Below are positions 1 to 64,000 of a stretch of DNA of 64,000 nucleotides, piece after piece. Both the position numbers and the translations under genes were made by a program. Below the pieces are notes generated by a model. That model ran no database searches and was not told where the DNA came from. It saw only the letters and a list, made by a program, of their open reading frames with translations. Within the stretch, counting starts at the first letter, position 1; every line of letters begins with the position of its first letter. The DNA comes from Diphasiastrum complanatum (Eukaryota > Streptophyta > Lycopodiopsida > Lycopodiales > Lycopodiaceae). The stretch is from the NCBI GenBank assembly GCA_029204225.1, contig CM055104.1, positions 27,643,253 to 27,707,252 on the forward strand, written 5' to 3'.

Positions 1-1601
1 AAAGATCCCATAGTGAAAGATACAAATCAGATTGGATCTCAGCAAAGCATAACTGATTAATCTCTCCAATCTGGCTCAAGGCATCGGCAACACAGTTCGA
101 CGTACCTTTACGATACTTAATGTCAAAGACAAACTCCTGAATGAGTTCCGACCATCTAGCCTTACGGCCACGAAGGTCCTTAGCATCACATATATACTTA
201 AGGGATTGGTGATCAGTCATTACCATAAATCTGGCACCATAAAGATAATGCCTCCAGATTTTAATGCGTGAATGACTGCAAAAAGCTCCTTCTCATAAGT
301 AGAATACCTAGTTTGAGCAGGGTCCAGCTTCTTGCTTTCAAAAGCAACTGGTCTACCATCCTGATAAAGGACCGCTCCAACAGCAAAGTCGCTAGCATCT
401 GTATCAACCACAAAGGGGTGATTAGGATTGACAATGTGTAAAATTGGAGCCGTAGAAACACAGTGTTTGAGAGTTTCAAAACTCTCATTCATTTCATCCG
501 TCCACATCATCAATGGACTTTTTTTGCGGCTACATTTTTTCTTCACCCCCTTAAGAACGTTCATCAAGGGCAATGCTATTAAGGCATAGTCCAAAATGAA
601 CCTGTGAAAGAATCCTGTGAAGCCCAAAAAGGATTTCACATCACGAATTGTCAAAGGTCTCGGCCATTCTCTCACCTTGCAGACTTTGTCATAATCGATT
701 TCAAGACCTTTATCCGATATGACATGGCCTAGGTATTTGAGTTCAGTTTGAAAGAACTCACATTTCAACTCCTTAGCATAGAGCTTTTCTTGTCTTAGAA
801 GATCTAAGACAATATGAAGATGATCTTCATGCTCCTCAAGGGTCCGACTATAAATCAATATGTCGTCCAAATACACCACCACAAACTTTCATAGATATGG
901 ACGAAGAATATCGTTCATCATCTGCTGGAAAGTGGCAGGCGCATTCGTGAGTCCAAAAGGTAACACTAAAAACATATAATGGCCATATCTGGATCGAGAT
1001 CCAGTCTTAGGAACATCTTTGTTCCTAATCCTTATCTGATGGTATCCTGATCTAAGATCAATCTTGGAGAAATACTTAGCCCCATTCAGACGATCCATAA
1101 GATCATCCATCCTAGGTAAGGGATATCTGTTTTTGATGGTCAAATCATTTAACTTTTTAAAGTCACCACACAAACGTGCGCCGCCATCCTTTTTACTAAC
1201 TAAAAGGATTGGTGCTCCCCAAGGGGACTTACTAGGTCATATGTGGCCCATCTTAAGGAGTTCTTGTAACTGCTTAGAAATTTCATCCTCTTCCTTGATG
1301 CTAACCCTGTATGGAAAAAGAGATACAGGTTGGCTACCAAGAAGCAACTCTATATGATGGTCAACACTCCTTTGGGGAGGTAGGCCATACGGGAGTTTAA
1401 CATCGCTATAATTTTGCCTAAGTTTGTTAAATATTATTCCTTCAGGTGAGTTAACACTTAAGGGATTATTTTCAGACACATTCAAAGGCCAATGCGATAA
1501 ATCAATATTTAGGCTCTGGACTGCATGGTCATCCACATAAATTTCATCTTTTAAAAAACAAAGATAAACTTTATTACCAGAATATTTCAACAATGTGAGA
1601 C
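1..1601 (-). pseudogene. Gyp1 pol: reverse transcriptase and RNase H, broken
   Basis: This is the distal half of a Ty3/gypsy polyprotein, which copies element RNA into DNA in cytoplasmic particles. Read on the minus strand it has a pre-RT linker (1601-1300), the KMGHI stretch ending at 1240, RT motifs [27 protein letters not shown] and [13 protein letters not shown], the catalytic YLDD near 873-862, LGFTGFFHRF, and RNase H motifs DTDASDFAVGAVL and TDHQSLKYI. Three breaks are visible: an in-frame TGA at 1237-1239, an in-frame TGA at 889-891 just before the YLDD block, and loss of one base in the A run at 259-262 inside RNase H. The window edge cuts it before integrase. Its gag-protease half is at 8444-9810 on the other strand. 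Confidence 0.93.
1591..1601. other. Inversion junction 1 (11-bp microhomology)
   Basis: The 11 bases CAATGTGAGAC belong both to the Gyp1 pol sequence on the left and to the NA-B LTR on the right. The same 11 bases occur inside the intact NA-B LTR at 5360-5370. Left of this point the sequence is Gyp1; right of it, it follows the LTR from 5371 onward. The partner junction is at 9810/9811. Confidence 0.8.
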
Positions 1602-1842
1602 TCCAATCTTGGTTTTGGAAGCAATTTTGAGTGATTCTCTCCATTTGTCTACATTTGTTTTGATTGTTTTGAGGTTCTATCAATGTGTACTTGATTTTCA
1701 GGTTGGAGTCCGTACCCTGACAGGGTTTCACACGTGTGAAACCAGCAAGTACATTTACCTTCAATAAATGATTGTTCTTGTTTGGATTTTATGTCTAGAA
1801 TTGATCTAGATTGATCTTAATCTTATGTAGATTGATAGATCA
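1602..1842 (+). repeat. NA-B 5' LTR, 3' portion
   Basis: It matches 5371-5611 of the intact 3' LTR almost base for base and ends in ATCA. It carries the 20-bp perfect palindrome GGTTTCACACGTGTGAAACC at 1724-1743, centred on a CACGTG (G-box) core. Because it starts in mid-LTR at the Gyp1 microhomology, it is a rearranged fragment and not a whole LTR. Confidence 0.85.
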
Positions 1843-3411
1843 AGTTGGATTTGATAGCTATCCTCAAAATTTTTGGTCCAAATCTTGTTGTGGGCTGTAG
1901 GAACCCTTTTCACACATGTGAGGCCGTACAGCTCCGGTTTTGACTGAGAAATTTCAAAAATTTGTAGAATTTGACTCGCATACCCAATTTGATTGATTTT
2001 TGGTGCGAAATCAAGCATTTTCTATAGAAAATCTAATCCCTTGATTAGTTCTTGGATAAGATCAGCCAAAAAATTAAAATTGAAGCTTGAAATAGGTGCA
2101 TTAATTGATCTTCTCTGATTTTTTGAGTGTATGTTGTAGTTGAGAGATTTTGCTAAAAATCATAGATTAAGGAGTGATATGCAAGGTGAGAGGTTGAAAT
2201 CCATTGTACCATCACTCTAGATTTGTTCAAGAGTGATAGGGTCAAGTTTAGAAGCATCAATTTGCTAGAAAACATCCTTGGATCTGTCCTCCAAGTGAAA
2301 CCTTTGAGAGTTTCTAGTGCATATAGAGCACCTATGCAAATCTTTTGTAGAATTTGACATAGATTGGCTTAAATTGAGAGTTCTAGAAAAGAGATTGAGA
2401 TCCAAGTCACATTGTTCAACCCTACTCAATTTGTTTGAGTGATTGTAAGGTTTGAAAAGAGTCATTAAGGTGTCTATGGAAAATGTGTAGAGAGAGATCC
2501 AATTTTCTAAGGAGTTCCTTCCTTTGTAGAGGGCAAGATCTAGAAGCTCATTTTGTGTTGTTATTGGTGGAGAGTTTGTCTTCTCCTAAGTGATCAAATC
2601 TTTCTAAGTGGCATTAGCTCTTTGAAGCACAATATCTTAGTGAGAAAAATCACAACTTTTTATTTTGAATTTCATTCCGAGTCTTAAAAAGTAGAGTAAT
2701 TGGTGGAATCCAATAGGAGTGATTGAATTCAATTTGTTGAGCAAAAATTGACTTAGAATGTATGAAGCTCAAATTAGTTCTATTCAACTTTCTTTGTGAG
2801 AGTGTGAGGGTCAATTTGTGATCCCATTGGATGTCTAGAATGAGGAGGAGTCCATATTTGAGTATTCATGCATGGTTGAGATCTTTGTGAATCTCTAGTT
2901 GTCTAATTTTTTAGCTTTGTGAAAAATTGGTGGTATAGTTTGATTTCAAATCAAATCAAATTCATTCTAAATCTCAAGAGTGAGATTATTTGGGTCAAGA
3001 GTGAGTCTAAAAGAAGTGATTAAGTTTGATTTTCATGTGTTTGAGACAAAATCCATCTTTTGTTCAAGAATCTCAAGTGTTGAGAGAACTAGTCAAGTGA
3101 AAAGGAGAATCTAAGTGTCAAATCTTTTTCATATCCATTTCAACTTTCAAAAGAAAGAGTCATTGGTATTTGATGAGTCCAATAAGACATTGGATCTGAT
3201 TTCTTTAGTGATTTGATTCAAAGATTGTGTGCTTTTGTCTTAGTGATCAAAGCAAAGTTTCCAAGTGACTAGTCTTTACTGTGAAGATTGATTCTTAGGT
3301 TTGTGAGCTAGATCTTTTGTAGATCCTTCTAGATTGTTGAAGATGTTCAAATCTAGTCTCTTCAAAGTCACAAATTACATTTGTAGAATCATATCACAGG
3401 TTTTTATTCAC
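1843..3411 (+). other. NA-B leader, no coding region seen
   Basis: This is 1.57 kb of AT-rich sequence between the LTR fragment and the NA-B ORF. It is full of stops in all frames and of short recurring words such as AAGTGATTGAATTTGATT. A CACATGTG element (1911-1918) resembles the LTR palindrome. No gene, tRNA or hairpin of note was found. Confidence 0.6.
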
Positions 3412-4713
3412 ATGGCATCAATAGGTGGCATCCTAGTGAAGGAAAGAAAGAATCCTGAGTGCAACCTTTGTGGCAAGGGAGGATAATTTTTCTCAAGATG
3501 CTACAAAAAGAAGACCAATCCATCCGAGGAGAACCAAAGCAAGGGGGCCGAGGTGAAGGAGGGAGCTTCAAGTTTAAAATGCAAATACAAGAAGGACAAG
3601 TCCAAGGAAAGGTGTTTCCTTTGTGGAAAGGTGAATGAGGCTTGGAGTCCCACAAGGACTTGCAAGATTTATCTTCAAGAGTCCATCACAACACATGTCA
3701 AATCTTTTGAAATTTTTCATTTGGAAGTGCATTGTTTGGTTCAAGATGCAAAGATAGATGTCACTTTCATGAAAGTAACTTGGATCTATTTTATGTCCTT
3801 GGAAAGTATTTTGCTTGGAACTTTGGACAAGTTCAAACTTATTGTTATTATCCAAGAGAAATCAATCAAGAATAAGGAGCAATCACAAAATGAAAATAGT
3901 TTCATTTATGCTCTCATGTCAACTTATGAAGATCTATTTTGCTTTGAAGGGATTTTTGTATCTCAAAGGTGGCTTAAGGCAATACTAGTTGAGTGTGATG
4001 CCTTAAAGTATAGCAAAGCATGTTTTCCTTGTAAGCTTACATTAGTTATGAGGACAAGGAAATGGAAATATCTTCATAATGTAGGATCTTTTGGTTTCAA
4101 TAAGATCATGAATGATGTGTTCATTCATAAAGATGAAAATTGTAAGTTTTCAATCTTAAAGGCAAGTTGTAAACTTCTTATGAGAATAAGTGAAGCATCC
4201 AAAGTGGACACTTATATCCATAAGCAAGTAGTTAGCCTTATCGAGATGGAAATGCCTTTTGATTTCAATATTGGAAAAATCATGCCAAGTTGTGGTGATT
4301 TTTGGACTTATGTTTCTAGCATAAGTAATCTTGATAATCATAGGAAGTGCATATTGAATGGCCATACTTGTTGTGATCATTATGAGACATGGAGGTCTCG
4401 GTTTTCCATCAAGAAGGAGCATCATGAAGAGGATCTTAAGGAGCCATCTCAAGGTTCAAGTGTGCCAAGGATTGAGGAGGAGAGACCTTCTCAAGTTGTG
4501 ATTCCAAAAAGAAACTCAAGAAACATGGTTGAACCCATGTGGCTCAAATTTCAAGGGAAAGAGAAGCATATCTCATGTGAAGGAGCAAGCCTCAAGGTCA
4601 AGCATCTACATGAAAATTGGAAGGAATCAATTTTGGAGATGCTAGGATGGTGCAAAGCTCTCAAGTTCATCAAAGATGTCAACATCAAAGAAGCACCATC
4701 ATGGATATGGTAA
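3412..4713 (+). pseudogene. NA-B Gag-like ORF with two degenerate zinc knuckles
   Basis: The frame opens with ATG at 3412 and runs in one frame to 4713, interrupted by a single TAA near 3484-3486. Around that stop the residues C-N-L-C-G-K-G-G, stop, F-F-S-R-C sit in exactly the CX2CX4HX4C spacing, with the stop in the histidine position. A second degenerate knuckle (CFLCGK, then TRTCK) follows at about 3616-3665. This suggests the nucleocapsid end of a Gag. The remaining roughly 340 residues (Lys/Glu-rich, several Cys and Trp) match nothing I recognise and show no protease, integrase or RT motif. The ORF ends about 130 bp before the polypurine tract, which fits a single-gene non-autonomous element. 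Confidence 0.6.
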
Positions 4714-4844
4714 TTTCAGATCAACATCAAGCTCATTGGCTGATATTCACACCTTTTGAACTAGCAAAGACCAATTCAGCCCATGGAGTCAAGTTCAAGA
4801 TCATCATGTTTTCCATCAAGCTAGATTTACCAAGCTAGATTTTT

Positions 4845-4853
4845 GAGGAGGAG
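4845..4853 (+). promoter_or_regulatory. NA-B polypurine tract
   Basis: GAGGAGGAG directly abuts the TGTGAAAA start of the 3' LTR, the expected place for plus-strand DNA priming. It fixes the element orientation as plus. Confidence 0.75.
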
Positions 4854-5611
4854 TGTGAAAAATGCAAAAATAAGCTTGGTAGAGGCCAAAAATATTGTAT
4901 ATAGATAAACACACATGTGTGGAGCGTGTTCCCACGTGTGAAAATAGTGTACTTGTCATGTACCATAATCATATAGGTTGTACATATGATTTAATTCAAG
5001 TTCTAGTGGCTAAAAAGGCCAAAAACTAGTTTTCTAGACATATGACACATGGCATCAATCTATTGATTGCATGAGCCACATCCTTTGGTTAGGTGTCATA
5101 TCACATGTGTAGAGGACAACTCACATGTGTGGAATAAGCTAAAGTAGGAAAATTTTGACTTCTAGAATATTTCCAAGTAGATCTCCATATAGAAGGAAAA
5201 TGGACCAAAAGTGCTCAAAATAGAAGGTTTTGTCCAAGTGTCAATTTTGCATGATGAATCATCATATGACAAAGCACCTTCACACATGTGGGATCAGAGG
5301 GATGATCAGTACCACGAGCTCCCACTTATTGTATATATAGAGCCACATTTGGCTATAATCAATGTGAGACACCAATCTTGGTTTTGGAAGCAATTTTGAG
5401 TGATTCTCTCCATTTGTCTACATTTGTTTTGATTGTTTTGAGGTTCTATCAATGTGTACTTAATTTTCAGGTTGGAGTCCGTACCCTGACAGGGTTTCAC
5501 ACGTGTGAAACCAGCAAGTACATTTACCTTCAATAAATGATTGTTCTTGTTGGGATTTTATGTCTAGAATTGATCTAGATTGATCTTAATCTTATGTAGA
5601 TTGATAGATCA
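4854..5611 (+). repeat. NA-B 3' LTR (758 bp, intact)
   Basis: It begins TGTGAAAAATGC and ends GATAGATCA. The left edge is confirmed because the inverted copy at 10306 diverges at the same base. It contains several CACATGTG/CACGTG dyads (around 4911, 4935, 5104, 5131, 5283) and the 20-bp palindrome at 5493-5512. Bases 5351-5370 are absent from junction 2 of the split LTR. Confidence 0.85.
5493..5512. promoter_or_regulatory. Perfect palindrome with G-box core in NA-B LTR
   Basis: GGTTTCACACGTGTGAAACC equals its own reverse complement; the same 20 bases are at 1724-1743. The CACGTG core is the consensus bound by plant bZIP and bHLH factors. Its place in an LTR suggests a transcriptional element; this is inference. 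Confidence 0.5.
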
Positions 5612-6451
5612 AGTAAATCTAACATCCAATCCCTCTTGAGGATCAGATTAGGATCCACTCTTGGTCCTTTTTGTACTTTTTGCACAGATGACATTATTTT
5701 GAGTGGGAATCATCTAGATGGAATAAGAGAGTTCAAAATGGTAGATCTCGACCTATTGAACTTCATTCTAGGAATAGAAGTCATAAGAAGATTGTTAGCT
5801 TCATTTGTCAATCTAAGTATGCTACATCCATCCTAGATAGATTTGGAATGAAGAATTGTAAAGGCATTGAGACTCCAATGGAGCAACATGTAAAAGCATC
5901 TATTGATGGCGACGAAGCATCCTTTGAGGACATCACTCTATATAGAAGGCTTATATTGGCTCCTTGATATATTTGACTATAACTAGACCTGATCTTAGTT
6001 ATAGTCTTCGAAAATTAAGCCAATTCCTCCAAAGTCCTTTGGTATTACTTGGAAAAATCACCAAAAGAGTTCTTAGAACTAAGAATTTTGGCATATTGTA
6101 TAGAGGGACTAATCTTGGCTTAAGAGCCTATAGTGACTCGAATTTTGCAAGTGACAAAGTGGATCAAAAGTCAATAAGTGCATTTTCCACCTTATGTGAT
6201 GGAAGAGTATCATGGCGTTCCAAAAAGCAAGATACAATTTCCTTATCTTCCACAGAATCCGAGTATAAGGCCTTGACATCAACATGCAAGGAGGTCGTAT
6301 AGCTCAAGAGGCTATTGGTGGAGCTTCATGTCATTGAGGAGATGCCTATCATCTATTGTGACAACCAATCATCCCAATCACTTGCTACTAATCCTACATT
6401 CCATGCAAGGAGCAAGCACATCGAGATTTCTCATCATTTTGTGAGGGAGAA
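5612..6451 (+). pseudogene. Cop1: Ty1/copia RT C-terminus and RNase H fragment
   Basis: The fragment carries the RT DDIILSGN block at about 5689 (the residue before DD is T, not V), LNFILGIEV near 5757, the TRPDLSYSL motif near 5981, and RNase H motifs AYSDSNFASD, SWRSKKQDTISLSSTESEYKA, YCDNQSS and HARSKHIEISHHFVRE. The sequence between DDII and LNFILGIEV is shortened, and stops occur before 5964 and at 6300. The RNase H is cut at 6451 by the Gyp1 LTR, so Cop1 was the insertion target of Gyp1. The other end abuts the NA-B 3' LTR. Confidence 0.85.
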
Positions 6452-6965
6452 TGTTACGTACCCATAAGGGTACTCAACAGGAAACTTGAGGTGATGGTCT
6501 CAGTTATGGGACGGAACACTGATAGGTCTTTTGGTTGCCACGTGTCAATGTCTCATTGGCACGTGGTGACATTGTTATGGACCTGCGTCAGTGTGCACAA
6601 CTATCGCTTGTCGTTAGTCATGTGTGACTCCTATGGAGGGAGATGACCCACTTGGACTATGTATATAGAGGTGGATCTCCATGAGCTAGGTATTCATTCT
6701 CTCCTAGAGAATGAAGAGCTCTTCCACTGATGGTCAGGTCAGGACGAGTATCTAGGCCTCAGGATGTAGGTAGGTGAGGGTCGAGGGTAAGGCATGGTGG
6801 TATGGGACACCATGGCTTACATGAGATCCGAGCTTGTTTGATGGTAGTCTGTAGCTCTAGTGCACGAGGGTGAGGTGGCGGTACCTCTATGGTTGGGTGG
6901 AAACTTAGCGTTTGTCACTTGTTTGTACTTTAGCAATGACCGGCATGACGATGGGGATTCTAACA
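6452..6965 (+). repeat. Gyp1 5' LTR (514 bp)
   Basis: It starts TGTTACGTACCC inside Cop1 RNase H and ends GGGATTCTAACA two bases before a primer site, giving the usual TG...CA ends. The flanking bases GAGAA (6447-6451) are the expected target duplication, but the far LTR lies outside the window. Its leader and gag follow directly, tying it to Gyp1. Confidence 0.8.
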
Positions 6966-6967
6966 GT

Positions 6968-6980
6968 TGGTATCAGAGCC
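6968..6980 (+). promoter_or_regulatory. Gyp1 primer-binding site
   Basis: TGGTATCAGAGCC is complementary to the 3' end of plant initiator-methionine tRNA and follows the LTR after the dinucleotide GT. Confidence 0.88.
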
Positions 6981-8443
6981 ACCAATCATTGTGAATAAGG
7001 TGCAATCGCTCTAACTTTTGTTATTGGTTGGTTTGAGCTTTTAGCTGTTGTTTTTTAAGGCTTAGTTGATTTTGTTGAATCGATCTAAACAATTTTGCTT
7101 CTTGAATCGTCTCAATCTGAGGTCGTTTTGATTGAAAACAAACCACCTTTGCTAGCTACAGTGGTGGTAGTCGGTTTCTTTTGAATGTTTTACGATTTTT
7201 AAAGCTACAAATACCGATATCGTTTTTGGCCTTATTTTGAGCCTTGGAAGTCGAAGTTACAAAAAAAATTTGCCCAAAAAAAAAAAAATTTCCTCGGGCA
7301 CCCGCACGTCCGCACAGACCTGCGCGCCTGGCTGCTGATTCTGTTCCGTATAGTTTCAGAAAATTCTGTAACCGTTGTAGTTGCGGAACTCTCACACATC
7401 TGCATATTGGAGGAGTTTTATTAATCTTTAATAATTACGTTCACAAGTTCCTTCACTCTTGGTTGTAAAGGATTTCTGTACCTTGCAAGTACAATAATCT
7501 TGGATATGTTGAGAAAATTGTTAAAGCAAATTAAAGCTTTCGTTTTCTCAAAAAAAGTGGTAGAGCCTTTCTTTTTGCAATCTAAACCAAAGAGTTGAGG
7601 CCTTGTTTGGTTAAAGTGAACATGATTGAAAGTTCTTTGTATTTATAGTAAACTTTGAAATTTTGTTTCAAAGTTTACAAAGTTTTTTTTATATTGAGTT
7701 ATAAAACTTAGTCTCTAAGTTTGAACATAAAAGCTTTTCTAAACTTTCAATTTGCTTTAACTAAATTTTGAAGAAAGGGGAGAGATTAATAAAACAAAAG
7801 TACACAGTTGTACAACTGTACTTGCAGGTTGTACCTACTACAGGTACAGACCTGTGTACCCTTTTCTTCATTTTCTTAGCCTCTTTCTTGGGCTTAATCC
7901 TCCTCTTTGTAATCTTCCACATACACACCAAGAAAATTTGATAATTCCTTCATCCTTTTCTCTTTTGGGGAGGAAATTTGATGTTTTTTCCTCCACCTCC
8001 TCCTCATGAATGTATAGTTGTACCTGCACCTTTTCCTTTGCCTAAGGACAAGCCTTAGAGGAGACTTAGGTGTATCTTCAGGCCATAAGGCCATGAGGTC
8101 AAGGCGGTGAACCCAAAGTTGGTTGGGGACATGACCCAAGTGACCCTTGGGTGAGGTGGCGTAAAGAGGGTGGTGGCCATGTGAGTTGAGGGTAGGTGGA
8201 CCCCATAAGGGGATGCCACTTGTTTTAGGTGCCCATGTGCTTGCTAGGTGGCGACCATAAGGCTCGCCACTCGGCAAGGCCTTTTTAAGAAGGAAAAGAA
8301 GTGGGATGGGGGGTATAGGCTCCATTTCCATCATTGAGGTGCTTATTTTGGCTTAGTCTCCTTAAGTAGTGGTCTCAAGTTCTCTAAGTCCTTTTGTTGC
8401 GAAGCCCTTGCAGTTTTTTCTTTGCCTTCTTCCTTAGTGCGCC
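6981..8443 (+). other. Gyp1 leader, non-coding
   Basis: About 1.46 kb lies between the primer site and gag. A local GC-rich patch (7290-7335) and a 146-codon antisense ORF (8334-7894) are present, but that ORF has no recognisable domain. A 16-bp perfect palindrome ACAGTTGTACAACTGT is at 7804-7819, followed by the near-dyad GGTACAGACCTGTGTACC at 7843-7860. These could fold in the genomic RNA. Confidence 0.55.
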
Positions 8444-9810
8444 ATGGACCCTGTTATGCCCTCGGGTGAAAAACCGTCTTCATCACTTTCTCCTCCTGAT
8501 GTAGACACTAACCAGCTTGTTCAGGCCCTAAATATGCTGCAAAATCAAATTTTAGAAATGCAAGCCAAGCATGTCGCGGCCGAGCAAGAGTGGCGTTCTT
8601 CGACGCACTCGCGGTCCGTTGGCGCTTATCCAATGTTTAATCCGGAATTCTTTTCGGGTGAAAAGAAAGATCGGCTTCTCGATGTGGTATTGTCGTGGCT
8701 AGATCAATGGAATAGTCATTTTTCCATGCACAATGCACCTGATAGTACGAAGATCGCATCTGCTGTGACGTTTTTACGCAAAAAGGTGTTTACATGGTGG
8801 CAGGATCTTAAGGAGAGGGCTGCAGCCCCTTCTACATGGGACACCTTTCAAGAAGCCTTTAAATCGGCTTTTCTTCCAGTGTTGGATGATTTTGAACATT
8901 GGCGGTGTTTTGCCACCATGCAGATGAGTACTAGGCCGTTAGATGCCCATATCCAGGAATTCCAAGAAAATCTACCTCGATTCGCCTCGCGAATCGATGC
9001 TATTTTGTTAAAATTACATTTTATCTTGGGGCTTCCAAAGGAATTTTAGCTAGAAGTGCGGCGTAACCGTCCGCAGACAATCAAAGATGTGGTTCACTTT
9101 GCAAAAATCTTTGATGATGCTTATTTTGCCTCTCGCAAGGAGCAGGCTTTGCCCAAGGCTGAACAGAAAGAAAAGAAAATTTTCAAGAAGCGGGGCAGAG
9201 ACAAAACGGCGGACACCGGTTTCCAAGGTGGGAAAAAGCGCATCAAATTGGAGCGCGCCGACTAAGACAAGGCGAGAACCGGCGGGTTGTGCTTCTCCTG
9301 CATGGAGAAGGGGCATCTTTCAAAAGATTTCCCAAAGAAAAAGCAAAAGAAATCTGGCGGGCAATGTAAATCTTCTAAAGCGTCAGGTAATTCGAGTATT
9401 TCTTTTGTTGATTTATCCTTTAAAGCTGGCACTAGCTGCAAGAATTGTTATTTTAATACAGCTGTTTTTGACCCCCATGATCTCATTCATATGAATGGAG
9501 TTGTAGGACGCCAAGCTGTGACTATTCTATTTGATGATAGTTCCACACATAATTTCATAAATGCTAAACTGGTGCAGAAGTTCAGGGCGGCTACCGTGCC
9601 AAGTAATCACTTGTATGTGGTAAAAATGGCGTCGGGGGAAGATCGACAAGCTTGGGATCAACTTGTCCCTCAGCTGCCGCTTCAAATCCAAGATTATGTT
9701 GAACCGCGAGATTTTCATATTATGAACTTGGATAGTGTAGACATAATCTTAGGAAAAGAATGCTTTTATTCCAAAAACGAGCCTTTAAGAAAAGATTATG
9801 TTACTCATAG
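8444..9810 (+). pseudogene. Gyp1 gag and protease, broken
   Basis: The frame starts at ATG 8444. It has a Gag capsid region (PMFNPEFFSGEKKD; FLRKKVFTWWQDL; TWDTFQEAFKSAF), a zinc knuckle at about 9287-9330 (CFSCMEKGHLSKDF, in which the fourth ligand Cys is replaced by Phe), and a retropepsin-like region at about 9500-9770 (FDDSSTHNFI where gypsy proteases normally have DSGSTHNFI; DIILGKECFYSKNEPL). In-frame stops are TAG at 9047-9049 and TAA at 9263-9265; all segments stay in one frame. The coding region stops abruptly at 9810 after DYVTHS. The continuation, starting LTLLKYSGNKVYL, is on the minus strand at 1601, so the two halves are one element split by inversion. Confidence 0.93.
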
Positions 9811-9811
9811 T
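9810..9811. other. Inversion junction 2
   Basis: Gyp1 protease sequence (ending ACTCATAG) meets inverted NA-B LTR (AAATGTGGCTC). Relative to a clean reciprocal exchange about 20 bp is missing here, consistent with end trimming during repair. Confidence 0.75.
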
Positions 9812-10306
9812 AAATGTGGCTCTATATATACAATAAGTGGGAGCTCGTGGTACTGATCATCCCTCTGATCCCACATGTGTGAAGGTGCTTTGTCATATGA
9901 TGATTCATCATGCAAAACTGACACTTGGACAAAACCTTCTATTTTGAGCACTTTTGGTCCATTTTCCTTCTATATGGAGATCTACTTGGAAATCTTCTAG
10001 AAGTCAAAATTCGCCTACTTCAGCTTATTCCACACATGTGAGTTGTCCTCTACACATGTGATATGACACCTAACCAAAGGATGTGGTTCATGCAATCAAT
10101 AGATTGATGCCATGTGTCATATGTCTAGAAAACTAGTTTTTGGCCTTTTTAGCCACTAGAACTTGAATTAAATCATATGTACAACCTATATGATTATGGT
10201 ACATGACAAGTACACTATTTTCACACGTGGGAACAGGATCCACACGTGTGTTTATCTATATACAAGATTTTTGGCCTCTACCAAGCTTATTTTTGCATTT
10301 TTCACA
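9812..10306 (-). repeat. NA-B 5' LTR, 5' portion, inverted
   Basis: It is the reverse complement of 4854-5350. It begins (minus strand) at 10306 with TGTGAAAA and stops at 9812, where Gyp1 gag-protease takes over. Together with 1602-1842 it makes one complete LTR apart from about 20 bp (equivalent to 5351-5370), of which 11 bp survive as the microhomology at 1591-1601. Confidence 0.85.
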
Positions 10307-11026
10307 TCATCAACATACAATACAAGGATAATGATCTTTCCATCGTGAAATATTATGTACAATGATGGATAGCTATCTTGTCTAATTTTGGATCAAAAGA
10401 GATCAATAGGGCATTGATTGGGTTTGACCTGGTACTGTACGGAATCAGGTGCTCTGACACGTGTGAGGAACATCCAATTTTAGATTGAGAGTTCTCTCTC
10501 ATGCTTGATCCATTTATCTTGCTTGATAGCTTTGTTGAAGCTATTTTTGTCTAGTTTTTGATGCAATCAGTTTCATTCCATTTGGTTGAGCCAATAAGAA
10601 GTTATAAGCTTTTGAAGAGGGTTAGGTAGGGCACCTAGACCTGGGTGGACACATTTGGTTTGGTCAAGAGATTGCTTGTTAGATCTCTGTTCACAATTGT
10701 ATGGTTACTAATCTCATCTATAAGTGATCTAGACATTGTTTTGAGATCATAGCCAATTTGTTTCATGCAATATCATTGAGTTTGAGTCAAATTTGGTTAC
10801 TTAGTGTATTTCACACATGCTAAGAGTAAATAATCCTAACTTTGTCTATAGTCCATCATTTGATGTGAAATAGATCTTGTTTTAGAGAGATTTGAGTAGC
10901 TAGTGAGAATCAATTCACAAATAGTTGCAAGATCTTCCATAGGATGAGATAGTACTTCATTATTGGATCCTATTGAGAGTGTGTAGCAACATTTATTGTT
11001 CATCATTTGAGTTTTCTTCACTTCAA
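10307..11026 (+). other. Cop2 upstream region or leader
   Basis: 720 bp lie between the NA-B LTR start and Cop2 gag, with no ORF of note. Words such as GGTAGGGCACC and TGGACAC also occur (inverted) near 26350-26400, suggesting a shared leader with the LTR-C family. A GACACGTGTGAGG dyad lies near 10456-10468. No LTR or primer site is clear. Confidence 0.45.
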
Positions 11027-12642
11027 ATGGCTTCAATGAGTTCATCTTTGTTAAACCAAGTGAAAGATTGTCCACTTCAAACTATTCAATTTGGAAGATG
11101 GGTTTGGAGTCCATCTTGATCCTTCAAGACATGATGGACATAGTTCTTGGCCTTGAAGAAGAACCACAAGTTCTTCAAGAGGTTCAAAAATACAAAAAGA
11201 GAGCTAGGATGGCTCTCCACTACATTAAGATGAATGTCTCTAATGAGATATTGAGGGAGATAGGTACTTGTACAACAACCAAAGAAGCTTGGGATTGTCT
11301 CAAGACTATCTATGAGGCTAAGAACACCTCTAGGCTCCTCACTCTTAGAGATCAAATCTTTCAGGGTAGCCAAAAGAGTGATGAGAGTGCATCTAGTTAT
11401 GTTTTGAGAGTAAAAGATATTCATAGAGAGCATCAATCAAAATGAGCTAGTCCAAGTCATTCTCAATGGCTTGAGAAGTGAATTTGTTAACCTTGTCCAA
11501 TCCTATGTCATTAAGGAGGAGCTACCAAGTTTGGAGGCTCTCCAAAGTGTGCTAATTTCTGAAGAATCATGACAAGAGTACAAGCTCTTGAGGATGGACA
11601 AGCTTTCTCTCACTCATTATGATGGCAAAGCCCTCTTTGCCAAGGACAAGCACAAAGGGAGGAGCAAGAACCAATTTCAACAATCCTCAAGCAAGGACAA
11701 AGCCAAATCCAAAGACAAATATGAGGAGGAAGATGATTCCTCTAATGTTTCATCATCCAAGCTTAAGAACAAGAAGATCAAGTGCTTTTATTGTGGCAAG
11801 AAAGGCCATTATGCCACCAACTGCTTCAAGCCTCTTCACATATGTGTAGCTCCAGGGATTCTTTCTCTTCTATTGCACCTTATGATGGGGTCAAGAAATC
11901 AATATACACTGCAAATGATTTTGAATGTCCTATTGAAGGCATAGGGAACATTCCCTTAAAGCTTGCATCCTCTAAAGTTCTTTCTCTTTCTAAAGTGCTT
12001 TATGTGCCTAAGCTTACTAAGAATCTCATTAGTGTTGGCCAATTGCTTGACAATGGCCTTGATGTAAAATTCAATGTTGATACTTGTACTATCAAGAAGA
12101 ATGATGAGATACTTGCATTAGGATCTAGATTTGGAGGCATCTATAAATTAGATCCAAATGAATATGTGAATGCTTGTAATGTTGCTCTTGTGAACAAGCT
12201 CTATGGAGGAATTATGGCATAGGAGGTTGGGACATCCCAACTACAAATCCATGCTCTCTATGATCAAAGAGGCCAAAGGTATTGGCTTGCCAAAGTCATT
12301 CTCCAAGAAGATCAAGCCTTGTGAGGCTTGTGCTATTGCTAAATCTCACAAAAAGCCATTTACAAGATCTTCTATCAAAAGCAAGCATCCTTTGGAGTTA
12401 ATCCACTCGGATGTGCATTTCTCATCAACTATAAGCAAGGGAGGAGCCACTTGTTTTGTTACTTTCATTGATGATTTCACAAGGTTCACTTGGATATATC
12501 TTCTTGCTTCTAAATCTATGGTGTTTGATCATTTCCTTATTTTCAAAGCTCATGTAGAGAAGCAATTCTCACTCAAGATTAAAGCTCTTAGATGTGATGG
12601 AGGTGGTGAATATATCTCCAATAAATTTCATGATTTTCTTCG
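11027..12642 (+). pseudogene. Cop2: Ty1/copia gag to integrase, truncated
   Basis: Gag begins at ATG 11027 (MASMSSSLL); a frameshift near 11065 moves reading into the frame with YSIWKMGLESIL. A second shift occurs near 11425, and a TGA near 11569-11571 interrupts before LLRMDKLSL. The zinc knuckle is intact (CFYCGKKGHYATNCFK, 11791-11838). The protease is damaged: after the knuckle the sequence passes almost directly to DSFSSIAPYDG, and the DSGA active site is not found. GAG-pre-integrase (LWHRRLGHPNY; CEACAIAKSHKKPF) and an integrase core with HSDVHF and RCDGGGEYIS follow. Coding ends at about 12642 (HDFLR), where unrelated sequence begins; RT and RNase H are missing. Confidence 0.9.
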
Positions 12643-12702
12643 GGTAGTGATGAGCTGAAAAGTGAAAGATTGTAGATATAGATACTTTTTTTATTGATAT
12701 GA

Positions 12703-13714
12703 GTGTATGATTGTTCTGATTTTGATCCTGCTCGAAATAGGGCTACTTTTATAGGCCCTAGAACACCCACTACCCTTTCTCCTTCTGATAAATCTTTGAT
12801 CACTTTGCCTACTTATAATATAGATAATAGTTTTTTTTTGACAATATCGGATATATCGGACCTTTTTTACTTCACTGAAGCTGAGACTCTTTGCATTTTG
12901 AGCAAAGAGCTTGATGAATTTTTGGATATAATTGATTTTGATGTTAATGATCTTCTCCCTGGTGTTGACGTGTACATAATGATAAGTTTTATTTAGGAAA
13001 AGATTGCTTGAAAATGGTTGTGGAGGAAATGTGCAACAAAGAAGATGATCTACCTTCTGAGGAGGAGTTTCTTAGAATCCAAAGTCAACTTGGTTTTCCA
13101 CAGCCAACTGTCTATTCACCAAAAATATTGACATTGAAAGGTGGACATAATATTGATGGAGAGACAGTAATCAAAGAAGACAAAGCCGAATGCATAAGTT
13201 TTTGTCTCTTGCCAAGTACTAGTAGATTTGTTATGTCAGATTATATACTGGAGGTTACTTTGTTTTATCATTTCAGGAAACAATTTTCCTTGATGATTTC
13301 GCAATTCATCGAGGAGGGCAGAGATCTTCTGCGGGAGAATTTTCAAGAGATCATGCACTCGGGCACTATCTAAAGTCTTTCAAGAATAATGAGATAAGTG
13401 TTGTCCATTCAAAGTTTCATCAACATCGTGAAACTATGATTATGGCAATCAAGGCACTGTCTCATTTTCTTGGAGGACATTATTTTTATAAGGTGCATAA
13501 AATAATTTTGGTAAAGAAAAATATTGCAGTTAAAATTTTAGGATATGGACCAGTGAATTCCATGCTCAGATCATCTCATTTTGCAGTGTATGCTGCTTAC
13601 GTTGATTTGAGTAAGCATGAAAACTATGAGCTATTGGATCCATTGGAAAGAAGAAAATTGTTGCATGATTCTAAGTTGCAACTTTCATTGGAAAAAATAT
13701 CGGAAGCAGATTAG
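12703..13714 (+). pseudogene. Unassigned plus-strand gene, probably spliced
   Basis: Three open segments in succession look coding: 12703-12996 (YDCSDFDPARNR; TTLSPSDKSLITLP), 13008-13270 (EEFLRIQSQLGFPQPTVYSP; TLKGGHNIDGE) and 13278-13714 (RSSAGEFSRDHALGHYLKSF; MAIKALSHFLGGHYFY; DPLERRKLLHDSKLQL). The last begins right after a TTTCAG acceptor at about 13271-13276, and the frame from that acceptor stays coherent to about 13440. I recognise no domain. The gene ends at 13714, tail to tail with the minus-strand gene at 13711. Both may belong to one DNA transposon inserted into or next to Cop2; this is inference. Confidence 0.4.
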
Positions 13715-16283
13715 ATACTGCTGAATTGTACTTTGTAAATATTTTTATTTAATATACAAAATTTTATATTGTGTCTATAGCCTATTGGCTTGTATAAATT
13801 TGCATGCTTTTTGAAATTTTTTATAATCCATTGATTTGGTATTATGACGAATTTGGATTCTTCTGTAAAACCATTGGAAAAGTTGCAGTATATAGCTATT
13901 TTTTGTGCTAGTCCCGTCATGTTGTGTACTTTGTTGAAATGCCGCTCTTGCTTGCTAATGAGGTTTTTCCATTCCTTGCAATGACCATATGCTAAGACGT
14001 CTACTATTTCTTGCAAAGAATGTCGAATGATGTCGTAATATGTGCTACATGTCATAAAAACATAATCTAAATCAGTACCAAAAGTATCTAATTTAATTGC
14101 ACATATTTGTCTATCGTAGTGTAAAATCAAAATCTTACCATATAATGTGTTATATGATCAACACCCCATGCACTCTGAACTGCATCCACAAATTCATTGG
14201 TTGTTTTCTGTATCATTTGAACATCAATATTTGAAAATTTATCTTTTCTCAAGTATTTTACCATGTTGTCTAATTTTTTTTAACTTCTACTTTGTGTATA
14301 CGAGTAGAACCTTCTTCTTCAAAATCTTGAGTTGCTGCAATAATTTCTTTCCAAACCGTGTATTGAGTCTAAGATTGTTTGCCATTTGATAAAAATCTTC
14401 GAGCTTTAGATCCTCCAATGCTCGGCTTGCATGGAATATTTCCTGTTTTACCTGATAACTTGTCATTTTTTTTTATTTTAACGTGGCCTTTATGTAAGCC
14501 TGCTTTGGACAACACATCCTCTAATATGGAAATAGCTTCCTTTGTAGAGGCCTCTGGCTCGGAATTCCATGCAAACAAGATGTGAAGATATATTATTTTT
14601 TCTATAGTACGCACCTCCGCATGCAATGTACAGATATGAACATTTCATAGAAGAATCGGTAGTATAGTTTTCCAATTAGGATCTTCTCGATCTCTTGACA
14701 TTCATGTACTCCTTGTCATGTCTTTTGTTGTTTTCATGCAGTACAAACAAGGGTGTTTAGAGTTAACGCCATGAGATATATTGAACATACATTTTTATGT
14801 CTTTAGATCTCCTGCTAAATGCCATTCAATGTTGAAAGTGCCAATTCCAGGAATATTGAGTAGAACTCCCTCCATGTGATTTTTTATGGTGGCAAGATAT
14901 GATGTTCTATTAAATATCCATGAGAGAATGTTATGGTCTTCTTTCAGCACCTATAAGAGAATACAAAAACGTGATTAGCCTCATAATATTAACATAGAGA
15001 AGATTTTAGATATGAAATCCATATTCAAATGATTATCCCTATTTATTATGCAAAGGAGCTGCTATACTTGAAATGCTGCCAACCACCAGATATCATTTTC
15101 TGATTGAACACTGAAATTGAGACCTTCTAAGTCTTCTGAATTTGAAAGTGCTCCATTCATGATTGTGAGACTGACTCTTTCCATTTTTCGTCCTTTTATA
15201 ATTTCATACTCATCTAACTTGAGAACAACTATCAACTTGTTATTGACATTCTCATTTGTAATACCGTAAAAAAATTATGATGAATGTTAATAACTGATTA
15301 ATGTCAATAATAAATTGTTGGAATTGTTATATGCTAGACTTTCTCCTTTCGAGCAATACACTTCATTGATACGAGATGGATTACCAACTATTGTCTGCAT
15401 ACCATGGTTTAACATCTTTTTTTTTTTTTTAAAGATGAAATGGTAGTGGGATTGGAAACTTTTTAATATTTACCTGTTCAAATGCCTCCTTTATCATCTT
15501 AAACATTGTTGCATATGCTTCCCTACTGATGCTAGAAAAGTCACATGCCCCCTGAAGCAATGTAGTGTCTAATATGTTTCCAACTTCATCCATAATGCTA
15601 TCAGTCACTGAAGCCTTAATCTTTTTTATTTTGTTATTATTTAACATTGATTTCATAGATTTAGAAGTCAAGATAGAGGCCTAGTGAGTTTCCAGTTGAA
15701 ATCTCATCGGCCAAATGGTCTTCAACAACCAATGCTGATCTGCATTGCAAACATAATGTTCATGAAAATGTCGATAGAAATTAGGACACTCATAGTATTC
15801 ACAGCAGTATATAATAAGCAAATCAACAGAAAGTTGAAATGAATAAATAACAAAATTAGTGATTATGAATGAATCAAAAAGTTCAAGCAATTTTCAGTAC
15901 TAAATAAGCTATAACTTACTTGAATGCACGGATTCGTCTTTTTCTATGACCTCCTCTGGATGATAGATCAGATATATCCTTGTTTACCAGTCTTTTCATC
16001 TCATTGCTTCAGACCTTTCTATTGAGCACATCCATATCTTTAACACAGACAAATATGGGATATGCATGGATTGAAATGCAATTTTTATCTCATCATTACT
16101 AGTTGTATAATGATGCAAAGAAGATTTCAACCTTTGGATCTCCTCCTTGAGCATCTCATTTTCATCCAAACAAGTTTTCATCTTTGTAGATTTTTCTTCG
16201 ACTCCTTTGATATATTCCTTGATTCCTCTTCCAAATAATGTATTATTTGCATTGAATGTGTATTCCCATAGAGCATCAAATTC
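13711..16283 (-). pseudogene. Unassigned spliced gene, possible DDE transposase
   Basis: Read on the minus strand, coherent exons follow one another. A charged coiled-coil segment (16283-16040, KEEIQRLKSSLHHY) comes first, then DISDLSSRGGHRKRRIRAFK ending at a GTAAGTTA donor (15920), then 15671-15485 ending at CAG/GTAAATATT, then IVGNPSRINEVYCSKGESL (15390-15330) and a segment at 15258-15070 with ENDIWWLAAFQ. A segment at 14945-14690 follows with EWHLAGDLKT (14827-14798) and KHPCLYCMK (14755-14729). C-terminal segments are at 14626-14372 and 14130-13711. An Asp in GDLK followed by a Cys-x-x-Cys pair resembles the second catalytic Asp and the C-x-x-H/C element of several cut-and-paste transposase superfamilies. 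I cannot place it in a named one. A TAA follows GDLKT and a TGA follows the CLYC block, so it is decayed. Confidence 0.4.
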
Positions 16284-16390
16284 TCACAATAACCCAAAAG
16301 GCCATTTTTACCATGACACATATAGATTATTAACTGACTCACCGAATGGAAATCTGGATGTTGCAATGAACATGGATCAATAGGATACAA

Positions 16391-16871
16391 TGTTCTTGAT
16401 GACCATAAATCTACATGTTTTAGCTTTTCCTTCTGTATCGGACCATATCAGAAGTTGACAATTTGGATTGCTTTGAATTTCTCGTCCTGAGCGGAGCATA
16501 TGGTGACAGATCCACATGAAGATGATAAAGCTTTGTTATCAGTACAGTAGTATAGTAACAAACAACACAATGACAATAACAAAGTTGGAGATGGCGCTAA
16601 CGACTCTGCTGGAGATAGAGATGGCGTAGGCTTTTTTCAAAAATGTCACTCCTAATTCAAATTTTTTAGTGTTCCCAACTATTGGGAGGGAATATTTCAG
16701 CATTTTGAAAGTTTATATTTTAACTGTAATTAAACACTAGTGAAGTTTGATGTGACTAAACTAAGGTGCATTCATTTACATGGAAAGTAGTGCTAGCAGA
16801 TGCGTAAAGAAGTTAGAAAATGATGTTATAATTACTTTATAGTTATTTTTCTCTCTCCTACATGGCATTTC
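16391..16871. other. Interval without recognised features
   Basis: The interval lies between the unassigned gene and the En/Spm-1 ORF. It is AT-rich with a short repeat GGAGATGGCG / GGAGATAGAGATGGCG near 16590-16626. No ORF or terminal inverted repeat was identified. Confidence 0.5.
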
Positions 16872-18950
16872 TTATAGGGCCCTCTTTGGGCCCATGTTTT
16901 CTCTAATGAGAAGACTTGCGTCGTCGAACTCCTCAATATTTGCACGACCTTCTGGTAAATATAACTTGAACTCTACATGACACTTCCAAAATTTTTGTTT
17001 CGAATCACTATGCTTAAAAAATTGGTACTCCTTTCTTCGGATATAATCTAGAGCATACATGAAGGTTGAGCCTTTGTACAGTTGAACTGACCCGAATGGC
17101 GAAACTTTAAATTTACCCTATATTATGGCCCAACGTAGACAACCCTTTTGTTCTATGCTAAGTTGGTCCCATAACCAGAGAAAATCTTCTTTTTTCCACA
17201 TTGGTTGCCAGTCCTCGAATGCCATGCCTACGGAGCCTGGTAGCATCAAATAATCGACATGCCATTGCAATTCGATGTTAAGATGGTAGGGACTCCACTT
17301 CCAAAATCGTTTAAACAAAACTTGAAAATTTTCTACACATACCTTCAACTGATTTATTTTCGGTCGTTTTGCCTTAGGCATCGCTTCAACAACGTCCTGA
17401 TTGTGGATGTCTGCAACAAGCTTATGGTCTTTAAGCTGCTGCTTTAGGCCTGTTACCTCCTTCTAAAGGTCAGAGATCTTAATGCAGGCTTCAACGTGCT
17501 CTAAGTGATCAACAACTCCTGAACATTTGTGAGTTGTCTGAAGCTCCTTCGCTAGTTTTTCAATCTTCTCTAGGGCCTACAAATATTCCTCATATGCATC
17601 TAGCCCAGAACAGATTGTTGTCTAAGCACAAAGTTCCTTCAACTCAGCCAATTCTTCTTCGTGTTGTCGTTTTCGAGCGGAAGAAAAAATTCGACTCAAA
17701 AATTCTTGAGCATTTGGTCCTGAAGAGACTGCAACTTTAAAGAATCAATCTATTGCATATCTGTGAGGCAGATTCTGCCCTTATTCTTTTGGTAGTCTTG
17801 TTTTGTAAGATGGTCTGCAGAGTTGTCTTTTCTACATTAACCTTATGATGCTCAACTTTCAACAAATCAAAATTTGTCTGCAATTCTGCCGACTTGGCCT
17901 TAAGTGCCTTATTATTATCTTGGTAGGATTGGGCTTCCTCGTTTGATAATTGGAGCATTCGGCCTAAGGAGTGATTTCGTTTAGTCAGCAACTTATTTTC
18001 TGCCTCCAAAAATGCAATCTTCTCAGCGAACATTTTAATATTGTTGGCCATTTCGTCCATTGTTTGGAACAATCGCATCATGCTTTGTTGCATATGAAGG
18101 CCATAAGCATGGATTTTACCAACAATTTCCTTGGCTCCCAGGGAAAATTGTTGATACCATTTGTATAAATTCCCTTTGTCATCCTCATCCATGTCTATGG
18201 CCTCCTCATCAACCCCTTTGCCTTTGTCTTCCATCTGTATGTCAGAGATAGTGTCTTCGTCATCCGTGGATGTAGAGCTCTTTAGCTTCTGAAAAGACCC
18301 ATCTGTGACTAGGACGACAACGAAAGTGTCAAGCACAATGGAAGGTTCAAGTATAGCTTGTGTAGCAGCATCCGACTATGTTTCCTTTGGGACTTTTGCT
18401 ATGTCGACCCCCATGGTTGCAGTAGTTGTTGGCTGTTGTCATAAGCCACTTTGCTCTATTTCAGTAAGTATGCTGAAGTGTTCACACAGTCATGAGATGT
18501 GTACTCCCACTGCAGCAAACTTTTTGTGCTTTATCCAGCGTAGAAATGCTTTGTAGGCAATGGTTCCAAAACAAACTGGCTGGCCTGCCAATGCATCCAC
18601 CAAGTATCCAAAATTCTGAGTTGAAATATTGACATCAGCATCAGTGATAAACTGTACTTGATTGGAATACTTGTAGAAGAACTTCAATTGCACATCCTTC
18701 ACCATCGTGATTTTGTACCCTTTGCTTGGTACATAACAATTCGACAAAAAATATGTCGCTTCATCAATGGAGTCTTTGGACGTTGGGTTGGCTGCTCCAT
18801 TGGTGGCAGTCCAAGACCTTCAGAGAAAACCGCTTCGTTAATTGTGAAAGTGTTATTACACAATGTTACTTTGAAGTTAGACTCAGCCACTGTTTGAATG
18901 GAATTCACAAAATCAGTGCTGATCTCTTGTAGGACGATGGAACCATCTCT
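16872..18950 (-). pseudogene. En/Spm-1 second ORF: coiled-coil protein relic
   Basis: On the minus strand a roughly 690-codon reading area runs from DGSIVLQEISTDFVNSIQ (18945) to GPKRAL (16872) with several frameshifts and stops. The N-terminal part (SNCYVPSKGYKITMVKDVQL; LVDALAGQPVCFGTIAYKAF) resembles the plant transposon protein family often found beside retroelements and CACTA elements. An acidic linker (STSTDDEDTISD; MDEDDKGN) and a long coiled coil (18130-17740, AEKIAFLEAENKLL; KSAELQTNFDLLKVEH) follow, then a C-terminal region with WHVDYLMLP and KFWKCHVEFKLYLP. It lies just after TNP2, as the second gene of a CACTA element would. A second copy of its N-terminal third is at 54640-53998. 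Confidence 0.6.
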
Positions 18951-19880
18951 CTGACATGCTACCTTCAAGCCTTGCCTTTTGATGCACAAAATCTCTTAAG
19001 ACTTTCATGTATCTTTCCATAAAGAACATCCACCTAAAAAGTCACAAATGGTTAAAAATAAATGTTTTATTTAATGAGTTCATGTATCAATTGATTTAGT
19101 TTAAATACACATGCGGGAAACAATATTTATGCACTTATACCTAGTGTGCACTGGACCAACAATAGAAACTTCTTCAACCAAGTGCATCAATATATGCACT
19201 TGCAAGTCCATGATGGAAGTTGAAAAATATCTATCAAACATGCACACAATATCCACCATATACTCATGTCTCTTGCAAAGATCTAGCTCACGAATTTCTT
19301 TTGAACACATCCATCTACGACATATTCAATCCATTTTATGTCTATTTGTATTTCTAATCAATAAATATTAAATGAGAAAATGCACCAAGTACATGTAAAT
19401 ACCTGACAATGATTGATAGTTTGTATATGGTCTCACAAATATCTATTGTCAAGCACCTCATGCGATTGACAATAGATAGATGAATTGAATCATCTTTAGC
19501 CAATCATGAGATTTGAGAGCTTGCAACTTTTCATCCACTATGAATGATGACCGTAGAGAATGGGCAAAACCAATTGGTGTTTTAATGTCATGAATAATGG
19601 AGCGCACATGGTTAAGCTCCTCCTTAGTGAAACAAGGTACTTTTGGAACATAATCTTCACCATCCTTTATCCAATATTCTTTTTTGGTGTTTGATTCTTT
19701 TAGATCATGCCTTGCAGCAATGGTATCTTTTTCACCAATCAAGTGTTTCCATATAGATTCACCCACATTCTTAAATATGTGCATGGGATCAAGTAGGTGA
19801 TTAATCAAAAGATTATTCCAATATTCCAAATGATGAAATATAGATAATCTTTTCATACCATCGATTGGCTTTGTTTGAGA
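18951..19880 (-). pseudogene. En/Spm-1 TNP2 transposase, C-terminal half
   Basis: The coding blocks match the CACTA (En/Spm) TNP2 transposase, which binds element ends and cuts them. They are KPIDGMKRLSIFHHLEYWNN, DPMHIFKNVGESIWKHLIG, KSHDWLKMIQFI, then after an intron (donor near 19402, acceptor near 19318) CSKEIRELDL and LVEEVSIVGPVHTR. After another intron (donor near 19139) come WMFFMERYMKVLRDFVHQKA and RLEGSMSER. The last blocks correspond to the DUF4218 region. The N-terminal half is absent: at about 19880 the sequence becomes a plus-strand copia tail. The C-terminal end runs straight into the second ORF at about 18950, so some TNP2 is also lost there. Confidence 0.85.
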
Positions 19881-20086
19881 TTCCCACCATAGCTGTGTTT
19901 CACTCAAGGACGGAATACATCGCAATCAAGCATCACTTGATAAGGGATCTGATCGGGAAGAACATGCTACAGACTATTTTCATTGGAACAAAGGAGATGA
20001 TGGCTGACATTTTCACAAAGGCCTTAAACAAAGGTCTGTTCGAGAAACAGAGGAGCAGTCTTGGAGTTATCAAGTTACCACGCTTT
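19881..20086 (+). pseudogene. Copia RNase H tail
   Basis: This is the final part of a Ty1/copia polyprotein: HSRTEYIAIKHHLIRDLI, IFIGTKEMMADIFTKAL, then FEKQRSSLGVIKLP. It ends next to a polypurine stretch GAGAGGGAG (20087-20095), as normal before a 3' LTR. Everything upstream of RNase H is missing, and the left neighbour is En/Spm-1 TNP2. Confidence 0.88.
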
Positions 20087-20095
20087 GAGAGGGAG

Positions 20096-20990
20096 CTAAA
20101 GAAACAAAACGTTTCTATCACCAAAGCTTTTCTAGCTTTCAGCTCTCAGTTTGACGAAAAGACACGAAGCAAAAATGTTTGCGAACATTTTGACGAAAAG
20201 ACACAAACGCAAAATATTTGTGAAAGAAAAAAAAATGTTTGTGATACAACAGGAGAAAGTCAGACGACGCGAAAGTCAAACAACTTGAAGCGATATGAAA
20301 ATCTTTGCAACACTTTTCGACCTTCACGCTCCAAAGGATCAGGAAGATCATGCAAGTACCAGAAGTACAAAACCTCAGATCTAATATGATGACGTTAGCG
20401 AAAGAGTATTAGGGCGTGCCTAACCCACCACTCTTGTAATCCATGATTAGTTATAGATTGTTTAGTCTATCTAATCATATATGCTACTCTGATTGTATGT
20501 AATTGCTAGATGTATAAAATACATACATTAGTAGATAGAAAATATACAGAATAGAAGTCCCCCGAGACAACTTTTGTAAGCAAGATCTATAGAGATCCAA
20601 GAAGTCCGCTAGTAAGCGAGACACTACTCGTGAGAGAACACTATTTTCTCTCACGCCAATGTACTGTGTGGGTCTGTCATATAGTACTCGAAGTCAAGAG
20701 AATCAATAGATGATACTGTAGCTATTACACACATATTACTTTCAATTTTGTCTGATCTTGAATGAATTATTGTCTGCTATCGCTTGTGTATCTCATTCAC
20801 TTGTTTTATCAATTTCGCACACTGGTTCAGTTTTGTTGAATGCTGTATTAATCTATAACATAGATCAGCACTGTCTGTCTACTTTCTGGAGGACTGTAGG
20901 AATGATATAGTAGACAATGACCAGCAATCATATCTGAAATCCATCCGAATTGTTTTCATTCGCGATTAATTTGATTTCGTTTCAGCAATG
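20096..20990 (+). repeat. Probable copia LTR with tandem duplication
   Basis: The sequence after the polypurine tract has LTR character: CGAAGC-rich words, AGCGAGACACTACTC near 20616, and a weak primer-site match (CAATATCAGAGC, 20992-21003) just beyond its end. It does not start with TG, so the left edge is uncertain. A 39-bp unit beginning TTGACGAAAAGACAC is repeated in tandem at 20151-20189 and 20190-20228. Word use resembles the Cop4 LTR family, but I could not align it along its length. Confidence 0.5.
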
Positions 20991-21120
20991 TCAATATCAG
21001 AGCTCGTTCAAATTTTGCTTTGCTTCGCCTCGCTTCGGCTAGTTTCGCTTCGTTTCGTTTCGTTTCGTTACAGAGCCTGATTGATATTTGTTATTTGCGT
21101 TCCATTTTGTCTCACTTCAG

Positions 21121-21176
21121 ATCCAAAATCAGTATTCATGTGATTTATCCTATCAATAATATTCTCGATCTCTCTT
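21121..21176. repeat. Segment shared with 57509-57562
   Basis: About 55 bp (beginning CAAAATCAGTATTCATGTGA) recur near-identically at 57509-57562, beyond the 5' side of TNP2 in En/Spm-2. It probably marks a common outer part of both En/Spm copies, separated here from TNP2 by the copia tail and LTR. Confidence 0.55.
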
Positions 21177-22589
21177 TTCTGTGAATATTTTTTCTAATAA
21201 TTGAGAAGCATGTAAACAACGCTTTCAATGTACTTATGACATTCAGTTAATAAAAATCACAATGCATTTTGATCCCACCTGCCGACTAGGGAAATCTCAG
21301 TCACGGGGCATAGCATCAACAACAACACCACTATCGAGAAGTTCAAATACATCAGAAATGGGAATAAGATCGACAATATGAGTAGAGCCATCAACAAGGT
21401 GTTTAAGGCAGGTTATTTTCTACCAAAATCGGTCACCGACACAGTACGCACATAGGAAATTTGGACAGTGACCATCGAAAATTTCATCTCCATTAATAAC
21501 ACTGAGATTCAAGGCTCTACCTAGACATCAAGCAAAACCCTAGTTCTCAAAACCAAAAATACTGAGTTTTATTGGGTTGAAAATATATGCTCAATAGTTA
21601 TGGGAAAAAAGTCTAATTTGAGGAGGAATCGGTCTATGTAATAAATCTATGAAATGTTGAGGGGTTACTAGGTGTGTCAAAAATGGCTACTACCCTTCAC
21701 AAGCATGTGAAGTGCATTGAAAATGAAAAGACCCAGGGAACTTTGCACGTATCATGATGACATCACACAAATTCCACAGACAGGATAAGAACAAGATGCA
21801 TAAAAATAAAATAGACAGGAAGATGAGAACATTATTAAGACTAGGATTAATAAAGACAGATGTTATTGGAGAAGATACTCCTAAAGGAATCCTATGAAGA
21901 CAGATTAGGTCAATAGTGCTCTTATTCTCTTTTAGATACTCCACATGTAAAAAACAGGTGATAAATATTCCGACAATAAATTACTCCTAACAAACTTCGG
22001 ACATATATGGGGAAAGGTTCCTGACAAATGAAAAAAAAAGGTTAGCACTTCACTTTCAAGAAGAAGGAATTGACTTCAAACAAATAATGGTTCAAGTCTT
22101 AAAAGTAAACTTGAAAGGTAGAAGCTATTGAAAACTTCAAGAGGACAGTCGGACCAAAAGAATTTTTTCAAATGAAGTTCGACAGAGAAAGCTTCGCTCA
22201 TCTGAATCTTACAATGCAATTCTTCAGTTTGAGTATCAAAGCGCTACTTGGAAAGTTGTATGAAGTTTTCATGACGAAAGCTGCTAGCAAACTCACCTTT
22301 ATTCTTCTGGATACTCGAAACGCATTGGGCGACTTAAAAAATGAAGTTCAAAATCCGGAATCATCAAGAAAACGTGAAACTCCAAAAGGAAGGCCAAAAA
22401 CACTTTGAAGGGAGGTTTTGAAGAAAAGGCAAAAATATCCTTCACATGGAAAAGAATATAAGAAGGGGGGGGGTCTTCTATGAAAAATGACCAGAAGAGA
22501 GAGTTTTTTGAAGAGAAGTTCAAAGAGCGTGAATGATAAGCCTTGATTGTTGGCCTTCAAACATAAATTGAGCACTGTTGTATCTAAGT
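21177..22589. other. Interval without recognised features
   Basis: AT-rich sequence with scattered short ORFs, the longest 78 codons at 22172-22408 (plus), none with a recognisable domain. I see no LTR ends or transposase motifs. Confidence 0.5.
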
Positions 22590-23394
22590 TTGAACACACT
22601 CTTGAACACCGAGATTCAATGGTGTGGAACATGATCAAGATCTATCTTTGATTCTATGGCAAAAACACACTACTACATGCATTCAATCACTTCCAACTCT
22701 CACTCACACGTGTGGAAAGTGTTCCAAATATAATCTAAGTAAAAACAAGCTGCTCTCCTCGGGTAGAGAGAGAAAATCATCATGAGCTCTCGGGTAGAGA
22801 GAGAAAGCTAGAAAACCAATTACTCACAAAATCCACTCAATCTCAAAATCAATTAGATCCAAATGAGAAGTACAATGATACCAGTAGATCCACGAGCTAC
22901 CACTATGCCTAACTATGATTGGACCACACTTTTGCCACCTCTTAATCCTATTGGACCATTGATCGATTCACCTCCAAATTCTATTGGACCATTTTCAAGC
23001 AAACCTCAACTTCTATTGGACCCCTCAAGGTTCCACCTCTAAATCCTATTGGACCTCTTAAATTTCATCAAACAAAAGTATTACACTTGTGTACATTCTA
23101 ATTGGCACGAGTTTAGCCTCTTACTCTATTTCGGTTAAATAGTGGGAATACAAGTGGAAATGGGTAATTTGCCATCTATGCCAAATTTGGTCCTATCAAC
23201 ATCCTACATCTAGATGCTTGATATAAAAACATAAGACCCCTATATCTAACATTTTTAATTTAATTCACAATTCTCCACACGTGGGAACATCCTCCACACA
23301 TGTGAGATTCACTTACAAACTTCTTTCATAAAAATACCAGACTAGATTTTTTGCCAATTTCTCACAAGAACCACTCATAGCCTAAAATTACATG
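22590..23394 (-). repeat. LTR-C-like sequence, diverged
   Basis: The block around 22735-22860 (CTCTCCTCGGGTAGAGAGAG, then a second GGGTAGAGAGAGAA) resembles 26950-27010 in the better defined LTR-C at 26742-27065. Repeated CCTATTGGACC phrases occur at 22945-23055. Dyads CACACGTGTG (22706-22715) and CCACACGTGGGA with CCACACATGTGA (23276-23307) recall those in NA-B. Boundaries are not clear. Confidence 0.35.
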
Positions 23395-24660
23395 CGATTA
23401 GATCATGGAAATTAATCTTCTCAATATGGCCTTGAAGATCCAGCTCCAATTCCGGAACCATTACATCAAAAACTTCAATATCTGCACCTGACGCAAGCTT
23501 AACCACATAACGATGGTCACTTGGCTTGATAGGTACCTGGAGTCTCTACACAAGTTGAGAATTAAAATCATGAGTACTGCCTGAATCAAACAATACATTC
23601 ACATCTTTCCCTAACAACTTGCCCCTTACACGAAACAAATTGTGAGGACCAAAAGACAATGTACTGAATTGACATTCACAAGTACTATTAATAACATCAA
23701 TTTCCATTTTACCAGCTAGCAAATCAACTGTCATAAGATTAGATGAGGACTTGTTCTTTAATGGGCACTCTTTAGCCATATGGCCCGCCTTTCCAAAATT
23801 GAAGCACAACCCTTGTTTGAAGGCATCTATGACTGACGACTTAGTCTTTTTCTTTGATTTCTTCACTAATTTGGGTTTCTGATAAGCCATACTTTCTAGT
23901 TCATCAAAAAACTTTTTCGACGTTTTTTGCGGTTGAAATTTTGTTGAGCTTTTTTCTTGCCCTCGTTTCCTTCAAGCTACCACCGTTTGATTGTACACAC
24001 ATGCGATCCGAATGGCATCCTCCAACGAGTTCAAAGAATTGCTCTTCCATTCATTCTGAAAGTCCGCTAGCAATCCATTCACAAACTGCCACTATGCGTA
24101 CCTTTTTGGGAAATGCAGCACTTTAGTCAGAAGATCCATGAACTCTTGGACATAGGTGTCCAAGTCACGCGACCCCATTTTTAGCTCTACAAAATGCCGA
24201 TATGAATCCCTTTCATCCACAATCATAAATGCTTTCAATAATGCATCCCGAAAAGCATCCCAAGTGACTGGCTTAGGATCAAGATCTCGCCACCACGACA
24301 TGGCTTTTCCTTCCAAAAAAATCAGTACCGAAGAAATTTGCTTCTCCTCAGGTACTCCATGTAGACCAAAATAGTTGTTCCACCTATTAATCCAAGACTC
24401 CACTGCTGCCGGCAGCTTAAACTTCTCGTCCCCCAAAAAAAGTTCCGGATGAAAATCTAAGTGTGACAAAGATGTCGCATCATGCTTGGACAAAATAAAT
24501 TTAATTTGCTTGTCCCGTTGCTTGTTACTCTGGTGAATTTCAAGCAGTGCTTTGCTTATCACCTCCAAAAAAAATTGTGGGTCGTTGTCCGGGCTTCTCA
24601 CACTTCATACCAGTGACGAAACTCCCTCACCAAATAATTCTTGTTCCATGTCGGCCATAA
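23395..24660 (-). pseudogene. Gyp3: gypsy gag and protease
   Basis: Minus-strand reading starts near 24660 (MADMEQELFGEG), has an early TGA, then Gag capsid motifs (LDFHPELFLGDEKFKL; WINRWNNYFGLHGV; GKAMSWWRDL; TWDAFRDALLKAF). A zinc knuckle with Phe in place of the second Cys (CFNFGKAGHMAKECP, about 23803-23759) and a protease with the normal active site (LFDSGSTHDF, about 23598-23569) follow. A frame change near 23545 leads into RYVVKLASGADIEVFDVMVP and the sequence fades by 23395. RT and later domains are missing. The protein is related to Gyp1 Gag but diverged. Confidence 0.88.
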
Positions 24661-24930
24661 CTGCCAACACAACACAAAATTTCATAAGAAGTGTGGAAAC
24701 CGTCTGGAACTTCACAAAAAACAATTCGTTTAGCAAATGTCAACTACACTTAGAAAATAAGCAAGAACCGAAATTTCGATTGAGGAACAAAAAAAAATGC
24801 CCTAAAAACCCGTAAAGTATAGCCACTTCAAAAACCTTTATCTAGACTATGGCCAACCATGGGACCAAAACTTTCCCATTATATACAACACACACTAAAA
24901 AAATTTCACTCATGTTAAAGGAAGCCCACC

Positions 24931-24956
24931 CCCCCCCCCCCCCCACCCCATCCTCT
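24931..24956. repeat. C-rich tract next to GA repeat
   Basis: A run of about 16-18 C residues with one or two A interruptions, 40 bp before the long GA array. A similar C run precedes the CT array at 58314. Confidence 0.8.
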
Positions 24957-24985
24957 ACTCCACCATCCTCGTGCCCTCCTACCCG

Positions 24986-25924
<939 letters not shown>

Positions 25925-26208
25925 GCCCCATCCCAAGGTGATTTTTTCATATTAGCAAAATGTCTTACCCACTGTTGGGCATTTAAAACATTTTCACGTG
26001 CTAACTATAACATTTCTTGCATTTCACACAAGAAATTCATTACTTTATGAGCTTTAATCGACTCAGTTTCAACCGTTATCGGAGATCTAGGCTGAAATCC
26101 ATACATAAGCATAAACGGACTATATCCAGTAGCCGAATGCTTACTATTGTTAATTGATGAAGTATGGACTAAGTTTGGGTCAAGCAAACTTTGGCACGTG
26201 TGAGACAC
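25925..26208 (-). pseudogene. Gypsy integrase fragment
   Basis: The minus-strand peptide HSATGYSPFMLMYGFQPRSP is the conserved block near the end of the gypsy integrase core. It is followed after one TAG by LARENVLNAQQWVRHFAN, the start of the integrase C-terminal part. The rest of the element is missing; to the right the sequence changes at about 26208 into the LTR-C internal region. Confidence 0.85.
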
Positions 26209-26728
26209 TCCAAATCACCACAAATCACTCAAATGCAAGCCAATTGTATGAAAGAATGTGGCTATGACCTCAAATTGATAACTAGATCTCAAGAAGTGTG
26301 ATTGCCAAGCCTAGAAGTGAGATTTTTGATCAAACAAGCATGATAGAGTAATAAATAGAAGTGTCCAACCAAGTTGGGTGCCCTACCCACCTTGATTCAA
26401 TTGACTATAACTTTTGATTGGGAGATCCAATCACTATGAACTCAACTGCTACACAAACTAGACTTAAATAGCTTTGAAACTAGCTATCAAGCACCAAATT
26501 TGGATCACACATGGAAGAGAACCACCAAATTGAATTAGGCTGTCCTTCACTCATGTATGAGCAAAAAAATCCATACAATATCAGAAATGATTCAATCCTT
26601 ATGATTATGATTCCTTTTGATCCAATTTTGCTTGAGATAGCATGGGAGATGCAAACTGGTCTCTCTAGATCTTGATTTTCAAGGAATTTTTGGAACTTTG
26701 GATGAAACAAGCATCAAGAGCTTAGGTA
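26209..26728 (-). other. LTR-C internal leader, no coding region
   Basis: Sequence downstream (minus strand) of the primer site at 26741-26729. No gag is visible. The phrase GGTGGGTAGGGCACCCAA and neighbours resemble 10617-10650 upstream of Cop2. Confidence 0.45.
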
Positions 26729-26741
26729 GGCTTTGATACCA
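26729..26741 (-). promoter_or_regulatory. LTR-C primer-binding site
   Basis: The minus strand reads TGGTATCAAAGCC, one base from the common TGGTATCAGAGCC, directly after an LTR end TTTCACA. Confidence 0.75.
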
Positions 26742-27065
26742 TGTGAAATTTCACATGTGTGGGAATGTCCTAAAGTGTGTGAATGATCTCCTAAGCAAGC
26801 TCATGCACTTGTTGATGGATGCTAGATTGAATTCCAAGATCTAGATAAGAAAAACCAAGGCATAGAGGCAAAGATAGATGCATATTTGATAACCAAAGTA
26901 CATACACTTGAAACAAAGTGATCCTTGAAAAAACTAAGTAAAATTAAGCTCCTCTCCTCAGGTAGAGAGAGAATAGAGCTAATTTAGATTCAAGTAGAGA
27001 GAGAATGTAAAACAAGCAAATCTCACAAAACTCAATGTTTGACTCAAAATCTCAATATAGATTAT
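26742..27065 (-). repeat. LTR-C (about 320 bp)
   Basis: The minus-strand LTR ends TTTCACA at 26742 next to the primer site; the start is uncertain, about 27065, where Cop3 gag sequence breaks off. It contains a doubled GTAGAGAGAGAA motif (26952-26965, 26993-27005). It probably inserted into, or recombined with, the Cop3 zinc-knuckle region. Confidence 0.55.
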
Positions 27066-27840
27066 GATTCCAAATAGTAGCACTTGATCTTTGATTTGTC
27101 CAGACTTGTGATGATGATGACGTAGATCCTCTTTGATCTCCATCCTTTGCTTGCTCCTTTTTGAATTCTCCTCCCTTGCTCTTTGCTTTGCCTTTGCTCT
27201 TGAAAAATAAGGCTTTGTCATCATCATCATTGATGGAGAGCCTCTCCATCCTTGATTTGATATGAGCTTTCCTACTCTCCTCGGCCATCAGCACACTTTG
27301 AAGGTCTTCAAGTGTAGGCAAGTTTTCCATGATGGCATAGCTTTGGACAAGGTTAGTAAGATCACTACATAAGCCATTCAAAACTATTTGCACAAGCTCA
27401 CTCTCTTTAATAGGTTCACCAACATAAGCAAGCTCTTTGTTCAAATCTTTCCCTCTCAAAACAGATTAATGTCCACTCTCACTCTTCCCTTGGAAGCATT
27501 GAAGAGCTTGGTTCTTGAGGGAAAGTAATCTTGAGGTATTCTTGGACTCATAGATCTTTTGAAGAGTCTCCCAAGCCTATTGGGCTAAGATACATGCTCC
27601 TACTTCCTTGAGCAAATCATTTGCAACATTCAATTTAATACAATGGAGTGCAGTCTTGCACCTCTTCTTATATTTAGTTGCTTCTTGTGGATGGATTGGC
27701 TCATCTTCCTCTCCATTCAGAATATCCATCAAATTTTGCATGACAAGGATGGATTCCATTCTTAAATTCCAAATTGAATAATTTAAAGAGTTCAATCTAA
27801 TATCACTAGAATCCAAAAGGTAGGCACTTATGGATGCCAT
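27066..27840 (-). pseudogene. Cop3: Ty1/copia gag, broken
   Basis: Minus-strand Gag starts at ATG 27840 (MASISAYLLDSSDIR) and carries LNYSIWNLRMESILVMQNLM, AWETLQKIYESKNTSRLLSL and VQIVLNGLCSDLTNLVQSY. All are in one frame, interrupted by a TAG near 27576 and a TAA near 27473. A Ser/Lys-rich tail leads to the first residues of the zinc knuckle, where the sequence breaks off at about 27066 against LTR-C. It is clearly related to Cop2 Gag. An upstream ATG at 27975 opens the frame further, but homology with Cop2 supports 27840. Confidence 0.88.
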
Positions 27841-28629
27841 CTTCAATGATAGAGAGATAGATTCAATGAAACAAGATAGATTGTATAAGATATGATCACA
27901 ACAAGCTATCCCACTCTCTTTGGGACTTGAGATAAATTTCTCAACAAAATCTACCATGATCTTGAGCTTGAACAATCTTCAAGATCCAAACTAGATCCAA
28001 ACCTAGCTCTTACTATAGATTTGATCAAAACTAGTCTCCTCCTTGATCTCAACTTCACAAGAAGGGTGAATCCACCTATATTGGACCAAAAGCACTTTAT
28101 AGCACACAAATGTCTCACAAATAAAGCCTTCTAAATTCAAGTTGAATCACATTGACATATTCAATCACAAAACTATCCAAAAATGAGCCAAAATGAAACA
28201 CAATCTTCACTAGTTTTGCATTTCTTGATGAAGAAAACATCAAAACACTTGATCTGAACCTAAAAGCTATATTTTAGGATCTTAAGAACCCTAAGAACAA
28301 CCTAATTAAGCTCTCAAATGGCTGATCCAAAAACCTGTGGTGGCATTCAAATCCTTATGAAAATCTCTACTAGGAGACATGTAGTCCAAGATTTAACTCA
28401 TAAGAACTTTCTAATCAATTGGTTTGGTTGAATGGAAATGGCTCAATCTCGGTTCCTTCAGCTATAACTCAACAAAAAAAAAGTTCCTTTTGATCTATTC
28501 TCACTCAAATGAAACCAAATTTGGAGGTACAGTCACTAGATTAGCAACTAGAAGCAAGGACAAAGCCAATACTACTCAAATCTAGGATCTAAGCTTGAGA
28601 AAATCAAATCTAAAGCTCACTTTTGATTA
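27841..28629 (-). other. Cop3 leader
   Basis: Untranslated sequence between Cop3 primer site and gag. 28260-28629 recurs with high identity at 58848-59212. Confidence 0.6.
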
Positions 28630-28642
28630 GGCTCTGATACCA
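28630..28642 (-). promoter_or_regulatory. Cop3 primer-binding site
   Basis: Minus strand TGGTATCAGAGCC directly after the LTR end TTTTGTCA. Confidence 0.88.
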
Positions 28643-29134
28643 TGACAAAATTTTATAGAAAATTAAGTCCCAATCAATCCTAAAAGTGATGGAGGATGCA
28701 CAACTCAAAGATCTAGATCCAAACTATGAGCTAGAATCAAGACTAGTTAACAAAACTAGCTAATTTGGCATTTAACTCCACAATAGGCGATAGATTTGAT
28801 CAAATACACTAAAGTAAAGTGCAGCAAGCTTCTCAGACCTGTAATCAACTTTAGTACCTCCCAAAGCAAGTAATTAATGCATAAAATCACTCACATCCAA
28901 TAGCTATAACTCGCCACCCAAAGACAATGTTGATAGAAGTGAAAAAACTCAATTTTTTTTCATATTTAGATGGAGATCCCATCATGATACATTCATACAT
29001 TTCAAGCTCGGATCTGAGCATATTAGGGCACCTCTGAACTTATCATACCCTAACCCTAACATCTAACCTAATAGGTCATTGGGTCCACCCTAATATGGGG
29101 TCAAGATCTCAAGATCCAAAAACAATGTAAAACA
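28643..29134 (-). repeat. Cop3 5' LTR (492 bp)
   Basis: On the minus strand it runs from TGTTTTACATTG (29134) to TTTTGTCA (28643). The second copy at 59226-59667 confirms both edges. The sequence right of it is a gypsy fragment cut within RNase H. Confidence 0.82.
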
Positions 29135-29750
29135 TGAAGCATCATTCAATTGTCAAATGGAAAATCTGACAGAAGAATCCTTCTGACATTCACTTGGTTG
29201 GGTCAATACATCTCCTATAACATACTTTGATCCATTTTTAGAGGCACATGAAATTTAATCATCCAATTTGTTAATTGTAAGATGGGTTCTGAAATCAGTG
29301 CATCCTTCAGCTTTTGGGAGGCTTCCAAAGCTTTTTCTATCCAAAGTGAAATGATTGTAAGTTTATATATAAGACATGCCAGTTCCGCAAAGAACAATAT
29401 GTATGTCCTATAATAGCTGTCATGTCCCATAAAGATGTATACCTCTCGGACCATCTTTGGTGGCGGAAGATCCATGATTATCTGCACTTTTGATAAATCA
29501 TTTGCTATACCATATCGAGGCATAATATGGCCCGAAATTAGACCATGTGCAATCCAAATTCGACACTTTTCAGGGTTCCAGGGTATTTAAAATTACATTG
29601 AGAAAATGCTTTTCTAAATGAGATAAATGCTCCTCATCAAGACCATGAATACAAAGATCATTCAAGTAGATCTTCAAGAATTTAATCAAATATTCTTTGA
29701 ATGATATTTGCATAACTCTCTAAAAAGTGTTTAATGCATATATCAATTAG
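29135..29750 (-). pseudogene. Gyp4A: gypsy RT fragment
   Basis: Minus-strand blocks YLNDLCIHGLDEEHLSHLEK (catalytic region in which the DD is changed to ND), YGIANDLSKVQIIMDLPPP and FAELACLIYKLTI belong to the same gypsy family as Gyp2 (compare MDDLCMHGP and RVIVDLPPLG at 50111-49900). Coding stops at 29135 at the start of RNase H, where the Cop3 LTR begins. A sister copy is at 60404-60900. Confidence 0.85.
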
Positions 29751-29751
29751 T

Positions 29752-29776
29752 ACACACACACACACACACACACACA
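29752..29776. repeat. (CA)n microsatellite
   Basis: About 12 CA units within the duplicated Gyp4 module; the counterpart at 60942-60976 is longer. Confidence 0.95.
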
Positions 29777-29835
29777 AATTGACCTATTGTTGATGCACCA
29801 AAGCCTACACAAATTGTTGGTATGATACTTCATCC

Positions 29836-29998
29836 TTTTCATGCTCATCCCATGCAACTGCGCTAACAAAATGGACAACGACTGCAGTCATCCACGATCT
29901 TCTACAGACAGCACATCCACCCTATACTTTCTTCATCAGCACACCTGTAACATTATGTATATATATTGAATACCATTTGTGTATTTAGGGGATGAAGA
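29836..29998 (+). repeat. Cop5-family LTR fragment
   Basis: Sequence from CTCATCCCATGCAACTG to about 29998 follows 34280-34425 of the Cop5 LTR, including CAGCACATCCACC and the TATATATATTGAATACCATTTG stretch. It is a truncated piece wedged between Gyp4A and a Cop4-family LTR. Confidence 0.7.
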
Positions 29999-30001
29999 TA
30001 G

Positions 30002-30761
30002 TGTCAGAAATGGTGAACTCCTGAAACTTTGTCGCAGCACGAACAAGACACGAAGGTCAAACGAGAACAATTCGCGACAGTCAACGTATCTTTGACTCGA
30101 CAGCATGAACGATTCGCGAATCAATCGCGAATCGTAAACACACCTCCAGGACCACAAAGTGAAAAATGGACGCAAAACGAAAAGAACAAAAATACACAAA
30201 GAGAAATCTTACGCGTTGTCAGCTGGCAGCACAACGGGCTTCGTGCCCAACTGAAATGAATAGCAACGACAGAGACTAACTAACTAGTTGATTAGCATTA
30301 ACTAGTCTTGTGATTCTACGTTTAGCTATCTTGTAAACTCCACATAGTAGAGGTATAAACAATCCTCTCTGGATCATAATTGTAAGAAGAGAGATAGTGA
30401 ATACAAAGATTTGTAAGAAACAGAGAGAGATGTAGCGAATAGAGTAAGAAAGCAAAATACCATAGTTGTGCATGAAAGTCTGCCAACGAGCAGAACATAA
30501 CGAAAGAGCAGAGAGTCACTCCGCCAACGAGCGAGACATTGACGACGAAAACCAAACTGACAATATAGTCGCTCTATTTCGTGTATCTCTGGGCCTTGTG
30601 CTATGTCTCTTGATTGCTAGAATAAAATATGTTTTGTGATGCATAGTCGAGTGTCTGGGATCTCGTAAGAGCTTCCGCACAAAAAGAAAATTCAAAGACA
30701 GAAAATTGTTCGCGAATCAGAAGAGAGGACGAACACAAATCAAGAAAAAGCTTCGACGACA
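30002..30761 (+). repeat. Cop4-family LTR (760 bp) with primer site
   Basis: It starts TGTCAGAAATGG and ends GACGACA, followed by TGGTATCAGAGG (30762-30773), a primer site. It is related to the Cop4 LTRs at 51589-52294 and 53289-53997. No Cop4 gag follows; unrelated minus-strand coding remnants begin at once, so only the LTR and primer site remain. Confidence 0.8.
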
Positions 30762-30773
30762 TGGTATCAGAGG

Positions 30774-32900
30774 TTGTGGCCCCAATGCTGGAAGGCATGC
30801 CAACTCATTATCTTTGATGTTTTTGGCTGAGAATGATACCTGCCAGCCACCGTGTGAGGATTCATGTGGATATTGAACTAGATACTCATTGATTTCGACC
30901 TCCACGGTCTTCGGTTTGAGGAATGCACAACTGGCAGATATGGTGCGAGAGCCTTGGGAGGTGGAAGCTTGTTGTTACTCTCTAGTTTTTCCTTGGCTTT
31001 GGTTCGTGCCTTGGTTGGTGTCTAGGCCTTGTTCATGAATATCAGGCTCCCCTGTGTCTGATCCTTGTTCATGGCTGAAACTGGCCTATGCAGCTTCGAG
31101 TGTAGCTGGCATTGGAATTACCACTAGGGCCGGTTTTGGTTGTTGTGTACAAGTCCACCTACATCGTCAAAAAGTCCATCTCATGTTGATTGAGAGGATG
31201 GTCTAACCACAATGTCTTCTCTTGTTGCAGTGTCTACACCTCCGCTCCCAGGCGTTGATTCTCTGTTTCAATGACTAGTAGTTGGGGCTGGAGCGGGGAG
31301 AGCTGTTGCTGCACCTGCTGCTTCACTTCTTGGACCCTTGTGAAGGCATCTGTCGCTAATTTGAAGAGGTCCTTGATATAGCATTGAAGAACATCTTCAT
31401 GTTGTTTCAACTTCAAGACCCGGTCCTTTTCTACCTACTCATGTTGAATTGCCACCTGCAGGTCTTCCTGGAGTTGTGTGAGCTCTGCTCGCAACTTGGT
31501 GTTGCTGGTTGCCAATTCTACTATGTGACTATCCAATGTTGATTTGGCCGCTACCAGATCCTGGATGAATGTTCCCAAGGTCTGGTAGGCCATCTGATGT
31601 CGGTGGGCCCCAACCGATATAGTGTTGCTTGTTGGGCCTTATTGAGGTGTTGCCCCGGGTAGTACACTAGCTTCCTCATCATCTTGAATGAGAATTTCTT
31701 GTGCCATCACATCATCAAGTGCGGTGGGATCAACACGCTGTGGTGGGTGATGTACTCCCTGCGTATGAATGTGTCATCATCCAACGGTTTGTCAAACTCG
31801 TCATTCATAGTGGATGGATCAGTGGCGGGAGTGAGTGGAGTGGCAGAAGTGTGTAGAGGGGGTGGAATGGGTTGTTCGAAGGAATTGTAGGAAATTGAAG
31901 AGTGGTGTCGAGGATGGAAGGAGATGAGGGAGGTGAGAGGTGGAGGAAATTCATCCAAGAGAGTGTGTCAGACAAAATTTGGGAATCTTGGGGGTTAATG
32001 ACGAGGGGTGGAGTGGAAATGGAAGGATCAAGAGATGTAAGAGGGATGGATGAGGCGATGGTGATGGAGGGTGGAGGTGAAGCAAGAACGACTGTGGAAG
32101 GCGGAGGGATGAGAGCGATGGAAGTAGAAGGGGTTGTAGCAGTAGATGGAAGGACGCAAGCAAAAGAAGTGGCTGTAGGGCATGGTGGTGCACACGTTGG
32201 GGGATGGCAGGAGGAATTATAGAGGATGAGACAGCACCACACATACGTTTGTTGGCCGGTGAGTTAGTTGGAATGGTAGGGGGTTGAAGGCTGATGGATG
32301 GAACGGTGGTGGAGAGAAGAGGGCGAACCATTCGTGCACGTTGGGTTTTATGACCCACTTGAACTCATTAATTAATAAGAAGTGCCAATCATAGGGCACC
32401 ACCGTGGCGCTAGGGAATTCCTTGTGGGATTTTACAACTTGACTGAGTAGGAGGGATGGAATGCGGGCCTTCCACAAACTTCCAACAGCTAAAAAATTGC
32501 TCATGAGATGAGCGGCAGCTTGGACAACGGGATCATTGATGGCCTCTATTGACTAACCATCGTTCGCATGTAGAATGGATTCAGAGGGGGTCAGGTAGGG
32601 ATGGATGAGTTTTGGAGCACGATGGTGGGAGGGCCTTTGGTCTATCACCGAAAATAATTCCTATGGTAGCCAAAGAAGTGGTGTTCACATGCACATGGTA
32701 CATGGTAGTACCATTGTATTGGACGTAGAAACGATATTTATCTTCATCCCACATGGCGTAGGCCATGAGGATGAATTCCATACTAAGGGCATAGGTAAAG
32801 AGTGTTGGGTAAATGCCCATTGCTTCAAGGAGATGTTGGGTTGTTTGGACCCAACGTGTGATCTGAGATTTCGTAGGTAGGTTCCAGATGTGAGTGGAGG
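30774..32900 (-). pseudogene. Unassigned minus-strand relic, coiled-coil and Pro/Ser-rich
   Basis: Several minus-strand open segments appear to be parts of one decayed gene. 32860-32590 has EFILMAYAMWDEDKYRFYVQ and ATIGIIFGDRPKALPP; 32504-32310 has AVGSLWKARIPSLLLSQVV and PYDWHFLLINEFKWVI; 32240-31710 is low-complexity Pro/Ser/Leu-rich; 31416-31234 is Gln-rich coiled coil (VQEVKQQVQQQL); 30905-30800 ends it. The order globular, low-complexity linker, coiled coil resembles the En/Spm-1 second ORF, but I see no clear sequence match. Frames are broken repeatedly. Confidence 0.4.
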
Positions 32901-33960
32901 TAGGGACAGGTTAGTGTTTTGCAGATGTAAGGTAAGGGATGGATAAGATGTGACAATGACTAGGGATGAAAAAGCTTAGCAAAAAGAAAAAAAAGACTCA
33001 AAAAAGTGAAAATGCTGGATTTTGATTGAATGGAGGTGGAACAAGTGGAATTAAGAATGGAATAGGTGTTTGTAAGTGCTGAGGATGGCATGCATGAAGT
33101 TTATTCGCAAATGGAAACAGTTGAAAATGCACTTAGAAAATTGACCAGAGCTTCGTTGTGTGAAGTGCCAAATGACTAGAATTTCTTGCTTACATACAGA
33201 GGGCATATTAGGATAAGTGCACTTTCCACTACTCAGTTCCATACCAGTTTTTGTAGGGACCTTCTTCACAAAATTCTGAGATTCCATAGAAGTCTGCGAG
33301 AGTTCATAAGCTGTCTGCCCTCTACAAGGGTTCTGAAGGTCATGCGAGGGTTCAACACTCTCAGGAAGAGAACTCTCACACAAGTTGTTCAATTTTGATG
33401 ATTTTCAAGATCTGACCACATAGACAGATCAATTTCATTGTTCTGATTTCATTTATGCTACGTACGAGAGTTGGTATGGTGATCTTGATGGCATGCGAGA
33501 GTTCCTAGGATTCAGATTGTCTGAACTTTCACAAAGTTTTTTTTTACTATTTCTTCACAAGTAACTCTCACAGAGATTTCTGTAGGTCCATCTGGGTCAT
33601 ACCTGACTATGATGAGTTCTGCAAGAGTTCTTATGAAGATCTAGTAAGTTGATCCATTAGTTTAAGTGATTTTTATCTCTATTTTTGATATTTTTTCCTT
33701 GAGATCTTCAAATCAGATTTTCAATTTTCGAGGCTAATTGTGCCAAATGGTGATCTGCTACCTTTTTTATCCTAACTGGATCTCAATCCTACTTGGATCT
33801 TGTCGGATCTTGCTTGACCTAGTTGGATTTGGCTAGATTTGTGGCTGTGATGATCTTGGTATCGTAAGATCTGATCAATGTATGGTCTAATTTTCATCAT
33901 CAAGCTTGATTACCATTACTGAGATGGCCAATATTTGTGCAGTCAGCTACCATTGATGGG
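32901..33960. other. Interval without recognised genes
   Basis: No domain-bearing ORF. The word GAGAGTTC (with GCGAGAGTTC, ACGAGAGTTG, GCAAGAGTTC) recurs at 33295-33640 at irregular spacing, and TTGGATC/TCGGATC recurs at 33780-33830. It may be an old LTR or leader. Confidence 0.4.
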
Positions 33961-35121
33961 TGTTGGATTTATCTCCTTTACTCTCCTAAATCCTATATTA
34001 ATCTGCCTCCATTCATGATGTTGCATTTTTACTCATGTTGTCGCACAGTGCATATTTACATGTAAAATAAGATAGACGAATAAAATGCGACTGTCTGCAT
34101 AAATACAAGTAAATTTTCACAGGCAAAAAAGGTGACAATGCCCTACAAATGCAATAGGTGCCCTTATAGAAAAGCGAAGGCACCTTGTAAATCAAATCTT
34201 AAGGCATTTGTCAGAGTGTGGCATTTTTCGCATCTTCACCAATGTTCATTTCAGTGAAGGCTGACGTCGCGGCCTTCTCACGCTCATCCCATGCAATTGT
34301 GCAAACAGATTTGACAATGACAACAGCCACCTACAATCTCCCATAGACAACACATCCACTTTGTACTTTCTTCATCTACACACCTGTAAAATTATGTATA
34401 TATATATATTGAATACTATTTGCGTATTATGTATGTGTGTGAAGCATAATAGCATCAGAAGCTTATCAAAAATAGACAAAGTAGATGCTTTTGCGCATTG
34501 ATTCTTTGTATTGTCAATAATAGGTTTATTCCTTTCATAGATTGGATTAGCTTTGTGAAGCACGCGGTTTCGTCCTCTATTGTCTTGTGCTCACCAGCAT
34601 TATTGACTTGTATATTTTGCTATACTTAATCTGATTACAACTCTGTTTGTTTAGCGTTCAGATTTGTGTCAATATTGCTATGTGTTTTCTACATTCTGTC
34701 TGACTCTCTTATTACTTAATCTGGTAGTCTATTTTTAGCGAATTATTATTAGTCTAGCTGTTCGCGACTAATATTTAGTCTTGTCTTTTGCGACTAATTC
34801 ACGACTGATTATCAGTCGGGCTCAGTCTAGCTCTTCGCGAATAATTCGCAAATGATAATTTGTCTAGTTGTTCCCGACAAATTATCTTTTTGATGTTTTG
34901 TTGCTTAATGTTTGGCTACGTAATCAGATCGAACGTGATTTTTATCACTAATGTTATGTTCGTGTCTGATAGGTGTAGTCATGCCTAGGGAAAGAGTGAG
35001 ATAGCTCATTCCGCTGCGCATGAACACTTTCCGTTCGAGTTCGTTTCTTTTTCGAGTTTCAAGTTTGCTTCTTTTCGTGTTCATTTCTATTTTCGTTTAT
35101 CACACCTCTCTTTCTTTAACA
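33961..35121 (+). repeat. Cop5 5' LTR (1161 bp)
   Basis: It starts TGTTGGATTT and ends TTCTTTAACA directly before the primer site. It matches 47092-48173. The middle holds an AT-rich degenerate array of TTCGCGA and ACTAAT/ACTGATTAT words (34740-34880). A TATATATATATATTGAATAC stretch is near 34397. Confidence 0.88.
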
Positions 35122-35133
35122 TGGTATCAGAGC
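35122..35133 (+). promoter_or_regulatory. Cop5 primer-binding site
   Basis: TGGTATCAGAGC directly follows the 5' LTR and matches initiator-methionine tRNA. Confidence 0.92.
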
Positions 35134-35278
35134 TATTTTCTGTAGCCTGATAAGCTTCCATAGTAAACAAGACTCTACTAGCTGTTCGAATCATTGTCTT
35201 CTTATTCTGTTTTTTTGCACCAGATTTTCATACTTAAGTCATTGATAGTTTTTCCTATCACCTAGACTAATCTTCCAC

Positions 35279-36150
35279 ATGAATTCCCAAGGGAAAGCCA
35301 GTCCTATCATGGACAAGCTTGATGGAGCCAATTACCATTTGTGGAAATTTAAGATGAAAACAGTGCTAATGGCTAAAGAATTGTATGACGTTGTTACAAG
35401 TGCAGAAGGAAAACCCGAAGTAGACGATGTATCAATCGCCAGATGGAAGCTGAAGGATGGAAAGGCTTTTGCACTAATTATCCTCAACATTTTGGATATC
35501 CAAATCGGCCATGTATCCAAGGCCCAGACATCCAAAGAAATTTGGGACATCTTGAGCACACTACACGAAGTGCGAGATATAGCTTCCAAGCTACATCTCA
35601 GGAAAAAAATTTACTCCCTCAAGATGGCGAATGGTGATTCCCTACAGAATCACATCAACCAATTCAAGAACCTGCTGAAACAAACGGCCACTGTCGGATC
35701 TGTCATAGACGATCAATTCACAGTGATGCAACTGCTTACAAGCTTGCCAAGCTCATACGACAGCTGGGTGACAATCATCACAACACATCCAGAACTGACT
35801 CTTTCGAGAGTCATCACAATGTTGTTGTAGGAAGACACGCGGAGGAACGAAGCCTCAAGTTTCTCAACTGATTCTCACGCCTTGTACACCAACTTGAGCA
35901 CGACTAAGCAGAAGAATAAGAAAGGCCCAAAGCAATCAAAGCCAGACCATAAACTAGCACAACACAGAGAACAGTCGAATCCCCAGATGAAGAAGAAGCT
36001 GTCAGGTACTACAAGCAAAACAACCACAAAATTCAAGACCGTCGGATATTGCAAGCAAAAAACAACAACAACGGGCAATCGAATCAAGTGGCAAATGCAG
36101 CTACAGAAGCTCCACAACCTATTCAAGAAGCGGATCATGATGCCTTCATG
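35279..36150 (+). pseudogene. Cop5 gag
   Basis: Gag opens at ATG 35279 with KLDGANYHLWKFKMKTVLMA, DGKAFALIILNILDIQIGHV, SKEIWDILSTLHEV and LLTSLPSSYDSWVTII, the UBN2/retrotran-gag block of copia elements. A TAG at 35828-35830 interrupts, and the same frame continues Lys/Gln-rich. The zinc knuckle is eroded: around 36010-36050 a YYKQNNHKIQD remnant in another frame keeps the His but has lost the first two Cys. Confidence 0.88.
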
Positions 36151-36183
36151 ACCAGCCATCAAGGAGCATCCAGCAACAGTTTT

Positions 36184-37160
36184 TAGTTTCTGGATTCCGG
36201 TGCCACTCAGCATATGACCAGCCTCATTGGCTGTTTTGAGTCCTATACACCCTACAGTATGAATAAATATGTTCACCTTGGCAATAATAGCACACAAGCT
36301 ATTAAAGGTGAAGGTACTATAAGATTAAGCTTTGCAAATGATCAATTTAAACTACTTTCTAAAGTCCTGTATGTACCCAATTTATCTACGACTCTGCTCT
36401 CTGTAAGCAGAATCACAGATCTAGGACATAAAGTAGAATTCGAATGTGAGCAGTGCAAAGTAGTTCACTCGGAAAGAGTCATGGATACTTGTATACATTA
36501 AGTCATTGTTTTTCTGCCTCTGGTAGTACTTTTATTTATGCAAATAAAGGTTTACTTTGGCATTATAGATTTGGTCACTTGAATCATGCTATTGTACAAC
36601 AAATGTCTAGACAATCTATTGTTTTTTATCTCAACTATCCTCGTGATAAAGTCGAATTACCCATTTAGATCAAGCCATCAACATACTGCTAGAGGATTGT
36701 ACATTGTACATTCAGACATTTGTGGCCCGATGAAAATCCTTCGTTGAACAATGTACATTCAGACATTTGTGGCCCAATGAAAAATCCTTCACTGAAGGAT
36801 GCAAAGTATTTTATAACTTTTATTGATGAATTTTCTAGAAGGACTATGGTGTACTTTATAAAGAAGAAATCAAAAGCCTTCAATTGCTTCATGATATTCA
36901 AGGAGCATTCAGAAAAGGAGACTGGAAGGACGATCAAGACACTAAGGTTAGACGATGGTGGAGAATATATCTCTATCGAGTTTAAGGAGTACTGCCAAAG
37001 CCAATGCATTGAGCATTAATTCATCACTCCTTATAGTCCTCAGTCTAATGGCTTAGTCAAGAGGAACAACTGTACCCTGGTTGAATCAGCCAAATGTACG
37101 CTAGCGCATGCATCGCTGCCCAAGAGATTCTGGGCCGAAGCTGTCTCCACTGTAGCTTAC
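36184..37160 (+). pseudogene. Cop5 protease and integrase N-terminal part
   Basis: Protease has an intact active site (FLDSGATQHMTSL, about 36190) and VLYVPNLSTTLLSVSRITDL. After a frame change near 36475 the GAG-pre-integrase block GLLWHYRFGHLNHAIVQQM follows, then integrase with HSDICGPMKNPSLKDAKYF, FITFIDEFSR, LRLDDGGEYISIEF, a TAA at 37017-37019, and YSPQSNGLVKRNN and FWAEAVSTVAY. At 37160 it is interrupted by TRG and resumes at 44974 (TYVQNICSTKAPS). A partial duplication of a short piece (HSDICGPM region, 36709-36785) is also present. Confidence 0.9.
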
Positions 37161-39120
37161 TGTGGTACATTTTGTGTGTTGCTTGATAGTGTTCATAACA
37201 CTATAGTGAGGTTTTGGTATGATTATGAAGCTAGTCATTGGGTTTCTAGTTCGGATATTGCCATAGATTATACTAGAAGGTAACTTAAGTTTGAACCCAT
37301 TCACCTCATAAGTAATCCATCTCAAATATTCTTTTCAATGATATAGATGTTTTTCATTTACTAATTCTTGTATTCTCTCCAATCAAGCAAACTTTGTATA
37401 CAAATATTTTATCACGATCTAATTAAGATACGTATGATGTTGCTTTAGAAATTGATAGATCACAATTAGAGTTCAATTTAGTGTATTGTATGAAATCATT
37501 TCCATTATCTTTCAATTTCTCTTTTGAAATATTTAGTATCATCTCCAATTACACATCAGTAAATTTCATGCTTTCCTTACTTATATTTAAGATGCACCCC
37601 ATTCACAAGAAATCATTGGCATTCATACTTACTGTAATTCATTCATGTATGCAATTGCCATGATCTAATTACGAAATCAGGACCATCTTTTTCAATGGTT
37701 TTATCATGATAATGTATGTGGTTTTGGAAATATATATAATATATATATAGCTCTAATGGTGTTTTTCAACCACTTTGAGCGATAACTTCTCCATGTTTTT
37801 CAATGGATTAGCAATAGCTGATTTATCATGCTAAGTATATTTGTTAAGCATTACACATCACTCAAACTGAGAAATTTATGATAAAATTCTTTTAAAAGTC
37901 ATTTTTCTTAATTTTATGAATTCTATGTGTTTTGAGGATCAATTTACCTTTTTGGATCATTTGGATCCGAGTTACGGATTAGAAGTTATAGCCATTTGAA
38001 AATCCTTAATAAGTTTAACTCTTGAAAAGCATATATAATATTCCATTATAAAAACAGAATCTAATTGTTCATTATTTTCTGGAGTTTTTACAACGGAAGG
38101 TAAATATGTAATTCATTAGACTGTAAATACATACCATTTACTGTATACTATGGGTTATAGATTCAATATGAGCACATAAATCCATTTTCTTTTTTAGATT
38201 CATAAAAACAGATACTTAGTATTCATAATAACCAAAAAACCTGGTCTACATGCTTAACCAAATGATTAAACCAAAAAAAATATAGTTAAAAGGTAACTGA
38301 TTTCACCTCAGATCCTTACGTTCTGACTTAAATTTCAAGGAGGGTCCTTCAGATAAAGTCTTGTCTTCCATAGTTGGAGTCACTCTGCATCTTTTTCATC
38401 AAGGCACATAATTCCTTTCCAAACTGTCGAGTTCCATCTTTATCGTTACCGGGTTGTCTTCTTCATTTTACCAATGAGTTGAGAATGAAAGGAAGAGGGG
38501 TCACAAGGAGAATGAGAGATGATCATAGAAGAGGGATAGTTGGAGTAGAGATCGCAAGCAGGGACATCAGAGGGATGCGCAACAGTAGACAACCGAAAGA
38601 GAGGGATAGATAGTGAGTCCTGTAAGAGAGATGTAGGTATACGTAGATAATAGCGATGGAGTGATGGATGTACTGAGAGTGAAAGAGTAAGTGGTCAGTC
38701 GCAGAGAAAGAAGAAGGCACAGATGACAAAGAGAGAGAGAGAAATGCGCTAACTGTGAGGGAGGGAGAGAGATTTGCAGGTACAGAGATGGAGGGCAGGT
38801 GCGCAGATGGATGAAGAGCGCAGGCAGGGTGAAGAAGGAGAGAGATCGCTGGAGGAAGGGAGGGAGTAACTGTGAGAGAGAGAGAACAGAGAAAGAGGCC
38901 TGTTCTGCGTTGAGGGAGATAAATGATTGTCTGTTCAACACATTCAGACAGGGAGATCCTACCGGTGAGAAAACAATAATAGCCACATTTGTATATCAGT
39001 AAAAAGTGGCATAATAGCAGATTTTGCACATATGAGATACATCTAGCACATTTTCTTCTAGAAAATCAGCATCAATGATTGTAGTTGTTGAAATTTTAAA
39101 ATTTTGACCAAAAAAATGCA
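37161..39120 (-). repeat. TRG 3' LTR (1960 bp)
   Basis: Near-identical to the other LTR, but its AT run (37727-37749) and GA run (near 38729-38740) are short, and it lacks the 1.3-kb segment found at 43528-44836. The Ser/Leu-rich ORF across its right half exists in both LTRs and looks like translation of CT-rich DNA. Confidence 0.85.
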
Positions 39121-40098
39121 CACATGTTTTCCTCCCACTTAAATGTGAAGCATCCCCGCGAACAGAGGGAATAGTCTTTGACATTTGATTTTGTATCATA
39201 AAGCCATTGATTGAGCTTTACGATCTTTTCATCTTTTCAGCATCTCAACGTTTTCTTCATCAATTAATGGGCTCAGCACACAATATAGTGTGATGCTAAC
39301 CATTATATTCAACAACATGAATCCAAAGGCCATTGATTCAACCTTCAGATCTTTCAGCAACATTGTCTTTATCCAGAATTAAAATCATGCATTACATCCA
39401 ACCCGTGTCTGAAGAAAATATGCTCTCACTCCCATCAAATCATAATGTAATGCCCATCATCAAAACCATGCATTATTGAAAAATGTTGATGCAATCTTCA
39501 TTGTCGTAACAAGATATGAATGCAGTTTCTCAGCTTTGTGTCTAGGTCTTCATATAATGTAGTGCGTGCAATGCAACCTATTCTAAAAGTTGGATCTTCA
39601 TCATTCACATTGTGAATATATCTCATCCTCATAAAAACCTATTCAATAATAGGTAGATTTTTTTTTTCAAGCAAATATTCATGCTATACCTGACATTTCT
39701 ACTCTCATAGATAGATTTTGAATGAGATCTGATATTATTCTTACCAAAGAAAATCTATGATCCAATTATAATTCTCAAGACCTTATGAACAACAAAATAG
39801 AAAACACTCATCATATTCTCTCCACTCATTTTTCCACTCATCACTCAAAAGATCTCACAAATACTCTCAATAAAAGATCCAAGATGGTCTTCAGCAGCAA
39901 CAAATGTCCTCGACATAGATCCATAATCATCAATAGTTCCTCAATAGCATATTTATCAATTATAGCATCATATATATTTTCCAGTTTTGCATTATCATTA
40001 TATAAAGACTCCATCAGTTCCGGGTAGACATCAATGGAATGCACCACATCTTGAGTATCTTCACAACAATTGTCTTCAATCACAGCAGTAATTTCATT
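39121..40098 (-). other. TRG 3' untranslated internal region
   Basis: AT-rich sequence downstream of the Gag ORF with short plus-strand ORFs of no recognisable content. No RT or integrase motifs on either strand. Confidence 0.55.
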
Positions 40099-40839
40099 TC
40101 ATTGATCAATCTTATAGTCATACTCAACATTTTTACTACATCCTTCTTGCACCATAATATTTTCTTTAATTTCAAAAAGCTGATTTGTTTGAATAGGATC
40201 ATCAGAATAACAAGATTTATTTTCTGTAAGAATTTTAGGAATAGATGATACTATAGCATAGTAGGAAGAGATTCCTACATCAAATTCATCCAAGGATCTA
40301 TCTATCCGACTCTTCTTATCAAGTTCTTCTATATCTATCATCATCTTATCAGCATGTTCTATAGCAACTGCCCTAGAGATAGCTTCCTCAAAAGTCTTAG
40401 GAACTTTTGAGAGAATACTATATGCCATGTCATCAGGCAAACCTGATATAAACCAAGATAAGAAAAACTCTTCTCCTGGTCTTTCACTTAATCTTTTAGC
40501 CAAACAATTGATTCTATCAACAAAGCTTTTGATAGGTTCATTTCGTTTCAATTTAATCTCATTTAGTAATTTGATAATATCAGAAAAGTAGTTCCATCTT
40601 CTGAATCTATCCAAAAAGCTTGTTTTAGGTTTTGTCCAATTGCAAATTTTCTTTTGATTCAATACATAATACCATTCAAGAGCAAGATTATCCAATGTTA
40701 CTGGAAATAATCTAAACATATCATCATCTTCTTCTTCATAATTTTGTCTACACACATTCATGAATCTTTGAATATGTAGATCTACATCTTCATCTTCATT
40801 TTCATTAAAACTGGGTAGACTGGCACTTTCTTCATCCAT
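40099..40839 (-). CDS. TRG Gag-like protein, 246 aa, uninterrupted
   Basis: An open frame from ATG 40839 to 40099 encodes a retrotransposon Gag capsid domain: VDLHIQRFMNVCRQ at the start, DDDMFRLFPVTLDNLALEWY (the usual hydrophobic-W block), FLDRFRRW, IKLKRNEPIKSFVDRINCLA and FFLSWFISGLPDDMAYSIL, then FEEAISRAVAIEHADK. This is gypsy-type Retrotrans_gag organisation. There is no zinc knuckle, protease or pol; the C-terminus is acidic. It is the only retroelement gene in the window with no visible break, which may reflect youth or selection; I cannot tell which. The Gag would assemble particles, with enzymes supplied by another element. Confidence 0.8.
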   Translation of the reverse strand: MDEESASLPSFNENEDEDVDLHIQRFMNVCRQNYEEEDDDMFRLFPVTLDNLALEWYYVLNQKKICNWTKPKTSFLDRFRRWNYFSDIIKLLNEIKLKRNEPIKSFVDRINCLAKRLSERPGEEFFLSWFISGLPDDMAYSILSKVPKTFEEAISRAVAIEHADKMMIDIEELDKKSRIDRSLDEFDVGISSYYAIVSSIPKILTENKSCYSDDPIQTNQLFEIKENIMVQEGCSKNVEYDYKIDQ

Positions 40840-41660
40840 TGATATTGTTTTTTAATTTTTTGATTTTATATGTTCTATTAGATTATTGTGAAATGACTGT
40901 AGATATGATTTATTTTTTTTTCAATTATAGCTTTGGTGATAATGATTGATTTCAATTTTGAATTGGACTTAGTTTGTAATACTTATAGCTTCTTTAGGTA
41001 GTTCTCTTCATCTTCCATTTCTAAGTGTTTTCTTCTTCTTCTTTTTCACAAATTTTTTTTTTTCTTCTTTTTGTTTATGAAGTATGAATAACACTCATTC
41101 AAGACATGCAATTTCGATACGGTCCTCTTGAGGAGTGACTTTCCTTGTCTACTTCAAGATGGCACCCACTAGGCTAGGATGGTGGGGCTAGGCTTCACAC
41201 CTACACCTCTCTGTCCAACACTATACCTTACTTCTTCCACAAATCTTGAAACTGTTGTATTACTCAATCATGAAAACATTCAATCTTGCTCACACATCTC
41301 ACAAATATTACCAAGTCCAAACAAATTTTTTTTTTATCACACATTACCATCATGATCAACAATTACAATCATTCATTTTTCATCTATACAATCATTAAAT
41401 GATCATTGTCCATTCAAAATCAAAACACATATGAAGGATTTCACGAGGACAATTCCATGTGGAATATTCAATTTTTTTTTCTTCTTCTTTTTCATCAAGA
41501 TGTATGTTTCCCTTTCGTATTTGTCCGATTTCTTTCACATTAGGAGCATTGATATCACTTCTAAACCTTTTAAATCCTCTATGGCAGTATATTGAACTAG
41601 AATACCACTAGAGTATCTAGCTTTCATGGATCTAAATCCCATTGTGGTCGCCATAAAACA
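40840..41660 (-). other. TRG leader
   Basis: Pyrimidine/T-rich on the plus strand (TTTTTTTCTTCTTC runs near 41053-41067 and 41470-41487), hence purine-rich leader RNA. It ends at the primer-site candidate 41653-41641. Confidence 0.55.
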
Positions 41661-42229
41661 TGTGGTACATTTTGTGTGTTGCTTGATAGTGTTCATAACA
41701 CTATAGCGGGGTTTTGGTATGATTATGAAGCCAGTCATTGGGTTTCTAGTTCAGATATTGCCATAGATTATACTAGAAGGTAACTTAAGTTTGAACCCAT
41801 TCACCTCATAAGTAATCCATCTCAAATATTCTTTTCAATGATATAAATGTTTTTCATTTACTAATTCTTGTATTCTCTCCAATCAAAAAAACTTTGTATA
41901 CAAATATTTTGTCATGATCTAATTAAGATACATATGACGTTGCTTTAGAAGTTGATAGATAACAATTAGAGTTCAATTTGGTGTATTGTATGAAATCATT
42001 TCCATTATCTTTCAATTTTTCTTTTGAAATATTTAGTATGATCTCCAATTACACATCAGTAAATTTCATACTTTCCTTACTTATATTTAAGATGCACCCC
42101 ATTCACAAGAAATCATTGGCATTCATACTTACTATAATTCATTCATGTATGCAATTGCCATGATCTAATTACGAAATCAGGACCATCTTTTTCAATGGTT
42201 TTATCATGATAATGTATGTGGTTTTGGAA

Positions 42230-42233
<4 letters not shown>

Positions 42234-42274
<41 letters not shown>
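42234..42274. repeat. (AT)n microsatellite in TRG 5' LTR
   Basis: About 20 AT units; the same position in the 3' LTR (37727-37749) has only a short TATATATAATATATATATAG run. Confidence 0.95.
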
Positions 42275-42276
<2 letters not shown>

Positions 42277-43246
42277 CTCTAATGGTGTTTTTCAACCACT
42301 TTGAGCGATAGCTTCTCCATGTTTTTCAATGGATTAGCAATAGCTGATTTAACATGCTAAGTATATTTGTTAAGCATTACACATCACTCAAAATGAGAAA
42401 TTTATGATAAAATTCTTTTTAAAGTCATTTTTCTCAATTTTACTGAATTCTATGAGTTTTAAGGATCAACTTACCTTTTTGAATCATTCGGATCCGAGTT
42501 ACGGATTAGAAGTTATAGCCATTTGAAAATCCTTAATAAGTTAAACTCTTGAAAAGCATAAACAATATTCCATTATAAAAACAGAATCTAATTGTTCGTT
42601 ATTTTCTGGAGTTTTTATAGTAGAAGGTAAATCTGTAATTTATTAGACTGTAAAAACATACCATTTACTGTATACTATGGGTTATAGATTCAATATGAGC
42701 ACATAAATCCATTTTTTTTTTAGATTCATAAAAACAAATACTTAGTATTCATAATAACCGAAAAACCCGGTCTACATGCTTAACCAAATGATTAAACCAA
42801 AAAAAATGCAGTTAAAAGGTAATTGATTTCACCTCAAATCCTTATGCTCTGACTTAAATTTCAAGGAGGGTCCTTCAAATAAAGTCTTGTCTTCCACAGT
42901 TGGAATCACTCTGCATCTTTTTCATAAGGCACATAATTCCTTTCCAGATTGTCGGGTTCCATCTTTATCTTTACCGGGTCATCTTCTTCATTTTACCAAT
43001 GAGTTGAGAATGAAAGGAAGAGGGGTCACAGGGAGAATGAGAGATGATCGCAGTAGAGGGATAGTTGGAGTAGAGATCGCGAGCAGGGACATCAGAGGGA
43101 TGCGAGACAGTAGACAACCGAAAGAGAGGGATAGACAGTGAGTCCTGTAAGAGAGATGTAGGTATACGTAGATGATAGCGATGGAGTGATGGCTGTACTG
43201 AGAGTGAATGAGTAAGTGGTGAGTCACAGAGAAAGGGGAAGGTACA

Positions 43247-43249
<3 letters not shown>

Positions 43250-43293
<44 letters not shown>
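43250..43293. repeat. (AG)22 microsatellite in TRG 5' LTR
   Basis: 44 bp of AG; the partner LTR has about 6 units near 38729-38740. Confidence 0.95.
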
Positions 43294-43296
<3 letters not shown>

Positions 43297-43527
43297 GCGC
43301 TGACTGTGAGGGAGAGAGAGAGATTCACAGGTACAGAGATGGAGGGCAGGTGCGCAGATGGATAAAGAGCGCAGGCAGGATGAAGAAGGAGAGAGATCGC
43401 TGGAGGAAGGGAGGGAGTAACTGTGAGAGAGAGAACAGAGAAAGAGGCCTATTCTGCGCTGAGGGAGATAAATGATTGTCTGTTCAACACATTCAGATAG
43501 GGAGATCCGACCCACTAGAAAACAATA

Positions 43528-44836
43528 GGAAAGAGAGCGCGCATATCTGAATGAAATTTGTTATTGCCATCTTCATAATGAACATCATAGCAAATCATTA
43601 AGGAAGAGAATGGAGCAGATGAATCCATGCCTCTCTTCATCACCAGAACATTAGAAAATGATCTCTGCTCATAACCAAGAAAACAAGAGCTCTCTTCTAC
43701 ACTAGAACGAATGAATTCATGAATGCTTCTCCTTTTCCAATCCTCGTGAGAGAGAGAGAACGAGGCAGTTACCAACCTCTCTCTTTCAAACACCATCCAT
43801 TTTTGGCTTTCCATTGAATCCATTTCATGGAATTCGACTCTACTCATTCTGATAAATAGTTTCAGGTCCATTTGACAAGTGTCGATTAAGGATATGTGGG
43901 CTCTGAATTATCAAAGAGTCCATGGTAGGACCTCTTCCAACAACTTTTAGAAGTGTATTTTCTTCAAAACTGACCTTCAATAAGCTTATAGCACCTTTCA
44001 CATCATTTCTTTGTTTCATTTTGAAAACCATCACATGAATATATGCGTTTGGCCTCTCAACATAATTTTCAAATTGATCATCCTAGTATATTTCGGTCAT
44101 TCCCATTGTTTTGACCTCGTCAATTTTTTTCTTCCAAGACACATGAATGTCTTATAAGCATTTTCACCTGCAAAATTTCATTTTGACTGGTATATTTTGC
44201 AGTGTCCTCAATCGATGAGGATTCATCGATTTTTATCCAGAACCCCTTCAATTGTGAAGCAATGTTACTAAATCCTTGATTTGAGCTAGAACTCCAAATT
44301 TTCTTCGATAATCTTTGATGGATCGTGGTTAATTACTGTTTGAACGAGTTTGAACTTGCCAATTGTATTTTATTTTGTGGAATTATTTTGGACCTTACGA
44401 TAAGGTCATGGTCCTAATTATTCAAGGACATCCTTAATCTTCAAAAGGGTATTTTCGCTGGTTTGTTGTCTTTGTCTTGAACTGAACTTTGCTTATCGTT
44501 GTTTGCAGAACCCTTAGCCTTTGGACCTTTCCTTGAAACTTAAGTCAGTGCCTTAAAGGTACCTGGGCATCTTTTATTAATCATGATATAAAGTACATTT
44601 CATCATTACAATATGGCAAAAAAAATTGCCATTTAATAAAACTACTTAGCAACTGTCCTATTATCATCCATCAAAGTCACTTATGAGTGTTGCTAAAAAT
44701 AGCTTATTGCTATTTAGCAAACTTACTAAAAACAGTAACATAGTGAAAATAGCTCTAATTTGTCTGATATAACTGTCATTTGAAAATTGATTATGACATT
44801 TGAACATGCCATAGAATTTCGTAGCTACTCTTTAAC
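43528..44836 (-). other. Extra segment in TRG 5' LTR
   Basis: 1309 bp absent from the other LTR. Its left part holds a 118-codon minus-strand ORF (43871-43515, with MDSMESQKWMVFERERLVTA and SSVEESSCFLGYEQRSF) overlapping a 64-codon one (44034-43840). Neither matches a family I know. The right part is AT-rich. No terminal inverted repeats or target duplication are seen, so loss from the 3' LTR by a deletion at the short ATA repeat is as likely as insertion. Confidence 0.5.
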
Positions 44837-44973
44837 ATAGCCACATTCGTATATCAGTAAAAAGTGGCATAATAGCAGATTTTGCACATATGAGATACAT
44901 CTAGCACATTTTTTTCTAGAAAATCAGCATCAATGATTGTAGTTGCTGAAATTTTGAAAAAAAAATGCACTAC

Positions 44974-46543
44974 ACTTATGTCCAGAACATATGTTCGACC
45001 AAGGCCCCCTCAAGCAAGACACCCCATGAGGTGTGGACAGGCTCTGAGCCTTCTGTGAAGAACCTAAGAGTATTCAAATGCGTTGCCTATGTGTAGGTCC
45101 CGAAAGACACGAGGAAGAAATTGGACTTCCAAGGTCTCAAAGCCATCCTGATTGGAGATACTGCATCTGATAACACATACAAGCTGTATGATCCCGATAC
45201 CTTGCAAGTCTTGTACAACTGGGATACAGTCTTTATCGAGGATCAGTTCGTCGACATCAAAGGCAAGGATATTGCTCCAGGAGAACTTTCATCACCTGCC
45301 ATTGACATGACAATCCGAGCTTCTGGCTCAAGCATGTCCATTGTCGACCCAATATTTGACAGTGAATCAGACGAAGACGTTGCTGCTACCCAGCAACAAG
45401 TCCCAGGAGTGGTTCATCAGTCGATTCCTCCCAGAAGATTAAGCCCAGTGTGCACACAGCCCACAAGGTATACTCCTAAGTTTGCATGTCTCTTGATACA
45501 GGAACCGACGACAGTCGAAGAGGCACTCAGCCAGTCAGACTCTGATCTCTAGAGAGAAGCTATGGATAGAAAATATTCCTCTCTGATCAAAAACCAGACA
45601 TGGTCACTCGTCGAAGCTCCTATTGGCTGCAATATCATTGATTGCAAATGGATCTTCAAGATCAAGTATAGTGCCAATGGAGCCATTGATTGAAGGAAGG
45701 CAAGACTGATAGCACGAGAATCCACTCAGATTTTCAACGTTGACTACAGTGAGACTTTCAGTCCAATAGTCAAGCATTCGTCGATCTGAGTCTTCCTATC
45801 TTATGCTGCAGTTGCCGACCTCGAAGTACATCAACTTGATGTACAAACAGCTTATCTGAATGGGTAAGAAGACATCTACATGATCCAGCCTGAAGGATAC
45901 GTTCTGGAAGGTATGAAGAATCATGTCTGTAAACTCCATAAAGCACGTTATGGCTTGAAACAGTCTGCCAGAGCTTGGTTTCAGAGGATCAACACATTCC
46001 TCATCAAACAAGGATTCCAACCAAGCATTGTTGATTGCAACGTCTATTCCAAGTTGGTGCAACAATCCTTCATTATCATCACCTTATATGTGGATGATAC
46101 GTTGCTTTTCAACAACAATACCAATTTGGTCAAGGATTCTAAGCATATGTTGTTTTCAGAGTTTGACATGATTGATCTAGGTGAAGCTCACTTCTGTCTG
46201 GGCATTCAGATCCACAGAGACAGAGCAAGACGGTTGATTTATATCACTCAACAAAGGTATCTTCACAATGTTCTTGATATATACAATCTGATGAGTTGTA
46301 AGTTAGCTAACTCACCGATGGATCCTGGCCTGCATTTGTTAAAGGACCAATGTCCCCAGACCAAGCAGGAAGAGGAAAAGTTGAGAGAGTATCTGTATCG
46401 ATCGATACTTGGATCTCTCATGTACGCAATGGTCTGTACAAGGCCTGACACCTCTTTTGCAGTAAGCTCACTCGGCCAATATATGGCTAATCCTAGCATT
46501 ACCCACTGGAAGGCTCTCATAAGAGTCATGAGGTATATTTGAG
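44974..46543 (+). pseudogene. Cop5 integrase C-terminal part and reverse transcriptase
   Basis: The frame resumes with TYVQNICSTKAPSSKTPHEV and the integrase C-terminal block VPKDTRKKLDFQGLKAILIG, YKLYDPDTLQVL. An acidic linker leads to RT: IIDCKWIFKIKYSANGAID, FNVDYSETFSPIVKH, VHQLDVQTAYLNG, YGLKQSARAWFQRI, the catalytic TLYVDDTLLFNNN (about 46082-46120), DLGEAHFCLGIQIHRD and YRSILGSLMYAMVCTRPDTS. In-frame stops are at about 45091 (TAG), 45550 (TAG), 45692 (TGA), 45788 (TGA) and 45867 (TAA). RT has no frameshift, so decay here is by point changes. Confidence 0.93.
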
Positions 46544-47084
46544 CTACCATGGACCAATGCATTTGCTATGTAGAAGTCAGCAACGACAATCTTCATCATC
46601 TCAATGGATATTCTGATGCAAGTTGGGGAGGAGATGAGACAATCGTAAGTCCACATCTGGATTTACATTCTTCTTCAACGGCGGTCCTATCTCATGGAAC
46701 AGTTGTAAGCAAACCTCTATTGCTCTTTCTTCTACAGAAGAAGAATACATTGCCGCTTCTCAATCTATTAAAGAAGCGTTTTGGTTGAGAAATTTACTGT
46801 CAGACATCAATCTGTATCAGTACAACCCCACAATTTTATTCTATGATAATCAGAGTGTTATTGCCTTATCGACCAACCCTAGATTTCACTCTAGGAGTAA
46901 TCACATTGAAATCAGATATCAATACATCAGGGGCAAGGTTCTCAAAAAGGAGGTGAGCTTAACGTACTATAGAACACAGGACATGGTTGCAGATATATTC
47001 ACGAAGACATTAAGTGTTAATGCACACAACAGGTCTTGTGCATTGCTTAGTCTGAAGATCAAGGCATTCATGGATCCAGATTAA
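46544..47084 (+). pseudogene. Cop5 RNase H
   Basis: After a TGA at 46540-46542 reading continues MDQCICYVEV, LNGYSDASWGGD. A frameshift near 46640 separates this from SWNSCKQTSIALSSTEEEY, and another leads to FWLRNLLSDINLYQYNP, LFYDNQSVIALSTNPRFHSR, NHIEIRYQYIRGKV and MVADIFTKTL. It ends at TAA 47082-47084, just before the polypurine tract AAGAGGGGG (47083-47091). Confidence 0.92.
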
Positions 47085-47091
47085 GAGGGGG

Positions 47092-48173
47092 TGTTGGATT
47101 TGTCTCTTTTACTCTCCTAAATCTTATGTTAATTTTCCTCCATTCATGCTGCTGTATTTTTACTCATGTTGTCGCACAGTCTGCATATTTACATGTAAAA
47201 TAAGACAGACGAATAAAATGCGACTGTCTACATAAATACAAGTAAATTTCCACAGGTGAAAAAGGTGACACTGCCCTACAAATGCAATAGGTGCCCTTAT
47301 AGAAAAGCGAAGACACCGTGTAAATCAAATCTTAAGGCATTTGTCAGAGTGTCGCATTTTTTGCATCTTCACCAACGTTCATTTCAGCGAAGGCTGACGT
47401 CGCAGCCTTCTCACGCTCATCCCATGCAACTGTGCAAACAGTTTTGACAACGACAACAACCACCCATGATCTCCCACAGACAGCACATCCACTTTGTACT
47501 TTCTTCATCTGCACACGTGTAAAATTATGTATATATATAAATTGAATACCATTTGCGTATTTCGTATGTGTGTAAAGCATAATAGCATCAGAAGCTTATC
47601 AGATATAGATGAAGTAGATGCTTTTGCACATCGATTCTTTGTATTGTCAGTAATAGGTTAATTCCTTTCATAGATTGGATTAGCTTTGTGAAGCACACAG
47701 TTTCGTCTGCTATTGTCTTGTGCTCACCAGTATTATTGACCTGTATATTTTGCTATACTTAATCTGATTACAGCTCTATTTGTTCTGCGTTCAGATTTGT
47801 GTCAATATTGCTATGTGTTTTCTACATTCTGTCTGACTCTCTTATTGCTTAATCTGGTAGTCTATTCTTAACGAATTATTATTAGTCTAGCTATTCATGA
47901 CTAATATTTAGTCTTGTCTTTCGTGACTAATTTGCGACTGATTATTATCAGTCAAGCTTAGTCTAGTTCTTCGCGAATAATTCGCGACTGATAATTTGTC
48001 TAGTGGTTCGTGACAAATTATCTTTCTAATGTCTTGTTGCTTAATGTTTGGCTACGTAATCAGATCAAATGTGATTTCTATCACTAACGTTCTGTTCGTG
48101 TCTGATAGGCGTAGTCATGCTTAGGGAAAGAGTAAAATAGCTCATTCCGCTGTTGCGCACAAACACTTTCCGT
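47092..48173 (+). repeat. Cop5 3' LTR, 3' end missing
   Basis: It matches the 5' LTR from TGTTGGATTT to AACACTTTCCGT and stops there; about 90 bp corresponding to 35031-35121 are gone. The next base belongs to the Gyp2 integrase, so no target duplication can be scored. Confidence 0.88.
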
Positions 48174-49189
48174 CATTGACACGATACGAGCCTTCACCTG
48201 TGAACTTCAATTTTCTCTTGATCGCCTTGGTTTTATACATGTGTACTAGATCTCCAGAATGAAGACCTTTCCTGTGTAACCAATGATCATGCCATGCCTT
48301 ACATCATGCTTTTTCAGTTGCCAATGCATGTATAGCCAAAAGGTGTGTCCTCACAAAGTTTATGTAAGGCTTCATGGCACAACTGTAGAGATTTGGACTC
48401 ATCCAGGTGTTGTACAGTGGCAATTCTCAACGAAGGTACCAAAAACTCTATTGGAATTACGACATCTTGACCATAAACCAATTGGAATGGCATTTGATCA
48501 GTGCTTCCCTTGTATGTTGTCCTGAATGCCCACAGAGCAGCATGTAATGTGTGTTCCCGAAGCTTCAACTGTTTTCATGATAACACTGCAGAAGATCTTG
48601 TTGGAAGACTCTACCTATCCATTACCAAGAGGATAATATGGTGTGTTAAATCGATGGATCACGAAGAATTCCTCCAATAAGACCTTGATGGTCTCATTAT
48701 CAAAATGGCTTCCGTGATCACTGACTATCTCCACCGGACATCCGAAGCACACAATGATGTTTTCATATAGGTGCATCAAAGGTTCGTACTGCCTTGGCTT
48801 CTACCCATTTTGTGAAATAATCTGTAGCCACAACGATATATGGGCTTGTGAACTTCTTGCAGTTGGGTGTATGGGACTGATGTAGTCCAATCCCCACTTC
48901 TTAAATGGTGCTTGAGCTAGAACCGGCTGCAATACTCATTGTTTAGTCTTGTTGGCCTCCGAGCTTGTTGGCACACATCGCATTTTCTTAGTTATTCTTT
49001 CGTGTCCTTATAAATTGTTGGCCACCAGCATCCAGATTGTAGGATCTTGGAAATGTAATGTCAGATGTGAAATAACCACCCACCCATACCTTCACATGAG
49101 AGTGAAATTATGTGGGTGGTCTCATGTGGAAGAATACACCTTCGAAGGATGCTATCTGATCCTCATTGATATAATTGGTTGACAATCAT
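48174..49189 (-). pseudogene. Gyp2 integrase
   Basis: The minus-strand gypsy integrase runs leftward. It has remains of the zinc-binding N-terminus (about 49180-48930), core blocks YIVVATDYFTKWVEAKAV and VEIVSDHGSHFDNETIKVLL, PYYPLGNG then VESSNKIF, LHAALWAFRTTYKGSTDQMP, FQLVYGQDVVIPIEFLVPSL, and the C-terminal GDLVHMYKTKAIKRKLKF ending at the Cop5 LTR border. LVYGQ-VVIPIE and PSLRI are typical of the Tat branch of Ty3/gypsy. Frame changes occur around 48570, 48650 and 48900. Confidence 0.88.
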
Positions 49190-50398
49190 TTAATAAGGTC
49201 TAGCCTTAAGTATCAATTTCCATTGTTCCGCCTTGGGTAGGGATTTATATTCTGGTTGGCCCCGCATTAAATATTCAACTATGTTTGTGGCCCATTCAGG
49301 TACTATATCAATGTAGAACAAGGCAGCATCCGGTAACTCATCATCAGGTTGGTTTGCAATTTCCTTTCCTTTGATTCGCGACACATGATCTGCCATATAA
49401 TGTTGCTTCCCCTTGCCCACCACTATCCGAAAATCAAACTCCAATAATAGTAGCAACCATTGAGTGATTCATCTTGTGTTGCAAGTTTTATTAACTAGAT
49501 AGAACAAGGGTTGATGGTCTGTATAAAAGGCAAAATGTGTGGCCATCAAATAATGCCTAAACTTCTTGACTGCATAAATCATCGCCAATGCATTTCGCTC
49601 TACGGTTGAATAGTTCATTTCTAAATCATTGAGCTGTCGGCTGGAAAATTGGATTGGAAAGTCCTTTTTGCATCAAGATAGCTCCCATTGCATACTTTGA
49701 TGCATCAGTATGCACATGAAATTCTATGGTCCAATTGGACGGTCATAAGATTGGCGTTGAGACCAATGCATCCTTAAGCTTTTGGAATGCCTGTAAGGCT
49801 TCCTCTGTCCAATGTGGTTTTGCAGTGAGTTTGTAAATTGGTCTTGCTAACTCCGCAAAATCTAGAATGAATATCCGATAGTAGTTAGCATGACCCATAA
49901 AAACGTAGACCCCGCGAATCATTCCTAGTGGTGGCAAATCAACAATGACCCTTATCTTTGATAGATCTGTGGCGATTCCGTGTCTTGATACGAGATATCC
50001 CAATATTAGGCCATGTGTCACCCAAAATTGACACTTTTCTGGGTTCACAGACACTTTCTCCAAATTGGATAAATGTTTTGAGTTCGGCCCATGCATGCAC
50101 AGATCATCCAAGAAAATCTCCAGAAACTTTCGCAGGTACTCTTTGAATGTTGCTTGCGTGACTCACTGGAAGGTACTTAGGGCATTCTAAAGACCAAATA
50201 GCATTACCTTATATGCATAAGTTCCCCATTTAGTGGTGAATGCTATCTTATGTTGGTCTTCCGGTGCTATCTTTATTTAATTTTAGCTGCTGAAGCCACC
50301 CAAAATATTGTGAGCTTCTGCTCCTGCTACCTGATCCAAAACACTTTTCGTGAAAGTTAAGGGAAAATGATCTTTCTTGGTAACCGCATTTAACGCTT
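49190..50398 (-). pseudogene. Gyp2 RNase H and reverse transcriptase
   Basis: RT contains MDDLCMHGPNSKHLSNLEKV (the catalytic block, 50111-50050), HGIATDLSKIRVIVDLPP, GVYVFMGHANYYRIFILDFA and ELARPIYKLTAKPHWTEEAL. RNase H follows with NALAMIYAVKKFRHYLMATH, TDHQPLFYLVNKTCNT, LLLLEFDFRIVVGKGKQHYM and ADHVSRI, then DELPDAALFYIDIVPEW leading to integrase. Breaks occur near 49742 and 49480. The block order and DHVSRI ending match Tat-type gypsy elements. Confidence 0.88.
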
Positions 50399-51588
50399 TC
50401 AAATTTGCACAGATCTGCATTTTGTTGTTCTTTTGGGTGTTATGACTATTGGCAATACCCATTCTATATGTTCAATTTCATAAATGAAATCGACATCGAG
50501 CAGTTTCCGCAACTCTTGTTTTATCAACTCTGTGTAATTAGGATTGCAACGATAATACCGGCTCACCTTGAGAATTGCTCCATGCACCAAGGGTATGGTG
50601 TGTTGGACTACGGTTGGTGGTTTACCCTTCAGATCTTTGTAGGTCCATGCAAAACAATCTTTGTATTCCACCAAGAAGGTACATAGCCACGTGAACTCAG
50701 TGGGTGTAAATTGTTCTCCCACATGAATAATCTTTTTTTCTTTGTCTGGCTCAGCTAGATTCATAGGCTGTGTCTGCACAAGTCTTTTAAGACTTGTTTT
50801 TTTGGTTCTTGATTTTGATCAAGTTCTCTTTGCGCTTGTGGCATTATAATTACTATGTCATCTAAGGTATAGTTTTTGAAGGTTTCCAGCATTTCGTGAA
50901 CCGACGTCCCATTGGGATTCCTCCTCCAACATGTTGATCATAGCACGACGCGCAATCTTTGGGCTTTCAGTCGTCTGAATGATGATGTTGTGTCTAGTTC
51001 CAACCGGACAGATTTCAAGGAGTCCAATACCTTCTTTTTTCCTTTTTTGTCAACATAGTTGGATACATCCTTGTTATTCTTCTAGGGAAATGGTTTGATA
51101 TTCGCTTCATGATTGCGAATATCTATATCCACTATAGCTATTGTTTCTTCTGGTAGATCACTCCATCGGATCACCTAGTTGTAGTGTTGCTTCATTTGGT
51201 TTTTCTTATTAATGGGTGCCTTGGGTGGTTCCACCTTGGAAACTTTAGCTATTGGCAATTTCTGTGGAGGTTGAGCTGGTATCTTTCGCATTCCAAATCG
51301 ATCAAAATCCATATGTTGCAGGACCTACTTATCTGTTAGCTTAGTTTCTTTGTTGTATGAAAAGGCATGTTGCCAGGGCACACAGTCATCTTCAACTTGC
51401 TCTGGTATAGGCTCTGCTGCTAACCATGCCACATTGATCATGTTCACCCCATAAGTTATTGGCATGCCAAGGGTGTAACCTTTCGGTGACGATGTGCTAA
51501 ATTTTAAATCTGAATCTGGTTGACATGCATGCCCAACCATACAGTCAACTGTTGCAAATGCATCCATCCAACACACAATATTCGTTTG
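50399..51588 (-). pseudogene. Gyp2 region upstream of RT
   Basis: The minus strand encodes the pre-RT segment EYKDCFAWTYKDLKGKPP, VVQHTIPLVHGAILKV and YTELIKQELRKLLDVDFIYE (50650-50430). Further upstream are MDFDRFGMRKIPAQPP (51316-51269) and ATVDCMVGHACQPDSDLKF, WLAAEPIPEQVEDDCVPW (51555-51385). It is cut at 51588 by the Cop4 5' LTR; no protease active site or gag is visible within the window. Confidence 0.75.
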
Positions 51589-52294
51589 TGTCAGAAATGG
51601 CGAACTTCTGCAACTTTGCCGTGACACGAAAACGAAGCAAAGGTCGAATGGCGAACAATTCGTGAAAGTCAACGGACCTCGAAAACTGTAAGACACGAAG
51701 CGAAGCGAAACTCGAAGGTCGAATTATTTGCAAAAGTCCATGCCTTCAGGACCAGAAAGACAAAGACACGACATGAAACGAAAGAAACGAAAGAAAATCT
51801 TTTGCACTGCTAGCTCAGCTCAACGGGCGTGGAGTCTTAAGCTTCATGCCCAACAGAAACGGCTAGCAGTAACGGAGAGTAACTGATTAGCTTATTAGCG
51901 TTAAGTACTCTTGTAATCTTCTGTTTAGCTATCTTGTAAACTCCACATAGTGGAGATATAGACTATTTTTTTGGATAAAAAACAAACATGGAAAATGTGC
52001 ATGAGTAGAGTAGAAAAGAAAAAGAAAAGAAACAAAACAGCTGTGCATGAAAGTCTGCCAACGAGTAGAACACAGCAAAAAGAGCAAAGTGTCAGGCCGC
52101 CAACGAGCAAGACACTGACCATCTCGCTCTAAAAGTTAAATTGATAATTTAATTGTTCTATTTCATGCATCTCCTTGTCTTCCATTGTCTTGATTGCTAG
52201 AATAAAATCTGTTCTGTGATCTATAGTCACGTGTCTAGGTTCCTGTGAGCTTCCGCACAAAAGAAAATTCAAAGAAACAAAATTGTTCGCGACA
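51589..52294 (+). repeat. Cop4 5' LTR (706 bp)
   Basis: Starts TGTCAGAAATGG and ends GTTCGCGACA. Rich in CGAAGCGAA words (51690-51720). Immediately followed by the primer site. Confidence 0.9.
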
Positions 52295-52307
52295 TGGTAT
52301 CAGAGCC
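52295..52307 (+). promoter_or_regulatory. Cop4 primer-binding site
   Basis: TGGTATCAGAGCC, contiguous with the LTR end. Confidence 0.92.
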
Positions 52308-52358
52308 TACAGGTTGTCACTACTGATATCTAAGCAGTGATTTTCTAGACAACACAAT

Positions 52359-52880
52359 ATGGCTACAACAATCCAGACAAGTGTAGCAATCAGTTTTGAT
52401 GGCGCAAACTACAGGATATGGAAATTCAAAATCAAAACACTTTTGAAAGGCGAAGTCATCTGGTCGGTGACCAAACTATTAGAGGTGCAGCCTCCAAAAA
52501 GAGACCCAAGGAGAGTTGAATGGATCAGAAAGAATGAGCGTGCAATGGCGATCATCGTTTCGTCCATTAACGAAGATCTAGTCATGCAAATTGAAGACTA
52601 CGAATGCAGCCATGCAACATGAGAAAGATTAAAACAGAAGTATGAAGTGAGGACTGCAGCTTCAGTGATGTATCTTCACAATCAGCTACAATCCATACGA
52701 TGGGATGGCAACCAGTTAGATCAGCACGTTGAGAAGATCAAAACGATCTTCGCTCAACTCGTTGCATCAGGACAGGAGCACCAGGTCCCAGCACCACAAC
52801 AGTTGATGCACTTCATGAAGCAAGTTGGGCGAGTTGCAAAGATGACAGCAAGTCCATAACTAGAGGATGTATAATAGCGT
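52359..52880 (+). pseudogene. Cop4 gag, C-terminally truncated
   Basis: Opens at ATG 52359 with ISFDGANYRIWKFKIKTLLK, ERAMAIIVSSINEDLVMQIE, a TGA where copia Gags have Trp (before ERLKQKYEVRTA), then MYLHNQLQSIRWDGNQLDQH and IKTIFAQLVASGQ. It degenerates after 52857 and joins RNase H sequence at about 52880-52895. Confidence 0.87.
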
Positions 52881-52895
52881 GCGGAGTTACAATCA

Positions 52896-53280
52896 GCTGG
52901 ATATGCAAAAAGCAAACCTTGGTAGCTCAATCTTCTTGCAAAGCTAAATACGTCGCAGCTTCAAAGGTGGCGAACGAGGTAGTGTGGTTGCAGATGATGC
53001 TGGAGGCAATTGGGATACCACAAGGAGGACCATGATTGATGATGATGGACTCTCAGAGTGCCATTTATCTATCCCAGGATCCTGTCTTCCATTGAAAGAC
53101 AAAACACATACCTCTGAAGTACTATCACATTCGAGATTTGATCTCGAAAGGAGAGCTCCAGGTCCAGTACATAAAATATGAAGACATGATTGCAGATCTG
53201 CTCACAAAGCCGCTCGACAAGCCACTCTTTGCAAAGCAAGAAAAGGAGATTGGATTAAACGTGCAAAGCTGCAAGGTTCA
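52896..53280 (+). pseudogene. Cop4 RNase H C-terminal part
   Basis: SWICKKQTLVAQSSCKAKYV, AASKVANEVVWLQMMLEAIG, DSQSAIYLSQDPVFH, YYHIRDLISKGELQVQYI and EDMIADLLTKPLDKPLFAK are standard copia RNase H blocks, broken by two stops. The polypurine tract CAAGAGGGAG (53279-53288) follows. Confidence 0.9.
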
Positions 53281-53288
53281 AGAGGGAG

Positions 53289-53997
53289 TGTCACAAATGG
53301 TGAACTCCTGCAACTTTGTCGTGATGCGAAAACAAAGCGAAGGTCGAATGGCGAACAATTCGCGAAAGTCAACGAACCTCAAAAACCCTAAGACACGAAG
53401 CGAAGCGAAACTCGAAGGTTGAATGATTCGCGAAAGTCAAACATGCCACCAGGACCAGAAAGACAAAGACACAACATGAAACAAAAGAAACGAAAGAAAA
53501 TCTTTCGCATTGCCAGCAGCTCAACGGGCGTGGAGTCTTAAGCTTCACACCTAGTAGAAACGGCTAGCAGTAACGGAGAGTAACTTATTAGTTGATTAGC
53601 GTTAACTGCTCTTGTAATTCTCTATTTAGCTATCTTGTAAACTCCACCTAGTGGAGATATAAACTATTTTTCTGGATAAAAAAAAAAAACACAAAAAATG
53701 TGCGTGAGCAGAGTAGAAAAGAAAAAGAAGAGAAATGAAATACTTGTGCATGAAAGTCTGCCAACGAACAGAACACAGCAAAAAGAGCAGAGCGTTAGGC
53801 CGCCAACGAGCGAGACACTGACCATCTCGCTCTAAAAATTAAACTGATAATTTGATTACTCTATTTCGTGCATCTCCTTGTCTTCCGATGTCTTGATTGC
53901 TAAAATAAAATCTGTTATGTGATCTGTAGTCGCGTGTCTAGGTTCCTGTGAGCTTCCGCACAAAAGAAAATTCAAAGAAACAAAATTGTTCGTGACA
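53289..53997 (+). repeat. Cop4 3' LTR (709 bp)
   Basis: Starts TGTCACAAATGG after the polypurine tract and ends GTTCGTGACA. Collinear with 51589-52294. Confidence 0.9.
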
Positions 53998-54640
53998 ACA
54001 ATCCCTTTGCCTTTGTCTTGCATATGTGTGTCGGAGATGGTGTCTTCGTCATCCGTGGATGTAGAGCTCTTTGGCTTCTGAAAAGACCCAACTGTGACTG
54101 GGACAAACAAACAAAGTGTCGAGCATAGTGGAAGGTTCAGGTATAGTTTGTGCAACAACATCCGACTTTGTTTCCTTCGGGACTTCTGCTATGTCGACCT
54201 CCATGGCTACAGTAGTTGTTGGCTGTTTTCATAAGCCACTTTGCTTTGTTTCAGTAAGTATGCCGAAGTGTTCGCACAGTCATGAGATGTGTACTCCCAC
54301 TGCAGCATATTTTTTGTGCTTTATCGAGCATAGAAATGCTTTGTAGGCAATGGTTCCAAAGCAAACTAGCTGGCCTGCCAATGCATCCACCAAGTATCCA
54401 AAATTCTGAGTTGAAATATTGGCATCAACATCAGTGATAAACAATACTTGATTGAAATACTTGCAGAAGAACTTCAATTGCACATCCTTCACCATCGTGA
54501 TTTTGTACCCTTTGCTTGGTACATAACAATTTGACAAAAAATATGTCGCATCATCAATGGAGTACTCTTTGGACGTTGGGTTGGATGCTCCATTGGTTGG
54601 CAGTCCAAGAGCTTCAGAGAAAACCGCTTGAAACAATTTT
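53998..54640 (-). pseudogene. En/Spm-2 second ORF, N-terminal part
   Basis: Collinear with 18207-18830: FSEALGLP, YFLSNCYVPSKGYKITMVKD, STQNFGYLVDALAGQ and the acidic STSTDDEDTISDTHMQDKGK segment, which is cut by the Cop4 LTR. The coiled-coil half seen in En/Spm-1 is missing. At about 54640 it is joined to TNP2 sequence in a different place from that in En/Spm-1. Confidence 0.75.
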
Positions 54641-56130
54641 TTTTGAGACTATAAGAGTATCTTCCCACAAGATTTGGCCCGCACAAAAAACAAGCATTTT
54701 TTCCAGGCATTTGAAAGCCTGCCCAACAAATGGATACTATCAATCACTATTAAAAAAAGTATATGTCAAAGAATAATTCTAGCCATTGTAGTATATCATG
54801 TAAATGCCAGAAAGTAGTTGAATGTGATTGTAAACAAACTTCTATGTACACAAGATAGACATTGTTTGAATGATTACCTGAGCATTCACTTAATCCTGGA
54901 TAGTCATGCATTGTCCACATTACAATGGCATGTAGTAGTAAACTCCCTGTTATGTAAGGGGTGCGAAATGTCATATGCTTTTATCCCCTTCCACAAATCT
55001 TCCAACTCGTCAATAAGCGGCTCAAGATAAACATCCATGTTCTTAACCTTGCGTTGGCTAGGAATTAGAAGTGCCAACATAATGTGTCCCTTTTTTGTAC
55101 TCAAACAAGGAGGAATATTATAAACTACTAAGCAAACAGGCCAAATGGACCACATAGTTGTTCGTACACCAATCTCACATTTCTTGACTCATTGGCAAAG
55201 CTTGGATACTCTTTATTGATGTGTTTCCATGCAGGTGAATCTGAAGTTACCCTCAATATCCCATCTGTAGAGGTATGGTGTGCATGCCAGTCCATAAGTT
55301 GTGCAAGAGATTTACAACGAAATAAACATTGCAATCGTGGAATTACTAGAAAATGTCGTAAAACTTTGCACGGAATGGTTTCCCCCTGCAAATCATTTAT
55401 CACAAATGGGACATTTCTTGAGTGATTCGTACCTTTCTCGATATAAAATACAATCTTTTGGACATGCATGATATTGCTTGTAGTCCATCCCGATGTTAGA
55501 CAACATCTTTCGTGCCTTGTCTCTTGTCTCAGGCATGACATTCCCTTCTGGGAGAATTTTGTATTTCAATAGTCTGTACATGACAAAAGAAGTCATTGTA
55601 GAAAAATTATCACTAGATGTCAAAATTGTAAAGTTTGTTTCAAAGCAAAAATGACAAGTAGATGATATTTTTTTTACTCAAATAATGATGTGAGGCTTTG
55701 ATCACTCCATCTATATTTGGCTTGAAGATTTAATAGAAGTAGAGAATTTGCCAAACGAGATGTCTTTGCTCCAGGGTACAATGTTGTCTTTGATTCTTCT
55801 CGCAATTTCTTTTCTTCTTTAGACAAAAGTGCCTCCTCATCTTGTTCATTGTGTCTAGCTGCACTATTATTCTCGTACATATTATCCAAGATGTCTCCCA
55901 CATCTCCCATGGCTTCAAATTCTTCATTCATTGGAAGATCATTTTCATCATTGGAACTTGTTTGTAAAGAGGTAGATCTAGATGAGCTAGATTCAGATGC
56001 ATTAGTCTCTTGATTAATGTGCTCGGCAATTTCCATCATCTCTTTTAAGCCTTGATGTAGATGATGAGGTAATTGCCTTATATGAGGACCGTTATATGAG
56101 GACCGTTGTATGACATTCGTCATCTACGTC
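54641..56130 (-). pseudogene. En/Spm-2 TNP2 transposase, N-terminal half
   Basis: Minus-strand blocks in order are an acidic N-terminal region (SSSRSTSLQTSSNDENDLP; EEFEAMGDVGDILDNMYENN; LLNLQAKYRWSDQSLTSL), then after an intron LLKYKILPEGNVMPETRDKA, NIGMDYKQYHACPKDCILYR and YESLKKCPIC. These are followed by RCKSLAQLMDWHAHH, HINKEYPSFANESRNVRL, WPVCLVVYNIPP, GHIMLALLIPSQRKVKNMDV, YLEPLIDELEDLWKGIKAYD, WTMHDYPGL and NACFLCGPNLVGRYSYSLKK. These are N-terminal and central TNP2 motifs; the C-terminal half present in En/Spm-1 is deleted here. A frameshift near 55150 also removes the block between NVRL and WPVCL. Confidence 0.88.
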
Positions 56131-57508
56131 GACCTTTACGAGGATTATTGTCTCCAATGCTAAATGAGGATGAAGAATCCTATATACCAAAACAACAAGT
56201 AGGTTGAAACAATGCTTGATAAACATTTCCTCCCAATACTTGATAGATTTAAATGTTGCATATGAATATAAACTACGGCCTCTTTGTTTAAAAAGTATGA
56301 ACATACTAGTGTATCTATTAAACCATTCTTCTTTTCAACTTGTTAACATTCAATGAACTCAAAGAATTGCACGCTTCTACATATTTATAAATTTCACATT
56401 CATTAGCTTTCACTTATTATCTCTGTAAACATCTGGGCAAATGACAAATAATGCTCCTAACATTTGACATATTTAATGACACAAACCAAATACAATCAAG
56501 AATGCATGGATTATACATCTTTGCATATCAACAAAATTTAAATATTCACATTTGACTTATTGTCTATTGCAAACATTTGGGTAGAGTACGGTTGAAACTA
56601 TACTTGATGAACAATTCCTCCCCAACCCTGATAGATCTAGTGGCACAGATCATTACATAAGTGCCCTTTACATTCCTGGTAAAATATTCTTCTTTTCCAT
56701 TGGTGCGTTCTTCAAAATCACTCTCATCAATACAGGGTGGCCAATGGAACTATTTATATTTGCAGCAATGTTTCCATGAACATCTGGACGTCCATCAATG
56801 TATGTACGATTTGCCCTTGAGATGTTGCCTCCTTGCATGTGTTGCTCCTCTAAAGAACAAGCATTTGAATTCAATCCATATACTTGCATCCTCCATTGGT
56901 GACAACACAAAGCATGCCAATCACCCCAATTGTATTGAGGTCCTGCATATGGCATCAATGTCAACACTATTTAGAGGGACCTCAATACTACTCAATGCAA
57001 AAAGGCCCAAACCAGCCTCAGGAAAGTGTTCACTAGGCATGATCATCTACCTTCGACCCCAATACGTAAATGGTGTTCCATTTAATGGTAATGGTGATTA
57101 GAGTGGCCAACACGAATATCTACTTCTACTGAAACTTTTTACTAATGGTTGCAAGCTAGGTGGAAGAGGAAGGTCAGACAAAGAACCTAGAATGACTTTT
57201 GACACATCAACAGTGTGTAGTAATTTGCAATTATCTTTCAAACTAGTCATAATACGTCCAAGATATGTTTTCTTTTTAAAAGGAGTGGTCAAGTTTGTAG
57301 AATCCACGTGGAGTATCGTGGAGGACTCATGTGGAATCCAAGTGGAATATCGTGGGGACTCATGTGCAATGTCTAGGATAGGTTGGTTGGGTGGTAAGAA
57401 CGTTATGGAGATTTGGAGACATGGATTGAATCACAAAGCATTGATGAACTAATTATACTATGCAAGGGGTCATCATCAACAAGAGCATCATCTAAGGGCC
57501 AATGATGA
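56131..57508 (-). other. En/Spm-2 upstream region
   Basis: Upstream of TNP2 on the minus strand. Two open stretches (56967-56668 and 57307-57098) might be exons (YNWGDWHALCCHQWRMQVYG; LTTPFKKKTYLGRIMTSLKD), but I recognise no domain. A duplicated phrase TGGAATATCGTGG / TGGAGTATCGTGG with flanking GGACTCATGTG is at 57308-57366. Confidence 0.4.
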
Positions 57509-57562
57509 TCCAAAATCAATATTCATATGATTTATCCTATCAATAATATTCTCGATCTCTCT
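57509..57562. repeat. Segment shared with 21121-21176
   Basis: Near-identical to the block beyond En/Spm-1. It ends in ATCTCTCTTGC, which may have seeded the nearby CT expansion. No CACTA-type terminus was found next to it. Confidence 0.55.
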
Positions 57563-57621
57563 TGCAACTCTTTTCCTTGAAACCAACTTATGTTCCTTCT
57601 TCTACAAAAGTTGAAAATGTT

Positions 57622-57769
<148 letters not shown>

Positions 57770-57967
57770 CAGGCATGCATGCACACACGCACACACACAC
57801 ACACACAGGCATGAAACCAAAATGAAGATATAACAATGGACTAGTAAGCATGAAACATAAACTAATGCCATCATACTTAATACTAATTACCATGAAACGC
57901 TAATCTTTGAGAATAAAAGCATGAAACATAAACTAATATATAACACAAACCGTAAACCAGTAGCATG

Positions 57968-57969
<2 letters not shown>

Positions 57970-58014
<45 letters not shown>

Positions 58015-58021
58015 TACATGC

Positions 58022-58071
<50 letters not shown>
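57970..58071. repeat. (CA)n microsatellite, interrupted once
   Basis: Two CA arrays of about 21 and 24 units separated by AATACATGCACACG. Confidence 0.97.
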
Positions 58072-58073
<2 letters not shown>

Positions 58074-58303
58074 ACCCTAAACACACACGAAGAGAAAAAA
58101 AGAGAGAACATTATAGAGTGCTAATCGAAACTCCCAAACCACACAATTATATCCTATTCCAGAATGTCACCACATGTTCCCTCCCTACGACGTTTGGGCT
58201 TTCTTGTGAAACTTATCTTCCAACAAAAAACATTTGAACCACACCTTTAACGGAAGAAAACAAGGGCTACACACCTTCCTAGAATTGGGAGTGTTGGTTA
58301 TCC

Positions 58304-58847
<544 letters not shown>

Positions 58848-59212
58848 AAACCATTTTAGGATCTTAAGAAGCCTAAGAACAACCTAATTAAGCTCTCAAA
58901 TGGCTGATCCAAAAACCTAAAGAGTGGTGGCATTCAAATCCTTATGAAAATATCTACTAGAAGACATGTACTCCAAGACTTAACTCATAAGAACCTTCTA
59001 ATTTGGTCTGGTTGAATGGAAATGGCTCAATCTCGGTTCCTACAGCTATAACTCAGCAAAAAAAAGTTTCCTTTGATTTATTCTCACTCAAATGAAACCA
59101 AATTTGGAGGTACAATCACTAGATTAGCAACTAGTAGCAAGGACAAAGCCAATACTACTCAAATCTAGGATCTAAGCTTGAGAAAATCAAATCTAAAGCT
59201 CACTTTTGATTA
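58848..59212 (-). repeat. Cop3-family leader, second copy
   Basis: Matches 28260-28629 with few changes, including GGCTCAATCTCGGTTCCT and the CTAGAAGCAAGGACAAAGCC region. No gag lies to its left, so this copy lost its coding part. Confidence 0.75.
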
Positions 59213-59225
59213 GGCTCTGATATCA
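59213..59225 (-). promoter_or_regulatory. Cop3-family primer-binding site, second copy
   Basis: Minus strand TGATATCAGAGCC, one G to A change from the copy at 28642-28630. Confidence 0.8.
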
Positions 59226-59667
59226 TGACAGAATTCTACAGAAAATTCAATCCCAATTAATCCTAAAAGTGATGGGGATGCACAAATCAAAGATCTAGAT
59301 CCAAACTATGAGCTAGAATCAAGACTAGTTACCAAAACTAGCTAGTTTGGCATTTAACTCCACAATAGGCACATAGATTTGATTAAATACACTAAAGTGC
59401 AGAAAGCTTCTCAGATCTATAATCAACTTCAGTACCTTCCAAATCAAGTAATTAACGCATAAAATCACTCACATCTAATAGCTATAACTCGCCTCCCAAA
59501 GACAATGTTGATAGAAGTGGAAAAACTCGATTTTTCTTCATATGATCTGAGCATATTAGGACACCTTTTAACTTATCATACCCTAACCCTAACATCTAAC
59601 CTAATAGGTCATTGGATCCACCCTAATATGGGGTCAAGATCTCAAGATTCAGAAATAATGTAAAACA
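59226..59667 (-). repeat. Cop3-family LTR, second copy (442 bp)
   Basis: Collinear with 28643-29134 apart from a gap of about 40 bp near 59540 (the GATGGAGATCCCATCATGAT region is missing). Ends match (TGTTTTACATT to TTCTGTCA on the minus strand). Confidence 0.82.
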
Positions 59668-60411
59668 TGTTATTGTTAGCTCCTAGAATTTCTCTAGTTT
59701 ATCTAAGCATTTTTTGGCCTCATTTCAAAGATGCTATCATAATGTAATATGAGGAATGAAGCCTTGGGAAAGCATTCTCTGTTATTTGGCACATGTGGCA
59801 TCTATTTATATGGCCATCTTGCCAATTACAATGCATGTGACCAATATTGGTCAAGCTAGAAATGGTCAATTTCAACACCCATAGCTTCATGCAAAGTTAA
59901 AACTATTTGATTTTTTTTCACGAGGCAGTACACATTTTCTCAAAATGTTACCCATTCCTCTTCAATAAAGTTGGCTTGCAATAAATTGGTATGGCATTTT
60001 CTTGATAATTAATTTATGTTGTTGTGCCTTTGGTAAATTCAAATTAGCTTGTCCATGAATCAAATATTCAAGATTGCTTATTGTCCAATCAAGCACTGCA
60101 TCCACATAAAATATAGCTACATTTGGTAACTCATCATTAATATTTTAATTCTTCGGAGATGATTTGATTTGCAACACATAGTCAACCGTATGATGTTGCT
60201 TTCCCTTGAATACTACTAGTCAACATTCAAGCAACCACCTAATGATTCTTATCGTACTGCAAGTCCTATTCACCAAATATAATAACGATTGATGATCTAT
60301 ATAGAAAGCAAAATTTGTTTCCATAATATAATGATGAATTTTCTTTACTAAAAAGACCATTGCCAAGGCTGCTTGTTTAGTTTTGAAATAGTTGACTTTC
60401 GCATCATTCAA
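59668..60411 (-). pseudogene. Gyp4B: RNase H to integrase N-terminal remnant
   Basis: RNase H blocks LNDAKVNYFKTKQAALAMVF, FYIDHQSLLYLVNRTC and IRIIRWLLEC (60411-60220) are followed by a degenerate stretch with DELPNVAIFYVDAVLDW (about 60130-60080), corresponding to DELPDAALFYIDIVPEW of Gyp2. It fades before the Cop3-family LTR at 59667. This part is missing from Gyp4A. Confidence 0.8.
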
Positions 60412-60900
60412 TTGTCAAATGGAAAATCTGGCAGAAGAATCCTTCTTATATTCACTTGGTTGGATCAGTACATCTCCTATTTTGATCCTTCTTATAACAT
60501 ACTTTGATCCATTTTCAGCGGCACATGAAATTTAATCATCCAATTTGTTGATCGTAAGATGGGTTTTGAAATCAGTGCGTCCTTCAACTTTTGGGAGGCT
60601 TCCAAAGCTTTTTCTATCCAAAGTGAAATGATTGTAAGTTTATATATAAGATATGCCAATTCCGCAAAGAACAAATGAATGTCCTATAATAGTTGGCATG
60701 TCCCATAAAGATGTATAACCTCTCGGACCATCCTTGGTGGTGGAAGATCCATGATTATCTGCACTTTTGATAAATCGTTTGCTATACCATATCGAGGTAT
60801 AATATGGCCCGAAATTAGACCATGTGCAATCCAAATTCGACACTTTTCAGGGATCCAGAGGGTATTTAAAATTTGTGACATTAAAAAAATACTATGTTTG
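60412..60900 (-). pseudogene. Gyp4B: gypsy RT fragment
   Basis: Collinear with Gyp4A: YGIANDLSKVQIIMDLPPP, FAELAYLIYKLTIISLW, EKALEASQKLKDALI. Compared with 29135-29750 it lacks about 130 bp containing the former catalytic block (the part that in Gyp4A reads YLNDLCIHG), and it carries a small insertion near 60480 (repeated CTTATAACATA / TTTTGATCC). Confidence 0.85.
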
Positions 60901-60939
60901 CATAACTCTCTAAAAAGTGTTTAGTGCATATATCAATTA

Positions 60940-60941
<2 letters not shown>

Positions 60942-60976
<35 letters not shown>
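60942..60976. repeat. (CA)n microsatellite, Gyp4B copy
   Basis: About 17 CA units; the orthologous array in the other copy (29752-29776) has about 12. Confidence 0.95.
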
Positions 60977-60978
<2 letters not shown>

Positions 60979-61043
60979 TTGACCTATTGTTGATGCACCA
61001 AAGCCAAACAAATTGTTGGTATGATACTTCACTTAGCAATAGG

Positions 61044-61865
61044 AGTTTTTGTCCACGTTTTTCTACTATATTTTAGCTGAATTTGATAACTATGGATGGA
61101 TTTTAAGCTCTGTTACTTTCAAGGAAGTTTACAATTGCTTCTGCCAGCGTCACACCATTGAGTTCAATGATAAGTTTACATTTCTATAGTCACAATCCAC
61201 GGTTTTATTGCACTTCCATCTGTTTTTAGTTGATTTTTAAAAATGAACCTTTACTGGTCATTTTATGTCAGTGAAACTAATCATTATTTTTTATGAGAAA
61301 TGTTGCCTCTGTTGAATGCAATCGCTCTTTTGGATTACAAAGTCAATCAATCTCTTTCTATAATTGATGACCTAGGCTTGTTGATCTTCATCACTAGATG
61401 CCACATGGAACTTTTAGTATAACGGTTATATTACCTACAAGCTACCGCACCTAGTAATGGCATTGGCATATTTTAAAGAGTTTTTTTTTAGTTATTAAAA
61501 ATCAGAAATTTAGATTTGAAAGAAATTTTTTTGTAAGATTTGTTATGAAACCAACAAACGCTTGTGGATACATAAATGCAAAAGGGGAGAGGTCCTCATC
61601 TATGCTTTGCATGTGTGAATGAATGAATGATGTGATGTTATTACATAAGTTGTATTTTTTGTGTATGATGTTTGTTACAAGCACTTGTGCACTTTGATAA
61701 GTGTTTCCATGTGAGCTCTTTATGCATCTGAAATTCACATCCTTACACTTTGAGAGTCAGACTTCACACCAAAGCTCCTTTCATTGAAAAAAAAACAGAA
61801 GCTGAGCTCAATTTCCGAAAATTGCCACCTATGATGATGGTGGTAAGGTACTACATTGCCTAATT
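61044..61865. other. Interval without recognised genes
   Basis: Beyond the end of the duplicated Gyp4 module. AT-rich, no ORF with recognisable content. The right part (61740-61865) is probably the 3' untranslated region of the gene that ends at 61866; no AATAAA was located with confidence. Confidence 0.4.
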
Positions 61866-62996
61866 TCACCCTGAGAGCCATCCTCCATAACAATGCTCAT
61901 ATGGTGTGTTTGCAGCTCCTGCTGCTGCTGCTGCAGAACAACAGGGAGAACCAGTGAAGCGATCATTCTTCTTATACAGATTGCTGCCGACGCCATCCGG
62001 AAGCGAATTCAATATTGGCAGCTGCATGATACTGTTCAACGCATGATGATGACCATGCCCCAAGATTTTTGTAGATTCTGAAGAACAAGTGCCAAAAGAA
62101 GTTTGAAGGCGCTGTTTTGCTTTAGCGAGGTTTGATACTGTGGTTGCCTCAGCATCCCTTATTTCATCACAAGCTCCAGTGATGAGATTAATGATGTATG
62201 TCTTACCAACAGTATGCTTACATCTCTTGCTCTCTGCGTCGCTGCTGCTCCAGCTGCCACTCTTACTGCGTTTCAAGTTGTTGCAGTTTTTTAAGTTGGA
62301 TGTAACTGCATGCAGGTTAAATAAATTAGAAGAATCCCCTTTTGGGATTTTGGCGGAGAGTGATTCTGATCTCAAGGAAGCGTGTCCCTTATTGCCACCA
62401 ATATCCACATTGCAGCTGCATTCTGTGCTAGACTTCTTATCATCTTTCTGCCCTGATGTAGCCGTACCGCGGAAAGCCAATTCGTCCAAGAAATTCGTCT
62501 TCTCTGCATTGCACCTTGATATTTTGGATGCGGGATCTAAAACCAGGTGATGTGGAACCCTTTTCTTTTCCGGACCGAGAAGACTATCAGCTTTGTGGAC
62601 AGGCCGGCCTCTGAGGCTACCATCCATATTGCAGCTACATTCATCAGGAGGATTTGTGTCATTTTTGCCATTGAAAATCAGTTGTGTATAAGAAAAACTG
62701 CTATTGCCTCTTGGTGACAATCCAGATGAGCTTTGATTTTCATGCAATCGAGCTTGAAGATTGAAGTCCATCAGCTCTGCATGCGAACCTCTAGGGTTTT
62801 CCTGCTTTCCTGTTGCATGCTTTTGCTTCACATACACCTCCTGATCGCAGTCAGTACAAGGGGCTTTGCCAGACATATTCTCAATCATGCTAAACTTTTG
62901 CTCTTTAACCTGTCCGACAATCATAGGATCTGAATTTTTCTTGAGTACTGTTGACACATCAATTTGCATGATGGGTGTGGATGTGGATGTACACAT
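61866..62996 (-). CDS. Putative host gene, 376-aa Ser/Asn/Cys-rich protein of unknown function
   Basis: An uninterrupted frame from ATG 62996 to 61866 has higher GC than the surrounding repeats. I do not recognise the protein. It is hydrophilic and probably disordered, with no signal peptide or membrane segment. Two Cys-rich repeats of similar form occur: ECSCNMDGSLRGRPVHKADS (about residues 116-135) and ECSCNVDIGGNKGHASLRSE (about 191-210), plus an N-terminal CTDCDQEVY. A basic patch (ESKRCKHTVGK) precedes YIINLITGACDEIRDAEAT and a short helix NLAKAKQRLQ. An alanine run coded by a GCA repeat (SAAAAAGAA) lies near the C-terminus. There is no transposon motif. A GTAAGTAA donor-like site at 63088-63081 just upstream hints at an intron before or in the 5' part, so further exons are possible. 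Confidence 0.6.
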   Translation of the reverse strand: MCTSTSTPIMQIDVSTVLKKNSDPMIVGQVKEQKFSMIENMSGKAPCTDCDQEVYVKQKHATGKQENPRGSHAELMDFNLQARLHENQSSSGLSPRGNSSFSYTQLIFNGKNDTNPPDECSCNMDGSLRGRPVHKADSLLGPEKKRVPHHLVLDPASKISRCNAEKTNFLDELAFRGTATSGQKDDKKSSTECSCNVDIGGNKGHASLRSESLSAKIPKGDSSNLFNLHAVTSNLKNCNNLKRSKSGSWSSSDAESKRCKHTVGKTYIINLITGACDEIRDAEATTVSNLAKAKQRLQTSFGTCSSESTKILGHGHHHALNSIMQLPILNSLPDGVGSNLYKKNDRFTGSPCCSAAAAAGAANTPYEHCYGGWLSG

Positions 62997-63420
62997 GATT
63001 GCAGTGCTTCTTCTTGATAAGAGTATATTGTCTATCTGTCTGTACCGATACAGAGAGAAGCAGCAGGCGAAGTGAGCTGATTACTTACCCACCAACAGGC
63101 AGACTTGTATTCCTGCCACCTGAAATAAAGTTTCATCCGCTTGACTCCAGCAGCAGCAGGAGGAGAAAAAATGGATGGCTGAGGGAGGGTATGCTCTCCT
63201 CTTTGTCCTTGGCTTGATCCAAACGATATTCAGCTCCGCTCCGATTCCCGACGATGATGATGCGAGGCGAGAGGAGAGCAGAGGAGTGAGGCAACGCGAA
63301 GCAAAGCAGAGCAGATGTGAGAAATAAAATGAGCAGGAGTATTTTATTTGAGAAATAAACCACGTGCGAATTGAAAAGCGCGACCATGTGACCTAATAAA
63401 ATAGCTTCCAACATCTATTT
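62997..63420 (-). promoter_or_regulatory. Upstream region or 5' exon of the putative host gene
   Basis: GC-richer, CT-rich on the minus strand (TCTGCTCTCCTCTCGCCTCG, 63282-63263), like a plant 5' untranslated region. Candidate splice donor GTAAGTAA at 63088-63081. The 93-codon minus-strand ORF at 63414-63133 is out of frame with the main ORF and may be chance or an upstream ORF. AAATAAAAT near 63350 is the only TATA-like stretch seen. Confidence 0.4.
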
Positions 63421-64000
63421 CCCCAACTAATATTTGGCCTCAAACTAAAATTCAACTCATTATCAAATGGTGATGACAATTTACTTTTCCTTTGCGAAAG
63501 TACTTTACTTTTGAACCATAAATGGATCTACACAAGATCCACAAGAGTGATTGGATGCTTTCTTAACAATCTATTGCAAAAACTAGACACACAAAATTGA
63601 TCTAGAATGGCAATTTTACATTCAACATGTAAGAACAATAAAAAAGCATTGCTCATTGATGAAATCCCAGTCCACACGTGTGAACCACAGCCTGATGTAC
63701 GACCTGAAGACAGAGAATGAGGGCAATATCACTTTGGTAGCATTTAGAACATACAAACGTGTAGTAGCTCGGGATTTGCCAATGAGCTCCAAAAGTTTTC
63801 TAAGTCCTCACTATGGGAGGATGGAATACATACCAAAAGCCTTCTCCTTTGTAAAGTTAGGCCCGGAATTTCCAGCACGTAATAAGGAATTTAACTTGGA
63901 TTTCTTCACTAATTTGCCACTCTAGCCTCATTCCTAGAGTCTCCTCCTAATGGGAGCAAGCCAGGGAAGTTCAGTCTTAAATAGTCCTCTCTCTCCTAAG
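63421..64000. other. Interval without recognised genes
   Basis: AT-rich. An 89-codon plus-strand ORF (63656-63925) has no recognisable domain. A CCACACGTGTGAACC dyad at 63672-63686 resembles those of the NA-B and LTR-C families, so this may be the edge of another such element. Confidence 0.4.

Follow-up and report, generated by a model that had tools for sequence, protein, structure and literature searches.

Results

The window, by which we mean the whole 64,000-nt stretch of Diphasiastrum complanatum DNA analysed here, carries at its left end a nest of retrotransposons, in which the Ty1/copia element Cop1, the Ty3/gypsy element Gyp1 and the LTR element NA-B are interleaved. Coordinates are those of the window, negative numbers lying left of its position 1. 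The paralogous unit about 57–65 kb to the right is referred to as locus B, or unit B as opposed to unit A of the window, and is given in the same local numbering. The features are as follows.

1..1590, minus: Gyp1 RT–RNase H part, right end of a 13-kb block (RVT_1 and RT_RNaseH matches for 220–885)
1590..1591: junction 1, Gyp1 RT region (minus) on the left, NA-B 5' LTR on the right
1591..9811: inverted segment
1591..1845, plus: NA-B 5' LTR, right piece, its 3' part shortened by a deletion
1846..4853, plus: NA-B internal region with a 408-aa open frame (stop to stop) at 3487–4713
4854..5686, plus: NA-B 3' LTR, full length, 833 bp, TGTG...CACA
5687..5691, plus: target-site duplication GATGA after the NA-B 3' LTR, corresponding to 70474–70478 in the NA-B-free locus B
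5687..6451, plus: Cop1 RT–RNase H part, inverted with the segment, 97% to 70478–69710
6452..6966, plus: Gyp1 5' LTR inside Cop1 RNase H, the join crossed by no other of 42 scored matches
6967..9811, plus: Gyp1 leader, gag and protease (Retrotrans_gag exactly at the Pfam cut-off, RVP_2 above it)
9811..9812: junction 2, Gyp1 protease end (plus) against the inverted 5' LTR piece
9812..10306, minus: NA-B 5' LTR, left piece, outside the inverted segment
10307..10311, minus: target-site duplication before the 5' LTR start (TCATC on plus, GATGA on minus)
10307..10370, minus: Cop1 RT upstream part

NA-B is a non-autonomous LTR retrotransposon with TG...CA ends, two LTRs, a 5-bp target-site duplication and an insertion-free paralogue. 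Three of seven other loci match its 833-bp LTR from end to end, and a fourth falls short by no more than 2 bp; neither the 408-aa frame nor window 61866–63077 gave a Pfam match at E 0.01. The original prediction had taken the pieces at the two junctions for one split NA-B LTR. They are indeed complementary parts of a single LTR, and the 9812–10306 piece stands as described, but on the other side LTR homology starts from 1591 and the LTR does not end at 1842, a further deletion of about 181–183 bp lying at 1845|1846. Their divergence from the 3' LTR is about the same (3/255 versus 9/495 substitutions, Fisher p = 0.76). Derivation of the pieces from two different NA-B insertions was considered, as AGTAA after 5611 does not equal GATGA, and was set aside, since the true LTR end is 5686 and the duplication then fits.

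The reversal of the 8.2-kb segment 1591–9811, with breakpoints at 1590|1591 and 9811|9812, is genuine as assembled. The decisive evidence is the orientation of the target-site duplication: GATGA follows the NA-B 3' LTR, while its reverse complement stands beside the inverted 5' LTR piece, and the two copies pair only with the segment turned round. The Cop1 reading frame, interrupted after YVD at 10307 on the minus strand, likewise rejoins across the inversion with its partner IILSG, which starts at about 5692 on the plus strand. In locus B both Cop1 pieces are contiguous, NA-B is absent and Gyp1 lies in uninverted order; the two Cop1 matches there overlap by exactly 5 bp, the target site. Most Cop1 orientations on contig C13 agree, 10 of the 13 other matches (locus B included) being on the minus strand, opposite to the window's 5687–6451 piece, while the three on the plus strand count against the inversion. 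The inversion itself, as originally predicted, is thus borne out on all four of these grounds, and the duplication, Cop1 continuity and locus B order together show both junctions and the reversal of the segment against its flanks. Among the genome matches scored, the window alone spans each join, and the 114 kb around the locus contain no N runs. Of the outer neighbours, the right side is original (Cop1, target-site duplication), whereas the left flank is near-identical to locus B, copied or homogenised.

At junction 1, Gyp1 homology on the minus strand stops at 1590, all 39 matches other than the window's own (40 in total) beginning at a query base of at least 61, which is window 1590. LTR homology begins at 1591, and among 43 matches only the window's own reaches left of query base 92. 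The homologies abut without overlap and share 0 bp. At junction 2, Gyp1 gag–protease homology stops at about 9812, with only the window's own among 40 matches going past 9815, and 1 bp (A) is shared. Comparison with other copies reveals losses at both breaks. Gyp1 copies spanning the protease–RT boundary, proposed as a check on the original prediction, were found in locus B and eight fetched loci. The two points lie exactly 95 bp apart in locus B and seven of the eight, and about 97 bp apart in the eighth (L037), so Gyp1 was not split exactly, contrary to what had been claimed. From the LTR 9 bp were lost, as seen against six of seven NA-B loci, and not the roughly 20 bp first estimated for the second junction. 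Joins that share 0 and 1 bp and have lost about 95 and 9 bp are compatible with end joining at two breaks.

The idea of one Gyp1 cut in two is only partly borne out: gag–protease lies inside the inverted segment and RT outside it, but the present RT half is a near-identical copy of the Gyp1 of locus B. The right half has its 5' LTR in Cop1 RNase H, while at -1456 homology of the left half ends and Cop1-LTR sequence begins without a Gyp1 LTR; the present halves are therefore not one insertion. The predicted continuation of Cop1 RNase H past a far Gyp1 LTR, left of position 1, failed to appear, neither feature being found within 30 kb on that side. Over the gag–protease part (7660–9811), A and B have 26 states in common that none of 19 other matches shows (15 places, after 7 of 26 matches with fewer than 1500 of 2153 bases aligned were dropped). 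As a control, 16 such states are common to L055 and L056, the next pair of distinct places; the counts of 29 and 17 seen in two further pairs each come from a single place represented twice. The window's gag–protease and its 5' LTR–leader part (6452–7659) may belong to one insertion that is a sister of B's Gyp1, or may be a recombinant of two.

The 13-kb block from -11366 to 1590 is near-identical to 53999–66982 in locus B, from which it differs over 12.99 kb by 6 substitutions (7 if one at the extreme edge is counted) plus repeat-length differences, and its final 691 bp are identical. It ends exactly at junction 1, where the substitution difference jumps from about 0.05% to about 3%, gag–protease differing from locus B by 70/2152 substitutions (3.25%). 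Considering the 6 substitutions on the side of the RT half against 3.25% in gag–protease, the left partner at junction 1 appears to be either a recent overwrite by the locus-B copy or the result of assembler homogenisation, and the block copy is apparently recent. As this partner, judged by sequence age, is not original, less confidence attaches to junction 1 than to junction 2.

Gene conversion between tandem repeat units leaves a long stretch far more alike than its surroundings, which the block resembles. It differs in that both tract ends lie at homology limits, B being cut at 53998 on the left, and one of them is the inversion junction. On the right side the contrast between block and gag–protease is clear; on the left it is weaker, since the repeats at -17575 to -13718, which show 133 substitutions in 3862 columns against their partner, are a pair that lies 2.35 kb off in A and whose members may be distinct copies of a repeat. 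Plain unequal crossing over was set aside as the source of the block, as it predicts a near-identical copy of 1591–53998 left of -11366, where 18.6 kb show only repeats that match portions of that stretch at about 83–96% identity. The idea that B is natural at both block ends was also dropped, B lacking the left continuation that is present in A and in other scored copies covering the -11367 boundary.

Discussion

Most likely, 8.2 kb of nested elements were excised and reinserted in reverse by ordinary break repair, a well-known type of event. We consider it highly probable that NA-B insertion and a two-break, end-joined inversion took place, with an overwrite of the left 13 kb from locus B afterwards or in the same repair. 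A minus-oriented NA-B would have landed in the RT gene of a Cop1 also carrying Gyp1. Two breaks would later have followed, one in Gyp1 between protease and RT and one in the NA-B 5' LTR, and the 8.2-kb piece would have been rejoined backwards by non-homologous end joining. Comparison with other copies establishes the reversal and the losses, about 95 bp from Gyp1 and 9 bp from the LTR; two breaks and end joining are inferred. Either later or during that repair, -11366 to 1590 would have been overwritten from unit B, presumably by gene conversion reaching the homology limits on both sides. The resulting arrangement is scar tissue in a retrotransposon nest with no evident function.

The exact coincidence of the near-identical block with junction 1, together with the identity of its final 691 bp to B, could also be explained by one compound repair. 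Here the broken left end of unit A would have undergone resection, gap repair or break-induced synthesis would have copied 13 kb from unit B some 65 kb away, and the end so made would have been ligated to the flipped fragment, giving inversion and copy the same recent age. We regard this as unlikely: the left block end lies at a homology limit too, so that a later conversion between limits fits equally well, and copying would have had to end, by coincidence, a mere 95 bp away from the position homologous to the other Gyp1 end. If this reading is true, the locus documents a natural case in which a plant tandem array underwent long template copying and then end joining with inversion. It is doubtful that the block, and perhaps junction 1, is a product of assembly, with reads of two units merged or a haplotype copy placed twice. 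The few substitutions and repeat-length differences in 13 kb do resemble allelic or consensus noise, and both block ends coincide with homology limits. However, the surrounding sequence is free of N runs, the neighbouring repeats at -17575 to -13718 were kept apart from their partner, and the block has no bearing on junction 2, on the inverted duplication or on the LTR loss. The divergence jump at junction 1 offers a concrete case for testing coupled long template copying and end joining during break repair in plant arrays against an assembly-made pattern.

Far less probable are two routes through repeated sequence. A microhomology-mediated inversion has several bases common to both partners at the junction, and the original prediction invoked the 11-mer CAATGTGAGAC in inverted orientation in the two partners. 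Its presence at 1591–1601 and 5360–5370 is all that speaks for this route; these are its only occurrences within 114 kb, both in the LTR, while it is found in none of 44 Gyp1 loci (some being one place repeated) and is absent from locus B. With joins sharing 0 and 1 bp, such an event is very improbable and is contradicted, save for the case of an 11-mer private to the broken Gyp1 copy. Homologous recombination between inverted repeats, for example the two NA-B LTRs, is suggested by the present inverted arrangement of 4854–5350 and 9812–10306, but we give it next to no probability: the LTRs were direct repeats before the event and are inverted now because of it, and neither breakpoint lies inside a repeat common to both partners.

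Small inversions in retrotransposon nests are often difficult to date and polarise. Here, the ancestral order is fixed by the target-site duplication and a nearby insertion-free unit, and the losses at the junctions are given by other copies. CRISPR deletion–inversion alleles in Arabidopsis and rice, which arise between two induced double-strand breaks (PMC10600118), are similar in that a kilobase-sized fragment of a tandem array is flipped between two breaks whose ends are blunt or staggered; the likeness would presumably extend to long homology not being needed. In contrast, the present event is natural, with breaks in a gypsy element and an LTR and with about 95 and 9 bp lost. The breakpoint-signature analysis of natural structural variants on wheat chromosome 2D (PMC6097286) likewise reads the mechanism from junction sequence, setting unequal crossing over against double-strand-break repair; the variants it analyses comprise four indels, each exceeding 100 kb, compared with the 8.2-kb inversion found here.

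Results

Inversion of segment 1591–9811

We analysed the window (C13:27643253–27707252) together with 30 kb to its left and 20 kb to its right, 114 kb in total and free of N runs, and searched the 1.74 Gb assembly of 5176 contigs. Positions follow the numbering of the window, with negative values to its left and values above 64000 to its right. The genome searches score the best candidates only, and uniqueness of a join refers to these scored matches. The original prediction of an 8.2-kb inversion, based on the split halves of Gyp1 (a Ty3/gypsy element) and of an LTR of NA-B (a non-autonomous LTR retrotransposon), is borne out by the target-site duplication of NA-B, by the continuity of Cop1 (a Ty1/copia element) and by the order of locus B, a paralogous, uninverted unit about 57–65 kb to the right.

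Features of the NA-B insertion
4854–5686: NA-B 3' LTR, TGTG...CACA, 833 bases
5687–5691: target-site duplication GATGA, directly after the NA-B 3' LTR
10307–10311: TCATC, reverse complement of GATGA, beyond the start (10306) of the inverted 5' LTR piece

The target-site duplication is in register only with 1591–9811 reversed, which is stronger proof of the inversion than the Gyp1 and LTR halves. The 3' LTR is matched over all 833 bases in three of seven other NA-B loci and over all but 2 in a fourth, and of the two LTR pieces one differs from it by 3/255 substitutions and the other by 9/495, which is what a single LTR in two pieces should show. The Cop1 RT frame runs as far as ...LVLYVD at 10307 on the minus strand and resumes on the plus strand with IILSGNH... 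at about 5692, these being the two sides of the YVDD motif. In B (66982–70537) the same Cop1 pieces are contiguous and NA-B is absent, the two Cop1 matches to B overlapping by exactly the 5-bp target site; gag-protease of Gyp1 and Cop1 also stand there in uninverted order. On contig C13, 10 of 13 other Cop1 matches, B included, lie on the minus strand and three on the plus strand, the strand of the window's own. Among 42 Cop1 matches, only the window's own extended beyond 5686 to the left or beyond 6454 to the right; hence no scored copy carries the window's NA-B or Gyp1 5' LTR insertion.

The two junctions

At junction 1 (1590|1591) minus-strand Gyp1 homology stops and NA-B LTR homology starts, while at junction 2 (9811|9812) Gyp1 gag-protease homology gives way to the inverted LTR piece. 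With query 900–1650, all matches but the window's own (39 of 40) began at query base 61 at least, i.e. at or left of 1590; with query 1500–1900 the window's own alone extended left of 1591 (n = 43), and with query 9200–10500 it alone passed 9815 (n = 40). Both joins are therefore unique among scored hits in the assembly. The partners share 0 bp at junction 1 and 1 bp at junction 2. Exactly 95 bp, missing in the window, separate the matches of 9812 and 1590 in B and seven of eight other Gyp1 copies (about 97 bp in the eighth, L037), and between 5350 and 5360 the NA-B LTR has been shortened by 9 bp. The proposed microhomology did not hold: the 11-mer CAATGTGAGAC occurs on neither strand in any of 44 Gyp1 loci, several places being included twice, and is also absent from B. 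At the LTR gap, six of seven other NA-B loci carry the 9-bp stretch followed by the 11-mer; the seventh, L002, has no exact 11-mer.

Origin of the Gyp1 halves

That a single Gyp1 had been cut in two stands only in part. The window's gag-protease resembles B most (96.75%; none of 26 other matches exceeds 95.21%), with 26 private states common to both, but the 5' half (6452–9811) has a proper 5' LTR of its own and is inserted in Cop1 RNase H, whereas the 3' half is LTR-less. Cop1 RNase H had been expected beyond a far Gyp1 LTR on the left; Gyp1 homology instead stops at -1456, the end of its internal region, followed by Cop1-LTR sequence. The Cop1 RNase H tail had no match on the left side, and no second sequence resembling the Gyp1 5' LTR (6452–6966) was found across the 114 kb. 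The same Cop1 LTR/Gyp1 join occurs in B and, among 40 matches, nowhere else, so that the 3' half beside junction 1 is an LTR-less copy of the B type. In B this fragment (about 5.3 kb) lies within the Cop1 3' LTR, whose ends are marked by a polypurine tract and a TGGTATCA primer site. It is flanked by a 118-bp direct duplication (69228–69345 and 63821–63937, 95.8% alike). Its length far exceeds that of the target-site duplication a retrotransposon makes, and it looks like fill-in at a staggered break.

A near-identical block ending at junction 1

13-kb direct repeat
-11366..1590 and 53999..66982: C13:27631886–27644842 and 27697251–27710234

The two copies align across 12.99 kb and differ by 6 substitutions (7 counting one at the very edge) and by seven length differences, mostly in simple repeats. 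Outside the block the difference between matching sequences is about 3%: the window's unit (A) and B differ by 70/2152 substitutions in gag-protease (Fisher p = 2e-51 against the block) and by 17 in a 770-column Cop1 alignment; left of it we counted 133 in 3862 columns, a pair offset by 2.35 kb in A that may be separate repeat copies. Both ends are limits of homology, the right one being junction 1 itself, while at the left B is cut at 53998 and A and the other scored copies covering this boundary continue.

Discussion

With 0 and 1 bp shared, small losses and the 11-mer absent, two breaks closed by end joining explain the inversion. In plant tandem arrays, segments lying between two induced breaks are reported to be inverted, the ends being blunt or staggered (PMC10600118). 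The inversion belongs to a known kind of event and is well documented here, with the added puzzle that a near-identical block stops at its junction. Recent gene conversion with B as donor, later than the inversion, best explains the near-identity of the block and its ends at limits of homology. The coincidence of the block's right end with junction 1 would also suit a single event, in which inversion and block copying may have been one compound repair, and the near-identity itself may stem from homogenisation by the assembler. With gene conversion as the preferred reading, array duplication would have produced A and B, NA-B would then have inserted into A (LTR difference 12/750), and the inversion would have preceded homogenisation of the block with B (6/12990), these figures being relative ages at an uncalibrated rate.

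Cop1 copies clustered at C13:25.6–27.7 Mb are 93–97% like the window's (one 89%, one distant 66%) and scored copies on other contigs 85–90%, which points to a tandem or segmental array. Another array copy has adjacent parts on opposite strands (C13:27338341–27338900, minus; 27339140–27339328, plus), judging from its Cop1 matches probably a second, much smaller inversion. At 1845|1846 a deletion of about 181–183 bp takes the NA-B 5' LTR end and the leader start; L002, on contig C7, appears to have it too, as if the deletion form had been copied. Finally, NA-B (4840–4865) and Cop1 (local 69570–69540) have a polypurine tract and LTR start in common, GAGGAGGAGTGTGAAAAAT, and NA-B may therefore be mobilised by Cop1-like elements.
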